Shown: in pieces, positions 1 through 44,514 of the stretch
How the letters are laid out: the number at the start of each line of letters is the position of its first letter
How positions within the stretch are numbered: position 1 is the first letter of the stretch
Origin: Pseudomonas sp. GM78
GTDB taxonomy: Bacteria > Pseudomonadota > Gammaproteobacteria > Pseudomonadales > Pseudomonadaceae
NCBI RefSeq assembly: GCF_000282475.1
Contig: NZ_AKJF01000124.1
Coordinates: 1-44,514 of the forward strand
Direction of reading: 5' to 3'
DNA length: 44,514 bases
Program-made: the position numbers and the translations under genes
The notes under the pieces: generated by a model
Told to the model about the DNA's origin: nothing
The model's input: only the letters and a program-made list of their open reading frames with translations
Database searches by the model: none

Positions 1-41
1 GCGAAACCCTAAGTGGCTGTTACCGCACGAATGGATATGTA
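1..41 (-). repeat. Edge fragment of a dispersed Pseudomonas repeat
   Basis: Read on the minus strand, these bases match the sequence at 44422-44459 closely: the 26-base core from GCGGTAAC to GGTTTCGC differs at only three positions, and the match continues into an ATATCC block. The two copies sit at opposite ends of the window in inverted orientation. I recognise the right copy as resembling a repeat common in P. fluorescens-group genomes. This copy is cut by the window edge. Confidence 0.55.
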
Positions 42-75
42 CGCGGTCAACAAACAATAGATTGCCTGTCAGGCC

Positions 76-98
76 GCCTTCGCCGACAAGCCTGGCTC
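76..98 (+). repeat. Single degenerate REP-like element
   Basis: The stretch CTTCGCCGACAAGCCTGGCTC resembles half of the second REP family in this window (the right arm at 31975-32001) with one or two changes. No inverted partner lies next to it, so it is a solo, decayed REP. It lies between the edge repeat and the 3' end of the SDR gene. No gene is visible in bases 1-120. Confidence 0.35.
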
Positions 99-120
99 GA
101 CAAAGTGTAGACCCTAACCT

Positions 121-891
121 CTAGAGTCCCGAAACAAGATGCCCGCCATCCACCGTAATCACCGACCCCGTCATCCAGGACGAGGCCTGCGTCGACAGCA
201 ACAACAACGCCCCATCCAGCTCCTGCGCAGTCCCAAGGCGGCGCAGGGGAATGCGCTTGATCAGGGCCGCACCCTGTGGCGTGTCCCAAGCGGCTTGCGT
301 CATCTCGGTAGAAATGTACCCGGGTGCGATCGCATTGACCCGAATACCATCACGGGCCCACTCAAGCGCCAGGCTCTTGGTCAGGTGCACGACGGCCGCC
401 TTGGAAGCCGAATAGGCCGCCACGCCCGGCATCACCCGCTCCCCTTGGATCGAGGCGATGTTGACGATGATTCCGCCCTGCCCCTGGGCTTTCCATAGCC
501 GCGCCACCTCCGTGGACACCAGCCAGACGCCGCGAAGATTGGTGGCGATGATGTCGTCGAACTCATCGATCGGCTGGGTCATCGCCGCCCCTTCATGGCC
601 GACGCCTGCATTGTTGACCACCACATCCAGGGGCTTGCCCGTTGCGTTAATCGTAGCGACGGCCTGCGCCACCGAGGATTGGGACGCAACGTCCAGTTCA
701 ACGACCGTCACCTGCTCGGCACCAAGCGCCGAAAGCTCGACGGCAAGGGCCTCCAGCCGTGAGGTACGTCGCGCGCCGATCACCACCTGGGCACCGCAAC
801 TGGCCGCCAATCGGGCGAAGTGATTGCCCAGTCCCGAAGACGCGCCGGTGATCAAAATCCGTTGTCCGCTGAGCATCGCACCAAGGTTCAT
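121..891 (-). CDS. SDR-family oxidoreductase, PHA-operon associated
   Basis: A 256-residue short-chain dehydrogenase/reductase, cytoplasmic and NAD(P)H-dependent by family. The nucleotide-binding motif TGASSGLG is at residues 15-22, NNAG at 93-96, and the catalytic set is Ser147, Tyr160 and Lys164 (YSASK). I chose the start at 891 because GGAG lies seven bases upstream and the N-terminus then fits the family; an upstream in-frame ATG at 969 would overlap the preceding gene and add 26 unlikely residues. It is the last gene of the minus-strand operon with the PHA synthase, 49 bases downstream of it. The inference is a role like PhaB (acetoacetyl-CoA reduction) or 3-hydroxybutyrate dehydrogenase. 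The substrate cannot be read from sequence, and many SDRs with the same motifs do other jobs. Confidence 0.9.
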   Translation of the reverse strand: MNLGAMLSGQRILITGASSGLGNHFARLAASCGAQVVIGARRTSRLEALAVELSALGAEQVTVVELDVASQSSVAQAVATINATGKPLDVVVNNAGVGHEGAAMTQPIDEFDDIIATNLRGVWLVSTEVARLWKAQGQGGIIVNIASIQGERVMPGVAAYSASKAAVVHLTKSLALEWARDGIRVNAIAPGYISTEMTQAAWDTPQGAALIKRIPLRRLGTAQELDGALLLLSTQASSWMTGSVITVDGGHLVSGL

Positions 892-940
892 CGCAGTTCT
901 CCACTGTTGAATTTGTGTGTTATCGGAAGGGTTGAAAGCC

Positions 941-2032
941 TTACAGGGAGCGCTGCCCCAGCCACTCATCGAGTGCCGGCCACATGCGTTTTTTCGCAGC
1001 CGGCCCAGCTATCAAGCTGACATGGCCGCCCGGCAACACCAGTTCCTGCTTGTCCAATGATCCGACCATCGCCACCAACGGTCGCGCACAGGCTGGAGGC
1101 ACCAGCGAGTCGTGCTCGGCAATGACGTGCAGCAAGGGCACCTTGATGTTTGCCAGATCGATCTTGCGGCCAGCAATGTGCAAGCTGCCTTCATGCAGGC
1201 CGTTGTTCCACATCAATTCCTTGATCACCTGGCGGTAGTATTCGCCGGCCAGCGGCAAGTGGTCGTTGCCCCAACCCACCATCATCCGGTGGTGCCTGAC
1301 GTAGGCGTCGTTCCACATGTTGTCCCACAGCCGCAGTTGCCCGGCGATGCGGCTGGCAGGGCGTTGCAGGTCGATCGCCGCCATGATCATCTCGCCGGGG
1401 ATGATCCCCACGGTATCGACCAGCTTGTCGATCTCGAAAAAGCGTTGATTGGCGATGCCTCGCGACCAGCTCATCTGCGACCAGTCCACCGGCGTCGTGA
1501 AGCACAGGAGGTTCTTCAGCGGGCCGTCGACATGCAGCGCCGCATACAGGGTCGAGAGCACGCCGCCCATGCAGTAACCGGCCAGCGTCACTTCATCGAC
1601 CCCGGCGTCTGCCTGTACCCGGGCCATGCAGTCGGGAATGAAGTCCAGCACATAATCTTCAACCCGCAGCGTGCGCTCGGCCTGGGTCGGTGCATTCCAG
1701 TCCATCACATAGACGTCGTAACCGCGATCGAGGAGAAACTCGATCAGGCTCTGGCGCTCGGCAAGGTCGAAGATGTAGGCCTTGTTGGTGGGGGCCATCA
1801 CCAACAGCAATGGCACCCGATACACGTCCTGGCAGGTCGCGTGATACCGATACAGGCCCAGCGTGCCCCGCCGGTGCAATAACGTCCGGGGCGTTTTGCC
1901 CATCGCGGGGCCGGGTGAACCGAGGAATTCGAGCCCCTTGAGCCGGCGCTGGACCATCCGGTCGACCTCGGTGCAGAGTCGGCCCGCGAAAGCGCGGACG
2001 TGACCTTGATGCGGTTGCGTTGCAGCCATCAT
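941..2032 (-). CDS. phaC: Class III-like PHA synthase catalytic subunit
   Basis: A 363-residue alpha/beta-hydrolase-fold protein of the polyhydroxyalkanoate synthase family, which polymerises hydroxyacyl-CoA at the granule surface. The lipase-like box is GYCMGG with the nucleophile Cys154; Asp308 (AEHDS) and His337 (GGHVS) complete the triad. Those spacings (154 and 29) are almost those of the Allochromatium class III enzyme (Cys149, Asp302, His331), and the length fits class III (about 355) rather than the roughly 560-residue class II enzymes typical of pseudomonads. The ATG follows directly on the stop of the upstream phasin-like gene, with AGAGG as ribosome site, so translation is probably coupled. 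The class is inferred from length, triad spacing and the adjacent small subunit-like gene. The exact hydroxyacyl chain length used is unknown. Confidence 0.88.
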   Translation of the reverse strand: MMAATQPHQGHVRAFAGRLCTEVDRMVQRRLKGLEFLGSPGPAMGKTPRTLLHRRGTLGLYRYHATCQDVYRVPLLLVMAPTNKAYIFDLAERQSLIEFLLDRGYDVYVMDWNAPTQAERTLRVEDYVLDFIPDCMARVQADAGVDEVTLAGYCMGGVLSTLYAALHVDGPLKNLLCFTTPVDWSQMSWSRGIANQRFFEIDKLVDTVGIIPGEMIMAAIDLQRPASRIAGQLRLWDNMWNDAYVRHHRMMVGWGNDHLPLAGEYYRQVIKELMWNNGLHEGSLHIAGRKIDLANIKVPLLHVIAEHDSLVPPACARPLVAMVGSLDKQELVLPGGHVSLIAGPAAKKRMWPALDEWLGQRSL

Positions 2033-2428
2033 TCAATCCTCTTTGGGCGCGCGCCTGGTGGCCGGTTTAAGGGTTCGTTTCACTTTTTTCGGCGCAGCCG
2101 GCGGTGACGGCTGACGGGCGCGTGAGGGCCGAGGAACAAGCGCGTCATTGACGGGCGCTGGCAATAGGCGATCGAGCTTGTCTTCGATGCGCTGCACAGC
2201 GGTTGCCAGCGCATCGACTTCAGACCGGCTGGGCAGCTCCAGGCGGCGCAAGGCGCTGGCGAACGACCGGTCGAACACATGCTGGACACCCAGCGATACC
2301 TTGGAGAACTGGTTGACGGCCTTGGCGACTTCCGCCGACTCGAGCTTTCGCGCAGCCAGCGAGTTGATTTCGCCCTCGACCAGGCCGATTGCTTCACGCC
2401 AGATATGAAATGGATCAAGAATGCCCAT
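2033..2428 (-). CDS. Small phasin / PhaE-like granule protein
   Basis: A 131-residue protein placed directly before the PHA synthase gene. Residues 1-65 are predicted helical and amphipathic. Around residues 67-90 there is a segment with LPSRSEVDAL and a following heptad-like helix, a pattern seen near the C-terminus of PhaE subunits and in phasins. The last 35 residues are a Pro/Lys/Arg-rich basic tail, as in granule proteins that bind DNA or polymer. I chose the start at 2428 because AGGAG is well placed upstream; the open frame continues to 2665 but overlaps the esterase. Its stop is immediately followed by the synthase ATG. It could be a phasin, a PhaE-like activator of the class III-like synthase, or both. 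It is much shorter than known PhaE proteins (about 350 residues). Confidence 0.75.
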   Translation of the reverse strand: MGILDPFHIWREAIGLVEGEINSLAARKLESAEVAKAVNQFSKVSLGVQHVFDRSFASALRRLELPSRSEVDALATAVQRIEDKLDRLLPAPVNDALVPRPSRARQPSPPAAPKKVKRTLKPATRRAPKED

Positions 2429-2448
2429 GGCAATACTCCTGCTCAGCT

Positions 2449-3765
2449 TTACGCTTGTGGATAGGTCTGGTGCGCGATCCGCCGATCGAGCCGTGCGCTC
2501 AGCCGGCGGCGCATCAGGGACAAGGGTGCGCTCCAGGGCCGCAGCGCCACCCGCAGGGTGCTGGCGCAAACCGGAGAAACCTCGCGCAAGAGCGTGCCGG
2601 TCCAGCGTTCGGTTGCGACCGAGACCATCAGGCTCGACGTCGACAGCTCCCCCATCGCCGCGCACAGGCGTGAGGGTTGCGCGGCTGCCCTGTCGGCAAT
2701 TTCCACCGTGCGATCCGCCGCGGGCTCGGTGCGAAAGGCACCCGCCAGTGACTCGCCAATACGCTGCAAGGCGTCAGCGCCCGCACCGATGACGGCATCG
2801 AAATTCAGGAAGCCATGGAACTGGCCCGCGTAATGCAAAAGCTCCACCGGCACCCCGGCTGCGCGCAAGCGAGCGCTATAGTCCAGCCCGTCGTCGCGGA
2901 TCGGGTCGAATCCTGCACTGATGACCAGCGCCGGTGGCAGGCCTTGCATATCCTGACTGCGACGCGGGGATAGCCAAGGCGCTTCGGGATTGAGCGAATG
3001 GAGCGAGCCGGCCACGGTCTGGTTGATCTGCGCGAGCAGCCTGTCCGTGATCATGAAGCCTTCGGCATTCTCTGCGAATGAAGGAAACTCCTGCACCAGG
3101 TCGGTCGCCGGATAAGCCAGCACCTGCAGGCAGAGCGCCGGCCCCCCGTTACGCAACGCTTGCTGGGCCACGGCAGCACAGATATTGCCACCTGCCGAAT
3201 CGCCGCCGATGGCCAGTCGCGAGGTATCGATACCCAGCGTCGCTCCGTTCTCGGCCACCCATTGCAGCGCGGCAAGACAATCCTCACGCCCCGCTGCCAA
3301 GTCATGTTCCGGCGCCAGTCGATAGCGCACGGCGATGCTGATGCAATTGGCGTTGCGGGCCGTGCTGCGGCAAATCGATTCGCAGCTATCCAGCCCACCG
3401 ACCACAAATCCGCCACCGTGACACCAAAGGAACGCCGGCAGTAGCTGATCGGTTTGATGCGGTTTGAAAATACGTAACTCGATGGGCCCGCCCGGGCCGT
3501 CGATGACTGTCTCGTTCACAGTGGCGACCGGGGGCTGTTGCCCCAGGGCCAGCGAGGTCAGGCGCCAGACTTCACGCAGTGCGCGCAGCGAATAGTGTTC
3601 GACCGGGCGCAGGCGTGTGGCCATGTTGAGGATGCGTAGAAAAGCCCGGGCATCGCGATCGGGACGATCCGCTCGACGCACGTGCGGCATACCGATGACC
3701 CGAGTCCAGACTTGCTGGGTGTTCTTGCGTGTTTTTCCCGCGGGTAAACCGTTTGGCGCTGTCAT
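2449..3765 (-). CDS. HSL-family esterase/lipase (alpha/beta hydrolase)
   Basis: A 438-residue hydrolase of the hormone-sensitive-lipase (GDXG) family. The oxyanion motif HGGGF begins at residue 116, the nucleophile is Ser190 in GDSAGG, and Asp287 and His317 (FHGF) complete the triad. The core domain ends near residue 345. The remaining 90 residues are an Arg-rich tail with no motif I know and make the protein longer than usual family members (about 310-350). The start at 3765 has GAGGGG upstream. It is the first gene of the four-gene PHA-type operon and ends 20 bases before the phasin-like gene. Its role is inferred: it may release or recycle hydroxyacyl esters or act as a depolymerase-like enzyme. 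No secretion signal is visible, so it is probably cytoplasmic. Confidence 0.85.
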   Translation of the reverse strand: MTAPNGLPAGKTRKNTQQVWTRVIGMPHVRRADRPDRDARAFLRILNMATRLRPVEHYSLRALREVWRLTSLALGQQPPVATVNETVIDGPGGPIELRIFKPHQTDQLLPAFLWCHGGGFVVGGLDSCESICRSTARNANCISIAVRYRLAPEHDLAAGREDCLAALQWVAENGATLGIDTSRLAIGGDSAGGNICAAVAQQALRNGGPALCLQVLAYPATDLVQEFPSFAENAEGFMITDRLLAQINQTVAGSLHSLNPEAPWLSPRRSQDMQGLPPALVISAGFDPIRDDGLDYSARLRAAGVPVELLHYAGQFHGFLNFDAVIGAGADALQRIGESLAGAFRTEPAADRTVEIADRAAAQPSRLCAAMGELSTSSLMVSVATERWTGTLLREVSPVCASTLRVALRPWSAPLSLMRRRLSARLDRRIAHQTYPQA

Positions 3766-3912
3766 TCAATGCCCCTCGAATGTGTCCTGCCAACAGCCTA
3801 CCCATTACTGCCGGTCCACTCTCCCCCTCATGTGGATGGGGGTGACGCCCCCCCCTTGTGCTCTGGTGCAATCGTTTCTACTTGAGCCAAAACGTTCCTG
3901 ATCTCCCGGCAA

Positions 3913-3936
3913 GCGCGGGGACCACGGTCCCCGCGC
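3913..3936 (-). terminator. Strong hairpin after the TonB receptor gene
   Basis: Perfect 11-base inverted arms (GCGCGGGGACC and its complement) are separated by two bases, just downstream of the receptor stop at 3944 on the minus strand. No T-run follows, so it may act as a barrier or Rho-assisted stop rather than a classic intrinsic terminator. Confidence 0.5.
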
Positions 3937-3943
3937 CCGTTGC

Positions 3944-6004
3944 CTACATGTCGTAGCGCAGGATCAGGCCCGCGGTGCGCGGGGCGCCGACATCGATGAT
4001 GTCGCCACTGCGGTTGTTGGTGACGTATTCCTTGTCGAAGGCGTTCTTCACGTAGCCGGATATCGAGACGTTCCTGGTGAGCTTGTACTCGGCGTTGAAG
4101 TTGGCCAGCCAGTAGGCGTCGGCCTTGCGCTCGCCGGTAACCTGGCCCGCGTCATCGAACTCGTACTCGGACGGGGAAGTGCTCTGCCAGACGACATCAG
4201 TGTTGAGGGTCACACGGTCATTCCAGCGATAGGTCGCGCCCAGCGCCATCTTGTACTTGGGCGAAAAGAGGAAGTCTTCGCCGCTCATGTCCCGGCCGTC
4301 GCTGGTGACGAAGTCCTTGTACTTGCCATCGGTCACCGAGGCACCGGCATTCAGGGTCAGCTGTTGGCCGAAGTCTTTTTCAACGGAAACTTCCAGGCCC
4401 TTGATGTCACTGCTACCGGCGTTGAACACGTCAAGGAACTCGGTTTGCGGGTTCAGCACGCTGACCTGCTGGTCTTTCCAGTCGGTGTAGTACAGGTTGG
4501 CGCGGGTACGCAGGGTCTGGTCCATGAACGAGGCGCGGTAGGACAGCTCGTAGTTGGTGGTGAATTCCGGATCGTAGGATTCGTGTCCGCTGCCGGCACG
4601 GACGTTGACGCCGCCACCGCGATAACCTCGCTGCACCATGAAGCCCAGGTACTGGTTGGCAGCCAGCTCGTAGTCGAGTCCGAGTTTGGGCAGGACGGCA
4701 TCGGAGGTCTGCTTGTCTTTGCCAGGCTGCGAGAAATCATCTTCCTTGACGTCGGTGTCGTTGGTCTCGTGGTCGTAGCGCAGGCCGGTGATCAAGGTCC
4801 AGCGCGGGGCGAAGGTCCAGTTGACTTCACCGAACACCGCCTTGTTCTCGATCGTCGTATCGCCCTTGACCGTGCCGAACGGATCGCCTTCGAAGAACAA
4901 GCGGTCGTGGAAATTGTTGGTGTTGTGGCCGTAGTAGAGGCCGGCAAAACTCTTCACCGTGTCCGAGTTGTAGTTCAGACGCAGTTCCTGGCTGAACAGA
5001 TCGCCATATTGCTTGCGCAGCACCACCTGGTTGTCGACGGAGGACTGGTCGAAGTCCAGGCGGGCGTCGTAATCGGAGTCGGTGTTGGCCGTGAGGCTGG
5101 TGATGGACCAGTCGTCATTGAGACGGTAGTCGACCTTGGCACTGACGGTGTCCTGCTTGAGTTTGTCGTAGGCGTCTGTGTTGGAGTCGATTTTGTAATA
5201 ACGGATCCTGTCGCCTTGGCGAACGACCGCGTTATCGCCCTTGCGGTTTTCAGCATGGGCATACGTCAGCAGCACATCAAGATCATCGTTAGGCAGGATC
5301 AGCAGCTTGCCACGGTAGTTCGCGGTGCGGGTCTGGTTGGCGTCGTTGCCGTTGAAGAGGTTGTCGATGTAACCATCACCCTCCTGATAATCCACGGCGA
5401 TACGGCCGGCGATCTTGTCGTCGACGATCGCGCCGCCACCGGCCACCGCACCACCGCGTTCACCATAGGTACCGCCATTGGCCATCGCCGAAAGGCTGGG
5501 TTCGAAGGTGGGATTTTTGGTCTGGATGACCACGGCACCGGCCAGGGAGTTGCGGCCCTGGGTGGTGGATTGCGGGCCGAGGAATACTTCGACCTGCTCG
5601 ACATCCCACAGCGGCATCGGGCTCAGGGTCAGGGCACGGTTGGGCTGCACGGCGCCATCGACGAATACCGAGACTGCGCCATTGAGCGCGGCCGGGCCCT
5701 GGTCATCGAAGCCGGAGACCGGCACGCCACGGATACCCCAGTTTTCGTTGCCGGACGTGTTGTAGACACCCGGTGTGCGGGCGAAGACATCGACCAGGCT
5801 ATGGTCTTCCTTCTCGCGCAGTTGCTTGTCCGTCACTACGGCGACACTCGACTGGGTCTGCTCCAGGGTGCGGTTGATTTTTTCACCCGTCACCGTGATG
5901 GGCGCAATTTCCAGTGAGCCCGATGGTTCGGCCGCCCATACGCAGTTGGACAGGCAGACCGCCGAGCCCACCGCCAACGCCATTGTAGTTTTTTTGAAAT
6001 TCAC
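3944..6004 (-). CDS. TonB-dependent outer-membrane receptor (siderophore type)
   Basis: A 686-residue outer-membrane receptor. It has a signal peptide (basic MNFKK, hydrophobic stretch, cleavage near VWAAEP at about 24-26), then a TonB-box-like segment (ITVTGEK), a plug domain (about 45-160) and a long beta-barrel ending in ILRYDM. The start codon is GTG at 6004 with GGGGAG six bases upstream. Receptors of this family bring ferric siderophores or other scarce ligands across the outer membrane using the TonB motor. It is divergent from the PvdE-like ABC gene and lies in a cluster with an FhuF-like reductase and a second ABC protein, so a ferric-siderophore ligand is likely. There is no N-terminal signalling domain and no sigma/anti-sigma pair, so control is probably through Fur. 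The ligand cannot be named from sequence alone. Confidence 0.92.
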   Translation of the reverse strand: MNFKKTTMALAVGSAVCLSNCVWAAEPSGSLEIAPITVTGEKINRTLEQTQSSVAVVTDKQLREKEDHSLVDVFARTPGVYNTSGNENWGIRGVPVSGFDDQGPAALNGAVSVFVDGAVQPNRALTLSPMPLWDVEQVEVFLGPQSTTQGRNSLAGAVVIQTKNPTFEPSLSAMANGGTYGERGGAVAGGGAIVDDKIAGRIAVDYQEGDGYIDNLFNGNDANQTRTANYRGKLLILPNDDLDVLLTYAHAENRKGDNAVVRQGDRIRYYKIDSNTDAYDKLKQDTVSAKVDYRLNDDWSITSLTANTDSDYDARLDFDQSSVDNQVVLRKQYGDLFSQELRLNYNSDTVKSFAGLYYGHNTNNFHDRLFFEGDPFGTVKGDTTIENKAVFGEVNWTFAPRWTLITGLRYDHETNDTDVKEDDFSQPGKDKQTSDAVLPKLGLDYELAANQYLGFMVQRGYRGGGVNVRAGSGHESYDPEFTTNYELSYRASFMDQTLRTRANLYYTDWKDQQVSVLNPQTEFLDVFNAGSSDIKGLEVSVEKDFGQQLTLNAGASVTDGKYKDFVTSDGRDMSGEDFLFSPKYKMALGATYRWNDRVTLNTDVVWQSTSPSEYEFDDAGQVTGERKADAYWLANFNAEYKLTRNVSISGYVKNAFDKEYVTNNRSGDIIDVGAPRTAGLILRYDM

Positions 6005-6297
6005 GCCCCGCTCCCCTGCGACAGATATTTTGTGTTTTTTCTTACGTCCAGAACGCCGTGTTCCTACAGCCAGCGGGAGTTTAATCTAAAGTAATGCTTA
6101 AACAAACACTATTGATAACCCCTCTCATTTGTATTTAAAGTGCCACTTCGTATCGGATCGAATACATTTCGCTCGCCCCCTGAACCGTTGTTTCCAGGGT
6201 TGGCAGCCTTGCATTCACAATGGTTAAGCTGACCGCTACCTTGCAGCAGCAACGGGTTGCCCGCCTTGATGGCGCCCTACTGACGGAGCCGCGTGAA
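6005..6297. promoter_or_regulatory. Divergent control region, TonB receptor / ABC gene
   Basis: This AT-rich gap separates the divergent receptor and ABC genes and must hold both promoters. Its middle part (about 6075-6140) is notably AT-rich. A weak Fur-like stretch (GATAACCCCTCTCATTTGT, about 10 of 19 consensus positions) lies near 6113-6131, too poor to call. Nothing else is clear. Confidence 0.4.
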
Positions 6298-7929
6298 ATG
6301 GATTTGTTGTTACTCATGGCCAGACGTTCGTGGCGCGCTTTATTGATAGCGACACTCACGGGACTGGTCTGCGGCCTCGCAGCGGCGGGCCTGATCGCCA
6401 ACATCAACCACAGCCTGACGGTGTTCGACCAACTGCGACCGGTAGACGGCCTGTACTTTGCCGGCCTGGTGGTGTTGGTGGCGGTCTCGCGGGTGATTTC
6501 CGACATCAGCCTGCTGCGCCTGGGCCAGGGCGCGGTTCACGATATGCGCCTGCACCTGAGTGCCAGGCTGGTCGATACCCCTTACGCGCAATTGCAGCGC
6601 CTGGGCAAACACCGCCTGCTGGCCATGCTCACCGACGACACGCAGGCCATCAGCCAGGCGGTAGAGTGGGTGCCGATCTTGCTGGTCAATGCCGGGATCA
6701 TTGCCGCTTGCCTGGGTTACCTGGGCTGGCTCAGTCTGCCACTGCTGGGTTTGACGCTGTTGCTGATCGCCCTGGGCAGCCTCAGTTTCAACTGGCCGCA
6801 ACGCCGGGCACTGACCTCGATCGCCCAGGCTCGCGAGCTCAAGGATCAATTGTTCGATCACTACCGCCTGCTCACCGACGGCAGTAAGGAATTGCAGCTC
6901 AACCACCCGCGCCGGCAACACTTCTTCACTCGCCTGCTGCTTCCTGTGAGCCAGCAGTACCGTCGGGATTTCGTGCATGGCATGAGTATCTATGCCGTGG
7001 TGCTCAACTGGGGCAATGCGGTGTTCTACCTGCTGATCGGCGTGGTGCTGTTCGCCGCGCCGCACTTCATCGAGCTGAGCGCCAGCCTGGTTACCGGCTA
7101 CATCCTGGCCATCCTCTACATGATCACCCCCCTGTCGGAGCTGATGCATGCCCTGCCCACCCTGGGTCGGGCCAGCGTAGCACTGAACAAGATCCGCGCC
7201 CTGGAAGGCCAACTGCAAGGTGCCAACGAGTCCCTCGACACGAGGACTGCGACCAGGGTTCGCCGCCTGGTGTGCCAGCAGGTCACCCACACTTACTACC
7301 GCGAACGCGAGGACGGTCATTTCACCCTGGGCCCCATAGACCTCGCCCTCGATGCCGGGGAGGTGGTGTTCATCACCGGCGGCAACGGCAGCGGCAAGAC
7401 CACCCTGGGGTTGTTGCTGACCGGCCTTTACCGGCCGGAGAGTGGTGACATCGTGCTCGACGAGAGCGTGTCCTCGGCCAGCGACAACCACCGTTACCGC
7501 CAGCACTTCTCGGCGATCTTCACCGACTTTTGCCTGTTCGAAAACCTGTTGGATGGCGACGACCCGCAACGGTTGCAGCAGGCTCAGGAGTACCTGATCC
7601 ACCTGCAACTGGACCACAAGGTGCAGATCGAGGAAGGCCGGTTGACGACGTTGGCGTTGTCCACGGGGCAACGCAAGCGCCTGGCGCTGCTCAGTGCTTA
7701 CCTGGATGATCGCCCCTGCTATCTGTTCGATGAATGGGCGGCCGATCAAGACCCGGTGTTCAAGCAGTTTTTCTACAGCAGGATCCTGTCGGACCTGCGC
7801 GAGCGCGGCAAACTGGTGATCGTCATTTCCCATGACGATACCTACTTCGACCTGGCCGACCGACTGATTCGCATCGAAAACGGCATGCTCAGCGATGTCA
7901 CGCCCCGGGCGGAATGCATTCCCCTGTAG
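6298..7929 (+). CDS. PvdE/SyrD-type cyclic-peptide ABC transporter
   Basis: A 543-residue half-transporter with an N-terminal six-helix exporter-type membrane domain and a C-terminal ATPase. Walker A is GGNGSGKT (about residues 361-368), the signature is LSTGQ (about 454) and Walker B is YLFDEWAADQDP (about 476). The LSTGQRKRLAL and DEWAADQDP signatures are those of the cyclic peptide export family that includes PvdE and SyrD, and the length matches that family. I chose the ATG at 6298 because GGAG lies nine bases upstream; an in-frame ATG at 6220 has no ribosome site and adds 26 unusual residues. By family it moves a peptide or siderophore across the inner membrane. No peptide synthetase gene is present here, so the direction could be export or, as in YbtPQ and IrtAB, import of a siderophore. 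Its stop codon overlaps a REPIN. Confidence 0.88.
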   Translation: MDLLLLMARRSWRALLIATLTGLVCGLAAAGLIANINHSLTVFDQLRPVDGLYFAGLVVLVAVSRVISDISLLRLGQGAVHDMRLHLSARLVDTPYAQLQRLGKHRLLAMLTDDTQAISQAVEWVPILLVNAGIIAACLGYLGWLSLPLLGLTLLLIALGSLSFNWPQRRALTSIAQARELKDQLFDHYRLLTDGSKELQLNHPRRQHFFTRLLLPVSQQYRRDFVHGMSIYAVVLNWGNAVFYLLIGVVLFAAPHFIELSASLVTGYILAILYMITPLSELMHALPTLGRASVALNKIRALEGQLQGANESLDTRTATRVRRLVCQQVTHTYYREREDGHFTLGPIDLALDAGEVVFITGGNGSGKTTLGLLLTGLYRPESGDIVLDESVSSASDNHRYRQHFSAIFTDFCLFENLLDGDDPQRLQQAQEYLIHLQLDHKVQIEEGRLTTLALSTGQRKRLALLSAYLDDRPCYLFDEWAADQDPVFKQFFYSRILSDLRERGKLVIVISHDDTYFDLADRLIRIENGMLSDVTPRAECIPL

Positions 7930-8024
7930 GAGCGAGCCTGCTCGCGAAAAACTCCAGGGCGACGCGTTTATCCAGACAGGGCGCGTTATCGTTGACGTCC
8001 ATCGCGAGCAGGCTCGCTCCTACA
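7925..8024. repeat. REPIN 1 (inverted REP doublet)
   Basis: Two inverted arms of about 24 bases (GTAGGAGCGAGCCTGCTCGC on the left, its complement on the right) flank a spacer of about 50 bases. The left arm overlaps the stop codon of the ABC gene. It belongs to the same family as the elements at 33021 and 37865. Confidence 0.9.
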
Positions 8025-8036
8025 AAGTCGAGGCGC

Positions 8037-8726
8037 TCAACCGTCCTGGTAGATGTAGTGCAGGTAGCTCACCTGCTCTGCCACCGGCAGGCGATGCAGC
8101 TTGGGGCAGGATTCGCACAGCACCAGCGGTTCGCCTTCAACGGGTTCGTGCAGCTGGTAATGCAGGCAGCAATGCCGCCGCAATGGCAGTCGGGGGACAA
8201 TCTGCGGCGCCGGTGATTCGACCATGCGCTGCAGGCCCCGCAGCTTCAGACGGCCATCGTTGACGATCGCCTGCTCCAGCCACTGGTGCGCCTCGGCGAA
8301 CCCGTCCCTGGACAAGTCGGCATCCATTCTGGCGAAGGCGCCGTCCCAGATGGCGACCATGTTGCCCCACAGTATTTTCGGAGCCAGGCCACCGGCGGCG
8401 GCCAGGGTGACGAACAGCGGCGCCAGGTGTTCGTGGATCAACCGCGACCAGTAGGTCGCGCGGTATTGCGGGGCCAGTTTCGCTGGTTGGACAGCCAACC
8501 CCACCGCCTGGGGTTGACCATCATCGTGCAGCAGCACCGCCTGCCCTTCCCAGAAATCGAGCGCTGCCTGGCGGGTAAGTACACAGGCGAACGCGGCCGG
8601 TAGAACGATGCTCATGTAGTTCATCGACCACTGCGAAACCACCGCAGCACGGTTCACCCCCGGATAAAGCAAGGCGAACCGGGTCAGCAAGGGGTGCAGC
8701 ACGGCGGGGTCGGCAAGCCGACTCAA
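8037..8726 (-). CDS. FhuF-like ferric-siderophore reductase
   Basis: At least 229 residues of an FhuF-type cytoplasmic reductase that would release iron from an imported ferric siderophore. The C-terminal iron-sulfur motif is Cys-Cys-x16-Cys-x2-Cys (RHCCLHY to CESC). E. coli FhuF has x10 between the second and third cysteines, so the loop is longer here. The start is uncertain: the given start is TTG at 8726, but the frame stays open and protein-like (PVIEFPEWLTQAWPP...) to about 8840, where a TAA interrupts it. There is no ATG or GTG in that stretch, so the true start may be a rarer codon. It is divergent from the second ABC gene with a Fur-like box between them, and its 3' end faces the first ABC gene across REPIN 1. 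Confidence 0.82.
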   Translation of the reverse strand: MSRLADPAVLHPLLTRFALLYPGVNRAAVVSQWSMNYMSIVLPAAFACVLTRQAALDFWEGQAVLLHDDGQPQAVGLAVQPAKLAPQYRATYWSRLIHEHLAPLFVTLAAAGGLAPKILWGNMVAIWDGAFARMDADLSRDGFAEAHQWLEQAIVNDGRLKLRGLQRMVESPAPQIVPRLPLRRHCCLHYQLHEPVEGEPLVLCESCPKLHRLPVAEQVSYLHYIYQDG

Positions 8727-8844
8727 GGCGATGGAGGGTTGATCACCCGGCGCATTGCAGATGACCCGCTGAATCGGCGGCCAGGCCTGGGTCAGCCATT
8801 CTGGAAATTCGATAACGGGACTCCCGTGACTATCCCTGTTAATT

Positions 8845-8863
8845 GCAAACGATTAGCATTGGC
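8845..8863. promoter_or_regulatory. Putative Fur box between fhuF-like and ABC genes
   Basis: GCAAACGATTAGCATTGGC matches the 19-base Fur consensus GATAATGATAATCATTATC at 12 positions, including the central GAT and CATT. It lies between the divergent reductase and ABC genes, where one Fur site could control both. Fur control is inferred. Confidence 0.5.
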
Positions 8864-8925
8864 CGATCCTATCCGTCCTCTCCTGCAAACTCAACGTCGC
8901 CAGCGACCGGGCTCACAAGGACCTC

Positions 8926-10629
8926 ATGCAAACACTCCGTAACTTCTGGCGTCTGGCAAGGCCTTTCTGGGCATCCGAACAAAAGTACCCGGCCCTGCTG
9001 TTGTTGCTGGGTACGGTGTTGATGACCCTGTGCCTGGTCGGGGTCAACATCCTCACCAACTTCTGGAACCTGCACTTTTACAACGCCCTGCAGGACAAGG
9101 ACTACGCCGGTTTTCTCCTTGGCGGCGTGCAGTTCATCGCGCTGCAGGTCGGCACCGCGGCCTTTACCGTCGCCGCGTTTCACTTCCAGCAAAAACTGAC
9201 GTTGCGCTGGCGCCGTTGGGCGACCCGCAACATGCTCGGCCAATGGCTGGGCAGCCAGCGTTACCAGAGGCTGAAGCTGACCGAGACCGACGTCGACAAC
9301 CCTGATCAGCGCATCGCCGAGGACATCGACCTGTTCATCGTCAAGTCGCTCAAGTTGAGCCTGGGGTTGCTGACGTCAGTGGTGTCGCTGTTTTCCTTCC
9401 TGCATATCCTCTGGCAGGCTTCCAGCCTGGTCAGTGTGCCGTTTGCCGGGCAATCCCTGGTCATCCCGGGGTTGCTGGTGTGGATCGCCCTGGTCTACGC
9501 GCTATTGGGCACGGGTCTGGCGTTCTGGCTGGGGCGCGCATTGCCACGGCTGAACTTCATGCAACAGCGGCGCGAAGCCGACTTTCGTTTCTCGTTGATG
9601 CGCTTGCGGGAAAACGCCGACTCGGTTGCCCATTACCGCGGCGAAGCCATGGAGAATGCCCGTTTCAACCAACGCCTGGAAGCGGCGCTGGAGAACTTCT
9701 GGGCGCTGGTGAAAAAGCAGAAGCTGATCATGGGTTACTCGACCTTCTACTTGCGCAGCGCCACGGTCATCCCGATGTTCATCATGGCGCCACAGTTTTT
9801 TGCCGGTGCGTTTCCTCTTGGTCGCCTGACCCAGATCAGCGCCGCCTTCGGCGAAGTGCATGCGGCCATCGCCTACCTGGTAGAGGTGTTCCCGGAACTG
9901 TCGGCCTGGAAATCGGTGATCGACCGGCTGATCGGTTTCCAGGAGCGCCTGGACAAGGTCGATGTCAAGTCGGGGGTCAGCCTGAGCCAGCAGTCCGACG
10001 GCCTGCATATCAAGGATCTGGACATCTGGCTGCCAAACGGCCGGACCTTGCTCGAAGGCTTTAACCTGTCACTTGAGCCCGGTGACAGCCTGCTGATCAG
10101 CGCGCCGTCCGGCTACGGCAAGTCGACACTGATTCGTGCGCTCACGGGACTTTGGCCCCATGCTCGCGGTTCGGCCCGTTACGACCGGGCGCGCACCCTG
10201 ACCCTCTCGCAAAAACCTTATCTGCCGCTGGGCAGCTTGCGCGATGCGCTCTGGTATCCCCTGCCCCCCCATCGCGATCACGACCTCGAACTGCGCCTGG
10301 CCATGCAACAAGTCGGCCTGCAACACCTGGGCGAACAACTGGATGAGGAACAGGATTGGGCCCAGACCTTGAGCGTCGGCGAACAGCAACGCTGTGCCTT
10401 CGTTCGGGCACTGATGGTCCGCCCCAGCGTGCTGTTCCTCGATGAGAGCAGTTCGGCACTGGATCATGCGAACGAAACGCGCTGCTATCAGTTGCTCAAA
10501 CAGACACTGCCGGAGGCGATCCTGATCAGCGTCGGCCACAATGCCTCGCTGGAACGCTTCCATCGGCACGTGCTGGAACTGCAAGGCGAAGCCCGGTGGC
10601 TGCATCGAAAGGTGGTGCAGCCCGTCTGA
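8926..10629 (+). CDS. SbmA/BacA-YddA-type ABC transporter
   Basis: A 567-residue protein with an N-terminal ABC_membrane_2-type domain (hydrophobic segments near 22-45, 60-85, 140-165 and 175-203) and a C-terminal ATPase. The family hallmark DNPDQRIAED is at about 124-133. Walker A is APSGYGKST (393-401), the segment LSQKPYLPLGSLRDALWYP precedes the signature LSVGE (482-486), and Walker B is LFLDESS (503-509), where most relatives have DEATSALD. AAGG lies five bases before the ATG. Relatives include YddA, the mycobacterial corrinoid and peptide importer Rv1819c, and the BacA/SbmA peptide transporters, several of which take substrates into the cytoplasm. Next to a TonB receptor and an FhuF-like enzyme, an inner-membrane import step for an iron chelate is the simplest inference. 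No periplasmic binding protein is encoded nearby. Confidence 0.87.
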   Translation: MQTLRNFWRLARPFWASEQKYPALLLLLGTVLMTLCLVGVNILTNFWNLHFYNALQDKDYAGFLLGGVQFIALQVGTAAFTVAAFHFQQKLTLRWRRWATRNMLGQWLGSQRYQRLKLTETDVDNPDQRIAEDIDLFIVKSLKLSLGLLTSVVSLFSFLHILWQASSLVSVPFAGQSLVIPGLLVWIALVYALLGTGLAFWLGRALPRLNFMQQRREADFRFSLMRLRENADSVAHYRGEAMENARFNQRLEAALENFWALVKKQKLIMGYSTFYLRSATVIPMFIMAPQFFAGAFPLGRLTQISAAFGEVHAAIAYLVEVFPELSAWKSVIDRLIGFQERLDKVDVKSGVSLSQQSDGLHIKDLDIWLPNGRTLLEGFNLSLEPGDSLLISAPSGYGKSTLIRALTGLWPHARGSARYDRARTLTLSQKPYLPLGSLRDALWYPLPPHRDHDLELRLAMQQVGLQHLGEQLDEEQDWAQTLSVGEQQRCAFVRALMVRPSVLFLDESSSALDHANETRCYQLLKQTLPEAILISVGHNASLERFHRHVLELQGEARWLHRKVVQPV

Positions 10630-10764
10630 CTGCGCAGGGCGCGCAACCGCTGTCCGGCGCTCAGGGGAAAATGCCCCCACATATGGGTTTTAGTACCCGC
10701 TTCGGGCCCGGTGTTTCCCTGGTGAGACGGTTGCCAGGCGCACCGCGCAAGCGCGGCATTGCAT

Positions 10765-10780
10765 TGGCATGGATACTGCT
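10765..10780 (+). promoter_or_regulatory. Sigma-54-like promoter before the orphan kinase
   Basis: TGGCATGGATACTGCT fits the RpoN consensus TGGCACG-N4-TTGCW with two mismatches. The invariant GG and GC are correctly spaced 12 bases apart (10766 and 10778). Transcription would start near 10791, about 55 bases before the kinase ATG. No enhancer-binding protein gene is next to it. Confidence 0.55.
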
Positions 10781-10845
10781 GTTCACCCAGGGCTTGGTTG
10801 AGTGGTTGAAGCTGCTGGAATGCAGCATACCCTGGAGTACTCCCT

Positions 10846-12309
10846 ATGCCTGCAATCGACGTGCTGTATAAATGTTTTCGCCCTGGAACAGTTGACTCGA
10901 TTGCACCCACTCAACAATTCAATCTGCTGCGCTGGTTTTCGATTGCCAGCTTCCTTCTCGTCAGTGTGATTGCATTTGGGCTGGGCTCTTTGTCGACGAG
11001 TTTCCTGGTCGCGGAAAGCCTCGAGCGCGATGCACTGACGTCAGCACAGTTCATCCAGACCATCGCAAAGGGTGATATACGCCATCACGGACTGGCGGGT
11101 ATGCAGATCGGGGAGTTGCTGGCATTCACTCAACAGAAGACGATGCCACAAGACCAGAAGCAGATCGCACAGCCCATCAGCTTCGAATTCCTGGACTATC
11201 TTGCGCAGCTCCCGAACTCGCTCCTGATCAATATCTATTCCCCACTTCGAACAGTGGTCTGGTCAACCAACAAGAAGCTGGTTGGGCGAGCATTCCTGAA
11301 TGACGAGCTTGAGCAGGCATTCAGTTCCAAGGAGCGGATATCCACCAAGTACAGCAATGTCGATGCAGACCGCAGCGAACAGAAATTCCTGCACCCCCCG
11401 AAAGAATTCTTCATCGAAAGCTACATCCCTATCGTCGATGACCAAGGGAAAATTCTGGCGGTGGTTGAAATCTACAGGGAGCCTGCGGACCTCATTGAAC
11501 GCCTCAACCACGGGCACTGGCTAATCTGGCTGTCCACCATGGGCGGTCTGATGGTTTATTTCGGGATTTACTGGATTGCCCGACGAACATCGATCCAGTT
11601 GGCGTCAAAAGAAGCTCAAGTCGTTGCCAACAAGACCTACGTTGGCTTGGGCGAAGTGTCCACGGCCATTGCCCATAGCCTGCGTAACCCACTGGCCTGC
11701 ATCCGTTCAAGCGCAGAGTTGGCAAATGACATGGACGGCCAGCCTGCAAGCAAGCACCTCGACAATATTGTCGCTCAGGTGGACCGGATGTCGCGATGGG
11801 TACAGGAATTGCTCCTGTGCCTGGGCCCGATCCGCGGCGAGGCAGAGCTGGTGGATCCGATGGAGATGGTACAGGTCGCACTCGACAGCTTCAGTGCGCA
11901 ACTGAGTGCATCAAAAATCCAGGTGGCGTTCAAAAATGAATCCACGCCCCGGGTCATCAGCAATCCGCTGTTGCTCTCGCAGATTTTGAGAAGCGTCATT
12001 GCCAATGCCATAGAGGCGATGCCGACCGCAGGAACCCTGAACATCGAGGCTCGCCTGGATGATGCCCAACAACGGCTGAACCTGACCATCTGCGACACCG
12101 GGGGTGGATCTTCCCGGCAACAGCAACTGATGGCCTTCAAATCTTTCTACACCACCCGACAAGGCAGGCTGGGTATTGGCTTTATCATGGTGAGGCAGAT
12201 CATGGAATGTTTCGGCGGCGACGCGCGCCTGACAATCCAGGACAAACAGGGAACATCGGTGCACTTGAGTTTCAGGGTCCAGGACGGGAAAGCCAACGCA
12301 CCGCACTAA
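10846..12309 (+). CDS. Orphan membrane sensor histidine kinase
   Basis: A 487-residue inner-membrane kinase. Transmembrane helices are at about 29-53 and 224-246, enclosing a periplasmic sensing region of about 170 residues that could be a CACHE/PAS-like fold. The dimerisation box holds the phospho-acceptor His277 in AHSLRNPLACIRSSAE, the NtrB/DctB-like HSLRNP type. Then come the N-box (VIANAIEAMP), a G1 box reading CDTGGGSS in place of the usual DNGPGI, and a G2-like LGIGFIMVRQI. GGAG lies eight bases before the ATG. No response regulator gene adjoins it, and it converges on the exporter gene with a four-base overlap. Kinases of this subtype usually pair with sigma-54-type regulators, which agrees with the RpoN-like promoter upstream. 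The signal is unknown. The altered G1 box may lower ATP binding, but I expect it is active. Confidence 0.88.
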   Translation: MPAIDVLYKCFRPGTVDSIAPTQQFNLLRWFSIASFLLVSVIAFGLGSLSTSFLVAESLERDALTSAQFIQTIAKGDIRHHGLAGMQIGELLAFTQQKTMPQDQKQIAQPISFEFLDYLAQLPNSLLINIYSPLRTVVWSTNKKLVGRAFLNDELEQAFSSKERISTKYSNVDADRSEQKFLHPPKEFFIESYIPIVDDQGKILAVVEIYREPADLIERLNHGHWLIWLSTMGGLMVYFGIYWIARRTSIQLASKEAQVVANKTYVGLGEVSTAIAHSLRNPLACIRSSAELANDMDGQPASKHLDNIVAQVDRMSRWVQELLLCLGPIRGEAELVDPMEMVQVALDSFSAQLSASKIQVAFKNESTPRVISNPLLLSQILRSVIANAIEAMPTAGTLNIEARLDDAQQRLNLTICDTGGGSSRQQQLMAFKSFYTTRQGRLGIGFIMVRQIMECFGGDARLTIQDKQGTSVHLSFRVQDGKANAPH

Positions 12310-13709
12310 TCCTTGGCCCGTGCACGCTGCAACACCGCCTCCCCCGCCTGGGGCGGCAGTCGCAGGTTGTCCAGCAAGGCGATGGCCGCAATCACCGCCA
12401 CACACAGGAATGTCAGCTGGAAGTCGGCAGTCTCGGCGTGCCCTGCGGTGCCATGGATGTTCATGGCCAGGCGCAGCAGCAACGCGCCGATGGCCACCCC
12501 CATCGCCATGCTCAACTGGAAGAACATGCTGAACAAGGTTGAAGCGTCGCTCATCTGTTCCTTGGGGATTTCGGCAAAGGCCAGTGTGTTGAACACGGTG
12601 AACTGCATGGAGCGCGACAGGCCACCGACGAACAGGATGAACAGGATCAGCGCCGGACTCATGCGCTCATCCAGCAGCGCACACGCCGCGATCGCCAGGA
12701 CGCCAAGGATGCCGTTGACCATCAGCACCGGACGAAATCCCCAACGCTGCATCACCCAGGTGGTGAAGGGTTTCATCGCCAGGTTGCCGGCAAATACCGC
12801 CAATACCAGCAGCCCCGCATCGAACGCAGATAGACCGAAAGCCAGTTGAAACATCAGCGGCAGGAGAAACGGCAAGGTGCTGATGGCAATCCGGAAAATC
12901 GAGCCCCCGCACAGGCAGACGTTGAAGGTACGAATACCGGTTACACCCAGCGCCAACAAGGGTTGCGCATGCCGACGCATATGGCGCCAGGCGAAAATGC
13001 CGAGAACCACACCGGTGCCACTCAGTGCCAGGCCTTGCAGCACATCGTCACGACTTTGCCCGAGCATCTCCACGCCATACAGCAAGGCAGCGCTGGCGAT
13101 ACCCACCAACAGAAAGCCTCTGAAATCGAACGTCCTCGCACTGGCGTCGTCCCGTTTGGGCAGCAAGGCCAGCGCGGCAATCAGGGCCAACACGCCCAAT
13201 GGCAGATTGAGATAGAAAATCCACGGCCAGGAAGCGTGGGTGACGATGAAACCACCCACGGGAGGGCCAAGTACCGGTGCGACCAGGCCGGGCCAGGTAA
13301 TGAATGAGATCGCGCGCACCAGGTCTTTCTTCTCGGTGCTGCGCAGCACTGCCAGCCGTCCCACCGGCACCATCATCGCGCCGCTGATGCCTTGCAGCAC
13401 GCGAGCGGCGACAAAGGTTTCGAGGCTGTCACTCAACCCGCACATCAACGAAGACAAGGTGAACAGGACGATCGCCGAACTGAAGACCAGGCGCGAGCCG
13501 AAACGATCAGCCAACCAGCCGCTCATGGGGATGGACACCGCCACGGCGAGCATGTAGGCGCTCATGCCAATGTTCAGGTCCACCGCCGCGACGCCGAACG
13601 TCCTGGCCATGTCAGGCAACGCGGTCGCGATCACCGTGGCGTCGAGGTTCTCCATGAAGAACGTGACGGCTACCAATAGAGCAATCCATGTTGAGCGGCG
13701 TTGGGACAT
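12306..13709 (-). CDS. DHA2-family MFS multidrug exporter
   Basis: A 467-residue inner-membrane proton antiporter of the EmrB/QacA-like branch. Motif A is GWLADRFGSR (after helix 2). The N-terminal helix carries the family segment MENLDATVIATALPDM, and motif C-like glycines occur in PVLGPPVGG. Hydrophobic segments across the whole length suit the 14-helix DHA2 layout. The ATG at 13709 has AGGA nine bases upstream. It lies 73 bases downstream of the kinase gene of the seven-gene operon on the same strand, so it may be read through from there, or it may have its own promoter near the palindrome at 13765. There is no adaptor protein (EmrA) gene beside it. The substrate is unknown; it could export the product of the neighbouring operon, but that is only inference from position. 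Confidence 0.88.
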   Translation of the reverse strand: MSQRRSTWIALLVAVTFFMENLDATVIATALPDMARTFGVAAVDLNIGMSAYMLAVAVSIPMSGWLADRFGSRLVFSSAIVLFTLSSLMCGLSDSLETFVAARVLQGISGAMMVPVGRLAVLRSTEKKDLVRAISFITWPGLVAPVLGPPVGGFIVTHASWPWIFYLNLPLGVLALIAALALLPKRDDASARTFDFRGFLLVGIASAALLYGVEMLGQSRDDVLQGLALSGTGVVLGIFAWRHMRRHAQPLLALGVTGIRTFNVCLCGGSIFRIAISTLPFLLPLMFQLAFGLSAFDAGLLVLAVFAGNLAMKPFTTWVMQRWGFRPVLMVNGILGVLAIAACALLDERMSPALILFILFVGGLSRSMQFTVFNTLAFAEIPKEQMSDASTLFSMFFQLSMAMGVAIGALLLRLAMNIHGTAGHAETADFQLTFLCVAVIAAIALLDNLRLPPQAGEAVLQRARAKD

Positions 13710-13764
13710 CGGTCATTCCTGTTTGACTGCGTGGTTGCTCGACTGGCTAACCTGCGCACTTTGC

Positions 13765-13778
13765 GTCATGTAAATGAC
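13765..13778. promoter_or_regulatory. Palindrome GTCAT-N4-ATGAC before the exporter gene
   Basis: GTCATGTAAATGAC has perfect five-base arms around a four-base spacer. It lies 56 bases upstream of the exporter ATG and just past the stop of the kinase gene. It could be a repressor operator, but no adjacent regulator gene suggests which. Confidence 0.3.
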
Positions 13779-13782
13779 AACG

Positions 13783-15150
13783 TCAAAAGCGCCGGATTTC
13801 CAACGAAGCGCGCAATCCACCCTGCTCGCGATTCTCCAGCCTGACCTGCCCGCCCAGGCGATCGGCAATGGCCCGAACAATGGTCAGTCCCAAGCCTGCT
13901 CCCTGGTCATTTGCCCGGCTGTAAAATCGCTCGAACAGCCGCTCGCGGTCCTCTTCCTGGATCCCCGGCCCCTCGTCCTCCACGGACAGTTCATAGCCCT
14001 GTTCGGTTTTGGCCAGCCTGACGGTGATCAGCCCATGCACAGGCGAGAAATTCGCCGCATTGGTCACCAGGTTGTTCAACGCAATATCAATGGCGGCGGG
14101 ATCGACTTTTACCTGGCTGACGTCGCCGCTGACATCGAACACCAGCTCCAGGTTTTTGCCCAACAACCAGGGCGTCAGCTGAATCAGGCTGTCGCGAACC
14201 GTGGCTTGCAGGTCAATGTATTCAGGGGGTTGAACGCCTGCCTGGGGTTCGATACGCGCCATCGTGAGCAACTGGTTGACCAGTCGGCTGGTCCGGTCCA
14301 CGCCAGCGATCAGGTGTTCCAGCGATGCGCGGCGCTCCGCCTCGCTCCCCGCCTCCATCAGGTTCTGCGCATGCACCCTGAGCACCGCCAGCGGCGTGCG
14401 CATTTCGTGGGCGGCGTCGGCGATGAAACGTCGCTCACGCCCCAGTACTTCCTGAATCTGCGCGAGCACGCGGTTCAGCGCCGCTTGCATGGGCTCCAGC
14501 TCGCTGGGCAGTGGCGACAGGTGCAACGGCTCCAGTGAACCGCTGTGCCGTGCACGCAGGGTCGCCGCCATGTTCGCCAGCGGCTTGAGACCCCAGCCGA
14601 TGGCCAGCCAGACCATCACCGCAAGCAGCAGGCTGCCCAACATGTTGGGCCAAAGGGTATGGCGCACGATCCGGTCGACCAGGTCCGCCCGTACGTCGTC
14701 CCGTTCACCGACCCAGATCCGCAGGTGATTTTGCTTGTCTTCCAGCAGGAACGCGCGCCAGTGGCGGTTGTTCAGGTCCACCACATCGCTGAAGCCGGGC
14801 ATGGAGGGGGCAACGGTAAAAGAGGGAGCGCTGGCGGTGTGCACCAGCACTTCGCCCTGGGGATTGAAGACCTGAAAGGCAATCTTCCTTTCATAGGGGT
14901 GACCGTCACCCCTGGGCACCGCTTCGCTCAAGGCCTTGTTGAACGCCTCATACAACTCGGCGTGCTCCTTGCTGGCCAGTGGCATGCGCAGCACGCCTTG
15001 CAGCAATCGCGCGTTTTGCGCGAGTTGGGCGTCGTAGACTTCGGCAATTTCGTGATGGCTGTCGTACAGGTTCAAGGCGCTGATCACACCGAGACCCGCG
15101 AGCATCAGGCCGATGATCAGCGTCAGGGTGCGACGGCGGATCGACGTCAC
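13783..15150 (-). CDS. QseC/PmrB-type sensor histidine kinase
   Basis: A 455-residue inner-membrane sensor kinase that partners the regulator encoded just upstream. Helix 1 is at about 9-27. A periplasmic domain runs to about 165, with an acidic/His-bearing loop. Helix 2 is at about 167-187, followed by a HAMP-like linker. The phospho-acceptor is His248 in FIADAAHEMRTPLA, with an N-box (NNLVTNAANFSP), a G1 box (VEDEGPGI) and a G2 box (GAGLGLTIV), all intact. The start is GTG and overlaps the regulator stop by four bases (GTGA), so the pair is translationally coupled. It is the last gene of the seven-gene operon. Family members sense cations, acidity or membrane-active compounds; here the signal is unknown and may relate to the pathway encoded upstream. 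Confidence 0.93.
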   Translation of the reverse strand: MTSIRRRTLTLIIGLMLAGLGVISALNLYDSHHEIAEVYDAQLAQNARLLQGVLRMPLASKEHAELYEAFNKALSEAVPRGDGHPYERKIAFQVFNPQGEVLVHTASAPSFTVAPSMPGFSDVVDLNNRHWRAFLLEDKQNHLRIWVGERDDVRADLVDRIVRHTLWPNMLGSLLLAVMVWLAIGWGLKPLANMAATLRARHSGSLEPLHLSPLPSELEPMQAALNRVLAQIQEVLGRERRFIADAAHEMRTPLAVLRVHAQNLMEAGSEAERRASLEHLIAGVDRTSRLVNQLLTMARIEPQAGVQPPEYIDLQATVRDSLIQLTPWLLGKNLELVFDVSGDVSQVKVDPAAIDIALNNLVTNAANFSPVHGLITVRLAKTEQGYELSVEDEGPGIQEEDRERLFERFYSRANDQGAGLGLTIVRAIADRLGGQVRLENREQGGLRASLEIRRF

Positions 15151-15809
15151 CGACGCTCCTCCACCAGATAACCGACGCCGCGAATGGTACGGATCAGGTC
15201 GGTGGAGAACTTCTTGCGCAGGTGATGGATGTGCACTTCCAGGGTGTTGCTTTCAGCCTCCTCGTTCCAGCCGTAGAGCAATTGCATCAGATGGTCGCGG
15301 GTCATGACCCGGCCCGGCGGCGAAAGCAGTTCGTGCAACAGCTGATACTCCTTGGGCGTGAGCGCCACCGGCTCGCCCTGGTAGCTGACTTGCTGGGTGC
15401 CAGGGTTGAGCCTGATGCCAGCGTGCTCGATCAACACCTGTGCGCGCCCGGCGCTGCGCCGCAACAGGGCGCGCAGGCGCGCCTTGAACTCGGCCAGGTC
15501 GAAGGGCTTGATCAAGTAATCGTCAGCCCCGGCGTCGAGCCCGGCAATGCGGTCTTCGGTGGCATCCCGGGCCGTGAGAATCAGCACCGGCAGGTTCGAG
15601 CCGCTGTCGCGCAGGCGCCGCAGCACTTCGAGCCCGTCCATGCGCGGCAGGCCAAGGTCAAGCACCGCCAGGTCAAAGGTTTCGCTAAGCAGCGCATGCA
15701 AGGCGCTGCTGCCGTCTTGCAACCAGTCGACGGTATAGCCTTCGCGCCCCAGGGCTTGATGAATGCCTTCGCCGAGGGCCACATCATCTTCAATCAGTAG
15801 TAAGCGCAC
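15147..15809 (-). CDS. OmpR-family response regulator (QseB/PmrA-like)
   Basis: A 220-residue regulator with an N-terminal receiver and a C-terminal winged helix. The receiver has the acidic pair at 8-9, phospho-acceptor Asp51 (VLDLGLPRMDG), Thr near 79 (LILTARD) and Lys near 101 (YLIKPFD). The DNA-binding part carries LTPKEYQLLHELL and the TLEVHIHHLRKK recognition region. The start is GTG at 15809 with AGGAG upstream. It lies 11 bases after the TPR gene and overlaps the kinase by four bases, inside the same operon as the biosynthetic-type genes. PmrA/QseB-class regulators bind direct repeats of CTTAA-like half-sites spaced 11 bases; such a repeat is at 20133-20149 before the first gene of the operon, suggesting autoregulation. 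Confidence 0.93.
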   Translation of the reverse strand: MRLLLIEDDVALGEGIHQALGREGYTVDWLQDGSSALHALLSETFDLAVLDLGLPRMDGLEVLRRLRDSGSNLPVLILTARDATEDRIAGLDAGADDYLIKPFDLAEFKARLRALLRRSAGRAQVLIEHAGIRLNPGTQQVSYQGEPVALTPKEYQLLHELLSPPGRVMTRDHLMQLLYGWNEEAESNTLEVHIHHLRKKFSTDLIRTIRGVGYLVEERR

Positions 15810-15820
15810 GCGGGCTCCTG

Positions 15821-16465
15821 TCAGCCAAGTTTCCTGTTCACGTCCACCAGCAGTGTTTCGATCTCTTTGCGACGCCCGGTATCGGCGGTTTCCCGACCGG
15901 GCCGAGGGGCTGCCAACAGGGCTTTTTGCAACGCGGCCCTGGCCTCAGCGTAGCGCTTTTGACGGTAGAGGTGGTCCCCCCAGAAGTACAGGCTGTCGAT
16001 GCCATTGGGGTTCATCTGCAAGGCGACCTTGAGCAATTGCTCGGCTTTGTCGGCGTCACCGAAACCGATCGGCCAGCCTGGCACGCGGTCATACAACGCA
16101 CCGAGGCTGGTATAGGCCGAACCTTGCAAGGCCTTGGGGTCCAGGGTCAGGGCTTTTTCCAGATACTGCCTGGCGTCCTTGACCTTGCCCAGGGCGCCAA
16201 GCCCCCCTTGGGCGCCGGCCCAGCTGCTGGTGACGATGCCGGACCAGATCCAGGCCTCGGCCACTGACTGGCGTTCCTGGGTAAACGCAGCCGCCTGGGT
16301 GGCGAGTTTTTCGAAGGCGGCAGTGCGCTGCCCCTCGGGCAATTCGTACTGAATATGCGCCCAGCTCTGCTGGATGCCATTGAGACGTTGCTGATCGGCG
16401 GCGTCCAGGGCCCAAACGCTCTGGCTCAAGGCGCCCAGCAGTAAACACGCGGCAAATTTTTTCAT
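15821..16465 (-). CDS. Periplasmic TPR-repeat protein
   Basis: A 214-residue exported protein. The signal peptide MKKFAACLLLGALSQSVWA is cut after about residue 19. The mature part is helical with tetratricopeptide-like repeats: one around ARQYLEKALTLDPKALQGSAYTSL, one around AEQLLKVALQMNPNG, and one around RYAEARAALQKALLAAP. The ATG at 16465 overlaps the stop of the SDR gene by four bases; a longer open frame reaching 16930 lies on top of the SDR gene and is not real. In the operon it sits between the enzymes and the two-component pair. Its function is unknown. A periplasmic scaffold or sensor partner of the kinase is possible, but nothing in the sequence proves this. Confidence 0.85.
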   Translation of the reverse strand: MKKFAACLLLGALSQSVWALDAADQQRLNGIQQSWAHIQYELPEGQRTAAFEKLATQAAAFTQERQSVAEAWIWSGIVTSSWAGAQGGLGALGKVKDARQYLEKALTLDPKALQGSAYTSLGALYDRVPGWPIGFGDADKAEQLLKVALQMNPNGIDSLYFWGDHLYRQKRYAEARAALQKALLAAPRPGRETADTGRRKEIETLLVDVNRKLG

Positions 16466-17271
16466 GGCTCGAGGTTCTCGTTGTCCGGCTTTTGACTCAG
16501 GCGGCGAATCAGTGGCAATTGCTTGCGCAAACCCCGATCCACCAGGTGGGGCAACAGGCTGTTGAGGCGCACGAAAAAGCGCTCCGGCCAGCCCAGGTAC
16601 AAGTCGCGGCGGTCGCCGGCAATGGCGTGGATGACCGCCGAGGCGACGGTCTGCGGGTCGTCGACGCTGGATTTGAGTGCGTCGTTCAAGGCCTGCGCCG
16701 CCGGGCTGTTCATACTCGTGCGGGTGGCGCGCGGTGCGACGTACAACACACCGACCCGGGTGTCCGCCAATTCCCGGCGCAGGGCTTCGGAAAACCCGCG
16801 CAGGGCGAATTTGCTGGCGCAGTAACTGGCGTAACCGGCATAGCCAATCGAGCCGTAGGTGGAACCGACGTTCACCACCATGGCGCTGTCGGCCTGCTTG
16901 AGCAGTGGCAGCAAGGTTTTGGTCAGGCACACCGGCGCGCTGATGTTCACCGCCAGCATCGCGTTGATTTCGCTGTCATCGAGTTGTTCGAGCATGGCGA
17001 AGTGGTTGACTCCGGCCGCATTGATCAGCAGGTTAATCACGCCCAATACTTCGGCGGCGGCCAGCACCTTGCGCCGGTCGGCCTGCACTGTCAGGTCGGC
17101 GCCCACCCAGAACAGCCTGTCCCGATAGCGTTCGAGCAAGGGCTCCAGCGCCTCCCGATGCCGAGCCACGGCCAGCACCGTGGCGCCACTGGCGCACAGA
17201 GCGGTGGCGATCGCCAGGCCAATGCCGCCGCTGGCGCCGGTCAGTACCACGCGAGCCTCAGACAGGCGCAT
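16462..17271 (-). CDS. SDR-family oxidoreductase in acyl-processing operon
   Basis: A 269-residue short-chain dehydrogenase of the classical family. TGASGGIG is at residues 11-18, NAAG is in the middle, and a Tyr-x3-Lys pair is present in YCASKFALRGFSEALRREL. Its C-terminal helix-rich extension (RFFVRLNSLLPHLVDRGLRKQL) is typical of SDRs that act on membrane-bound or lipid-like substrates. The ATG at 17271 has GGGGAG upstream and overlaps the diiron-enzyme gene by 14 bases. Together with the acyl ligase and the diiron enzyme it would reduce or oxidise a fatty-acyl-derived intermediate; the exact reaction is unknown. Confidence 0.9.
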   Translation of the reverse strand: MRLSEARVVLTGASGGIGLAIATALCASGATVLAVARHREALEPLLERYRDRLFWVGADLTVQADRRKVLAAAEVLGVINLLINAAGVNHFAMLEQLDDSEINAMLAVNISAPVCLTKTLLPLLKQADSAMVVNVGSTYGSIGYAGYASYCASKFALRGFSEALRRELADTRVGVLYVAPRATRTSMNSPAAQALNDALKSSVDDPQTVASAVIHAIAGDRRDLYLGWPERFFVRLNSLLPHLVDRGLRKQLPLIRRLSQKPDNENLEP

Positions 17272-17932
17272 GCGGGTTCTCCCCGTCCCGTGGCAGGCCA
17301 CGGAACATGTCGGCGTAAAGCCGGTAAACCACTTTCGAGGCGTGGATGACGGCGGCCTGATCGCCAGGGTCGTGCAGTTTGTTCATGAGTCGGCGGTAGG
17401 TCTGCATATGCTCGATGTCCAGCGACCCGTGGGAATCGAGGTAGCTGAAGGCGCTTTGCGGCAGCCCCAGGCGCTCGCGAATGCTGCCGGCGGCATGGGT
17501 GGCCAGGGCGATGCTGGTGCCCTCCAGCACATTGACCATGCCGAACAGCCCTACCGGATTGCCCCGGGCAATCAAGTCGTAGAGAAAGCTGACCATCAGT
17601 TCGATGGCCAACGAAGGCTGGCCGTCGCGCACCGCTTCCTTGTCGCCGCCACAGGCCTGGATATCATCGAGTACCCATTGTTCGTGGCCGTACTCATCCT
17701 CGATGTACTCACATACGGCCTCACGCAGCCACTCCAGGCGCGACGGCAGGCGTGCACCGCAGGCCATCATCAACGGCACGGTGTGGCGCACGTGGTAGTA
17801 GGCCTGGGCCAGGAAGGCCCGGTAGCTCTCCAGGCTGACCTTGCCTTCGAGGGCATCGACGATGATCGGCAGATTGAACAGCGTGTTGCGCTCCTGGTGG
17901 GTGGCCTCTTGCAGCGTGTCGAAAAAGCTCAT
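17258..17932 (-). CDS. Heme-oxygenase-like diiron oxidase/oxygenase (HDO)
   Basis: A 224-residue all-helical protein of the TenA/heme-oxygenase-like iron-enzyme superfamily. Metal-ligand positions seen are Glu80-x2-His83 (DEYGHEQW), Glu137 (NVLEGTS) and His168-x3-Asp172-x2-His175 (SHGSLDIEH). I compared these from memory with the fatty-acid decarboxylase UndA (Glu101, His104, Glu159, His194, Asp198, His201); order and local spacing agree. Such enzymes use two irons and oxygen to cleave or oxidise unactivated C-H or C-C bonds of fatty acids or amino acids. The start overlaps the ligase stop by four bases (ATGA). Beside an acyl-AMP ligase, the substrate is probably an acyl compound. It is not UndA itself: it is shorter and clearly diverged. 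Confidence 0.85.
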   Translation of the reverse strand: MSFFDTLQEATHQERNTLFNLPIIVDALEGKVSLESYRAFLAQAYYHVRHTVPLMMACGARLPSRLEWLREAVCEYIEDEYGHEQWVLDDIQACGGDKEAVRDGQPSLAIELMVSFLYDLIARGNPVGLFGMVNVLEGTSIALATHAAGSIRERLGLPQSAFSYLDSHGSLDIEHMQTYRRLMNKLHDPGDQAAVIHASKVVYRLYADMFRGLPRDGENPHAPV

Positions 17933-19416
17933 GGTGCGGGTTCCTCGAAAAGTGCCGACTCAGTCAGCTGGACCCGGTATCGCTCGACGATGGCATCGCG
18001 GCGTGGGCGACCGTTGGCCGTCAGCAGGCCATTTGCAGCGGTGAAGGGTTGTTCCAGGCGGGTCCAGTGCCGGACCCGGGCGTAATCGGGCAAGGCCTCG
18101 TTGGCCTCGGCCACGGCGGCGGCCAATTGCTCGTCCGGGCAGTCCGCACGGTACGGCCAGAGCAATGCATGGTTGCCCGGCAGGGCTTCGCCATGGACAA
18201 AAGCCTGGGCGATATGACGGCGCTGGGTCAGTTCGGCTTCGATCCACTCCGGGTTGACGTTGCGCCCGAAGCTCGTAACAAACTGATGTTTCTTGCGGCC
18301 CTTGAGGTAGAGAAACCCTTCCTTGTCGAACTCGCCGAGATCACCGCTGGGCCACCACTGATCAGCGTGCGGCGCCTCTCCCAGGTAACCCAGCAGCGTC
18401 GAGCCCTTGATCAGCACTTCGCCGTCGTCGGCCAGGCGAATCTGCACATGGGGCAAGGGCCGGCCGACGCTGCCAGGACGCCAGGCTTGCGGTGTATTGA
18501 GGCACACCACCGAGGCACATTCCGACAGTCCATAACCTTCGTAGACCGGCACGCCTGCACGTTGGGCACGATGCAGCAAATCCAGGCTAACCCGCGCACC
18601 GCCCACGGCGGCAAACCGTAGATGTTCTGGATCGAAGGCTTTCTGCTCGGCCGCGCTGACCAGCATCAGCAGCAACTGCGGCACTAGGATCAGGCTCTGG
18701 GGCGATCGTTTGGCCAGGCATTCCAGCAGTTGCGGCACATCCACACCACTGGCGCCCTGAATCCCCAGGGCTTCCTGGCTGGGCAGGCTCAAGGTCGCGC
18801 CGGCATACAACGCAGCGTAACAACCGATGTTCTCCAGCAAAATGGCGAGCGGCAGCAGCGCCAGATGATGCCGGGGATGGCAGCTTCGACTGGCCTGATC
18901 CAGTTCGCGGGCGACCCGCAGAATGCTCTCGGCGCTCAAGCACACGCCTTTGGGTGTCCCCGTGGTGCCGGAGGTGAACGTCAGCTTGGCGGTGCCTTCG
19001 GGCATGCGCTTCGAGTCACTGAAGGTGCGGCGCCAGAATCCAGCGGTAGTTTCATAGTCATAGCCGGCCGCTTGCAGTGGCGCCGCCAGTTGCGGTTCGG
19101 CGATCACCCTTTCGGCCTGGCTTTGTTCCAGGCAATGACGGCACTGCGCCGGGCTGAAGAAAGACGGTAGCGCGACACAGGTCAAGCCTTCGAACAGCGC
19201 GGCCAGGTCCCAGAGCATCGCTTCGACGCCATTGTCCAACGCCAGGGCAAACACCTTGATGTGTTCATCGCGCAGCCGTTGCTGGCGGTCGATCACTTCG
19301 GCGTACAGGGTGGCGTAGTCCAGTTTCAACTGATCGCCCCACAAGGCAATGCCATTGCCCTTGCGTTCGGCTTGATCGCGCAGCGTCTGTTGGAAACGCT
19401 CGACTTCAGGCGACAT
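17929..19416 (-). CDS. Acyl-AMP ligase (ANL superfamily)
   Basis: A 495-residue AMP-forming enzyme that would activate a carboxylic acid. The A3 P-loop is TFTSGTTGTPKGV, A5 is YEGYGLSE, A7 is WWPSGDLG, and A8 is GRKKHQFVTSFGRNVNPEWIE-like with the hinge. The A10 region reads LLTANGRPRR, where most family members have a catalytic Lys in the xGK position; here it is Arg. Without that Lys adenylation is often weak, so this deserves a check. The ATG at 19416 overlaps the hemolysin-family gene by 11 bases. No acyl carrier protein gene is present, so the acyl group may pass to CoA, to a free amine, or to the GNAT-like neighbour. Fatty acid is the likely substrate class, by inference from neighbours. 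Confidence 0.88.
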   Translation of the reverse strand: MSPEVERFQQTLRDQAERKGNGIALWGDQLKLDYATLYAEVIDRQQRLRDEHIKVFALALDNGVEAMLWDLAALFEGLTCVALPSFFSPAQCRHCLEQSQAERVIAEPQLAAPLQAAGYDYETTAGFWRRTFSDSKRMPEGTAKLTFTSGTTGTPKGVCLSAESILRVARELDQASRSCHPRHHLALLPLAILLENIGCYAALYAGATLSLPSQEALGIQGASGVDVPQLLECLAKRSPQSLILVPQLLLMLVSAAEQKAFDPEHLRFAAVGGARVSLDLLHRAQRAGVPVYEGYGLSECASVVCLNTPQAWRPGSVGRPLPHVQIRLADDGEVLIKGSTLLGYLGEAPHADQWWPSGDLGEFDKEGFLYLKGRKKHQFVTSFGRNVNPEWIEAELTQRRHIAQAFVHGEALPGNHALLWPYRADCPDEQLAAAVAEANEALPDYARVRHWTRLEQPFTAANGLLTANGRPRRDAIVERYRVQLTESALFEEPAP

Positions 19417-20083
19417 GGCAGCAGCCCTCGATGGACGAAGGCAAACCCAGTCGACTGAACAGACCTGTGTTGCGTAAATGAATGAACCCGCTGCGGATAT
19501 TGCCAACATGAACCCAGGGTTTGCTTTCGTAGTAACTGCCCCAGGCATGGCGGTCTTCGCCCAGGCGCGCAGGATCGGCGGCACACAGTGTCACCGGCTT
19601 CAAACCCAGGCGATGGAAACTGTTGACCAGGCCAATATTGCCGGTGAACGCCACCCACTCCAGACCGCCCATGGCCAGCACGTAGGTCATCGCGATGATG
19701 CTCATGCGCGCACTGCCCGTGTCGGCGGCCGCCAGATTGCCGACTTCGACGATGGCGGATCGGTCTACGATCCGGTCCGCTGCGGCGCTGATCAGCGGAT
19801 CGATCGGCTCGTCCAGATAGCCCTCCAGAAACAGCGGTTGCGTGCCTGCCAGTCGCACCCCGGCCACCGCACACAAGGCACCGGACGCATCGCTCATGCC
19901 AAACAGTTCTGGCATGAAATGACGGATGTCGGCGCCGTGGGCCTTGCGAAATCGCTGCTGGATGAAGCCTTCGAAGACCGACCGCTGCGCGTCGTCGGGC
20001 AAGGCCCTGAGCAGGCTCATGGGCGGTGTTTCGGCTTGGCCGAAATACAGCGGCAACTGCACGTTCCAGTTGAATTCGGACAT
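19406..20083 (-). CDS. Thermostable-hemolysin family (GNAT-like) protein
   Basis: A 225-residue protein resembling the Vibrio thermostable delta-hemolysin family, which has an acyltransferase-like (GNAT) core rather than a pore-forming fold. Family-type features are YLDEPID, the SAIVEVGNLAAADTGSAR segment (a core strand and loop) and the YVLAMGGLEWVAFTGN region. The start at 20083 has a strong GGGGAGGGG site; an in-frame codon 24 bases upstream is poorer. No signal peptide is seen, so it is probably cytoplasmic. It is the first gene of the seven-gene operon, before the acyl ligase. A plausible inference is transfer of an acyl group made by the ligase to an amine-type acceptor; the name hemolysin should not be taken as its role. 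Confidence 0.85.
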   Translation of the reverse strand: MSEFNWNVQLPLYFGQAETPPMSLLRALPDDAQRSVFEGFIQQRFRKAHGADIRHFMPELFGMSDASGALCAVAGVRLAGTQPLFLEGYLDEPIDPLISAAADRIVDRSAIVEVGNLAAADTGSARMSIIAMTYVLAMGGLEWVAFTGNIGLVNSFHRLGLKPVTLCAADPARLGEDRHAWGSYYESKPWVHVGNIRSGFIHLRNTGLFSRLGLPSSIEGCCHVA

Positions 20084-20132
20084 TGGAAAACCCCTCCCCC
20101 GGATCAATTGGGGAGCAGTATCAAAGGGATTT

Positions 20133-20149
20133 CTTAACGAAGTCTGAAG
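20133..20149 (-). promoter_or_regulatory. PmrA/QseB-like direct repeat before the operon
   Basis: On the minus strand CTTCAGACTTCGTTAAG holds two CTTAAG-like half-sites (CTTCAG and GTTAAG, one mismatch each) with an 11-base period, the layout bound by PmrA/QseB-class regulators. A -10-like GATACT follows 10 bases later. It lies 50 bases upstream of the first gene of the operon that encodes such a regulator, so autoregulation is plausible. Confidence 0.4.
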
Positions 20150-20242
20150 GTGAAGAGGCTATTGATCGCTACGCTTGGCTCAAGGCCGGTTGATTTTTAT
20201 CAGCTGCCGGCTCCAATTGGATCGGCCCTCGGGAGATTGGCC

Positions 20243-20668
20243 ATGCTGGCTGTCACGCTGATCAATGCGCTGGTGGTGATCCTCGCCATCGTGATCCACT
20301 ACGAATGCCTGCTGCGTCTCAACGACTGGCTGCCCCGGCTCAAGCTGTGGAGCCGCTTCAGGATTGTCGTCGGAGTATTCGGCGCCCTGCTGGCCCACGC
20401 TGCAGAAGTCTGGTGCTTCGCGTTGGTCTATTACCTGATGGTGCATTCCGGCAAATGGGGCAGCCTGACGGGCAATTTCGACGGTTCGCTGATGGACTGC
20501 GTGTACTTTTCCTTCACCACGTACACGACCATCGGCTTCGGCGATATTTCACCGGTGGGCGACCTCAAGTACCTGACCGGGCTTGAGGCCCTGACCGGGC
20601 TGGTCCTGATAACGTGGACCGCGTCCTTCCTCTTTCTGGAAATGCAGAAGTACTGGAAGCGCAAATAA
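20243..20668 (+). CDS. Small two-helix K+ channel protein
   Basis: A 141-residue inner-membrane protein with the potassium selectivity filter TTYTTIGFGD (near residues 95-104) between hydrophobic segments: about 1-20, 45-68 and 115-134. A channel of this size would work as a tetramer. I chose ATG 20243 because GGAG lies seven bases upstream; a GTG at 20150 would add 31 residues but has only a weak site and sits on the probable operator of the divergent operon. No ligand-binding (RCK or cyclic-nucleotide) domain is present, so gating cannot be read from the sequence. It converges on the universal stress genes, which end 54 bases away. Confidence 0.82.
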   Translation: MLAVTLINALVVILAIVIHYECLLRLNDWLPRLKLWSRFRIVVGVFGALLAHAAEVWCFALVYYLMVHSGKWGSLTGNFDGSLMDCVYFSFTTYTTIGFGDISPVGDLKYLTGLEALTGLVLITWTASFLFLEMQKYWKRK

Positions 20669-20722
20669 TCACGTTTGCCAGGCGTAGCAGGCAGTGTGCG
20701 ACAATTCACGCCTCCATTCGAT

Positions 20723-21607
20723 CTAAACCGCCAGAACGCAGCACGGCACTTGATACAGGATATGCTCGGTGGTGCTACCCAGCAGTTTGCCCACCCCATG
20801 GGACTGAACCCTGCCCATCACGATGACATCCACGTCATGCTCATTGGCGAACTCGCTCAGCACCGACACCGGATGCCCCTGGATGAAATGCCGACGATCA
20901 GGGGGAACGCCGAAACGCCCGGCCAACCTCAGGAAGGACTGTTCCAGATCGGTGCGTAGCTCTCGGGTGAGGTCGGCGAGCGCCAGACCGCCCATGTCCG
21001 CCAGATAACCCGCCGTGATATCGCAGGCGTACAACAAATGCAACTCGGCGCCACACTGCAGGGCAAGGCTTGCGGCCTGTTTGATGATCTGCTCATTCAG
21101 TTCGTTGTCGGCTGACTCACTGTCTGACACCTCGACGGCTGCCACCACCCTGCGTGGCAATGCGGCGCCACTGCGACCCACCAGAAACACCGGTACTGGA
21201 CAATGGCGCAGCAGATGCCAGTCCAAAGGCGTGAAGAAGGCGCGCTGGAGCGCTGATTCATGCTGAATGTCCTTGATCAACAGGTCGGGTTGCAGCTCTG
21301 CGACGTGATCAAGGATGTCCTGTTTCATGTCCTCAGCCCAAACCACCTCGTTGGTCACCTCGATACCTGTGCCACGCAGATGTTTTGCCTGGGCCTCAAG
21401 CCAGTCGCGGTGGTCCTGCAGGTAGTGCTCCCGAGCGAGTTTTCGATCGCCTTCTTCAAGCAGCGATAGCCATTTGAATGAGGGAATCAGCGCCGCGATA
21501 TGCAGGCTCGCGCCACTGGCCTTGGCCAGCGCTGCAGCATGGTTAATGGCTGAGGGATGGCGCAGGGCCGGGTTGATGATAAGCAATAACCGTTGGTACT
21601 GGCTCAT
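20723..21607 (-). CDS. Tandem-domain universal stress protein (copy 2)
   Basis: A 294-residue cytoplasmic protein with two UspA-type domains (about 1-145 and 150-294). The second ends in the nucleotide-binding-like pattern VIVMGRVQSHGVGKLLGSTTEHILYQVPCCVLAV, where G-x2-G-x9-G-[ST] is recognisable. The first domain is degenerate in this motif. It lies 21 bases downstream of a close paralogue (21629-22543), with which it shares many segments (for example HYQRLLLI-like start, LLIKD, PVSVxSEF), so the two arose by duplication and form one operon. USPs of this kind in P. aeruginosa are induced by Anr during oxygen shortage and aid survival. The Anr-like box upstream of the first gene fits this. 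Confidence 0.92.
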   Translation of the reverse strand: MSQYQRLLLIINPALRHPSAINHAAALAKASGASLHIAALIPSFKWLSLLEEGDRKLAREHYLQDHRDWLEAQAKHLRGTGIEVTNEVVWAEDMKQDILDHVAELQPDLLIKDIQHESALQRAFFTPLDWHLLRHCPVPVFLVGRSGAALPRRVVAAVEVSDSESADNELNEQIIKQAASLALQCGAELHLLYACDITAGYLADMGGLALADLTRELRTDLEQSFLRLAGRFGVPPDRRHFIQGHPVSVLSEFANEHDVDVIVMGRVQSHGVGKLLGSTTEHILYQVPCCVLAV

Positions 21608-21628
21608 GACAGGTCTCCAGTCAGATCA

Positions 21629-22543
21629 TCATTCAAAGCTGGCACGCTGCCTGACCGCCAGCAGACTCCCCGGCACCGAGTATAGCGCCCGCTCCGTATT
21701 GCTACCGATCAGCCGTTCGAGCCCCACCCGGTGCACAGTACCCATCACCACCACATCGGCCAGAAACTCCTCGACGAATTCACTGATCACCGGCACTGGC
21801 AGCCCCATGACGAAATGGCGTCGCTCAGGCGGCACGCCGTAGCGCTCCGCCAGTGTGAGAAAAGCCTGGTGCAAGGATTGCCGCATCTCCTCGAAGCAGT
21901 CGACGCCCCAACCGCCCCCGGCCATTGGCGCGTCACTGTTGAACACGGGCGACAAGTCATAGGCGTACAGCAGGTGTAACGGCGCATCGCATTGCAGGGC
22001 CAGGGCATTGGCTGTCTGGATGATGGTGTCATTCAACCCGCTGATTTGTGCCGTCGAATCGTACGGGTCCACCGCCGCCACGATTCGGTGGGGCAAGCTG
22101 TAGCGGACGTGGTTGACCAGGTGCACGGCAACCGGGCTTTCGCGTAACAAGTGACAATCGAGTGGCGTGATGAACACCCGCTTCAGCGCGGGTTCAAGGG
22201 TCACATCCTTGATCAGCAGGTTTGGCTTCAGGTCTTCCACCGTCTTCAAGATGTCCAGCAACGGATGGGTGGTGAAGACGGCCTTGACCGAGACCTCCAG
22301 ATCCAGGTCGCTGAGCCGATCGAACTCTTCGGCCTCCCAGCGGCGGTAGCGACGCCAATAGCGCTGCTGCTCTGCGTCGTCGACTTTGTCCTCCCACAAA
22401 CGCGCCACGGGCGCCGGTTCGACAAAGGCCCGCACATCCAGCGCAGCCCCGGCGGCCTTGGCCAGGGCGACGGCGCGCTGCATGGCGGGGGACTGCCGCA
22501 GGCTTTGATCGGCGATCAGTAGCAACCGTTGATAATGGCCCAT
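21629..22543 (-). CDS. Tandem-domain universal stress protein (copy 1)
   Basis: A 304-residue protein of two UspA-type domains. The C-terminal half carries VVVMGTVHRVGLERLIGSNTERALYSVPGSLLAV, matching the ATP-binding loop G-x2-G-x9-G-S. The N-terminal half has lost it. The start at 22543 (MGHYQRLLLIADQ) has GGAGG upstream and lines up with the paralogue; the frame opens earlier but no ribosome site supports that. It is the first gene of a two-gene operon with 20723-21607. A perfect TTGAT-N4-ATCAA box lies about 75 bases before the ATG, suggesting induction by Anr under low oxygen. Confidence 0.92.
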   Translation of the reverse strand: MGHYQRLLLIADQSLRQSPAMQRAVALAKAAGAALDVRAFVEPAPVARLWEDKVDDAEQQRYWRRYRRWEAEEFDRLSDLDLEVSVKAVFTTHPLLDILKTVEDLKPNLLIKDVTLEPALKRVFITPLDCHLLRESPVAVHLVNHVRYSLPHRIVAAVDPYDSTAQISGLNDTIIQTANALALQCDAPLHLLYAYDLSPVFNSDAPMAGGGWGVDCFEEMRQSLHQAFLTLAERYGVPPERRHFVMGLPVPVISEFVEEFLADVVVMGTVHRVGLERLIGSNTERALYSVPGSLLAVRQRASFE

Positions 22544-22616
22544 CACACACCTCCGTTCGATCCCGGTCATCACCTGCCGGCATGCTTCAACATTGCGCGC
22601 TTGTACCTCGTGCGAA

Positions 22617-22630
22617 TTGATCTGGATCAA
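22617..22630. promoter_or_regulatory. Anr/FNR box upstream of the universal stress genes
   Basis: TTGATCTGGATCAA is a perfect TTGAT-N4-ATCAA site. Its centre is 80 bases before the minus-strand ATG at 22543; activation from -41.5 would place the transcript start near 22582. No good -10 hexamer is visible at the expected place. Anr control of such genes is known in P. aeruginosa; here it is inferred. Confidence 0.65.
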
Positions 22631-22644
22631 GCACGCTGTAAAGA

Positions 22645-22687
22645 ATCGCCCCGCGATGTTCCGGTACTCGGTCCATAGCGGGGCGAT
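22645..22687. terminator. Hairpin downstream of the DctA-type gene
   Basis: ATCGCCCCGC and its exact complement are separated by 23 bases, between the convergent-free 3' end of the carrier gene (22736, minus) and the stress-gene promoter. There is no T-run, so it may insulate rather than terminate by itself. Confidence 0.35.
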
Positions 22688-22735
22688 CCAATCCTCGAGA
22701 TTGCAGCATTCGTTCCGGCTTGAGCGCCCTGCCCC

Positions 22736-24091
22736 TTACGCCCTCGTGGCTTTCTCCATATTCGCGCGCAAAGGGTTGATGGCTAACGATGGCGCCACGG
22801 CGGCACTCTCTGCCGGCGCTACCTCGGGCGTTCTGTCTTCGGCGTCGCCATTGAGGGCCTTGTGCATTTTTTGTGTGTCCAGCGCTCCGACCCATTTGGC
22901 GATGGCCATGGTGCCCACGCCATTGCCAATGGTGTTGGTGATCGCACGCGCTTCCGACATGAACCGGTCGACACCCAGCAGCAACACCATGCCCGCCACC
23001 GGAATCGTGCCGAGGGACGAGAGCGTTGCCGCCAGGATGATGAAGCCTGAGCCGGTGACGCCCGCCGAGCCCTTGGAGGTGAACATCAACACCGCCAGCA
23101 CAATCAACTGATCGGTCAGGGTCAGTGGCGTGTTGGTGGCCTGGGCGATGAAGATCGCGGCGATGGTGTAGTAAATCGCCTGGCCGTCCGGGTTGAAGGT
23201 CAAGCCCGAGGGAATGATCATGCCGGCCACGGGCTTGGAAACACCGGCCTTTTCCATCTTGGCAATCATCTGCGGCAACACCGACTCCGAAGAGCTGGTG
23301 CCGAGCACGGTGAACAGTTCTTCCTTGATGAACTTGAGGAACTTCCACAGGCTGAAACCGCTGTAGCGGCAGATCGGCCCCAGGACAAAAATCACGAACA
23401 CCGCGCAGGTCAGGTAGACGCAGGCCATCAGTTTGCCAAGGGAAAACAGCGAGCCGAAGCCATACTTGCCGATGGTGAACGCGATGGCACCGAAGGCACC
23501 GATGGGCGCCAGACGCATGACCATGTTGACGATGCGAAACATGCCCTGCATCAGGCTATCGAGGGTGTCGACGAAGACTTTTCCGCGCGGCCCCACATAC
23601 GCCAGCGCGACACCAAGCAGTATCGAGAACAGCAGGATCTGCAGGACATTGCCCTTGGCAAAGGCGTCGACAATGGTGTCGGGGATGATGTTCATGATGA
23701 AGTCCATGAACGAGGCGTGCTTGACCGCGGAGGTATAGGTGGCAAGGCTTGAAGTGTCGAGGGTGGCGACGTCGATGTTCATGCCGGCGCCAGGTTTGAA
23801 GACATCGACCACCACCAGGCCGACCACCAGGGCCAGGGTGGAAACCACCTCGAAATAAATCAACGCGCGAAACCCGACGCGCCCCAGCTCCTTCATGTTC
23901 TCCATCTTGGCGATGCCGGTGACCACGGTCAGGAAGATCACCGGGGCCAGGAGCATCTTGATCAGTTTGATGAACGCGTCGCCCAAGGGCTTGAGCGCAG
24001 TGCCGGTCTCGGGAATGAAGACGCCGACGATGGCGCCGAGAATGACGGCGATGAGCACTTGTACGTAGAGTTTGCCAAATATTCTTTTCAT
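22736..24091 (-). CDS. DctA-family dicarboxylate/cation symporter
   Basis: A 451-residue inner-membrane carrier of the glutamate/C4-dicarboxylate symporter family. It begins [20 protein letters not shown], carries the serine-rich re-entrant hairpin [12 protein letters not shown], the second hairpin ([17 protein letters not shown]), and [15 protein letters not shown] in the substrate-binding helix. The motif usually read as FNLDGT in DctA proteins is FNPDGQ here. The C-terminal 45 residues are Ala/Pro/Glu-rich. It lies 106 bases downstream of the TtuC/DmlA-type dehydrogenase on the same strand, so it probably imports the D-malate or tartrate that enzyme uses. An imperfect hairpin (CGCCGAGG arms, 24127-24161) lies between the two genes and may set their relative expression. 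The general dctA gene of pseudomonads is normally elsewhere, so this is likely a specialised paralogue. Confidence 0.9.
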
Positions 24092-24126
24092 GACAGGGCC
24101 CTGATTTTTTATTGTTGTCAGGAAAT

Positions 24127-24161
24127 GCCGAGGAGCCGGACCCAGTGATCCGCCCCTCGGC
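24127..24161. promoter_or_regulatory. Intergenic hairpin between dehydrogenase and carrier
   Basis: GCCGAGG and CCTCGGC form seven-base arms with a 21-base loop in the 106-base gap between the two minus-strand genes. No T-run is present. It may stabilise or attenuate the shared transcript. Confidence 0.3.
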
Positions 24162-24197
24162 GTTGTGCCGCAGTACTCTTTGAATCGCTGGAAAATA

Positions 24198-25253
24198 TCA
24201 GCGGTTGATCAAGGCGATGATGGCCTCGGTGATCTGCCGGGTGGTGGCGTTACCGCCCAGATCCGGGGTATGCAGGCCGCTTTCAGTTACGGCTTCGATG
24301 GCCGACATCAGTTGCTTGGCCGCGGCGGGCTCGCCGAGGTGTTCAAGCATCATCGCCGCCGTCCAGAATGTCGCGATCGGGTTGGCGACACCTTTGCCGG
24401 TAATGTCGAAGGCAGAGCCGTGGATCGGTTCGAACATCGACGGGAATTTGCGCGACGGGTTGAGGTTGGCAGTCGGCGCGATGCCCAAACTGCCGGACAG
24501 CGCAGCGGCCAGGTCGGAAAGGATATCGGCGTGCAGGTTGGTGGCGACGATCACGTCCAGTGTCGACGGCTTGAGCACCATGCGCGTGGTCACTGCATCC
24601 ACCAATTCCTTGTCGATCTTCACGTCTGGGAAGTCCTTGGCGACCTCATAGAAGATTTCGTCCCACAGCACCATGCCGTGCCGCTGGGCGTTGGACTTGG
24701 TGACCATGGTCAGGTGCTTGCGCGGACGGCTTTGCGCCAGCTCGAAAGCGAAGCGATGGATGCGCTCCACCCCGGCACGGGTGAATACCGAGACCTCGGT
24801 GGCGACCTCCTCCGGCAAACCCCGGTGCACGCGGCCGCCGTTGCCGGAGTATTCGCCCTCGGAGTTTTCACGCACCACCACCCAGTCGATTTGGTCGCCG
24901 TTATGCAGCGGGCTTTTCACCCCGGGCAGCACGCGCGCCGGACGCACGTTGGCGTATTGATCGAAGCCCTGGCAGATCGGCAGGCGCAGGCCCCACAGGG
25001 AAATATGATCCGGTACGTTGAGCGCACCGACGGCGCCAAAGAAAATCGCGTCGAAGGTTTTCAGTTCTTCCAGCCCGCCCTCGGGGATGTAGTAACCGTT
25101 TTTCAGGTAATTGTCCGAGTTCCAGTCGAAGTGTTTGAAATCCAGCTCAAAGCCGGACTTTTTCGACAGGGCTTGCAGCACCTCGACACCCGCGGCGATC
25201 ACTTCAACACCAATGCCGTCACCTGGAACCGCAGCAATTTTGTATGCGCTCAT
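24198..25253 (-). CDS. ttuC: Tartrate/D-malate dehydrogenase (decarboxylating)
   Basis: A 351-residue enzyme of the isopropylmalate/isocitrate dehydrogenase family. It oxidises D-malate (and usually L- or meso-tartrate) with NAD+ and a divalent metal. Seen are [12 protein letters not shown] at the N-terminus, the substrate-binding arginines in [14 protein letters not shown], the [13 protein letters not shown] loop typical of TtuC/DmlA, the catalytic Lys in [11 protein letters not shown], the metal-binding aspartates in [13 protein letters not shown], and the NAD-type [16 protein letters not shown] chose the ATG at 25253 (GGAG upstream). It is divergent from a DmlR-like LysR gene and upstream of a DctA-type carrier, the same logic as E. 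coli dmlR-dmlA. TtuC and DmlA cannot be told apart by eye. Confidence 0.93.
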
Positions 25254-25325
25254 CGTTAACTCCACTCTCTTCACGTTTTTGTTGTGCCTGTTGAACGGGG
25301 TGTTCAATCAGGGGGTGAGCGGAGT

Positions 25326-25371
25326 ATATGTAGTGAGTAAATGAGCGTGAGTTACCCAAAATAACTACATA
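25326..25371. promoter_or_regulatory. Nested inverted repeats, probable LysR operator
   Basis: TATGTAGT (25326-25333) and ACTACATA (25364-25371) are perfect inverted copies 30 bases apart. Within them, AGTTACCCAAAATAACT (25350-25366) has perfect five-base arms around seven bases and contains a T-N11-A pattern. The block lies between the divergent ttuC and LysR genes, ending 18 bases before the LysR ATG, as expected for autoregulation. Confidence 0.55.
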
Positions 25372-25389
25372 GATGAATTTGAGTTACGA

Positions 25390-26298
25390 ATGGACCAGAC
25401 CCTGGATTTGTCTTTTTTCTACCTGCTGGCCAACAAAGGCAGCCTGGCAGCCACGGCCCGAGAACTGGGTGTCACACCGCCAGCCGTGAGCAAACGCCTG
25501 ACCGCCCTGGAAGCACGGCTTGGCACACGCCTGGTCAATCGCACCACACGGTCGATGAGCCTGACGTCGGAAGGCGAGCTGTATTTCTCCCACGCCGCGC
25601 GGATCCTCACCCAGATCAACGAACTTGAGCAGTTGGTCAGCAGCAGCCGCGCCACCCCCAAGGGGCTGATCCGGGTCAATGCCTCCCTGGGCTTTGGCCG
25701 ACGCTACATCGGCCCTGCCCTGGCGGCGTTCTTCGCGCAATACCCGGAGGTGGAAATACAGCTGGAAATCAGCGACCACCCGCTGGATCTAGCGACCCAC
25801 GGCTTTGATTTGGGCATACGTTTCGGCACCCTGCCGGATGCCGCCTTCCATGCGCGCAAGATCGCCTCCAACCGCCGCCTGTTGTGCGCTTCGCCGCTCT
25901 ACCTGGACAAACACGGCACGCCAACAAAACTTGCCGAGTTGCAGGATCACAACTGCATTTTCATCCGCCAGAACGAGTCACCCTATGGCGTCTGGAGCTT
26001 CAACAACGGCGGGCGCAAGGACAACATCAAGGTGCATGGCGCCTTGGGTTGCAACGATGGCGAGGTGGCGCTGAACTGGGCGCTGGATGGCTTTGGCATC
26101 TTGCTGCGGGCCGAATGGGACATCGCACGTTATGTGCGCAGTGGCCGCTTGCGCCTGGTGCTGGAAGACCAGACACCCACCCGCGCCGACGTGTATGCGG
26201 TCTATCCGCAACAGCTGCATTTATCCGCGAGAGTGCGCTGCCTGATCGACTTTCTGATCGAACGTTTCAAGCACATCGATAACATCGAGGAAAACTAG
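25390..26298 (+). CDS. LysR-type regulator, DmlR-like
   Basis: A 302-residue regulator. The N-terminal winged helix (residues 1-60; FYLLANKGSLAATARELGVTPPAVSKRLTALE) is followed by a linker helix and a periplasmic-binding-like effector domain (about 92-295) with the family signature DLGIRFG. The C-terminal sequence resembles the CrgA/DmlR subgroup. It is divergent from ttuC with an inverted-repeat operator between, so activation of the dehydrogenase and carrier by D-malate or tartrate is the inference. The ribosome site before ATG 25390 is weak (GAG at -11). It converges on the next LysR gene with 14 bases between stops. Confidence 0.92.
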   Translation: MDQTLDLSFFYLLANKGSLAATARELGVTPPAVSKRLTALEARLGTRLVNRTTRSMSLTSEGELYFSHAARILTQINELEQLVSSSRATPKGLIRVNASLGFGRRYIGPALAAFFAQYPEVEIQLEISDHPLDLATHGFDLGIRFGTLPDAAFHARKIASNRRLLCASPLYLDKHGTPTKLAELQDHNCIFIRQNESPYGVWSFNNGGRKDNIKVHGALGCNDGEVALNWALDGFGILLRAEWDIARYVRSGRLRLVLEDQTPTRADVYAVYPQQLHLSARVRCLIDFLIERFKHIDNIEEN

Positions 26299-26312
26299 CG
26301 CCTGAACCGGCA

Positions 26313-27221
26313 CTACGCCCCTTCCCCTCTATTCACCTGATTTATTGCTTCACACCGCTCCTCCAGCAACCGCACGAACATGGTCAGGCTCTGCGACACC
26401 GTGCCCCTGCGCCACACCAGCCAGGTGCGCAAATAACGGAAGGATTCGGACAATGGCCAGACGCTGACCGTGCTGCAGCCGGGCATGCTCTGAAGCATGC
26501 TGCGCGGCATCAGGGCCAGGCCGGCGCCGGCGCTGACGCAGGCGAGCATGCCGTGATAGGACTCCATTTCGAAGATCTTGCCCGGCACTGCCGCGTCCTT
26601 GGTGAACCAGCTTTCGAAGTGGTGGCGGTACGAGCAGTTGGAGCGGAAGGCATAGATGTTTTCGCCGTTCACGTCCTGCGCGCGATGGATCGGGCTGTGG
26701 TTGAGCGGTGCAATCAGCACCATTTCTTCTTCGAACGCCGGCACGCCTTCCAGCGCCGGGTGCAGTACCGGGCCATCGACAAACGCGGCGGTCAGGCGGC
26801 CTGCCAGCACCCCATCGATCATGGTCCCGGACGGTCCGGTGGACAGGTCCAGTTCGACCTTGGCGTACTGCTGGTTATAGGCCGCCAACAGCTCGGGAAT
26901 CCGCACCGCCGCGGTGCTCTCCAGCGATCCCAGGGGAAATGTACCCTGGGGTTCTTCACCGGCCACCGTGGCGCGGGCTTCCTGGACCAGGTCGAGAATC
27001 CGCCGGGCGTAGTCGAGGAAACTCCAGCCGGCCGGCGACAGGCGCAGGCGGCTTTTTTCGCGGATGAACAGGTCGACGCCCAGATCCTGTTCCAGTTGCT
27101 TGATCCGCGTGGTCAGGTTCGAAGGCACCCGATGGATGTGCTGCGCGGCCACGCTGATGCTGCCGTGCTCGGCGACAGCCTTGAAAATCTCGAGCTGAAC
27201 CAGATCCACATCATTCTCCAA
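26313..27221 (-). CDS. LysR-type regulator, PtrR/YneJ-like
   Basis: A 302-residue LysR protein: helix-turn-helix at about 18-45 ([29 protein letters not shown]) and an effector domain from about 90. The family segment [32 protein letters not shown] occurs at the start of the effector domain, as in the PtxR/PtrR subgroup. It is divergent from a Sad-type dehydrogenase gene, the same pairing as E. coli ptrR (yneJ)-sad (yneI), where the regulator controls putrescine/GABA breakdown. A similar role is inferred here. The intergenic gap is 87 bases and must hold its operator; I could not pick out a convincing site by eye. Confidence 0.9.
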
Positions 27222-27308
27222 ACGTGAACGGGACGCTCATTATTATTCAGTTTCAAGAAAACATACAGCACCGTAACCTGAGCGCATTCCTACCCGCAGG
27301 ACGGTGCC

Positions 27309-28700
27309 ATGACAAACATATCCATCCTTACCCACGCCATTTCGATCAACCCGGCGACTGGTGAACAGATCGGCCACTACGCTTACGAATCCGCAGCGGC
27401 ACTGGACGCCGCCCTGTCGCGTTCCGCCAGCGGGTACCGTGCCTGGCGCCGCATACCGCTTGCACAACGCGCACAGCGCTTGATTGCCCTTGGCCAGGCC
27501 TTGCGCGACAACGCACAAGCCTTGGCCACCATGATCACCCTGGAAATGGGCAAGCCGATCGCCCAGGCTCGCGGTGAAATTGAAAAATGTGCGCAACTCT
27601 GCACCTGGTATGCCGAACACGGCCCCGCCATGTTGAACGCTGAACCCACCCTGGTCGAAGGCGGCAAGGCGCGCATCGAATATCGCCCGCTGGGCCCGAT
27701 TCTCGCGGTCATGCCGTGGAACTTCCCGATCTGGCAAGTGCTGCGCGGTGCGGTGCCGACGCTGCTGGCCGGCAATACCTACGTACTCAAGCACGCGCCC
27801 AATGTCATGGGCAGCGCCTACCTGCTGCTGGAGGCCTTCAAGCAAGCGGGCTTTGCCGAAGGCGTGTTCGAGGTCATCAACGTCACGCCGGACGGTGTTT
27901 CCACGGCGATTGCCGACCCACGCATCGCCGCCGTCACCCTGACCGGCAGTGTGCGCGCCGGCATGGCCATCGGTGCCCAGGCTGGCGCGGCACTGAAGAA
28001 GTGCGTGCTGGAACTGGGCGGTTCCGATCCGTTCATCGTGCTCAACGATGCCAACCTCGACGACGCCGTCAAAGCGGCGGTGATCGGTCGTTACCAGAAC
28101 ACCGGGCAGGTCTGTGCGGCAGCCAAGCGGCTGATCGTCGAGCAAGGCATAGTCGAAGAATTCACCCGGCGGTTTGTCGACGCCACGCGCAAACTGGTGC
28201 TTGGCGATCCACTGTCCGCCGAGACGTACATCGGCCCGATGGCCCGCTTTGATCTGCGCGATGAACTGGATCAACAGGTGCGCGACACCCTGGAGGAAGG
28301 CGCGACCTTGTTGCTGGGCGGCAAGAAAGCCGAAGGCTCGGGCAACTTCTATGAGCCTACGGTACTGGCCGGCGTCACTGACCAGATGACTTCATTCAAG
28401 CAGGAGCTGTTTGGCCCGGTCGCTTCGATCATTACCGCCCGCGACGCAGCGCATGCGCTGGAACTGGCGAACGACAGTGAGTTCGGCCTGGCGGCCACCG
28501 TCTACACCGGCAATGTCGAGCAGGCCCAACAGATGGCCGGTGAACTGGAAACCGGCGGGGTGTTCATCAATGGCTACTGCGCCAGCGACCCGCGCGTGAC
28601 CTTCGGTGGCGTGAAGAAAAGCGGATTCGGTCGCGAGCTGTCGCACTTCGGCGTACGTGAATTCTGCAATGCACAGACGGTGTGGCTGGATCGTCACTGA
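27309..28700 (+). CDS. sad: Succinate-semialdehyde dehydrogenase, Sad-type
   Basis: A 463-residue NAD(P)+-dependent aldehyde dehydrogenase. It has the Rossmann segment PWNFPIWQVLRGAVPTLLAGN, catalytic Glu235 in LELGGSDPFIV, catalytic Cys269 in NTGQVCAAAKR, and the C-terminal KKSGFGRELSHFGVREF. The ELGGSDPFIV and QVCAAAKR sequences and the length of about 463 fit the Sad (YneI) branch rather than GabD. It would oxidise succinate semialdehyde from GABA or putrescine to succinate in the cytoplasm. AGGA lies ten bases upstream of the ATG. It is divergent from the PtrR-like gene and is followed 30 bases later by a strong bidirectional terminator. Other small aldehydes cannot be excluded as substrates. 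Confidence 0.92.
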   Translation: MTNISILTHAISINPATGEQIGHYAYESAAALDAALSRSASGYRAWRRIPLAQRAQRLIALGQALRDNAQALATMITLEMGKPIAQARGEIEKCAQLCTWYAEHGPAMLNAEPTLVEGGKARIEYRPLGPILAVMPWNFPIWQVLRGAVPTLLAGNTYVLKHAPNVMGSAYLLLEAFKQAGFAEGVFEVINVTPDGVSTAIADPRIAAVTLTGSVRAGMAIGAQAGAALKKCVLELGGSDPFIVLNDANLDDAVKAAVIGRYQNTGQVCAAAKRLIVEQGIVEEFTRRFVDATRKLVLGDPLSAETYIGPMARFDLRDELDQQVRDTLEEGATLLLGGKKAEGSGNFYEPTVLAGVTDQMTSFKQELFGPVASIITARDAAHALELANDSEFGLAATVYTGNVEQAQQMAGELETGGVFINGYCASDPRVTFGGVKKSGFGRELSHFGVREFCNAQTVWLDRH

Positions 28701-28730
28701 TCGAATCCAACAACCTGGCACACACAAAAA

Positions 28731-28757
28731 CGCCGCTCAATGAGCGGCGTTTTTTTG
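28731..28757. terminator. Bidirectional intrinsic terminator
   Basis: CGCCGCTCA and its complement TGAGCGGCG form a GC-rich stem with A-run before and T-run after. It serves both the sad gene (plus) and the polyamine genes that end at 28777 (minus). Confidence 0.92.
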
Positions 28758-28776
28758 CATCAAAGGTGTGCAAGCC

Positions 28777-30021
28777 TCAGGCCTTGCAGTCCCAGGCACG
28801 GTCGCCGTGCTCGTCCTTGACGCGGGTAGGCAGGCCCATCACGTCCAGCGCCTTGAGGAACGGCTCGGCTGGCAGCTCCTCGACGTTGACCATGCGCTGC
28901 ACGTCCCACTCGCCGCGGGCTACCAGCAGGGCTGCAGCCACCGGTGGAACACCGGCGGTATAGGAAATGCCCTGGCTGTCGGTTTCGGCAAAGGCTTCCT
29001 CGTGGTCCGCTACGTTGTAGATGAACACTTCGCGCGGCTGGCCGTCCTTGGTGCCCTTGACCAGGTCACCGATGCAGGTCTTGCCGGTGTAGCCAGGGGC
29101 CAGCGAGCTCGGATCAGGCAGCACGGCCTTGACCACCTTGAGCGGCACGACTTCCAGGCCTTCGGCGGTCTTGACCGGTTGCTCGGAGAGCAGGCCGAGG
29201 TTCTTGAGTACGGTGAACACATTGATGTAGTGCTCGCCGAAGCTCATCCAGAAACGCACGTTGGGCACGCCGAGGTTCTTCGACAACGAGTGCACTTCAT
29301 CGTGACCGGTCAGGTACAGGTTCTGCGAACCCACTACCGGCAGGTCGTCGGTGCGCTTGACTTCGAACATGGTGTTGCTGGTCCACTGGCTGTCCTGCCA
29401 GCTCCACACCTGCCCGGTGAACTCGCGGAAATTGATTTCCGGATCGAAATTGGTGGCGAAATATTTGCCATGGGAACCGGCATTGACGTCGAGAATGTCG
29501 ATCGAATCAATGCGGTCGAAATACTGTTGCTGGGCCAGTGCCGCATAGGCATTGACCACACCCGGGTCGAAGCCCACGCCGAGGATGGCGGTGACGTTCT
29601 TCTGCTGGCATTCCTCGAGGTGCTTCCACTCGTAGTTGCCATACCAGGGCGGCGTCTCGCAGACCTTGCCCGGCTCTTCGTGAATGGCGGTGTCCAGGTA
29701 GGCCGCGCCAGTATCGATGCAGGCACGCAGCACCGACATGTTGAGGAAAGCGGAACCGACGTTGATGACGATCTGCGATTCGGTTTCGCGAATCAGCGTC
29801 TTGGTCGCCTCGACGTCCAGGGCATTGAGGGTGAATGCCTTGATTTCAGCGGGCTGTTTGAGGCTGCCCTTGGCCTTGACGCTGTCGATGATGGCCTGGC
29901 ATTTGGAGATGTTGCGCGACGCGATAGCAATACGACCAAGTTCGTCGTTGTGCTGCGCGCACTTGTGGGCCACCACCTTGGCGACACCTCCTGCACCAAT
30001 GATAAGTACGTTCTTCTTCAA
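28777..30021 (-). CDS. Carboxy(nor)spermidine dehydrogenase, saccharopine-DH family
   Basis: A 414-residue NADPH-dependent enzyme that condenses aspartate semialdehyde with a diamine (putrescine or diaminopropane) to carboxyspermidine or carboxynorspermidine. It begins MKKNVLIIGAGGVAKVVAHKCAQ (Rossmann GxGGVA) and carries GVGFDPGVVNAYAALA, TNFDPEINFREF and CIGDLVKGTKDGQ, family segments of CANSDH. The start is a choice between TTG at 30021 and GTG at 30033. The GTG overlaps the GGAG ribosome site, so TTG, giving the usual MKKN start, is more likely. It follows the decarboxylase gene by 27 bases on the same strand, so the two catalyse consecutive steps of the alternative (aspartate-semialdehyde) spermidine pathway. 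Confidence 0.93.
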   Translation of the reverse strand: MKKNVLIIGAGGVAKVVAHKCAQHNDELGRIAIASRNISKCQAIIDSVKAKGSLKQPAEIKAFTLNALDVEATKTLIRETESQIVINVGSAFLNMSVLRACIDTGAAYLDTAIHEEPGKVCETPPWYGNYEWKHLEECQQKNVTAILGVGFDPGVVNAYAALAQQQYFDRIDSIDILDVNAGSHGKYFATNFDPEINFREFTGQVWSWQDSQWTSNTMFEVKRTDDLPVVGSQNLYLTGHDEVHSLSKNLGVPNVRFWMSFGEHYINVFTVLKNLGLLSEQPVKTAEGLEVVPLKVVKAVLPDPSSLAPGYTGKTCIGDLVKGTKDGQPREVFIYNVADHEEAFAETDSQGISYTAGVPPVAAALLVARGEWDVQRMVNVEELPAEPFLKALDVMGLPTRVKDEHGDRAWDCKA

Positions 30022-30048
30022 TTTTTCTCTCACTCCTTCTCAGCCAGC

Positions 30049-31146
30049 TTACGAGAGGCTGGACATATAGTCGTTGTAACCGAACTCACGAACCACCTCG
30101 ACACTACCGTCGAGTTGTTTCACTACGATGGACGGCATTTTCAGGCCGTTGAACCAGTTCTTCTTGACCATGGTGTAGCCCGCGGCGTCGACGAACGACA
30201 GGCGGTCGCCGATGGCCAGCGGGCGATCGAACTGGTATTCACCGAAAATGTCGCCGGCCAGGCAGGATTTACCGCACACCATGTAGGTGTGCTCACCCTC
30301 GCTCGGGGCCAGCTTGGCATTCAGGCGGTAGATCAGCAGGTCGAGCATGTGGGCTTCGATGGAGCTGTCCACGACCGCCAGGTGCTTGCCGTTGTAGAGA
30401 GTGTCAAGCACGGTGACTTCCAGCGACGCACTCTGGGTGATGGCCGCCTCGCCCGGCTCCAGGTAAACCTGTACGCCGTATTTCTGCGAGAACGCCTTGA
30501 GGCGCGCGCAGAACTCATCCAGCGCGTAGCCTTCGCCGGTGAAGTGAATACCGCCACCCAGGCTGACCCACTCGACCTTGTGCAGCAGGTGACCGAAACG
30601 CTCTTCGATGGTGCACAGCATTGCGTCGAACAGGCCGAAGTCGCCGTTCTCGCAGTTGTTGTGGAACATGAAGCCGGAAATCTGCTCGATGACCTGCTCG
30701 ATCTTTTCCGGGTCCCACTCGCCCAGGCGGCTGAACGGTCGTGCCGGGTCGGCTAGCAGGTAATCGGAGCTGCTCACCTGCGGGTTGACGCGCAGGCCAC
30801 GAACCTTGCCTTCAGACGCTTCAGTGTAGCGCTGCAACTGGCCGATGGAGTTGAAGATGATCTTGTCGCAGTTGTCGAGCATCTCCTCGATTTCGTCATC
30901 GGCCCAGGCGACGCTGTAGGCGTGAGTCTCGCCCGCGAACTTCTGCCGACCGAGCTTGAGCTCGTACAGCGACGACGACGTGGTGCCGTCCATGTACTGC
31001 TGCATCAGGTCGAACACCGACCAGGTGGCGAAGCACTTGAGTGCCAACAGGGCCTTGGCCCCGGACTGCTCGCGCACATAGGCAATCTTTTCCATGTTGC
31101 CCAGCAGCTTTTGCTTGTCGATGAGGTAGTACGGCGTTTTGATCAT
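30049..31146 (-). CDS. nspC: Carboxynorspermidine decarboxylase
   Basis: A 365-residue PLP enzyme of the alanine-racemase-fold decarboxylases that turns carboxy(nor)spermidine into (nor)spermidine. The PLP Lys is near residue 37 in AKALLALKCFATWSVF. The glycine-rich phosphate loop is SLGGGIHFTGEGY, and a cysteine-bearing active-site motif is CGKSCLAGD, followed by the C-terminal substrate segment DAAGYTMVKKNWFNG. I chose ATG 31146 with GGAGG upstream; the frame opens to 31272 but without support. It is the first gene of the two-gene polyamine operon. Which polyamine (spermidine or norspermidine) is made cannot be told from sequence; in Pseudomonas the spermidine route is more likely. Confidence 0.93.
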   Translation of the reverse strand: MIKTPYYLIDKQKLLGNMEKIAYVREQSGAKALLALKCFATWSVFDLMQQYMDGTTSSSLYELKLGRQKFAGETHAYSVAWADDEIEEMLDNCDKIIFNSIGQLQRYTEASEGKVRGLRVNPQVSSSDYLLADPARPFSRLGEWDPEKIEQVIEQISGFMFHNNCENGDFGLFDAMLCTIEERFGHLLHKVEWVSLGGGIHFTGEGYALDEFCARLKAFSQKYGVQVYLEPGEAAITQSASLEVTVLDTLYNGKHLAVVDSSIEAHMLDLLIYRLNAKLAPSEGEHTYMVCGKSCLAGDIFGEYQFDRPLAIGDRLSFVDAAGYTMVKKNWFNGLKMPSIVVKQLDGSVEVVREFGYNDYMSSLS

Positions 31147-31670
31147 TTCGAGGCCTCCGGCAAGGCCAGCCAAAAAAAGGATGCGCATTGTGCCCGCACT
31201 GGCCACATATCGAAAGAGCAGAAGTGCAGTTCGTCGGCCAGGGATCTGCGCGGCGACCCCGCAAGATCGCACTCATAGGCGACAAAAAGATGACGCCGCG
31301 GCCAATTGCCATCTATTTTCGATCTCGCCGACGACCGGTCTAACACGGCACAAAAAACGACTATTGTTTTTAGTGACAGGTCACTGGTGACCGAATGTCA
31401 CCGCTACGATATCAGACTCACCAATCGCCCGTTCAGACTGGGGACAAAGTAAGGCGTAACGCTTGGCAAGGTGTTTTAACCCGACCACAGGCCTCGCCCA
31501 TAACCTTTCGTCGCAAATGAAATCGACCCTGGTAAACCCGGCCTTCTCTGGCTTGGGGATTGCACCGGCCCGCGTTAGCCATAGCGAACGACATAAAACT
31601 GACGCGATGGCCATCCAATCAACGCTAAAGGACTCCAGCAATACGCTTGGTCAGTCACCGGAGATGTAAC
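31147..31670. other. 524-base gap upstream of nspC
   Basis: This stretch holds the nspC promoter and the palindrome cluster at 31373-31402. Only short overlapping open frames occur (the longest, on the minus strand at 31381-31641, 86 residues, has no good start site and no motif I know). I see no gene I can support. Confidence 0.5.
31373..31402. promoter_or_regulatory. Cluster of GTGAC/GTCAC half-sites (operator-like)
   Basis: GGTCACTGGTGACC has perfect six-base arms around two bases. It is flanked on the left by GTGAC and on the right by GTCAC, so four half-sites lie within 30 bases. It is 227 bases upstream of nspC and 269 before the small GTG-start ORF. A dimeric regulator could bind it cooperatively. 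The regulator is unknown. Confidence 0.45.
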
Positions 31671-31877
31671 GTGTCAACTCTCAACGAAATCGCAGCGAAC
31701 CACGCGAGAATGGCTAAGGCAAAGGAACAGGAGTCGACCGGACTGAGTGAGCGACAACCGCACATTGTAGGAAGCATTGAAATTCCCTCCCACGTCGAGC
31801 AACCGCATATCCCTCTGCACCTCATCACCGCAGCCCAGGACAACAACCTCGCCCAGGTATCGGCCTTCGTAGCCTGA
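31671..31877 (+). CDS. Possible small protein, unknown function
   Basis: A 68-residue ORF with a GTG start and a well-placed GGAG seven bases upstream. The sequence (STLNEIAANHARMAKAKEQ...) is hydrophilic and Gln/Glu-rich in the middle, with no signal peptide, membrane segment or motif I recognise. It stands alone in a gene-poor stretch and is followed by a REPIN-like element. The ribosome site is the main support for reality. Confidence 0.4.
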   Translation: MSTLNEIAANHARMAKAKEQESTGLSERQPHIVGSIEIPSHVEQPHIPLHLITAAQDNNLAQVSAFVA

Positions 31878-31914
31878 CGGCGCTCGACGCCAGAGATTAC
31901 CCTGCGCCAGACAT

Positions 31915-32001
31915 TGCAGGAGCCCGGCTCGCCGGCGAAGAGACCCGAACGCGCGATGCAGTATTCGAGGACGCCTTCGCCGGCAAGCCTGGCACCTACA
32001 G
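31915..32001. repeat. Second-family REPIN-like inverted doublet
   Basis: The left arm GGAGCCCGGCTCGCCGGCGA and the right arm CTTCGCCGGCAAGCCTGGCA are inverted relatives with several differences. Both resemble the Pseudomonas REP type built around TTGCCGGCGAAG, different from the three REPINs at 7925, 33021 and 37865. A related solo copy lies at 76-98. Confidence 0.65.
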
Positions 32002-32602
32002 TTGATCGGGTACATCCACGAGCGACAGTTTGGCTGTCAGACCGCCATCGCTGGCAAGCCAGCTCCCAAGTGTAGACGCACATACCCGCCTGCAACCCCC
32101 ACTTTCTAATTCCAAAACAGCTTTGTCGGACAATATGTAGTGTCTAAAAATATTCACTACAAAACCGTTGACGCCTTCGATTTGCCCTTGCATGATGCAG
32201 ACGTCTCCCCGATCGGGAGTAGCAACACGCTTGAGCAAGCTCGTCTGACCGCCGAGCTGTTTTTTCCGGATACACGCTGCCCACAAGGCAGATTGAAGAA
32301 GCTGACCTGGCCTGAACGTCCAGTACAAGGACGAGAAGCGCTGGCGATCCATCCTCATGATGCTTGTGGCCGACCCTCAAAACGTCGGCAGGGGCCGAAG
32401 GTTATCGCCGCTTCTCTTCGTTGTGACGCTATTGCGTAGCAGTTATTCAACACGACTACATGCAACAGACGCGGTACCCCGCCGATTTCGGCGGACGACT
32501 GCTGACGTCCTGGTTTCGGTGCCAGGGATCAACTAACCGATGGGCTACTTGTATTAGCGAATCAACTTTGAAAGATCACCAAATGGTCAAGGGGGCTTTA
32601 TC
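32002..32602. other. Gene-poor 600-base stretch
   Basis: Two overlapping open frames exist: plus strand 32140-32439 (GTG start, 99 residues, no ribosome site) and minus strand 31996-32358 (120 residues). Neither has a motif or good start that I can defend. An inverted repeat GTAGTG / CACTAC (32137-32160) flanks an A-rich loop. This may be decayed DNA or hold an RNA; nothing proves either. Confidence 0.45.
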
Positions 32603-32932
32603 ATGAACCTGAACAATCAACCTACTATCGAAGAACTGGCTCGTATGTTCGCGGCGCAAAAAGACAGCCACGACAGCCATATCCTGTGGATCAGCAAATC
32701 GGGCCAGGTGCATATCGACTGCCTGTCGCCACATGCCCATGAAGCGGAGTTCGACCAGAACAACCAGAACCTGCTCGCCCGACTGAAAATGTACCGTCGC
32801 GGCCAGGGCTATGTCGGCAAGAAAGCCGCCGCCGACAAGGACTTCATCGGTAATGTCCTGCAAACGCTGAAACAGGCCTGGGACTCGCTGCAGAACCAGA
32901 ACGAAGTTCGGGTGATTGACCGGTTCTACTGA
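32603..32932 (+). CDS. Small hypothetical protein, 109 residues
   Basis: A short soluble protein with a strong AGGGGG site upstream of the ATG and its own terminator. It is rich in Asn, Gln, His and Lys at the N-terminal half (NNQPTIEELARMFAAQKDSHDSHILW) and helical in the C-terminal half (DFIGNVLQTLKQAWDSLQNQ). No signal peptide, membrane helix or enzyme motif is present. It is transcribed alone. I do not know its function. Confidence 0.8.
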   Translation: MNLNNQPTIEELARMFAAQKDSHDSHILWISKSGQVHIDCLSPHAHEAEFDQNNQNLLARLKMYRRGQGYVGKKAAADKDFIGNVLQTLKQAWDSLQNQNEVRVIDRFY

Positions 32933-32959
32933 TTGATTAATTAGTACCTCAATACAAGA

Positions 32960-32995
32960 AAGGGCCTGCTCCGGATAAGAGCAGGCCCTTTTTTA
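32960..32995 (+). terminator. Intrinsic terminator
   Basis: AAGGGCCTGCTC and its complement GAGCAGGCCCTT form a 12-base stem with a seven-base loop, followed by a T-run. It ends the small hypothetical gene. Confidence 0.95.
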
Positions 32996-33020
32996 ATGCC
33001 TTTCCTGCCCCCCCCCAATT

Positions 33021-33122
33021 AACCACTGTAGGAGTGAGCCTGCTCGCGATAGCGGAGTGCCAGGCGCCAAATTTGTTGAATGTAAGTCCGTCATCGCGAG
33101 CAGGCTCACTCCTACAGTGGTT
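33021..33122. repeat. REPIN 2, perfect 30-base arms
   Basis: Left arm (33021-33050) and right arm (33093-33122) are perfect 30-base inverted copies, containing GAGCCTGCTCGCGAT. The spacer is 42 bases. It sits between the terminator at 32960 and the 3' end of the cynR gene. Perfect arms suggest recent copying. Confidence 0.95.
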
Positions 33123-33131
33123 ACGGGGTGT

Positions 33132-34013
33132 TCAAGAGAACTCGGTGCCCAGCACCAGATCCATGAACGCCACCGACGCCGCACTGTGATAATTGTTCTT
33201 GCGTCGAAGCAGCGCGGCCCCGCGTTTGGGCCCCTCACCCAGCAATGGAATCCTGCGCAATGCACGCTCTGAAGTGGCGATCGGTTCCGGGAGGATCGTG
33301 GCAATGGCGGTGTGCGCAATGACTTCCAGCAAGGTGTTCACCGAGTTGACCTCAATGACCACCTTGGGCGTGATCTGCGCGGTGACGAAGTACTCATCAA
33401 TGCAGGTACGGGTGATGAAGTCCTGGGTCAACAACGCAAACTCCAACTGCGCCACTTCTTGTGCGCTCAACGCAGCCTGGCTTTCATACAGTGGGTGAGC
33501 CCGGCCCACCATCAGCCCCAGGGTTTCGGTAAAAGCCGGGATCGATTCGATGTCGGCATTTCTCACCTGATCGAACGCAATCGCGATGTCCAGCGAATCA
33601 TCCGCCAGCCCCGCCTCGATGTCGGCCATCGACAACTCGAAAATCTGCAGATGGATGTTCGGATACCGCGCCACGTAATCGCGCACTAACGGCCCTGCCA
33701 GATAAGCCATGAAGGTGGGCGTCATGGCCAGGCGCAAGGTGCCACGGGACAGGTCCTTCACGTCATGCAGTGCCCGCTTGCCCGCCTCAAGTTCCACCAG
33801 GACCCGACGGGCGCATTCGATGTAGGCCTCGCCCGCGTCAGTGGGCTTGACCGTACGCGAGGTGCGGTCGAACAGGTTGACGCCCAGGGTTTCCTCCAGT
33901 TGCCGGATCTGTTGCGACAGGGTCGGTTGGGAAACGTGCAGCGCCTCGGCGGCGCGGGTGAAGCCACCGTGGTCGGCGACGGCCAGCAAATAACGCAGAT
34001 GACGCAGCAGCAT
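33132..34013 (-). CDS. cynR: LysR-type regulator of the cyanate genes
   Basis: A 293-residue LysR protein: helix-turn-helix at about 16-45 ([30 protein letters not shown]) and an effector domain from about 90 ([13 protein letters not shown]). It resembles CynR, including the conserved effector-domain start. It is divergent from cynS, the same layout as in E. coli, where CynR activates the cyanate genes with cyanate as effector. The ATG start is at 34013. An ATA-N9-TAT pattern in the 121-base gap is a candidate operator. Confidence 0.92.
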
Positions 34014-34026
34014 GGGATCACCTTCT

Positions 34027-34041
34027 ATAGGCAGAGCTTAT
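34027..34041. promoter_or_regulatory. Candidate CynR box
   Basis: ATAGGCAGAGCTTAT has the ATA-N9-TAT form common in LysR operators, 14 bases upstream of the cynR ATG and 94 before cynS. Regulator binding is inferred from position. Confidence 0.45.
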
Positions 34042-34134
34042 GCATCGCATTGTATATCGGTCTTGGACGCTATGAATGGATCAGCAGAAGATGGCTTCAC
34101 ACCCGAAACAGCCCACTGCGACAGGAGAAACACC

Positions 34135-34602
34135 ATGCAACAGTCCCACGCCTACAACGATCCCAGCCTGGCCCTGACCACTGAAGTACTGGATGCCAAG
34201 GCGCGTAAAAACCTGTCCTGGCAGGATCTGGCTGAAGGCACCGGCCTCGGCCTGGCCTACGTCACCGCGGCCCTGCTCGGCCAGCACCCGCTGCCGGAAA
34301 GTGCCGCCAACGTGATTGGCGAGAAACTTGAGCTGAACGCCGACGCCATCGCTCGCCTGCAGATCATTCCGCTGCGCGGCAGCCTCTCGGGTGTCCCGAC
34401 CGACCCGACCATCTACCGCTTCTACGAAATGATCCAGATCTATGGCACAACGCTCAAAGCCCTGGTCCATGAGCAGTTCGGCGACGGCATCATCAGCGCG
34501 ATCAACTTCAAGCTGGACATGAAGAAAGTCGAAGACCCGGAAGGTGGCTCCCGCGCCGTGATCACCCTCGACGGCAAGTTCCTGCCGCTGCGCCCTTTCT
34601 AA
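34135..34602 (+). CDS. cynS: Cyanase (cyanate hydratase)
   Basis: A 155-residue enzyme that breaks down cyanate with bicarbonate to ammonia and carbon dioxide. Catalytic residues are Arg95 and Glu98 ([11 protein letters not shown]) and Ser121 (IISAINF), matching E. coli Arg96, Glu99 and Ser122. The N-terminal part is a helical POU-like domain, and the C-terminal part gives the decamer interface ([10 protein letters not shown]). The ATG at 34135 has AGGAG upstream. It is followed 60 bases later by a carbonic anhydrase gene that would resupply bicarbonate. The E. coli order is cynT-cynS-cynX; here the order is cynS-carbonic anhydrase and no cynX-type transporter is present. Confidence 0.97.
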
Positions 34603-34662
34603 GTGGATACCGGCCCGCGCTGTGCCGCGGGCCAAACCCGACTCCCCCCTGAGGACGCAAAC

Positions 34663-35322
34663 ATGCAAGCGCTCATCGATGGTTTCCTGAAGTTCCAGAA
34701 GGACGTCTTTCCGCAACGCACCGACCTGTTCAAACACCTGGCCACCACGCAACATCCCGGCACCTTGTTCATCACCTGTTCCGACAGCCGCGTCGTGCCG
34801 GAACTGCTGACCCAGCAAGAACCCGGTGAGCTGTTCGTCATCCGTAACGCCGGCAATATCGTGCCCTCCTACAGCCCTCATCCGGGCGGCGTGTCGGCCA
34901 CGGTGGAGTACGCGGTCGCCGTGCTGGGCGTGACCGACATCGTGATCTGCGGGCATTCCGACTGCGGCGCGATGACGGCGGTGGCCAAGTGCAAATGCAT
35001 GGACCACCTGCCCGCCGTCAGCGGCTGGCTGCAACACGCCGAGTCGGCCAAGGTGATCAACGAATCGCGACCCCACGCGGATGAGGCGGCCAAAGTCAGT
35101 TCGATGGTGCGTGAAAACGTCATCGCGCAACTGGCCAACATCCAGACCCACCCAAGCGTGCGCCTGGCCCAGGAGAAAGGCCTGTTGAACCTGCATGGCT
35201 GGGTGTATGACATCGAGACCGGCTCGATCGATGCCCTGGATGCGGGCAGCCGCACGTTCGTGTCGCTGGCCGAGCACCCGACGACTTGCGCCGTGCAAGG
35301 CAAACCCGTCGAAGCCGCCTGA
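34663..35322 (+). CDS. cynT: Beta-class carbonic anhydrase
   Basis: A 219-residue zinc enzyme that interconverts carbon dioxide and bicarbonate. The zinc ligands are Cys39 (ITCSDSR, with Asp41 and Arg43), His98 and Cys101 (GHSDCGAM). The ATG at 34663 has GAGGA upstream. It lies in the cyanase operon, so it probably replenishes the bicarbonate used by cyanase, as CynT does in E. coli. The N-terminal 30 residues are typical of the class. Other housekeeping anhydrases are probably present elsewhere in the genome. Confidence 0.94.
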
Positions 35323-35330
35323 GCTTGAGG

Positions 35331-35367
35331 GCAGCGACCGCCCGGGCAGCCGCTGCGCAAGTTTTTT
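35331..35367 (+). terminator. Probable terminator after the cyanate operon
   Basis: GCAGCG and CGCTGC arms, with further inner pairing (GCCCGGGC), are followed by GCAAGTTTTTT. The T-run overlaps the last codons of the convergent ProA-like gene. Confidence 0.6.
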
Positions 35368-36868
35368 AGCGTTTGACCGACAGATCGACCTGGGTCATGC
35401 GACTGCGAATGGTAAACACACCATCACCCGAGAGAATCGCGCTGCGTGCGAACAGGCGCCCGCTCTCCCAGTTCGACAAGCCCAGTTCCGGCTTGTTGAG
35501 TGCGTACTGGCCATCGACCCAACGGGTGATTCCATTGCCGACAAAGGGCGCGTTGACCGCGTTATAGAAGCGTTCCTGGGTCGCCGCATTTTCACTGAGC
35601 AGCGACACGGTGAATTGCGGACTGTAGCGGTTGAACAAGGCGATGGCGCTGTCCAGGTCGTCGACGATCTTCAGACTGACTTCCGGGGTTTCTTCCCATT
35701 CCCACTCGCGACCCAATTGATCTTCCGGAAAAGGTTCGGCCAGTGCTTCGGTGCGGTAGCCTTCGGCGCGGTAGACCTCGACACTGGCGGTTTGCCAATC
35801 CGCCGGCAGGAACGCTTCGCTGCCCTCTACGATGTGCAACTTGCAGCCCTGGCCGCGTGCCTTGCCGGCCTGCTGAAGCGCGTCGAGAAACAGCGGCACC
35901 AGTTCGGCGGCGCGATCGCGCTGGATCAGGCACACGTTGAGGGTGTTGCAGACCTTGCGGTCGAGGGAGTTGCGCACCACGGCGGCGAAGCGCGTGGCAT
36001 CGGCGTCGGTGTCGGCGATCAACCAGGCACCGCCGGTGCCATGCAGGCTGACGGCGGTGCCGGCCTGTTGCGCGATGCTGCCCAGCTGACTGACGGCGCG
36101 CCCCGAACCACGGGCCACGGCCAGCGACAGTCGTCGGTCGGCGAACATCGCCCAACCGGCGGCGTGATTGACGCTTTCCACCAACGACACCGCACCGGTC
36201 GGCAATCCGGTGTCGTGCAGTGCCGGGTTCAGTGCGTGAGTGACGATGGCCTGTGCCGTGCCCAACGCATCGCTGCCAATGCGCAGCACCGCGGTGTTAC
36301 CGGTGCGCAACACGCCGGCGGCATCGGCGAAGACGTTCGGCCTGCCCTCGAAGACGAATGCGACGATACCCAGCGGCGAGACCACTTGTTCGACTTTCCA
36401 GCCGTCGTGCTCGACGCAACTGATCACTTTGCCGCGGGTGGCCGACGCATCGCGCCAGGCGCGCAGGCCGGCAATCATGTCGCGGCGCATGCGCTCATCG
36501 GCCAGCAAGCGCGTGGTCGAACGACCGCGGGCCTTGGCCCGTTCGATGTCGGCCAGGTTGGCGGCCTCGATCAAGGCCCAGCACTCAGGCGTCTCCAGAC
36601 GTTGGGCGAACACATCGAAGAAGGCGCTGATGGCCTGGTCCGACACCGTCGACATCGCCTTGAAGGCCGCTTCGGCACGTTCGATCGCCAGCGCTGCCGC
36701 TTGCTGGTCCGCCACCGGGATCAGCAACAGTTCGCCACTGACCTGCTCCACCAACAGGTGGTCACCGGGCGCAAAGCGTGCCGCCAGTTCGGGGCTGACC
36801 ACCGTGACACGATTACCGGCGAAAGGGATCGGCGTGCCAGCGACTAGACGTTCGAGTGCAAGAGACAT
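35366..36868 (-). CDS. ProA-like aldehyde dehydrogenase family protein
   Basis: A 500-residue protein of the glutamyl-phosphate reductase branch. It carries the ProA motif VSPLGIVAFVFEGRPNVFADAAG, the nucleotide-binding segment GNTAVLRIGSDA, and the active-site cysteine Cys307 in DRKVCNTLNVCL. Normal ProA is about 420 residues; this has an N-terminal extra 80 residues (about 1-80) and a changed C-terminus with WEETPEVSLKIV. So it is probably not the proline enzyme itself but a paralogue on another acyl phosphate or semialdehyde. No ProB-like kinase gene is near. It stands alone, convergent to the cyanate operon. I found no good ribosome site before the ATG at 36868, so the start is less certain. 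Confidence 0.83.
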   Translation of the reverse strand: MSLALERLVAGTPIPFAGNRVTVVSPELAARFAPGDHLLVEQVSGELLLIPVADQQAAALAIERAEAAFKAMSTVSDQAISAFFDVFAQRLETPECWALIEAANLADIERAKARGRSTTRLLADERMRRDMIAGLRAWRDASATRGKVISCVEHDGWKVEQVVSPLGIVAFVFEGRPNVFADAAGVLRTGNTAVLRIGSDALGTAQAIVTHALNPALHDTGLPTGAVSLVESVNHAAGWAMFADRRLSLAVARGSGRAVSQLGSIAQQAGTAVSLHGTGGAWLIADTDADATRFAAVVRNSLDRKVCNTLNVCLIQRDRAAELVPLFLDALQQAGKARGQGCKLHIVEGSEAFLPADWQTASVEVYRAEGYRTEALAEPFPEDQLGREWEWEETPEVSLKIVDDLDSAIALFNRYSPQFTVSLLSENAATQERFYNAVNAPFVGNGITRWVDGQYALNKPELGLSNWESGRLFARSAILSGDGVFTIRSRMTQVDLSVKR

Positions 36869-36985
36869 GAAGCGGTATCACCATGCAATGGGCGGGCGGA
36901 AAATGTATAGCAAAAGCCGCCGAGCGTCATCCGCCACGCCCCTGCACCGATGATCGCAAACCCGCCGGCGCCGGGCCGGCGCACC

Positions 36986-37000
36986 TACGCTTAAAGCGTA
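36986..37000. promoter_or_regulatory. Perfect palindrome before the muramidase gene
   Basis: TACGCTTAAAGCGTA has seven-base arms around one base, 33 bases upstream of the muramidase ATG, near where a promoter would lie. It may be an operator. Confidence 0.35.
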
Positions 37001-37033
37001 CCCCCCGCGTTTGCTGTTTCGAAGGAGGCCGTC

Positions 37034-37825
37034 ATGAGCGACGAATTCAGAAGCCATGGCGCAGCCCTTGACGACGAAGGTCTGGAAAATGCCCTGGACC
37101 TGGCCAAAGTCAGCGCTGCACAACTGTGGGCTGTTCTGGCAGTAGAAACCTCCGGCAACGGATTCTTTTCCGATCGCCGTCCGAAAATCCTTTTCGAGCG
37201 TCACGTCTTCAGCCGCTTGACCCAGCAGAAGTTTGACGCACAACACCCCGATATCAGCAGCAAAAGCCCTGGCAACTATGGTGCGTCGGGGGACCACCAG
37301 TACGACCGGCTCAACCAGGCGATTGAGCTGAACCGCAATGCGGCGCTGCAAAGCACGTCGTGGGGGCTGGGCCAGATCATGGGGTTCAACTTCGCCTCCA
37401 CCGGCTGCGCAGACGTCGAGTCGATGGTCAAGCGCATGGTCCTGTCCGAGAACGAACAGCTGCTGTGTACGGTCGGCACGTTGATCGGTGGCGGTTCCAT
37501 CGGCGCGCTACGGGCCAAGGACTGGGCGAACTTCGCCCGTCGTTACAACGGCCCCAACTATGCCATCAACAACTACGACGTGCGGCTCAGTGCCGCGTAT
37601 CAAAAGTTCTCCTACGGCGGCACGCCCGACCTCAGGATTCGCACCGCGCAAACCTACCTGACGTACCTGGGCTGGCACCCCGGCACGATTGACGGCATCG
37701 TCGGCAAACAGACCCGGGATGCAATGAATCTGTATCAGGCCAAAGAAGGCCTGGAACTGACCACGGTGCTCGATGACGAGACGCTGGAGCATCTGCGCAG
37801 CCGGATTCTGGCGATGCCGCTCTGA
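37034..37825 (+). CDS. N-acetylmuramidase with peptidoglycan-binding domain
   Basis: A 263-residue cell-wall enzyme. Residues about 20-195 form a DUF3380-type muramidase domain: the putative catalytic Glu is in VLAVETSGNGFF, followed by ILFERHVF, STSWGLGQIMGFNF and FARRYNGPNY. Residues about 200-258 form a peptidoglycan-binding domain (LRIRTAQTYLTYLGWHPGTIDGIVGKQTRDAMNLYQ). The ATG has a strong AAGGAGG. Phage endolysins of this type normally have the binding domain at the N-terminus; here it is C-terminal. There is no signal peptide, holin or spanin gene, phage gene or T6SS gene nearby, so how it reaches peptidoglycan is unclear. It could be a stray phage-derived lysin or a secreted effector. 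Confidence 0.88.
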   Translation: MSDEFRSHGAALDDEGLENALDLAKVSAAQLWAVLAVETSGNGFFSDRRPKILFERHVFSRLTQQKFDAQHPDISSKSPGNYGASGDHQYDRLNQAIELNRNAALQSTSWGLGQIMGFNFASTGCADVESMVKRMVLSENEQLLCTVGTLIGGGSIGALRAKDWANFARRYNGPNYAINNYDVRLSAAYQKFSYGGTPDLRIRTAQTYLTYLGWHPGTIDGIVGKQTRDAMNLYQAKEGLELTTVLDDETLEHLRSRILAMPL

Positions 37826-38112
37826 CGTGATGCCCAGCCGGATTAATAGTCCTGTGCTGGTCCCTGTGGGAGCGAGCCTGCTCGCGATGAGGCCTGACCA
37901 GTCAATATCAATGTTGACTATAAGTCCGCCATCGCGAGCAGGCTCACTCCCACATTTCTCTGAACGTATCAAAGTGTGTACAGCCCCGCCCCTGACACAC
38001 CAGGCCTTCAAATCCCCGCGCCAACGACACACCGCAGATACACCCGGTTGATGAAATACGTCTCAACGGGCACACCCCCGGTCCGACATCCCTGCCTTGA
38101 AGGAGATCAACC
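37826..38112. other. Intergenic region with REPIN 3
   Basis: It holds REPIN 3 (37865-37954). The rest shows no gene; a RBS-proximal stretch before the DoxX-like gene (AAGGAG) is seen at its end. Confidence 0.5.
37865..37954. repeat. REPIN 3 (inverted REP doublet)
   Basis: Arms of 24 bases with one mismatch (GAGCGAGCCTGCTCGCGAT on the left, ATCGCGAGCAGGCTCACTC on the right) flank a 42-base spacer. It is the same family as REPIN 1 and REPIN 2. Confidence 0.93.
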
Positions 38113-38628
38113 ATGAACGCCACTATTTCATCGGCCGTGAAAGGCCTGCACCTGAACCTTGACCGTGCCGGCAGCTGGATCGCGCCACTGACCTTGAGGG
38201 TGTTCCTAGCCTGGGAATTCTTCGAGTCGGGCCTGGAAAAATTCAATGGCGAAAACTGGTTCGCCGACATCCAGGACCGCTTCCTGTTTCCGTTCAACCA
38301 CCTTCCTGCCACGCTGAACTGGGAATTGTCGATGTGGGTTGAGCTGATCTGCGCGCTCGCCCTGCTGGTGGGCCTTGCCACGCGGTTCTCGGCGATCAGC
38401 CTGATGGTGGTGACCATCGTCGCGACAGCTGCGGTGCACTGGCCGGCCGACTGGTCGACCTTGAGCGAACTGGCCCAGGGTTACTCCATCAGCAACAAAG
38501 GCTTCGGTAACTTCAAGCTGCCGCTGATCTACCTCGCCGCCCTTGTGCCGCTGCTGCTTTCGGGCCCTGGCAAGTTCAGCCTCGATGCGTTGCTGGCCCG
38601 GTTTTTCTGGCGCCGCAATCAACACTGA
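38113..38628 (+). CDS. DoxX-family membrane protein, HvfX-like
   Basis: A 171-residue inner-membrane protein with four hydrophobic segments (about 22-40, 75-97, 99-117 and 133-152). The N-terminal part has [24 protein letters not shown] and the C-terminal part [20 protein letters not shown], which resembles the HvfX branch of DoxX proteins. In other bacteria HvfX is found with HvfA/B/C genes (copper-related); none of these is here. Its ATG has AAGGAG upstream and it is transcribed alone, ending at a bidirectional terminator. The function is unknown. Confidence 0.85.
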
Positions 38629-38649
38629 AAAGAAACCCTTTAACCAAAT

Positions 38650-38685
38650 AAAAAATGGGGACTTCGATGAAGCCCCCATTTTTTT
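38650..38685. terminator. Bidirectional intrinsic terminator
   Basis: AAATGGGG and CCCCATTT form a stem with a 13-base loop, with A-run and T-run on the two sides. It lies between the convergent DoxX-like and nitrilase genes. Confidence 0.9.
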
Positions 38686-38694
38686 GCCCGCAAA

Positions 38695-39678
38695 TTATCG
38701 AAGCATTTCTTCCACGGTCTCAATCCCCGCCAGTTGCGGATGCGCATTGCGTTCATGTACATGAGCATGCGGGGTGCGGTCGATCAGCAGGCTCAGCAAT
38801 TCCGGACGGCTGTAGTGGCCGCGCGAATCCATCATGCGCTTGCGCTTGTCGATCAGGCTCATGTCGAGGTCGACGATCACCTCGCCTTCACCCTCGGTCA
38901 ACGCCCCCAGCACCTCGCCGTTCGGATTGATGATTGCGGTGTAGCAACCGCCGGAGATCGGACCGATCGGGCAGCCGGTGTCGGCCATGATCTGCGCCTG
39001 TTGCTCAGGGTTGAGCCAGGCCGTGGAGTTGACCACGAAGCAGGCCGCTTCCAGGGCGTGCTGGCGAATGCTGACTTCCATCTGCGAGGCGAACAGGGTG
39101 CCGGCGAACGAGCCCGGGTACATCGAGGCGTGGATCTGCTCGCCATCGGCCATCAAGGCGTAACGCGCCAGCGGGTTGTAATGTTCCCAGCACGCCAGTT
39201 GGCCGATGCGCCCAACCGCGCTGTCGGTGGCGCGCAGGCCGGAACCGTCGCCCATGCCCCAGATCATCCGTTCATGGTAGGTCGGGGAGATCTTGCGGCG
39301 GCTCTGGATCAGTGCGCCGTCGGCGTCGAACAGCAACTGGGTGTTGTACAACGTACCGCCATCACGTTCGTTGACGCCGATGGACACCACCATGCCGGCC
39401 TCCCTGGCCGCGGCACCAATGGAATCGGTCACCGCCGACGGCACCGTCACGGCCTGGTCCAGCAGTTTGAGATGTTCAGCGCCCATGGCAAAGGGCGCCT
39501 GGACAAACGAGAAATACGGGTAGTACGGCACGATGGTTTCCGGAAACACGGCGAACTGCACGCCCTGCCCGCCGAGCTCGAGAATCTTCTCGACGACTTT
39601 ATCGACGGTGCCTTCACGGCTGTAGAGCACGGGGCTGATTTGTACGGCGGCGGCTTTGACAAAGGTCATGGCGGTCAT
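38695..39678 (-). CDS. Nitrilase, Nit6803-like
   Basis: A 327-residue enzyme that hydrolyses a nitrile to the carboxylic acid and ammonia. The catalytic set is Glu47 ([13 protein letters not shown]), Lys129 ([11 protein letters not shown]) with Glu136, and Cys163 ([15 protein letters not shown]). The [14 protein letters not shown] and [15 protein letters not shown] segments are close to the cyanobacterial nitrilase Nit6803. It lies alone, next to a GlxA-type regulator transcribed in the same direction from upstream. Genomes with the related Nit1C gene clusters have further genes (radical SAM, acetyltransferase and others) that are absent here. An alternative start three codons on is possible. 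The true nitrile is unknown. Confidence 0.94.
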
Positions 39679-39707
39679 CTCATTGAGGGAACGGGCTTCA
39701 ACGAGAT

Positions 39708-39729
39708 AAATATTACGCTAATAATATTT
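39708..39729. promoter_or_regulatory. AT-rich palindrome before the nitrilase gene
   Basis: AAATATTA and TAATATTT are perfect inverted arms with a six-base spacer, 29 bases upstream of the nitrilase ATG. This is the only strongly AT-rich palindrome nearby and is likely a regulatory site, perhaps for the GlxA-type protein. Confidence 0.5.
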
Positions 39730-39764
39730 AGTCCTGAATGTCGTATACACCACCTTTTAGGACA

Positions 39765-40697
39765 TCACCCCCGAGCAGCCCGCTGAATCACCTGCGGCGG
39801 CTGCCCGAAAGCACGCAGAAACGCCCGACGCATGCGCTCCCTGTCACCAAACCCGGTTTCGGTGGCCACCACATCGATCGAGTGCCGGCCGGTTTCCATC
39901 ATCAACCGCGCGGCCTCCACCCGCAGGCTTTCGATGGCCTTGGCCGGCGATTGCCCGGTTTCGGCATTGAACACACGGCTGAATTGTCGAGGACTGAGAT
40001 TGGCGGCGCTGGCCAGTGCCTCGACCGACAGTTCGGACTTCAGGTTCTGCTTGGCGTAAGTCAACGCAGCCTGGATGCGATCGGTCCTGGGCTGCAACTC
40101 CAGCATGACCGAAAACTGCGACTGCCCGCCTGCCCGGCGGTGATACACCACCAACTGACGGGCTACCCGCCGCGCGACTTCGGCCCCCAGGTCCATCTCG
40201 ACCAGCGCCAGCGCCAGATCGACGCAAGCGCTCATGCCCGCGGCCGTCCAGAGGTTGCCATCGTTGATGAAGATGCGGTCCTCTTCGACTTTGATCCTGG
40301 GGTACGCCCGCTGCAGCGACGCGGCGTGACACCAGTGGGTGGTCGCCCGCCGGCCATCGAGCAAACCGGCCTCGGCCAGGGCAATGGCCCCGGTGCAGAT
40401 CGAACCCAGGCGGCGAGTGTTCTGGCTGGCGCGGCGCAAAAACTCGACCAGGCCGGGTGATACCGGGCGAATCAGGTTATCGCCCATCACCAGCAACGTA
40501 TCGAACGAACGCTGGCCGAACGCTGTGGTTTCTACGGCAAAACCGGCGGAGGTTTGCACCATGCCGCCGTGTTCGGACAGCAAGGCGATGCTGTACACCG
40601 GCTCCTGCATAGCGTTGTTGGCTAGTTCGAATGTGGCACACATGGCCAGGCCGAGGACCTGGAAACCGGGGTAAACGATGAGTCCGATGTGTTGCAT
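39765..40697 (-). CDS. GlxA-type (AraC family) transcriptional regulator
   Basis: A 310-residue regulator. The N-terminal DJ-1/PfpI-like domain (residues about 1-165; IGLIVYPGFQVLGLA and SICTGAIALAEAGLLDGRRATTHW) is followed by a C-terminal AraC double helix-turn-helix (about 220-310; SVEALASAANLSPRQFSRVFNAETGQSPAKAIESLRVEAA). The start is set at 40697 because the domain begins there; no good ribosome site is visible at that start or the one 33 bases upstream. It is on the same strand as, and just upstream of, the nitrilase gene, so it probably activates it. The effector is unknown. Confidence 0.9.
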   Translation of the reverse strand: MQHIGLIVYPGFQVLGLAMCATFELANNAMQEPVYSIALLSEHGGMVQTSAGFAVETTAFGQRSFDTLLVMGDNLIRPVSPGLVEFLRRASQNTRRLGSICTGAIALAEAGLLDGRRATTHWCHAASLQRAYPRIKVEEDRIFINDGNLWTAAGMSACVDLALALVEMDLGAEVARRVARQLVVYHRRAGGQSQFSVMLELQPRTDRIQAALTYAKQNLKSELSVEALASAANLSPRQFSRVFNAETGQSPAKAIESLRVEAARLMMETGRHSIDVVATETGFGDRERMRRAFLRAFGQPPQVIQRAARG

Positions 40698-40899
40698 GGT
40701 GGTTGTCCAGAATGACCTTATTAGTGGCATAGCCGGTTATTCAGCCATAGCACCACACTGTACGCCAGCCGCCGTACTGCGGATGAAAAGCCATCCGACG
40801 GCAATTCGGCCAGACAATCGCCCATTAAGGCCATACCCCTTCATTTATTGGGTCTATAAATAACAGTACAGCGTTGGCCGCAAACAAGAGGCACAGGCC

Positions 40900-43800
40900 A
40901 TGGACAGCAAGGATTCGGGCACAAATATGGCCTTCTGGCTGCCAGGCAGTGCGGTCATCCTGAGTCTGGTGGTATCGATGTTCGCACTCACCCGCGAACC
41001 CTTCCTGGAGCCGCGCCCCATCGGCGCCCAGTTCCAGGCCCAACTGCCCATCGAAGCCCGGCTGTGGCAGGACCCTTTCGACGCCGTGGAGCGTTATCGC
41101 AAGAAGCTTGCCGACAGCAAGAACCCGGACGCCGAGAACGTTTGCAGCCCCGACCTCTCTCCCCTGGGCGCAGGACAATCGGCGCCCGACATCATGGTCG
41201 CGCTGGTCGAGGGCGGCCCCTACGCCGATGAAGTCGAACGGCGTCGGCGCATCCGCTATGCCTTGCTGGCCGGGTTCAAGAACTCCCATCGGGTGCCCGA
41301 TCAGGAGCAGTACATCCACTGCCTGAAACTGGCCGCCAACCTGTCACTGGAGGCGCCGCAAAAAAGCGCTTTCGTCGATATGCCCTACGAAGTGTTCGTG
41401 TCCAATCCCTTCGATCCACCGCTGGCGCTCGAGGGCAAACCCGCACCGCCCGACCGCACGATCGTGTTCTGGCTGAAACAGGACGCGCTCGGCTCGACGC
41501 CGCTGCAACAGCTCGAAACTCTACGCGACAGCCTGAACAAAAAAGTCGCCATGGCCTGCGCGCCAGCCCCCTGCGCCGAACCACCGGCCAACGCCGTGCT
41601 GAAGGTCATAGGCCCCTCGACCTCGACCGTGCTGCGCGACATGTTCCAGGACCAGGACATCGGCAAGGCCTCGCCGAACATGGAAATCTACTCGCCGCTG
41701 GCCACGGCCGATAACGAAACACTGGATCGCGGCTACCAGAAGCTTTCACCGCCCCTGCAAAACCGGCAACCCATGAAGTTGCTGCGCACCGTCAGCGACG
41801 ACGGCACCATGACCCAACTGATGCTCGAGGAGTTGAAGCTGCGCCGCGTCGACCCGGCTACTGGCGTACGCTGCGGTGAGGGCAAACTGAGCCGGATCGG
41901 CTCACCCTGCACCGGCAATCTGCGGCGCAGCGCCAACCGCATCGCGTTGATTTCCGAGTGGGACAGTTTCTACAGCCGCGCCCTGATCGAAAGCTTCAAG
42001 TTGCAGGTGGCCAGGGACGCCCGACTCGGCGACGGTGACAACCATAAGGGTGCTGTCGACCAGTGGATTTTACGCTTCAGTTACTTGCGCGGTCTCGACG
42101 GGCGCCTGCCGGAAGAATCGGCGAGCACCGATAAAACCGCCACTTCCAATGTCGGTAAAAACGCCCCTGGCGTGTCCACAATCGACCTCAGCCCGCTGGA
42201 GAAATCCGACGGCAATTCCCAGCTCGACTATCTGCGACGCCTCGCCGACCACATCGCCAGCGAAGACGCGGCCTATCGACGCGATGGCGAAAGCGGCATC
42301 GGCGCCATCGGTATCCTCGGTGTCGATGCCTACGACAAGCTGCTGGTACTGCAAGCCCTCAAGAGCCGGATGCCCTACAAGCTGTACTTCTCCACCGACC
42401 TTGACGCGCGCATGCTGCAACGGGGCCAGGCGCAAACCACGCGCAACCTGATCCTCGCCGCGCCCTATGGCCTGACACTGACCCGCGCCCTGCAACAGGA
42501 CGTGCCGCCGTTTCGCGACAGCCTGCAAAGTGCCGTGTTCATCTCAGTACTGGCGGCCTTGGCCCCGCAATCCTTCGATGCCAAACGCGCGAAGTTCGAC
42601 TATTCCAAATCGGAGCTGCTCTCGCCCGGCATCTACGAAGTGGGCATCAGTGGCTTCATTCCCCTGGCCACGCGACTGGGCGCCTCGCGCCCCATCAGTT
42701 GCCAGGCGCCCACCCAAGCCCAGTCGGAGCGCGGCATACTGCCCCACGACCTGATGGCGCTGCGTTGCCTGCAAGATCCATCGCCGCCGCCCTACCCTGA
42801 ACCCTCCCGGTCCCTGCGCGAGCGATTCAAACAAAGCCAGTCGTTCTTCTGGGCGGGCCCCTTGACGCTTACCCTGCTGACCATCGCCGCGTTCATCCTC
42901 TGGTGGCGCATCGAAGGCCCTCAGGACGAACACGACACGCGCCTGGCGTGGGTACGCGGCGTACCTATCACGCTGTTCATGGTCGCGGCGGCCTGCGCCT
43001 TCATCGCCACGCGCTACTGGCACGCGGAGTTCCTGTGGTTCACCTTCGTGCTGGTGCTGCTGGGCATCCTGTCTTCGAACCTGCTGCGCCGCTCCACACG
43101 GCGACTGGCACTGGCCCAGGACGCGACGGCGAGTATGACCCCGGCCTCATACGATGCCTGGGCGTGGTACATCGTGGTCCCGCTGGTGGTGTTCATCCTC
43201 GCGTTGATGCTGGCGTACCAGATGCGCAGCACCTTGACCGACAACGGTCTGGGCGAGCCGATGTTCCTGCTCGAAGGCATCAGCGCCTGGCCGACCGTGG
43301 CACTGCGCCTGCTGGCCGTGCTGATCTCGCTGTCGGCGTTGACCTGGGGCTGGCGCAAGCTGCGCATCAACCGCGCCGACATCGAAAGCGCCTTCCATTT
43401 GCGCCTGCACATGCGCAAATACCAGACGACCCTGTGGGGCCAGGTGCAACGGTTGATCCGCCGCGGCAGACGCTGGAGCTTGCGCCGATGGTGCAATGAA
43501 CTGGGCCATTGGCTGCTGCTGATTTTCTTCCCGCTGATGAGCGCCAACGAAGACTGGTCGAAGTCCTGCGCCGCCGCCCAGGCCCGCTGCACGGACGGAC
43601 GCAAGATGATCGTCATTGCGCGCTTCTGGGGTGAGCACTGCATCTGCGGTTCGTTCGGTGCCCGCCTGTTGCGGGCGATGCTCGCCACCTGGGCCTACGT
43701 CGTGGTCACCAGCGTGCTGTTCGTGATCTGGCCCATGGAAGGCACGCCCGTACGCGGCGCCTCGGATTGGTGGATGTTGAACTGGCTGATTCCGACACTG

Positions 43801-44388
43801 ACTTTCCAGCTTCTGGTGTTCTGGGTGATGGATGCCAACCTGTTGCTGACGCGCTTCATCCGTCATTTGAGCGAGCACCATGCGATCTGGCCAGGGACTT
43901 TGCAGGCCGAGCACAAGAAAATCTTCGGCATGCTCAAACATCCCTGCATCGATGAGTGGGTGGATCTGCAGCTGATTGCCAAGCGTACGTCGGCGGTCAA
44001 CCGGCTGATTTACGCGCCGACCGCAGTGCTGTTGATCCTGCTGGCGTCACGCAGCAGCCTGTTCGACAACTGGCCGACGCCGCCGGGGCTGATGATTTCC
44101 TACCTGCTGACCGCGTTGCTGCTGCTCAGCTCCGCGCTCACCCTGCGCCGAGCCGCGGAAAAGGCCCGCACGGTGGCCTTGCAACGAATCGACGCCTATT
44201 TGCTGGAAACCCCGGAGTCGACGCCCGGCTATGCCAAGTTCAAGATGATCCGCGAGCGGGTTGCAACGCTCAACACCGGTTCGTTCTCGCGCTATTCCGA
44301 GGATCCGTTGATTCGTTCGCTGCTGTTGTCGCTCACGGGTATCGGCGGTTCGGCGATTGTTGATGCGTTGAATTATGCGAAGTTTTGA
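40900..44388 (+). CDS. Large multi-helix membrane protein, unknown function
   Basis: A 1162-residue protein. One helix at about 12-30 is followed by a large region of about 620 residues, probably periplasmic (about 31-649), and then ten or eleven helices (about 650-669, 688-707, 711-729, 756-775, 798-818, 869-882, 926-944, 958-980, 1036-1052 and 1063-1082). The periplasmic part has strand-helix patterns such as NRIALISEWDSFYSRALIES (346-365), AIGILGVDAYDKLLVLQALK (469-488) and KLYFSTDLDARML (494-506), which recall a type I periplasmic-binding-protein fold. There is no ATPase motif and no signal-type regulator. AGAGG lies upstream of the ATG. It is transcribed alone, ending near the dispersed repeat. 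I do not recognise it, and its combination of receptor-like and multi-helix parts is unusual. Confidence 0.85.
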   Translation: MDSKDSGTNMAFWLPGSAVILSLVVSMFALTREPFLEPRPIGAQFQAQLPIEARLWQDPFDAVERYRKKLADSKNPDAENVCSPDLSPLGAGQSAPDIMVALVEGGPYADEVERRRRIRYALLAGFKNSHRVPDQEQYIHCLKLAANLSLEAPQKSAFVDMPYEVFVSNPFDPPLALEGKPAPPDRTIVFWLKQDALGSTPLQQLETLRDSLNKKVAMACAPAPCAEPPANAVLKVIGPSTSTVLRDMFQDQDIGKASPNMEIYSPLATADNETLDRGYQKLSPPLQNRQPMKLLRTVSDDGTMTQLMLEELKLRRVDPATGVRCGEGKLSRIGSPCTGNLRRSANRIALISEWDSFYSRALIESFKLQVARDARLGDGDNHKGAVDQWILRFSYLRGLDGRLPEESASTDKTATSNVGKNAPGVSTIDLSPLEKSDGNSQLDYLRRLADHIASEDAAYRRDGESGIGAIGILGVDAYDKLLVLQALKSRMPYKLYFSTDLDARMLQRGQAQTTRNLILAAPYGLTLTRALQQDVPPFRDSLQSAVFISVLAALAPQSFDAKRAKFDYSKSELLSPGIYEVGISGFIPLATRLGASRPISCQAPTQAQSERGILPHDLMALRCLQDPSPPPYPEPSRSLRERFKQSQSFFWAGPLTLTLLTIAAFILWWRIEGPQDEHDTRLAWVRGVPITLFMVAAACAFIATRYWHAEFLWFTFVLVLLGILSSNLLRRSTRRLALAQDATASMTPASYDAWAWYIVVPLVVFILALMLAYQMRSTLTDNGLGEPMFLLEGISAWPTVALRLLAVLISLSALTWGWRKLRINRADIESAFHLRLHMRKYQTTLWGQVQRLIRRGRRWSLRRWCNELGHWLLLIFFPLMSANEDWSKSCAAAQARCTDGRKMIVIARFWGEHCICGSFGARLLRAMLATWAYVVVTSVLFVIWPMEGTPVRGASDWWMLNWLIPTLTFQLLVFWVMDANLLLTRFIRHLSEHHAIWPGTLQAEHKKIFGMLKHPCIDEWVDLQLIAKRTSAVNRLIYAPTAVLLILLASRSSLFDNWPTPPGLMISYLLTALLLLSSALTLRRAAEKARTVALQRIDAYLLETPESTPGYAKFKMIRERVATLNTGSFSRYSEDPLIRSLLLSLTGIGGSAIVDALNYAKF

Positions 44389-44418
44389 TCGGTTGCTGTT
44401 CATAAGAATTGGATGGGG

Positions 44419-44514
44419 TGTATATCCGTTGCTGCGGTAACGGCGACTTATGGTTTCGCCCTTACGGCGACTCCCTTTTTCAAACGCCAAAAAGGAAGCA
44501 AAAGGCTTTGCCCC
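44419..44514 (+). repeat. Dispersed Pseudomonas repeat, right copy
   Basis: This begins near TATATCCGTT, continues through GCGGTAACGGCGACTTATGG and a TTACGGCGACTC block, then CTTTTTCAAACGCCAAAAAG, and runs to the window end at GGCTTTGCCCC. It is the inverted partner of the copy at 1-41. This resembles dispersed repeats common in the P. fluorescens group; I cannot name the family. It is cut by the window edge. Confidence 0.6.

Follow-up and report, generated by a model that had tools for sequence, protein, structure and literature searches.

What does a run of seven genes led by an annotated thermostable hemolysin make, and what controls it? We addressed this question in Pseudomonas sp. GM78, the window being the 44,514 nucleotides of contig NZ_AKJF01000124.1. 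The answer that we develop below is that this widespread gene set with a 'hemolysin' at its head probably produces an oxidised fatty-acyl compound, around an enzyme with the predicted shape of bacterial signal synthases, and is probably switched on by its own sensor.

A conserved seven-gene unit

The genes and the upstream element are as follows.

19406..20083, minus strand: TH, annotated thermostable hemolysin (PF12261, T_hemolysin), a predicted LuxI/FeeM-fold N-acyl synthase from its modelled fold
17929..19416, minus strand: AMP-forming acyl ligase (PF00501 AMP-binding, E 1e-45)
17258..17932, minus strand: HDO, heme-oxygenase-like diiron oxidase/oxygenase (PF14518 Haem_oxygenas_2, E 2e-32)
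16462..17271, minus strand: SDR, short-chain dehydrogenase/reductase of the PRK09072 family (adh_short; NF006565)
15821..16465, minus strand: TPR protein (TPR_2), predicted to be exported (signal peptide identified by eye), with a segment resembling BstC; may be a lipid carrier
15147..15809, minus strand: OmpR-family response regulator, nearest PmrA and QseB (Response_reg and Trans_reg_C)
13783..15150, minus strand: sensor histidine kinase, nearest QseC (HisKA and HATPase_c, with a 2CSK_N sensor domain)
20133..20149, minus strand: PmrA-like box CTTCAG-N5-GTTAAG, found by pattern 50-66 bases ahead of the start of TH, where the co-encoded regulator is predicted to bind

The first-pass annotation had delimited this minus-strand run (13783-20083) exactly to the base. 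TH and ligase genes overlap by 11 bases, ligase and HDO by 4, HDO and SDR by 14, and SDR and TPR by 4; a gap of 11 bases separates the TPR and regulator genes, and regulator and kinase genes overlap by 4. All seven proteins scored above the curated Pfam cut-offs of the families proposed for them (the TH, ligase and SDR queries had slightly longer 5' ends), with the qualification that 'UndA-like', as the HDO had been called, is appropriate at the superfamily level only.

A search for co-occurrence of the enzyme and TPR families with the regulator pair in other genomes had been suggested as a check, and they do co-occur: of the 80 named loci, themselves the nearest among at least 583 confirmed stretches, 71 have all seven genes in the same order. 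Because this order is so often kept, the grouping is not due to chance. The five-gene core TH-AMP-HDO-SDR-TPR recurs elsewhere in Pseudomonadota, is found intact on a conjugative plasmid of Vibrio parahaemolyticus, and occurs in sampled likely Zetaproteobacteria without an adjoining two-component system. We identified the HDO of this gene set in 133 of the 298 Pseudomonas genomes sampled. It closely co-occurs with TH, as judged with different limits for the two (E 1e-3 for TH, 1e-15 for HDO): four genomes harbour the HDO only, two of them with weak matches (28-30% identity), and two harbour TH only, one of which is 67% complete. Moreover, ligase and HDO genes are fused at four loci, in independent events. 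The seven genes are thus a genuine unit and, as had been surmised, likely serve one pathway, as indicated by the conserved order, the fusions and the TH/HDO co-occurrence. Pairwise distance correlations among the seven proteins range from 0.81 to 0.96 (22 loci); they mostly reflect shared descent, and we therefore set them aside as evidence.

We also considered, and rejected, the downstream MFS gene (12306-13709) as an eighth member; it was the best match in 0 of the 32 + 80 neighbourhoods compared (E 1e-5; 150 bits), the 32 being a chosen subset of 69 TH places. A search for near-identical plasmid DNA gave no match, nor did tRNA and Rfam searches across the window. Consensus scanning of positions 12200-20800 yielded one sigma-70-like site for 1.8 expected, located within a gene on the opposite strand, and nine terminator-like sites for 6.7 expected. 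As these counts are near expectation, promoter and terminator were left unplaced.

The 'hemolysin' is predicted to be an acyl synthase

The TH gene carries the hemolysin name in annotated records and genome surveys, and its product matches PF12261 with 199.6 bits (cut-off 27). Its high-confidence predicted structure (pLDDT 90.7) has a GNAT fold of the AHL-synthase type, and the nine best PDB matches to the model, after re-alignment of the top 1000 Foldseek chains, are LuxI-type acyl-homoserine-lactone synthases and FeeM. The model thus strongly supports a LuxI/FeeM-type fold, and TH is most likely an N-acyl synthase, in line with the acyl-transfer function proposed in the first-pass annotation.

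At the sequence level, an hhalign comparison of TH with LuxI and FeeM gave a weak signal (p 0.0087, score 25.0, with six non-GNAT controls at 19.7 or below). Direct sequence comparison was weak with LuxI and not significant with OlsB or FeeM, the likeness to the latter residing in the predicted fold, and no match to Pfam Autoind_synth was found at E up to 1. For the assignment of TH as a GNAT protein, sequence alone gave no proof, and the predicted structure was then clear. TH differs from the LuxI-type AHL synthases, above all the CoA-dependent RpaI and BjaI, by its own conserved C-terminal WG-YY-P motif and by the accompanying diiron oxygenase and SDR. Conserved residues of TH include R108, E113, W181 and Y184.

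Could TH nevertheless be a true protein haemolysin, with the remaining genes as accessories? Its predicted enzyme fold and its regular location beside a ligase and an oxygenase speak against it, as does its presence in Mariprofundaceae, which are iron oxidisers. The family name favours a haemolysin, and a 22.8 kDa protein of Vibrio cholerae is reportedly haemolytic, but the same account states that this protein has no identifiable signal peptide (retold in PMC4046660). We consider a protein toxin highly improbable and set it aside on predicted fold and gene context. If TH is a LuxI-fold acyl synthase instead, its hemolysin annotation is misleading in hundreds of genomes.

Proposed enzymes of acyl activation and oxidation

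At the position of the ligase that corresponds, by the A10 rule, to the usual C-terminal catalytic Lys, 41 of 47 aligned proteins, including that of the window, have Arg, five have Lys and one has Ala. The HDO matches PF14518 with 112.9 bits (cut-off 28.9), and its residues E80, H83, E137, H168, D172 and H175 are invariant in 31 of 31 sequences; from the usual motif spacing, we presume them to be metal ligands. These candidate ligands fit the 3H/3C set of the HDO superfamily, which is given as a rule for that superfamily in the part of a review available to us. Given the four independent fusions, functional coupling of ligase and HDO is strongly supported.

In a profile search of the PDB, the closest solved relative of the HDO was 3dde, of unknown function. 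That search listed 24 sequences with E values up to 1; 3dde, CADD, MboA and AetD were among them, and UndA was absent. The specific kinship with UndA suggested earlier is thus not borne out, and the same search lends no support to the alkene that had been listed among the possible products. The HDO shares the Haem_oxygenas_2 domain and the invariant 3H/3C residues with the superfamily at large (UndA, CADD, MboA, AetD, 3dde), and differs from these proteins in forming a conserved subfamily associated with TH and the ligase. Membership of the same superfamily and the same type of ligand set could still accommodate an UndA-like fatty-acid decarboxylase that would make the operon a source of a volatile alkene. 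However, beyond UndA's absence among the listed matches, the ligase-HDO fusions argue against this reading: UndA uses the free acid, so a fused ligase would be pointless for an enzyme of that type. We regard it as very unlikely.

The SDR scores 385.4 bits against NF006565, above the 238-bit cut-off, and its S137, Y150, K154 and Gly motif are each kept by 93% or more of the 45 aligned sequences. In the TPR protein, the first 19 residues, read by eye, resemble a Sec signal peptide. The BstC model is matched by 29 of 29 members of this TPR group at E up to 0.001; the 42.3 bits of the window protein, far under the cut-off of 350, denote resemblance only. The TPR protein also has a 59-residue match to 7t1s.

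A PmrA-like box tracks the co-encoded regulator

The response regulator scores 257.4 bits against PmrA (PRK10643; cut-off 330), below the level of a PmrA equivalog, and 241.7 bits against QseB (cut-off 345), and the kinase 235.9 bits against QseC (cut-off 475). PmrAB and QseBC are thus the nearest families, from which the present pair differs by scores under the curated cut-offs and by its location within this gene run. As in those systems, the box is a direct repeat with PmrA-type half-sites five bases apart (half-site sequences from the available part of PMC3973317).

We framed the box pattern after viewing the window, from a PmrA consensus, and later widened it to allow C as well as A at one position and to cover both strands, using the same pattern for the random-window and no-regulator controls. 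With the window itself and L130, a contig without TH, left out, full-score boxes (10/10) were present at 79 of the 89 loci that have a matching regulator, mostly from Pseudomonas, at 2 of the 22 that lack one, and in 1 of 890 random windows; 86 of the 89 regulator-bearing loci have a box at 9/10 or better. After thinning to <70% HDO identity, the full-score counts were 12/14 with the regulator versus 1/12 without. A stricter pattern has only four exact matches in the genome, equal to the backward control. The counts across loci strongly support a linkage between predicted box and regulator, and since the box tracks the presence of the regulator, the latter most likely controls its own operon, as the first-pass annotation had proposed.

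This organization raises the issue of what the product is for. It might be a secreted acyl signal, made by TH as the counterpart of LuxI and received by the QseC-like kinase, in a one-operon cell-cell signalling loop. The LuxI-type fold predicted for TH, the fact that kinase and regulator belong to the gene run and are retained with it in 71 of the 80 closest named loci, and the autoregulation suggested by the box are consistent with such a loop. However, in 18 of the 32 TH neighbourhoods that we selected, including all ten of f32 and f52, the stretch read has no matching regulator; regulators of biosynthesis often sit beside the genes they control without sensing the product; and the families nearest to the kinase sense metals, iron or host amines. 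We find a signalling loop unlikely, and equally so the idea of a very widespread second class of acyl signalling built on the LuxI fold, in which an oxidised acyl signal would be exported with a BstC-like carrier and sensed by the kinase where present. If such a class existed, its synthesis core would span Pseudomonas and Vibrio to the iron-oxidising Mariprofundaceae.

A product retained in the envelope, namely a protective or remodelled lipid made in a PmrAB/Arn-like envelope stress response, seems to us possible but doubtful. The PmrA-like box, the regulator's proximity to PmrA and the exported BstC-like TPR protein point in that direction, and in L041, L043 and L047 a two-component system of this kind has GT2, VTT and PMT_2 genes beside it. 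Nevertheless, such ArnT-like neighbours were seen in three lineages only, and haemolytic activity of V. cholerae was reported in the supernatant as well (retold in the available part of PMC4046660).

Proposed pathway and described relatives

On balance, we favour an operon that makes an oxidised N-acyl compound through the ligase, HDO, SDR, TH and TPR proteins and is switched on by its own regulator; a fatty-acyl amide, or an amphiphile resembling one, is the probable product. The ligase would adenylate a carboxylic acid and most likely hand the acyl group to CoA or a carrier. The HDO would oxidise the acyl chain during activation, or just before or after, and the SDR would adjust the newly made oxygen function. 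TH, as a LuxI/FeeM-fold synthase, would couple the acyl group to an amine, and the exported BstC-like TPR protein may handle the product in the periplasm. The kinase and the PmrA/QseB-type regulator, encoded last in the gene run, would turn the operon on through the box ahead of TH. The haemolysis reported for TH might then be an effect of a detergent-like product rather than of a pore-forming protein. We infer that the substrate is an acyl group, that the steps follow this order, that the product is an amide, that the TPR protein acts in this way, that the regulator activates and does not repress, and that haemolysis is due to the product.

The first-pass annotation knew of no described product. 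Indeed, our literature search found none for this gene set or its described relatives, although the gene set itself is partly in print, as a hemolysin cluster. A 'thermostable hemolysin cluster' was reported in Methylophilaceae, and in the V. cholerae dth region (DthC = VCA1110) the delta-thermostable hemolysin gene adjoins that of an AMP ligase. The genes described in V. parahaemolyticus include VP1729 for TH, VP1731 for an iron-containing redox enzyme and VP1735 for a QseC-like kinase, and the numbering VP1729-VP1735 would fit the same seven genes. These Vibrio loci have TH and AMP ligase in common with ours, and the available parts of their published descriptions present them as haemolysin or by predicted interaction only, and hold no pathway, fold, box or product.

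Clusters of Serratia ATCC 39006 (or1352-or1355), Streptomyces, Pantoea and Acinetobacter share TH and AMP ligase followed by a non-heme iron oxygenase. They differ in that a TauD/TfdA protein replaces the HDO and other tailoring genes are present, and in the stretches seen neither a TPR gene nor a regulator pair is annotated alongside.

The gene set recurs in many Pseudomonadota beyond Pseudomonas, and if our reading of TH is correct, a whole class of acyl metabolites awaits identification, with diiron chemistry dedicated to them and a regulatory switch of their own. The box provides a direct handle for finding the inducing condition, and thence the product.

Conservation and distribution of the operon

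Gene calls and family models bore out the first-pass annotation of the operon (13783..20083, minus strand), namely its seven minus-strand genes, their families and all the overlaps described. They encode a protein annotated as thermostable hemolysin (TH), an AMP-forming acyl ligase, a heme-oxygenase-like diiron enzyme (HDO), an SDR and a TPR protein, which together form the core, followed by a regulator and a sensor kinase. We regard the operon as a genuine, widespread biosynthetic unit, of predicted acyl type, around a mis-named synthase with a predicted LuxI fold.

The source genome (7.29 Mb, 235 contigs) harbours one HDO and one TH match. Across 299 genomes spread over the phylum, TH was found in 67 by Pfam search and HDO in 69 (E <=1e-15), with both present in 65 and neither in 228 (Fisher p 3e-58, descent ignored). 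TH occurs without HDO in two genomes (G130 and G254, the latter 67% complete) and HDO without TH in four, two of which are weak matches at 28-30% identity. We compared 32 neighbourhoods chosen from the 69 TH places: 29 harbour the entire core, and the gene order is kept in 28. Four neighbourhoods depart from this pattern: L032 has just TH and ligase, L056 has TH alone, L058 has no recognised SDR or TPR gene, and L049 carries the TPR gene first. A matching regulator (>=150 bits) is present in 14/32 neighbourhoods and in 0/10 of those from genome families f32 and f52, most likely Zetaproteobacteria because a Mariprofundaceae locus (L133) came up in the named-genome scan.

All seven genes are found in the same order in 71 of 80 named loci, the best 80 of at least 583 confirmed stretches; this sample is mostly Pseudomonas because the closest loci were kept. 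Co-occurrence of the gene set in other genomes, which the first-pass annotation had proposed as a check, is observed in these loci. Among the loci kept, the closest named one is from Pseudomonas mandelii (HDO identity 91%). In the genus Pseudomonas, HDO is present in 133/298 genomes. One internal stop codon interrupts the HDO frame in four Pseudomonas genomes (G428, G516, G576 and G580), which suggests that in some species the gene is decaying or the sequence is in error. The core is also plasmid-borne, for example on a conjugative plasmid of V. parahaemolyticus and a mobilizable plasmid of Citrobacter freundii.

Predicted fold of the TH protein

Sequence searches with TH gave only hints of kinship with acyl synthases. 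The structure predicted for the window protein with 29 relatives is confident (pLDDT 90.7, pTM 0.88); it was compared with Foldseek's top 1000 chains, scores no more than 1 apart being treated as tied. N-acyl synthases led the PDB matches: the LuxI-type enzymes TofI (15.6 and 15.3, two entries), LasI (15.4), RpaI (14.7) and BjaI (14.6-14.4, four entries), then FeeM (14.4), with SbzI as the next GNAT (13.6). By its modelled fold, TH is most likely an N-acyl synthase, fold likeness alone being no proof of function. The V. cholerae TH protein is reported, as retold in PMC4046660, to be haemolytic in lysate and supernatant and to have no identifiable signal peptide; a detergent-like product would suit such haemolysis.

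The ligase and its oxygenase partners

The ligase and HDO form a single open frame in four loci (L041, L045, L046 and L050), and these fusions require four separate changes on the HDO-domain tree. Similarly, in four Pseudoalteromonas records the HDO match falls under a feature named AMP-binding protein. The fusions strongly support the view that the two enzymes work together.

Six His and carboxylate residues of HDO are invariant in 31/31 sequences, and from the motif spacing we take them to be candidate 3H/3C ligands. A 2026 review of the superfamily describes this ligand set in most HDO members. The nearest solved relative of HDO is 3dde, whose function is unassigned, followed weakly by CADD, MboA and AetD; UndA is absent from the PDB chains matched by the HDO profile (E <=1). 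The initial designation 'UndA-like' is therefore valid only at the superfamily level. In AMP ligases, the catalytic A10 position is usually Lys. At this position (R470 in the window), 41/47 rows have Arg, 5 Lys and 1 Ala, and the adenylation chemistry may thus be altered.

Other clusters harbour a TauD/TfdA oxygenase after TH and the ligase, on Streptomyces plasmids (L148, L149 and L152) and a Pantoea plasmid (L150). In Acinetobacter haemolyticus (L146), TH is followed by a small ORF, the ligase, a transposase, TauD and an SDR related to that of the window (179 bits). TauD was confirmed by Pfam in L146, L148 and L150 and taken from record annotations in L149 and L152. The A10 residue is Arg in L148, L150 and L152 and Lys in L146. 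In the TH tree, L148, L149, L150, L152 and L032 are grouped together with support, with L146 apart on a long branch. Serratia or1352-or1355 are reported to encode TauD, ligase, TH and a transporter, with or1354 (TH) up 184-fold in an rsmA mutant (PMC4046660). Judging from gene content, the oxygenase appears exchangeable, a non-heme iron oxygenase being the usual third partner of TH and ligase. The swap between HDO and TauD therefore makes TH and ligase the more constant pair.

The plasmid-borne triads have genes of methyltransferase, transporter or weakly AurF-like type as neighbours and resemble biosynthetic clusters yet to be characterised. TH lacks a recognised adjoining ligase in L056, L147, L151 and L153. 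The L056 gene (9794-10432) is a second TH copy of an f32 genome, and that of L147 (8920-9513) is on a Photobacterium damselae plasmid, neither being accompanied by the other cassette genes.

A putative regulatory box

One element lies upstream of the operon:

20133-20149, minus strand, PmrA-like box CTTCAG-N5-GTTAAG, 50 to 66 bases upstream of the TH start

PMC3973317 gives CTTAAG and XTTAAT, with a spacing of five bases, as the half-sites of PmrA, and PmrA is the best NCBIfam model for the regulator, with a score under the cut-off. We scored TT[AC]AG-N6-TT[AC]AG on both strands over about 310 bases around TH starts (see table).

Box scores at loci with and without the regulator, and in controls
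Set; score >=9/10; score 10/10
Loci with regulator; 86/89; 79/89
Loci without regulator; 5/22; 2/22
Random windows, loci with regulator; 21/890; 1/890
Random windows, loci without regulator; 9/220; 0/220
Dinucleotide shuffles; 109/2220; -

After thinning by identity, full-score boxes remained in 12/14 loci with the regulator versus 1/12 without. The full-score loci devoid of the regulator are L046 and L109, the latter a Pseudomonas locus where TH, the ligase and a truncated HDO were all that was recognised; the box is absent (score <9) in three regulator-bearing loci (L111, L138 and L141). Genome-wide, a stricter pattern gave only four exact matches, equal to the backward control, one being this box. 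A consensus scan found no sigma-70-type promoter upstream of TH. That the box tracks the presence of the regulator strongly supports the proposal that this co-encoded regulator sets expression. Where the regulator is present, the two probably constitute a dedicated, self-regulating switch, in which we infer that the regulator activates the operon.

A divergent Ion_trans_2 channel-like gene (20150-20668, plus strand) has a listed start codon directly abutting the box; its true start may be further downstream, or the box may be common to this gene and the operon.

Functional hints and genetic context

All 29 members of the TPR protein family, which is predicted to be exported, match the BstC sterol-transporter model (E <=0.001), the window protein with 42 bits for a cut-off of 350. 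The conserved segment VPGWPIGFGD falls within a 59-residue match to 7t1s, although total scores are higher for designed TPR proteins. In L041, L043 and L047, the regulator pair and the core are separated or flanked by genes for GT2 glycosyltransferase, VTT-domain and PMT_2 (ArnT-like) proteins (assigned by Pfam in L043, by clustering in the others). The BstC-like protein and these neighbours suggest a link with the cell envelope. In L043, L044 and L052, the regulator pair is also adjoined by a cupredoxin-type gene and two unassigned ones. An amidase gene near TH and ligase in L148 and L032 would suit an amide product.

Related loci are in print, namely the dth region of V. cholerae, where VCA1110 is DthC (PMC12208996), V. 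parahaemolyticus VP1729, VP1731 and VP1735 (PMC10469919), a Methylophilaceae thermostable hemolysin cluster (PMC10872708) and the V. cholerae regulator gene VCA1105, whose in vivo expression changed (PMC4441509) and which its numbering would place in this operon type. The available parts of these accounts, from literature mostly outside subscription journals, name neither pathway nor product. The parts are of known kinds; as far as could be found, their combination is new, and so is the probable class of product. A VCA1110 transposon mutant is reported to show altered elongation of a fed C13 acid, as do acs1 and prpE mutants (PMC12208996).

In the window, an MFS efflux gene of the DHA2/EmrB type (12306-13709, minus strand) lies 73 bases downstream of the operon on the same strand and could be read through from it; it is linked to the core in none of the 112 other neighbourhoods (32 plus the best 80 of at least 583). 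Ending against it is a sensor kinase gene (10846-12309, plus strand), nearest to AtoS and ZraS and distinct from the operon's own kinase.
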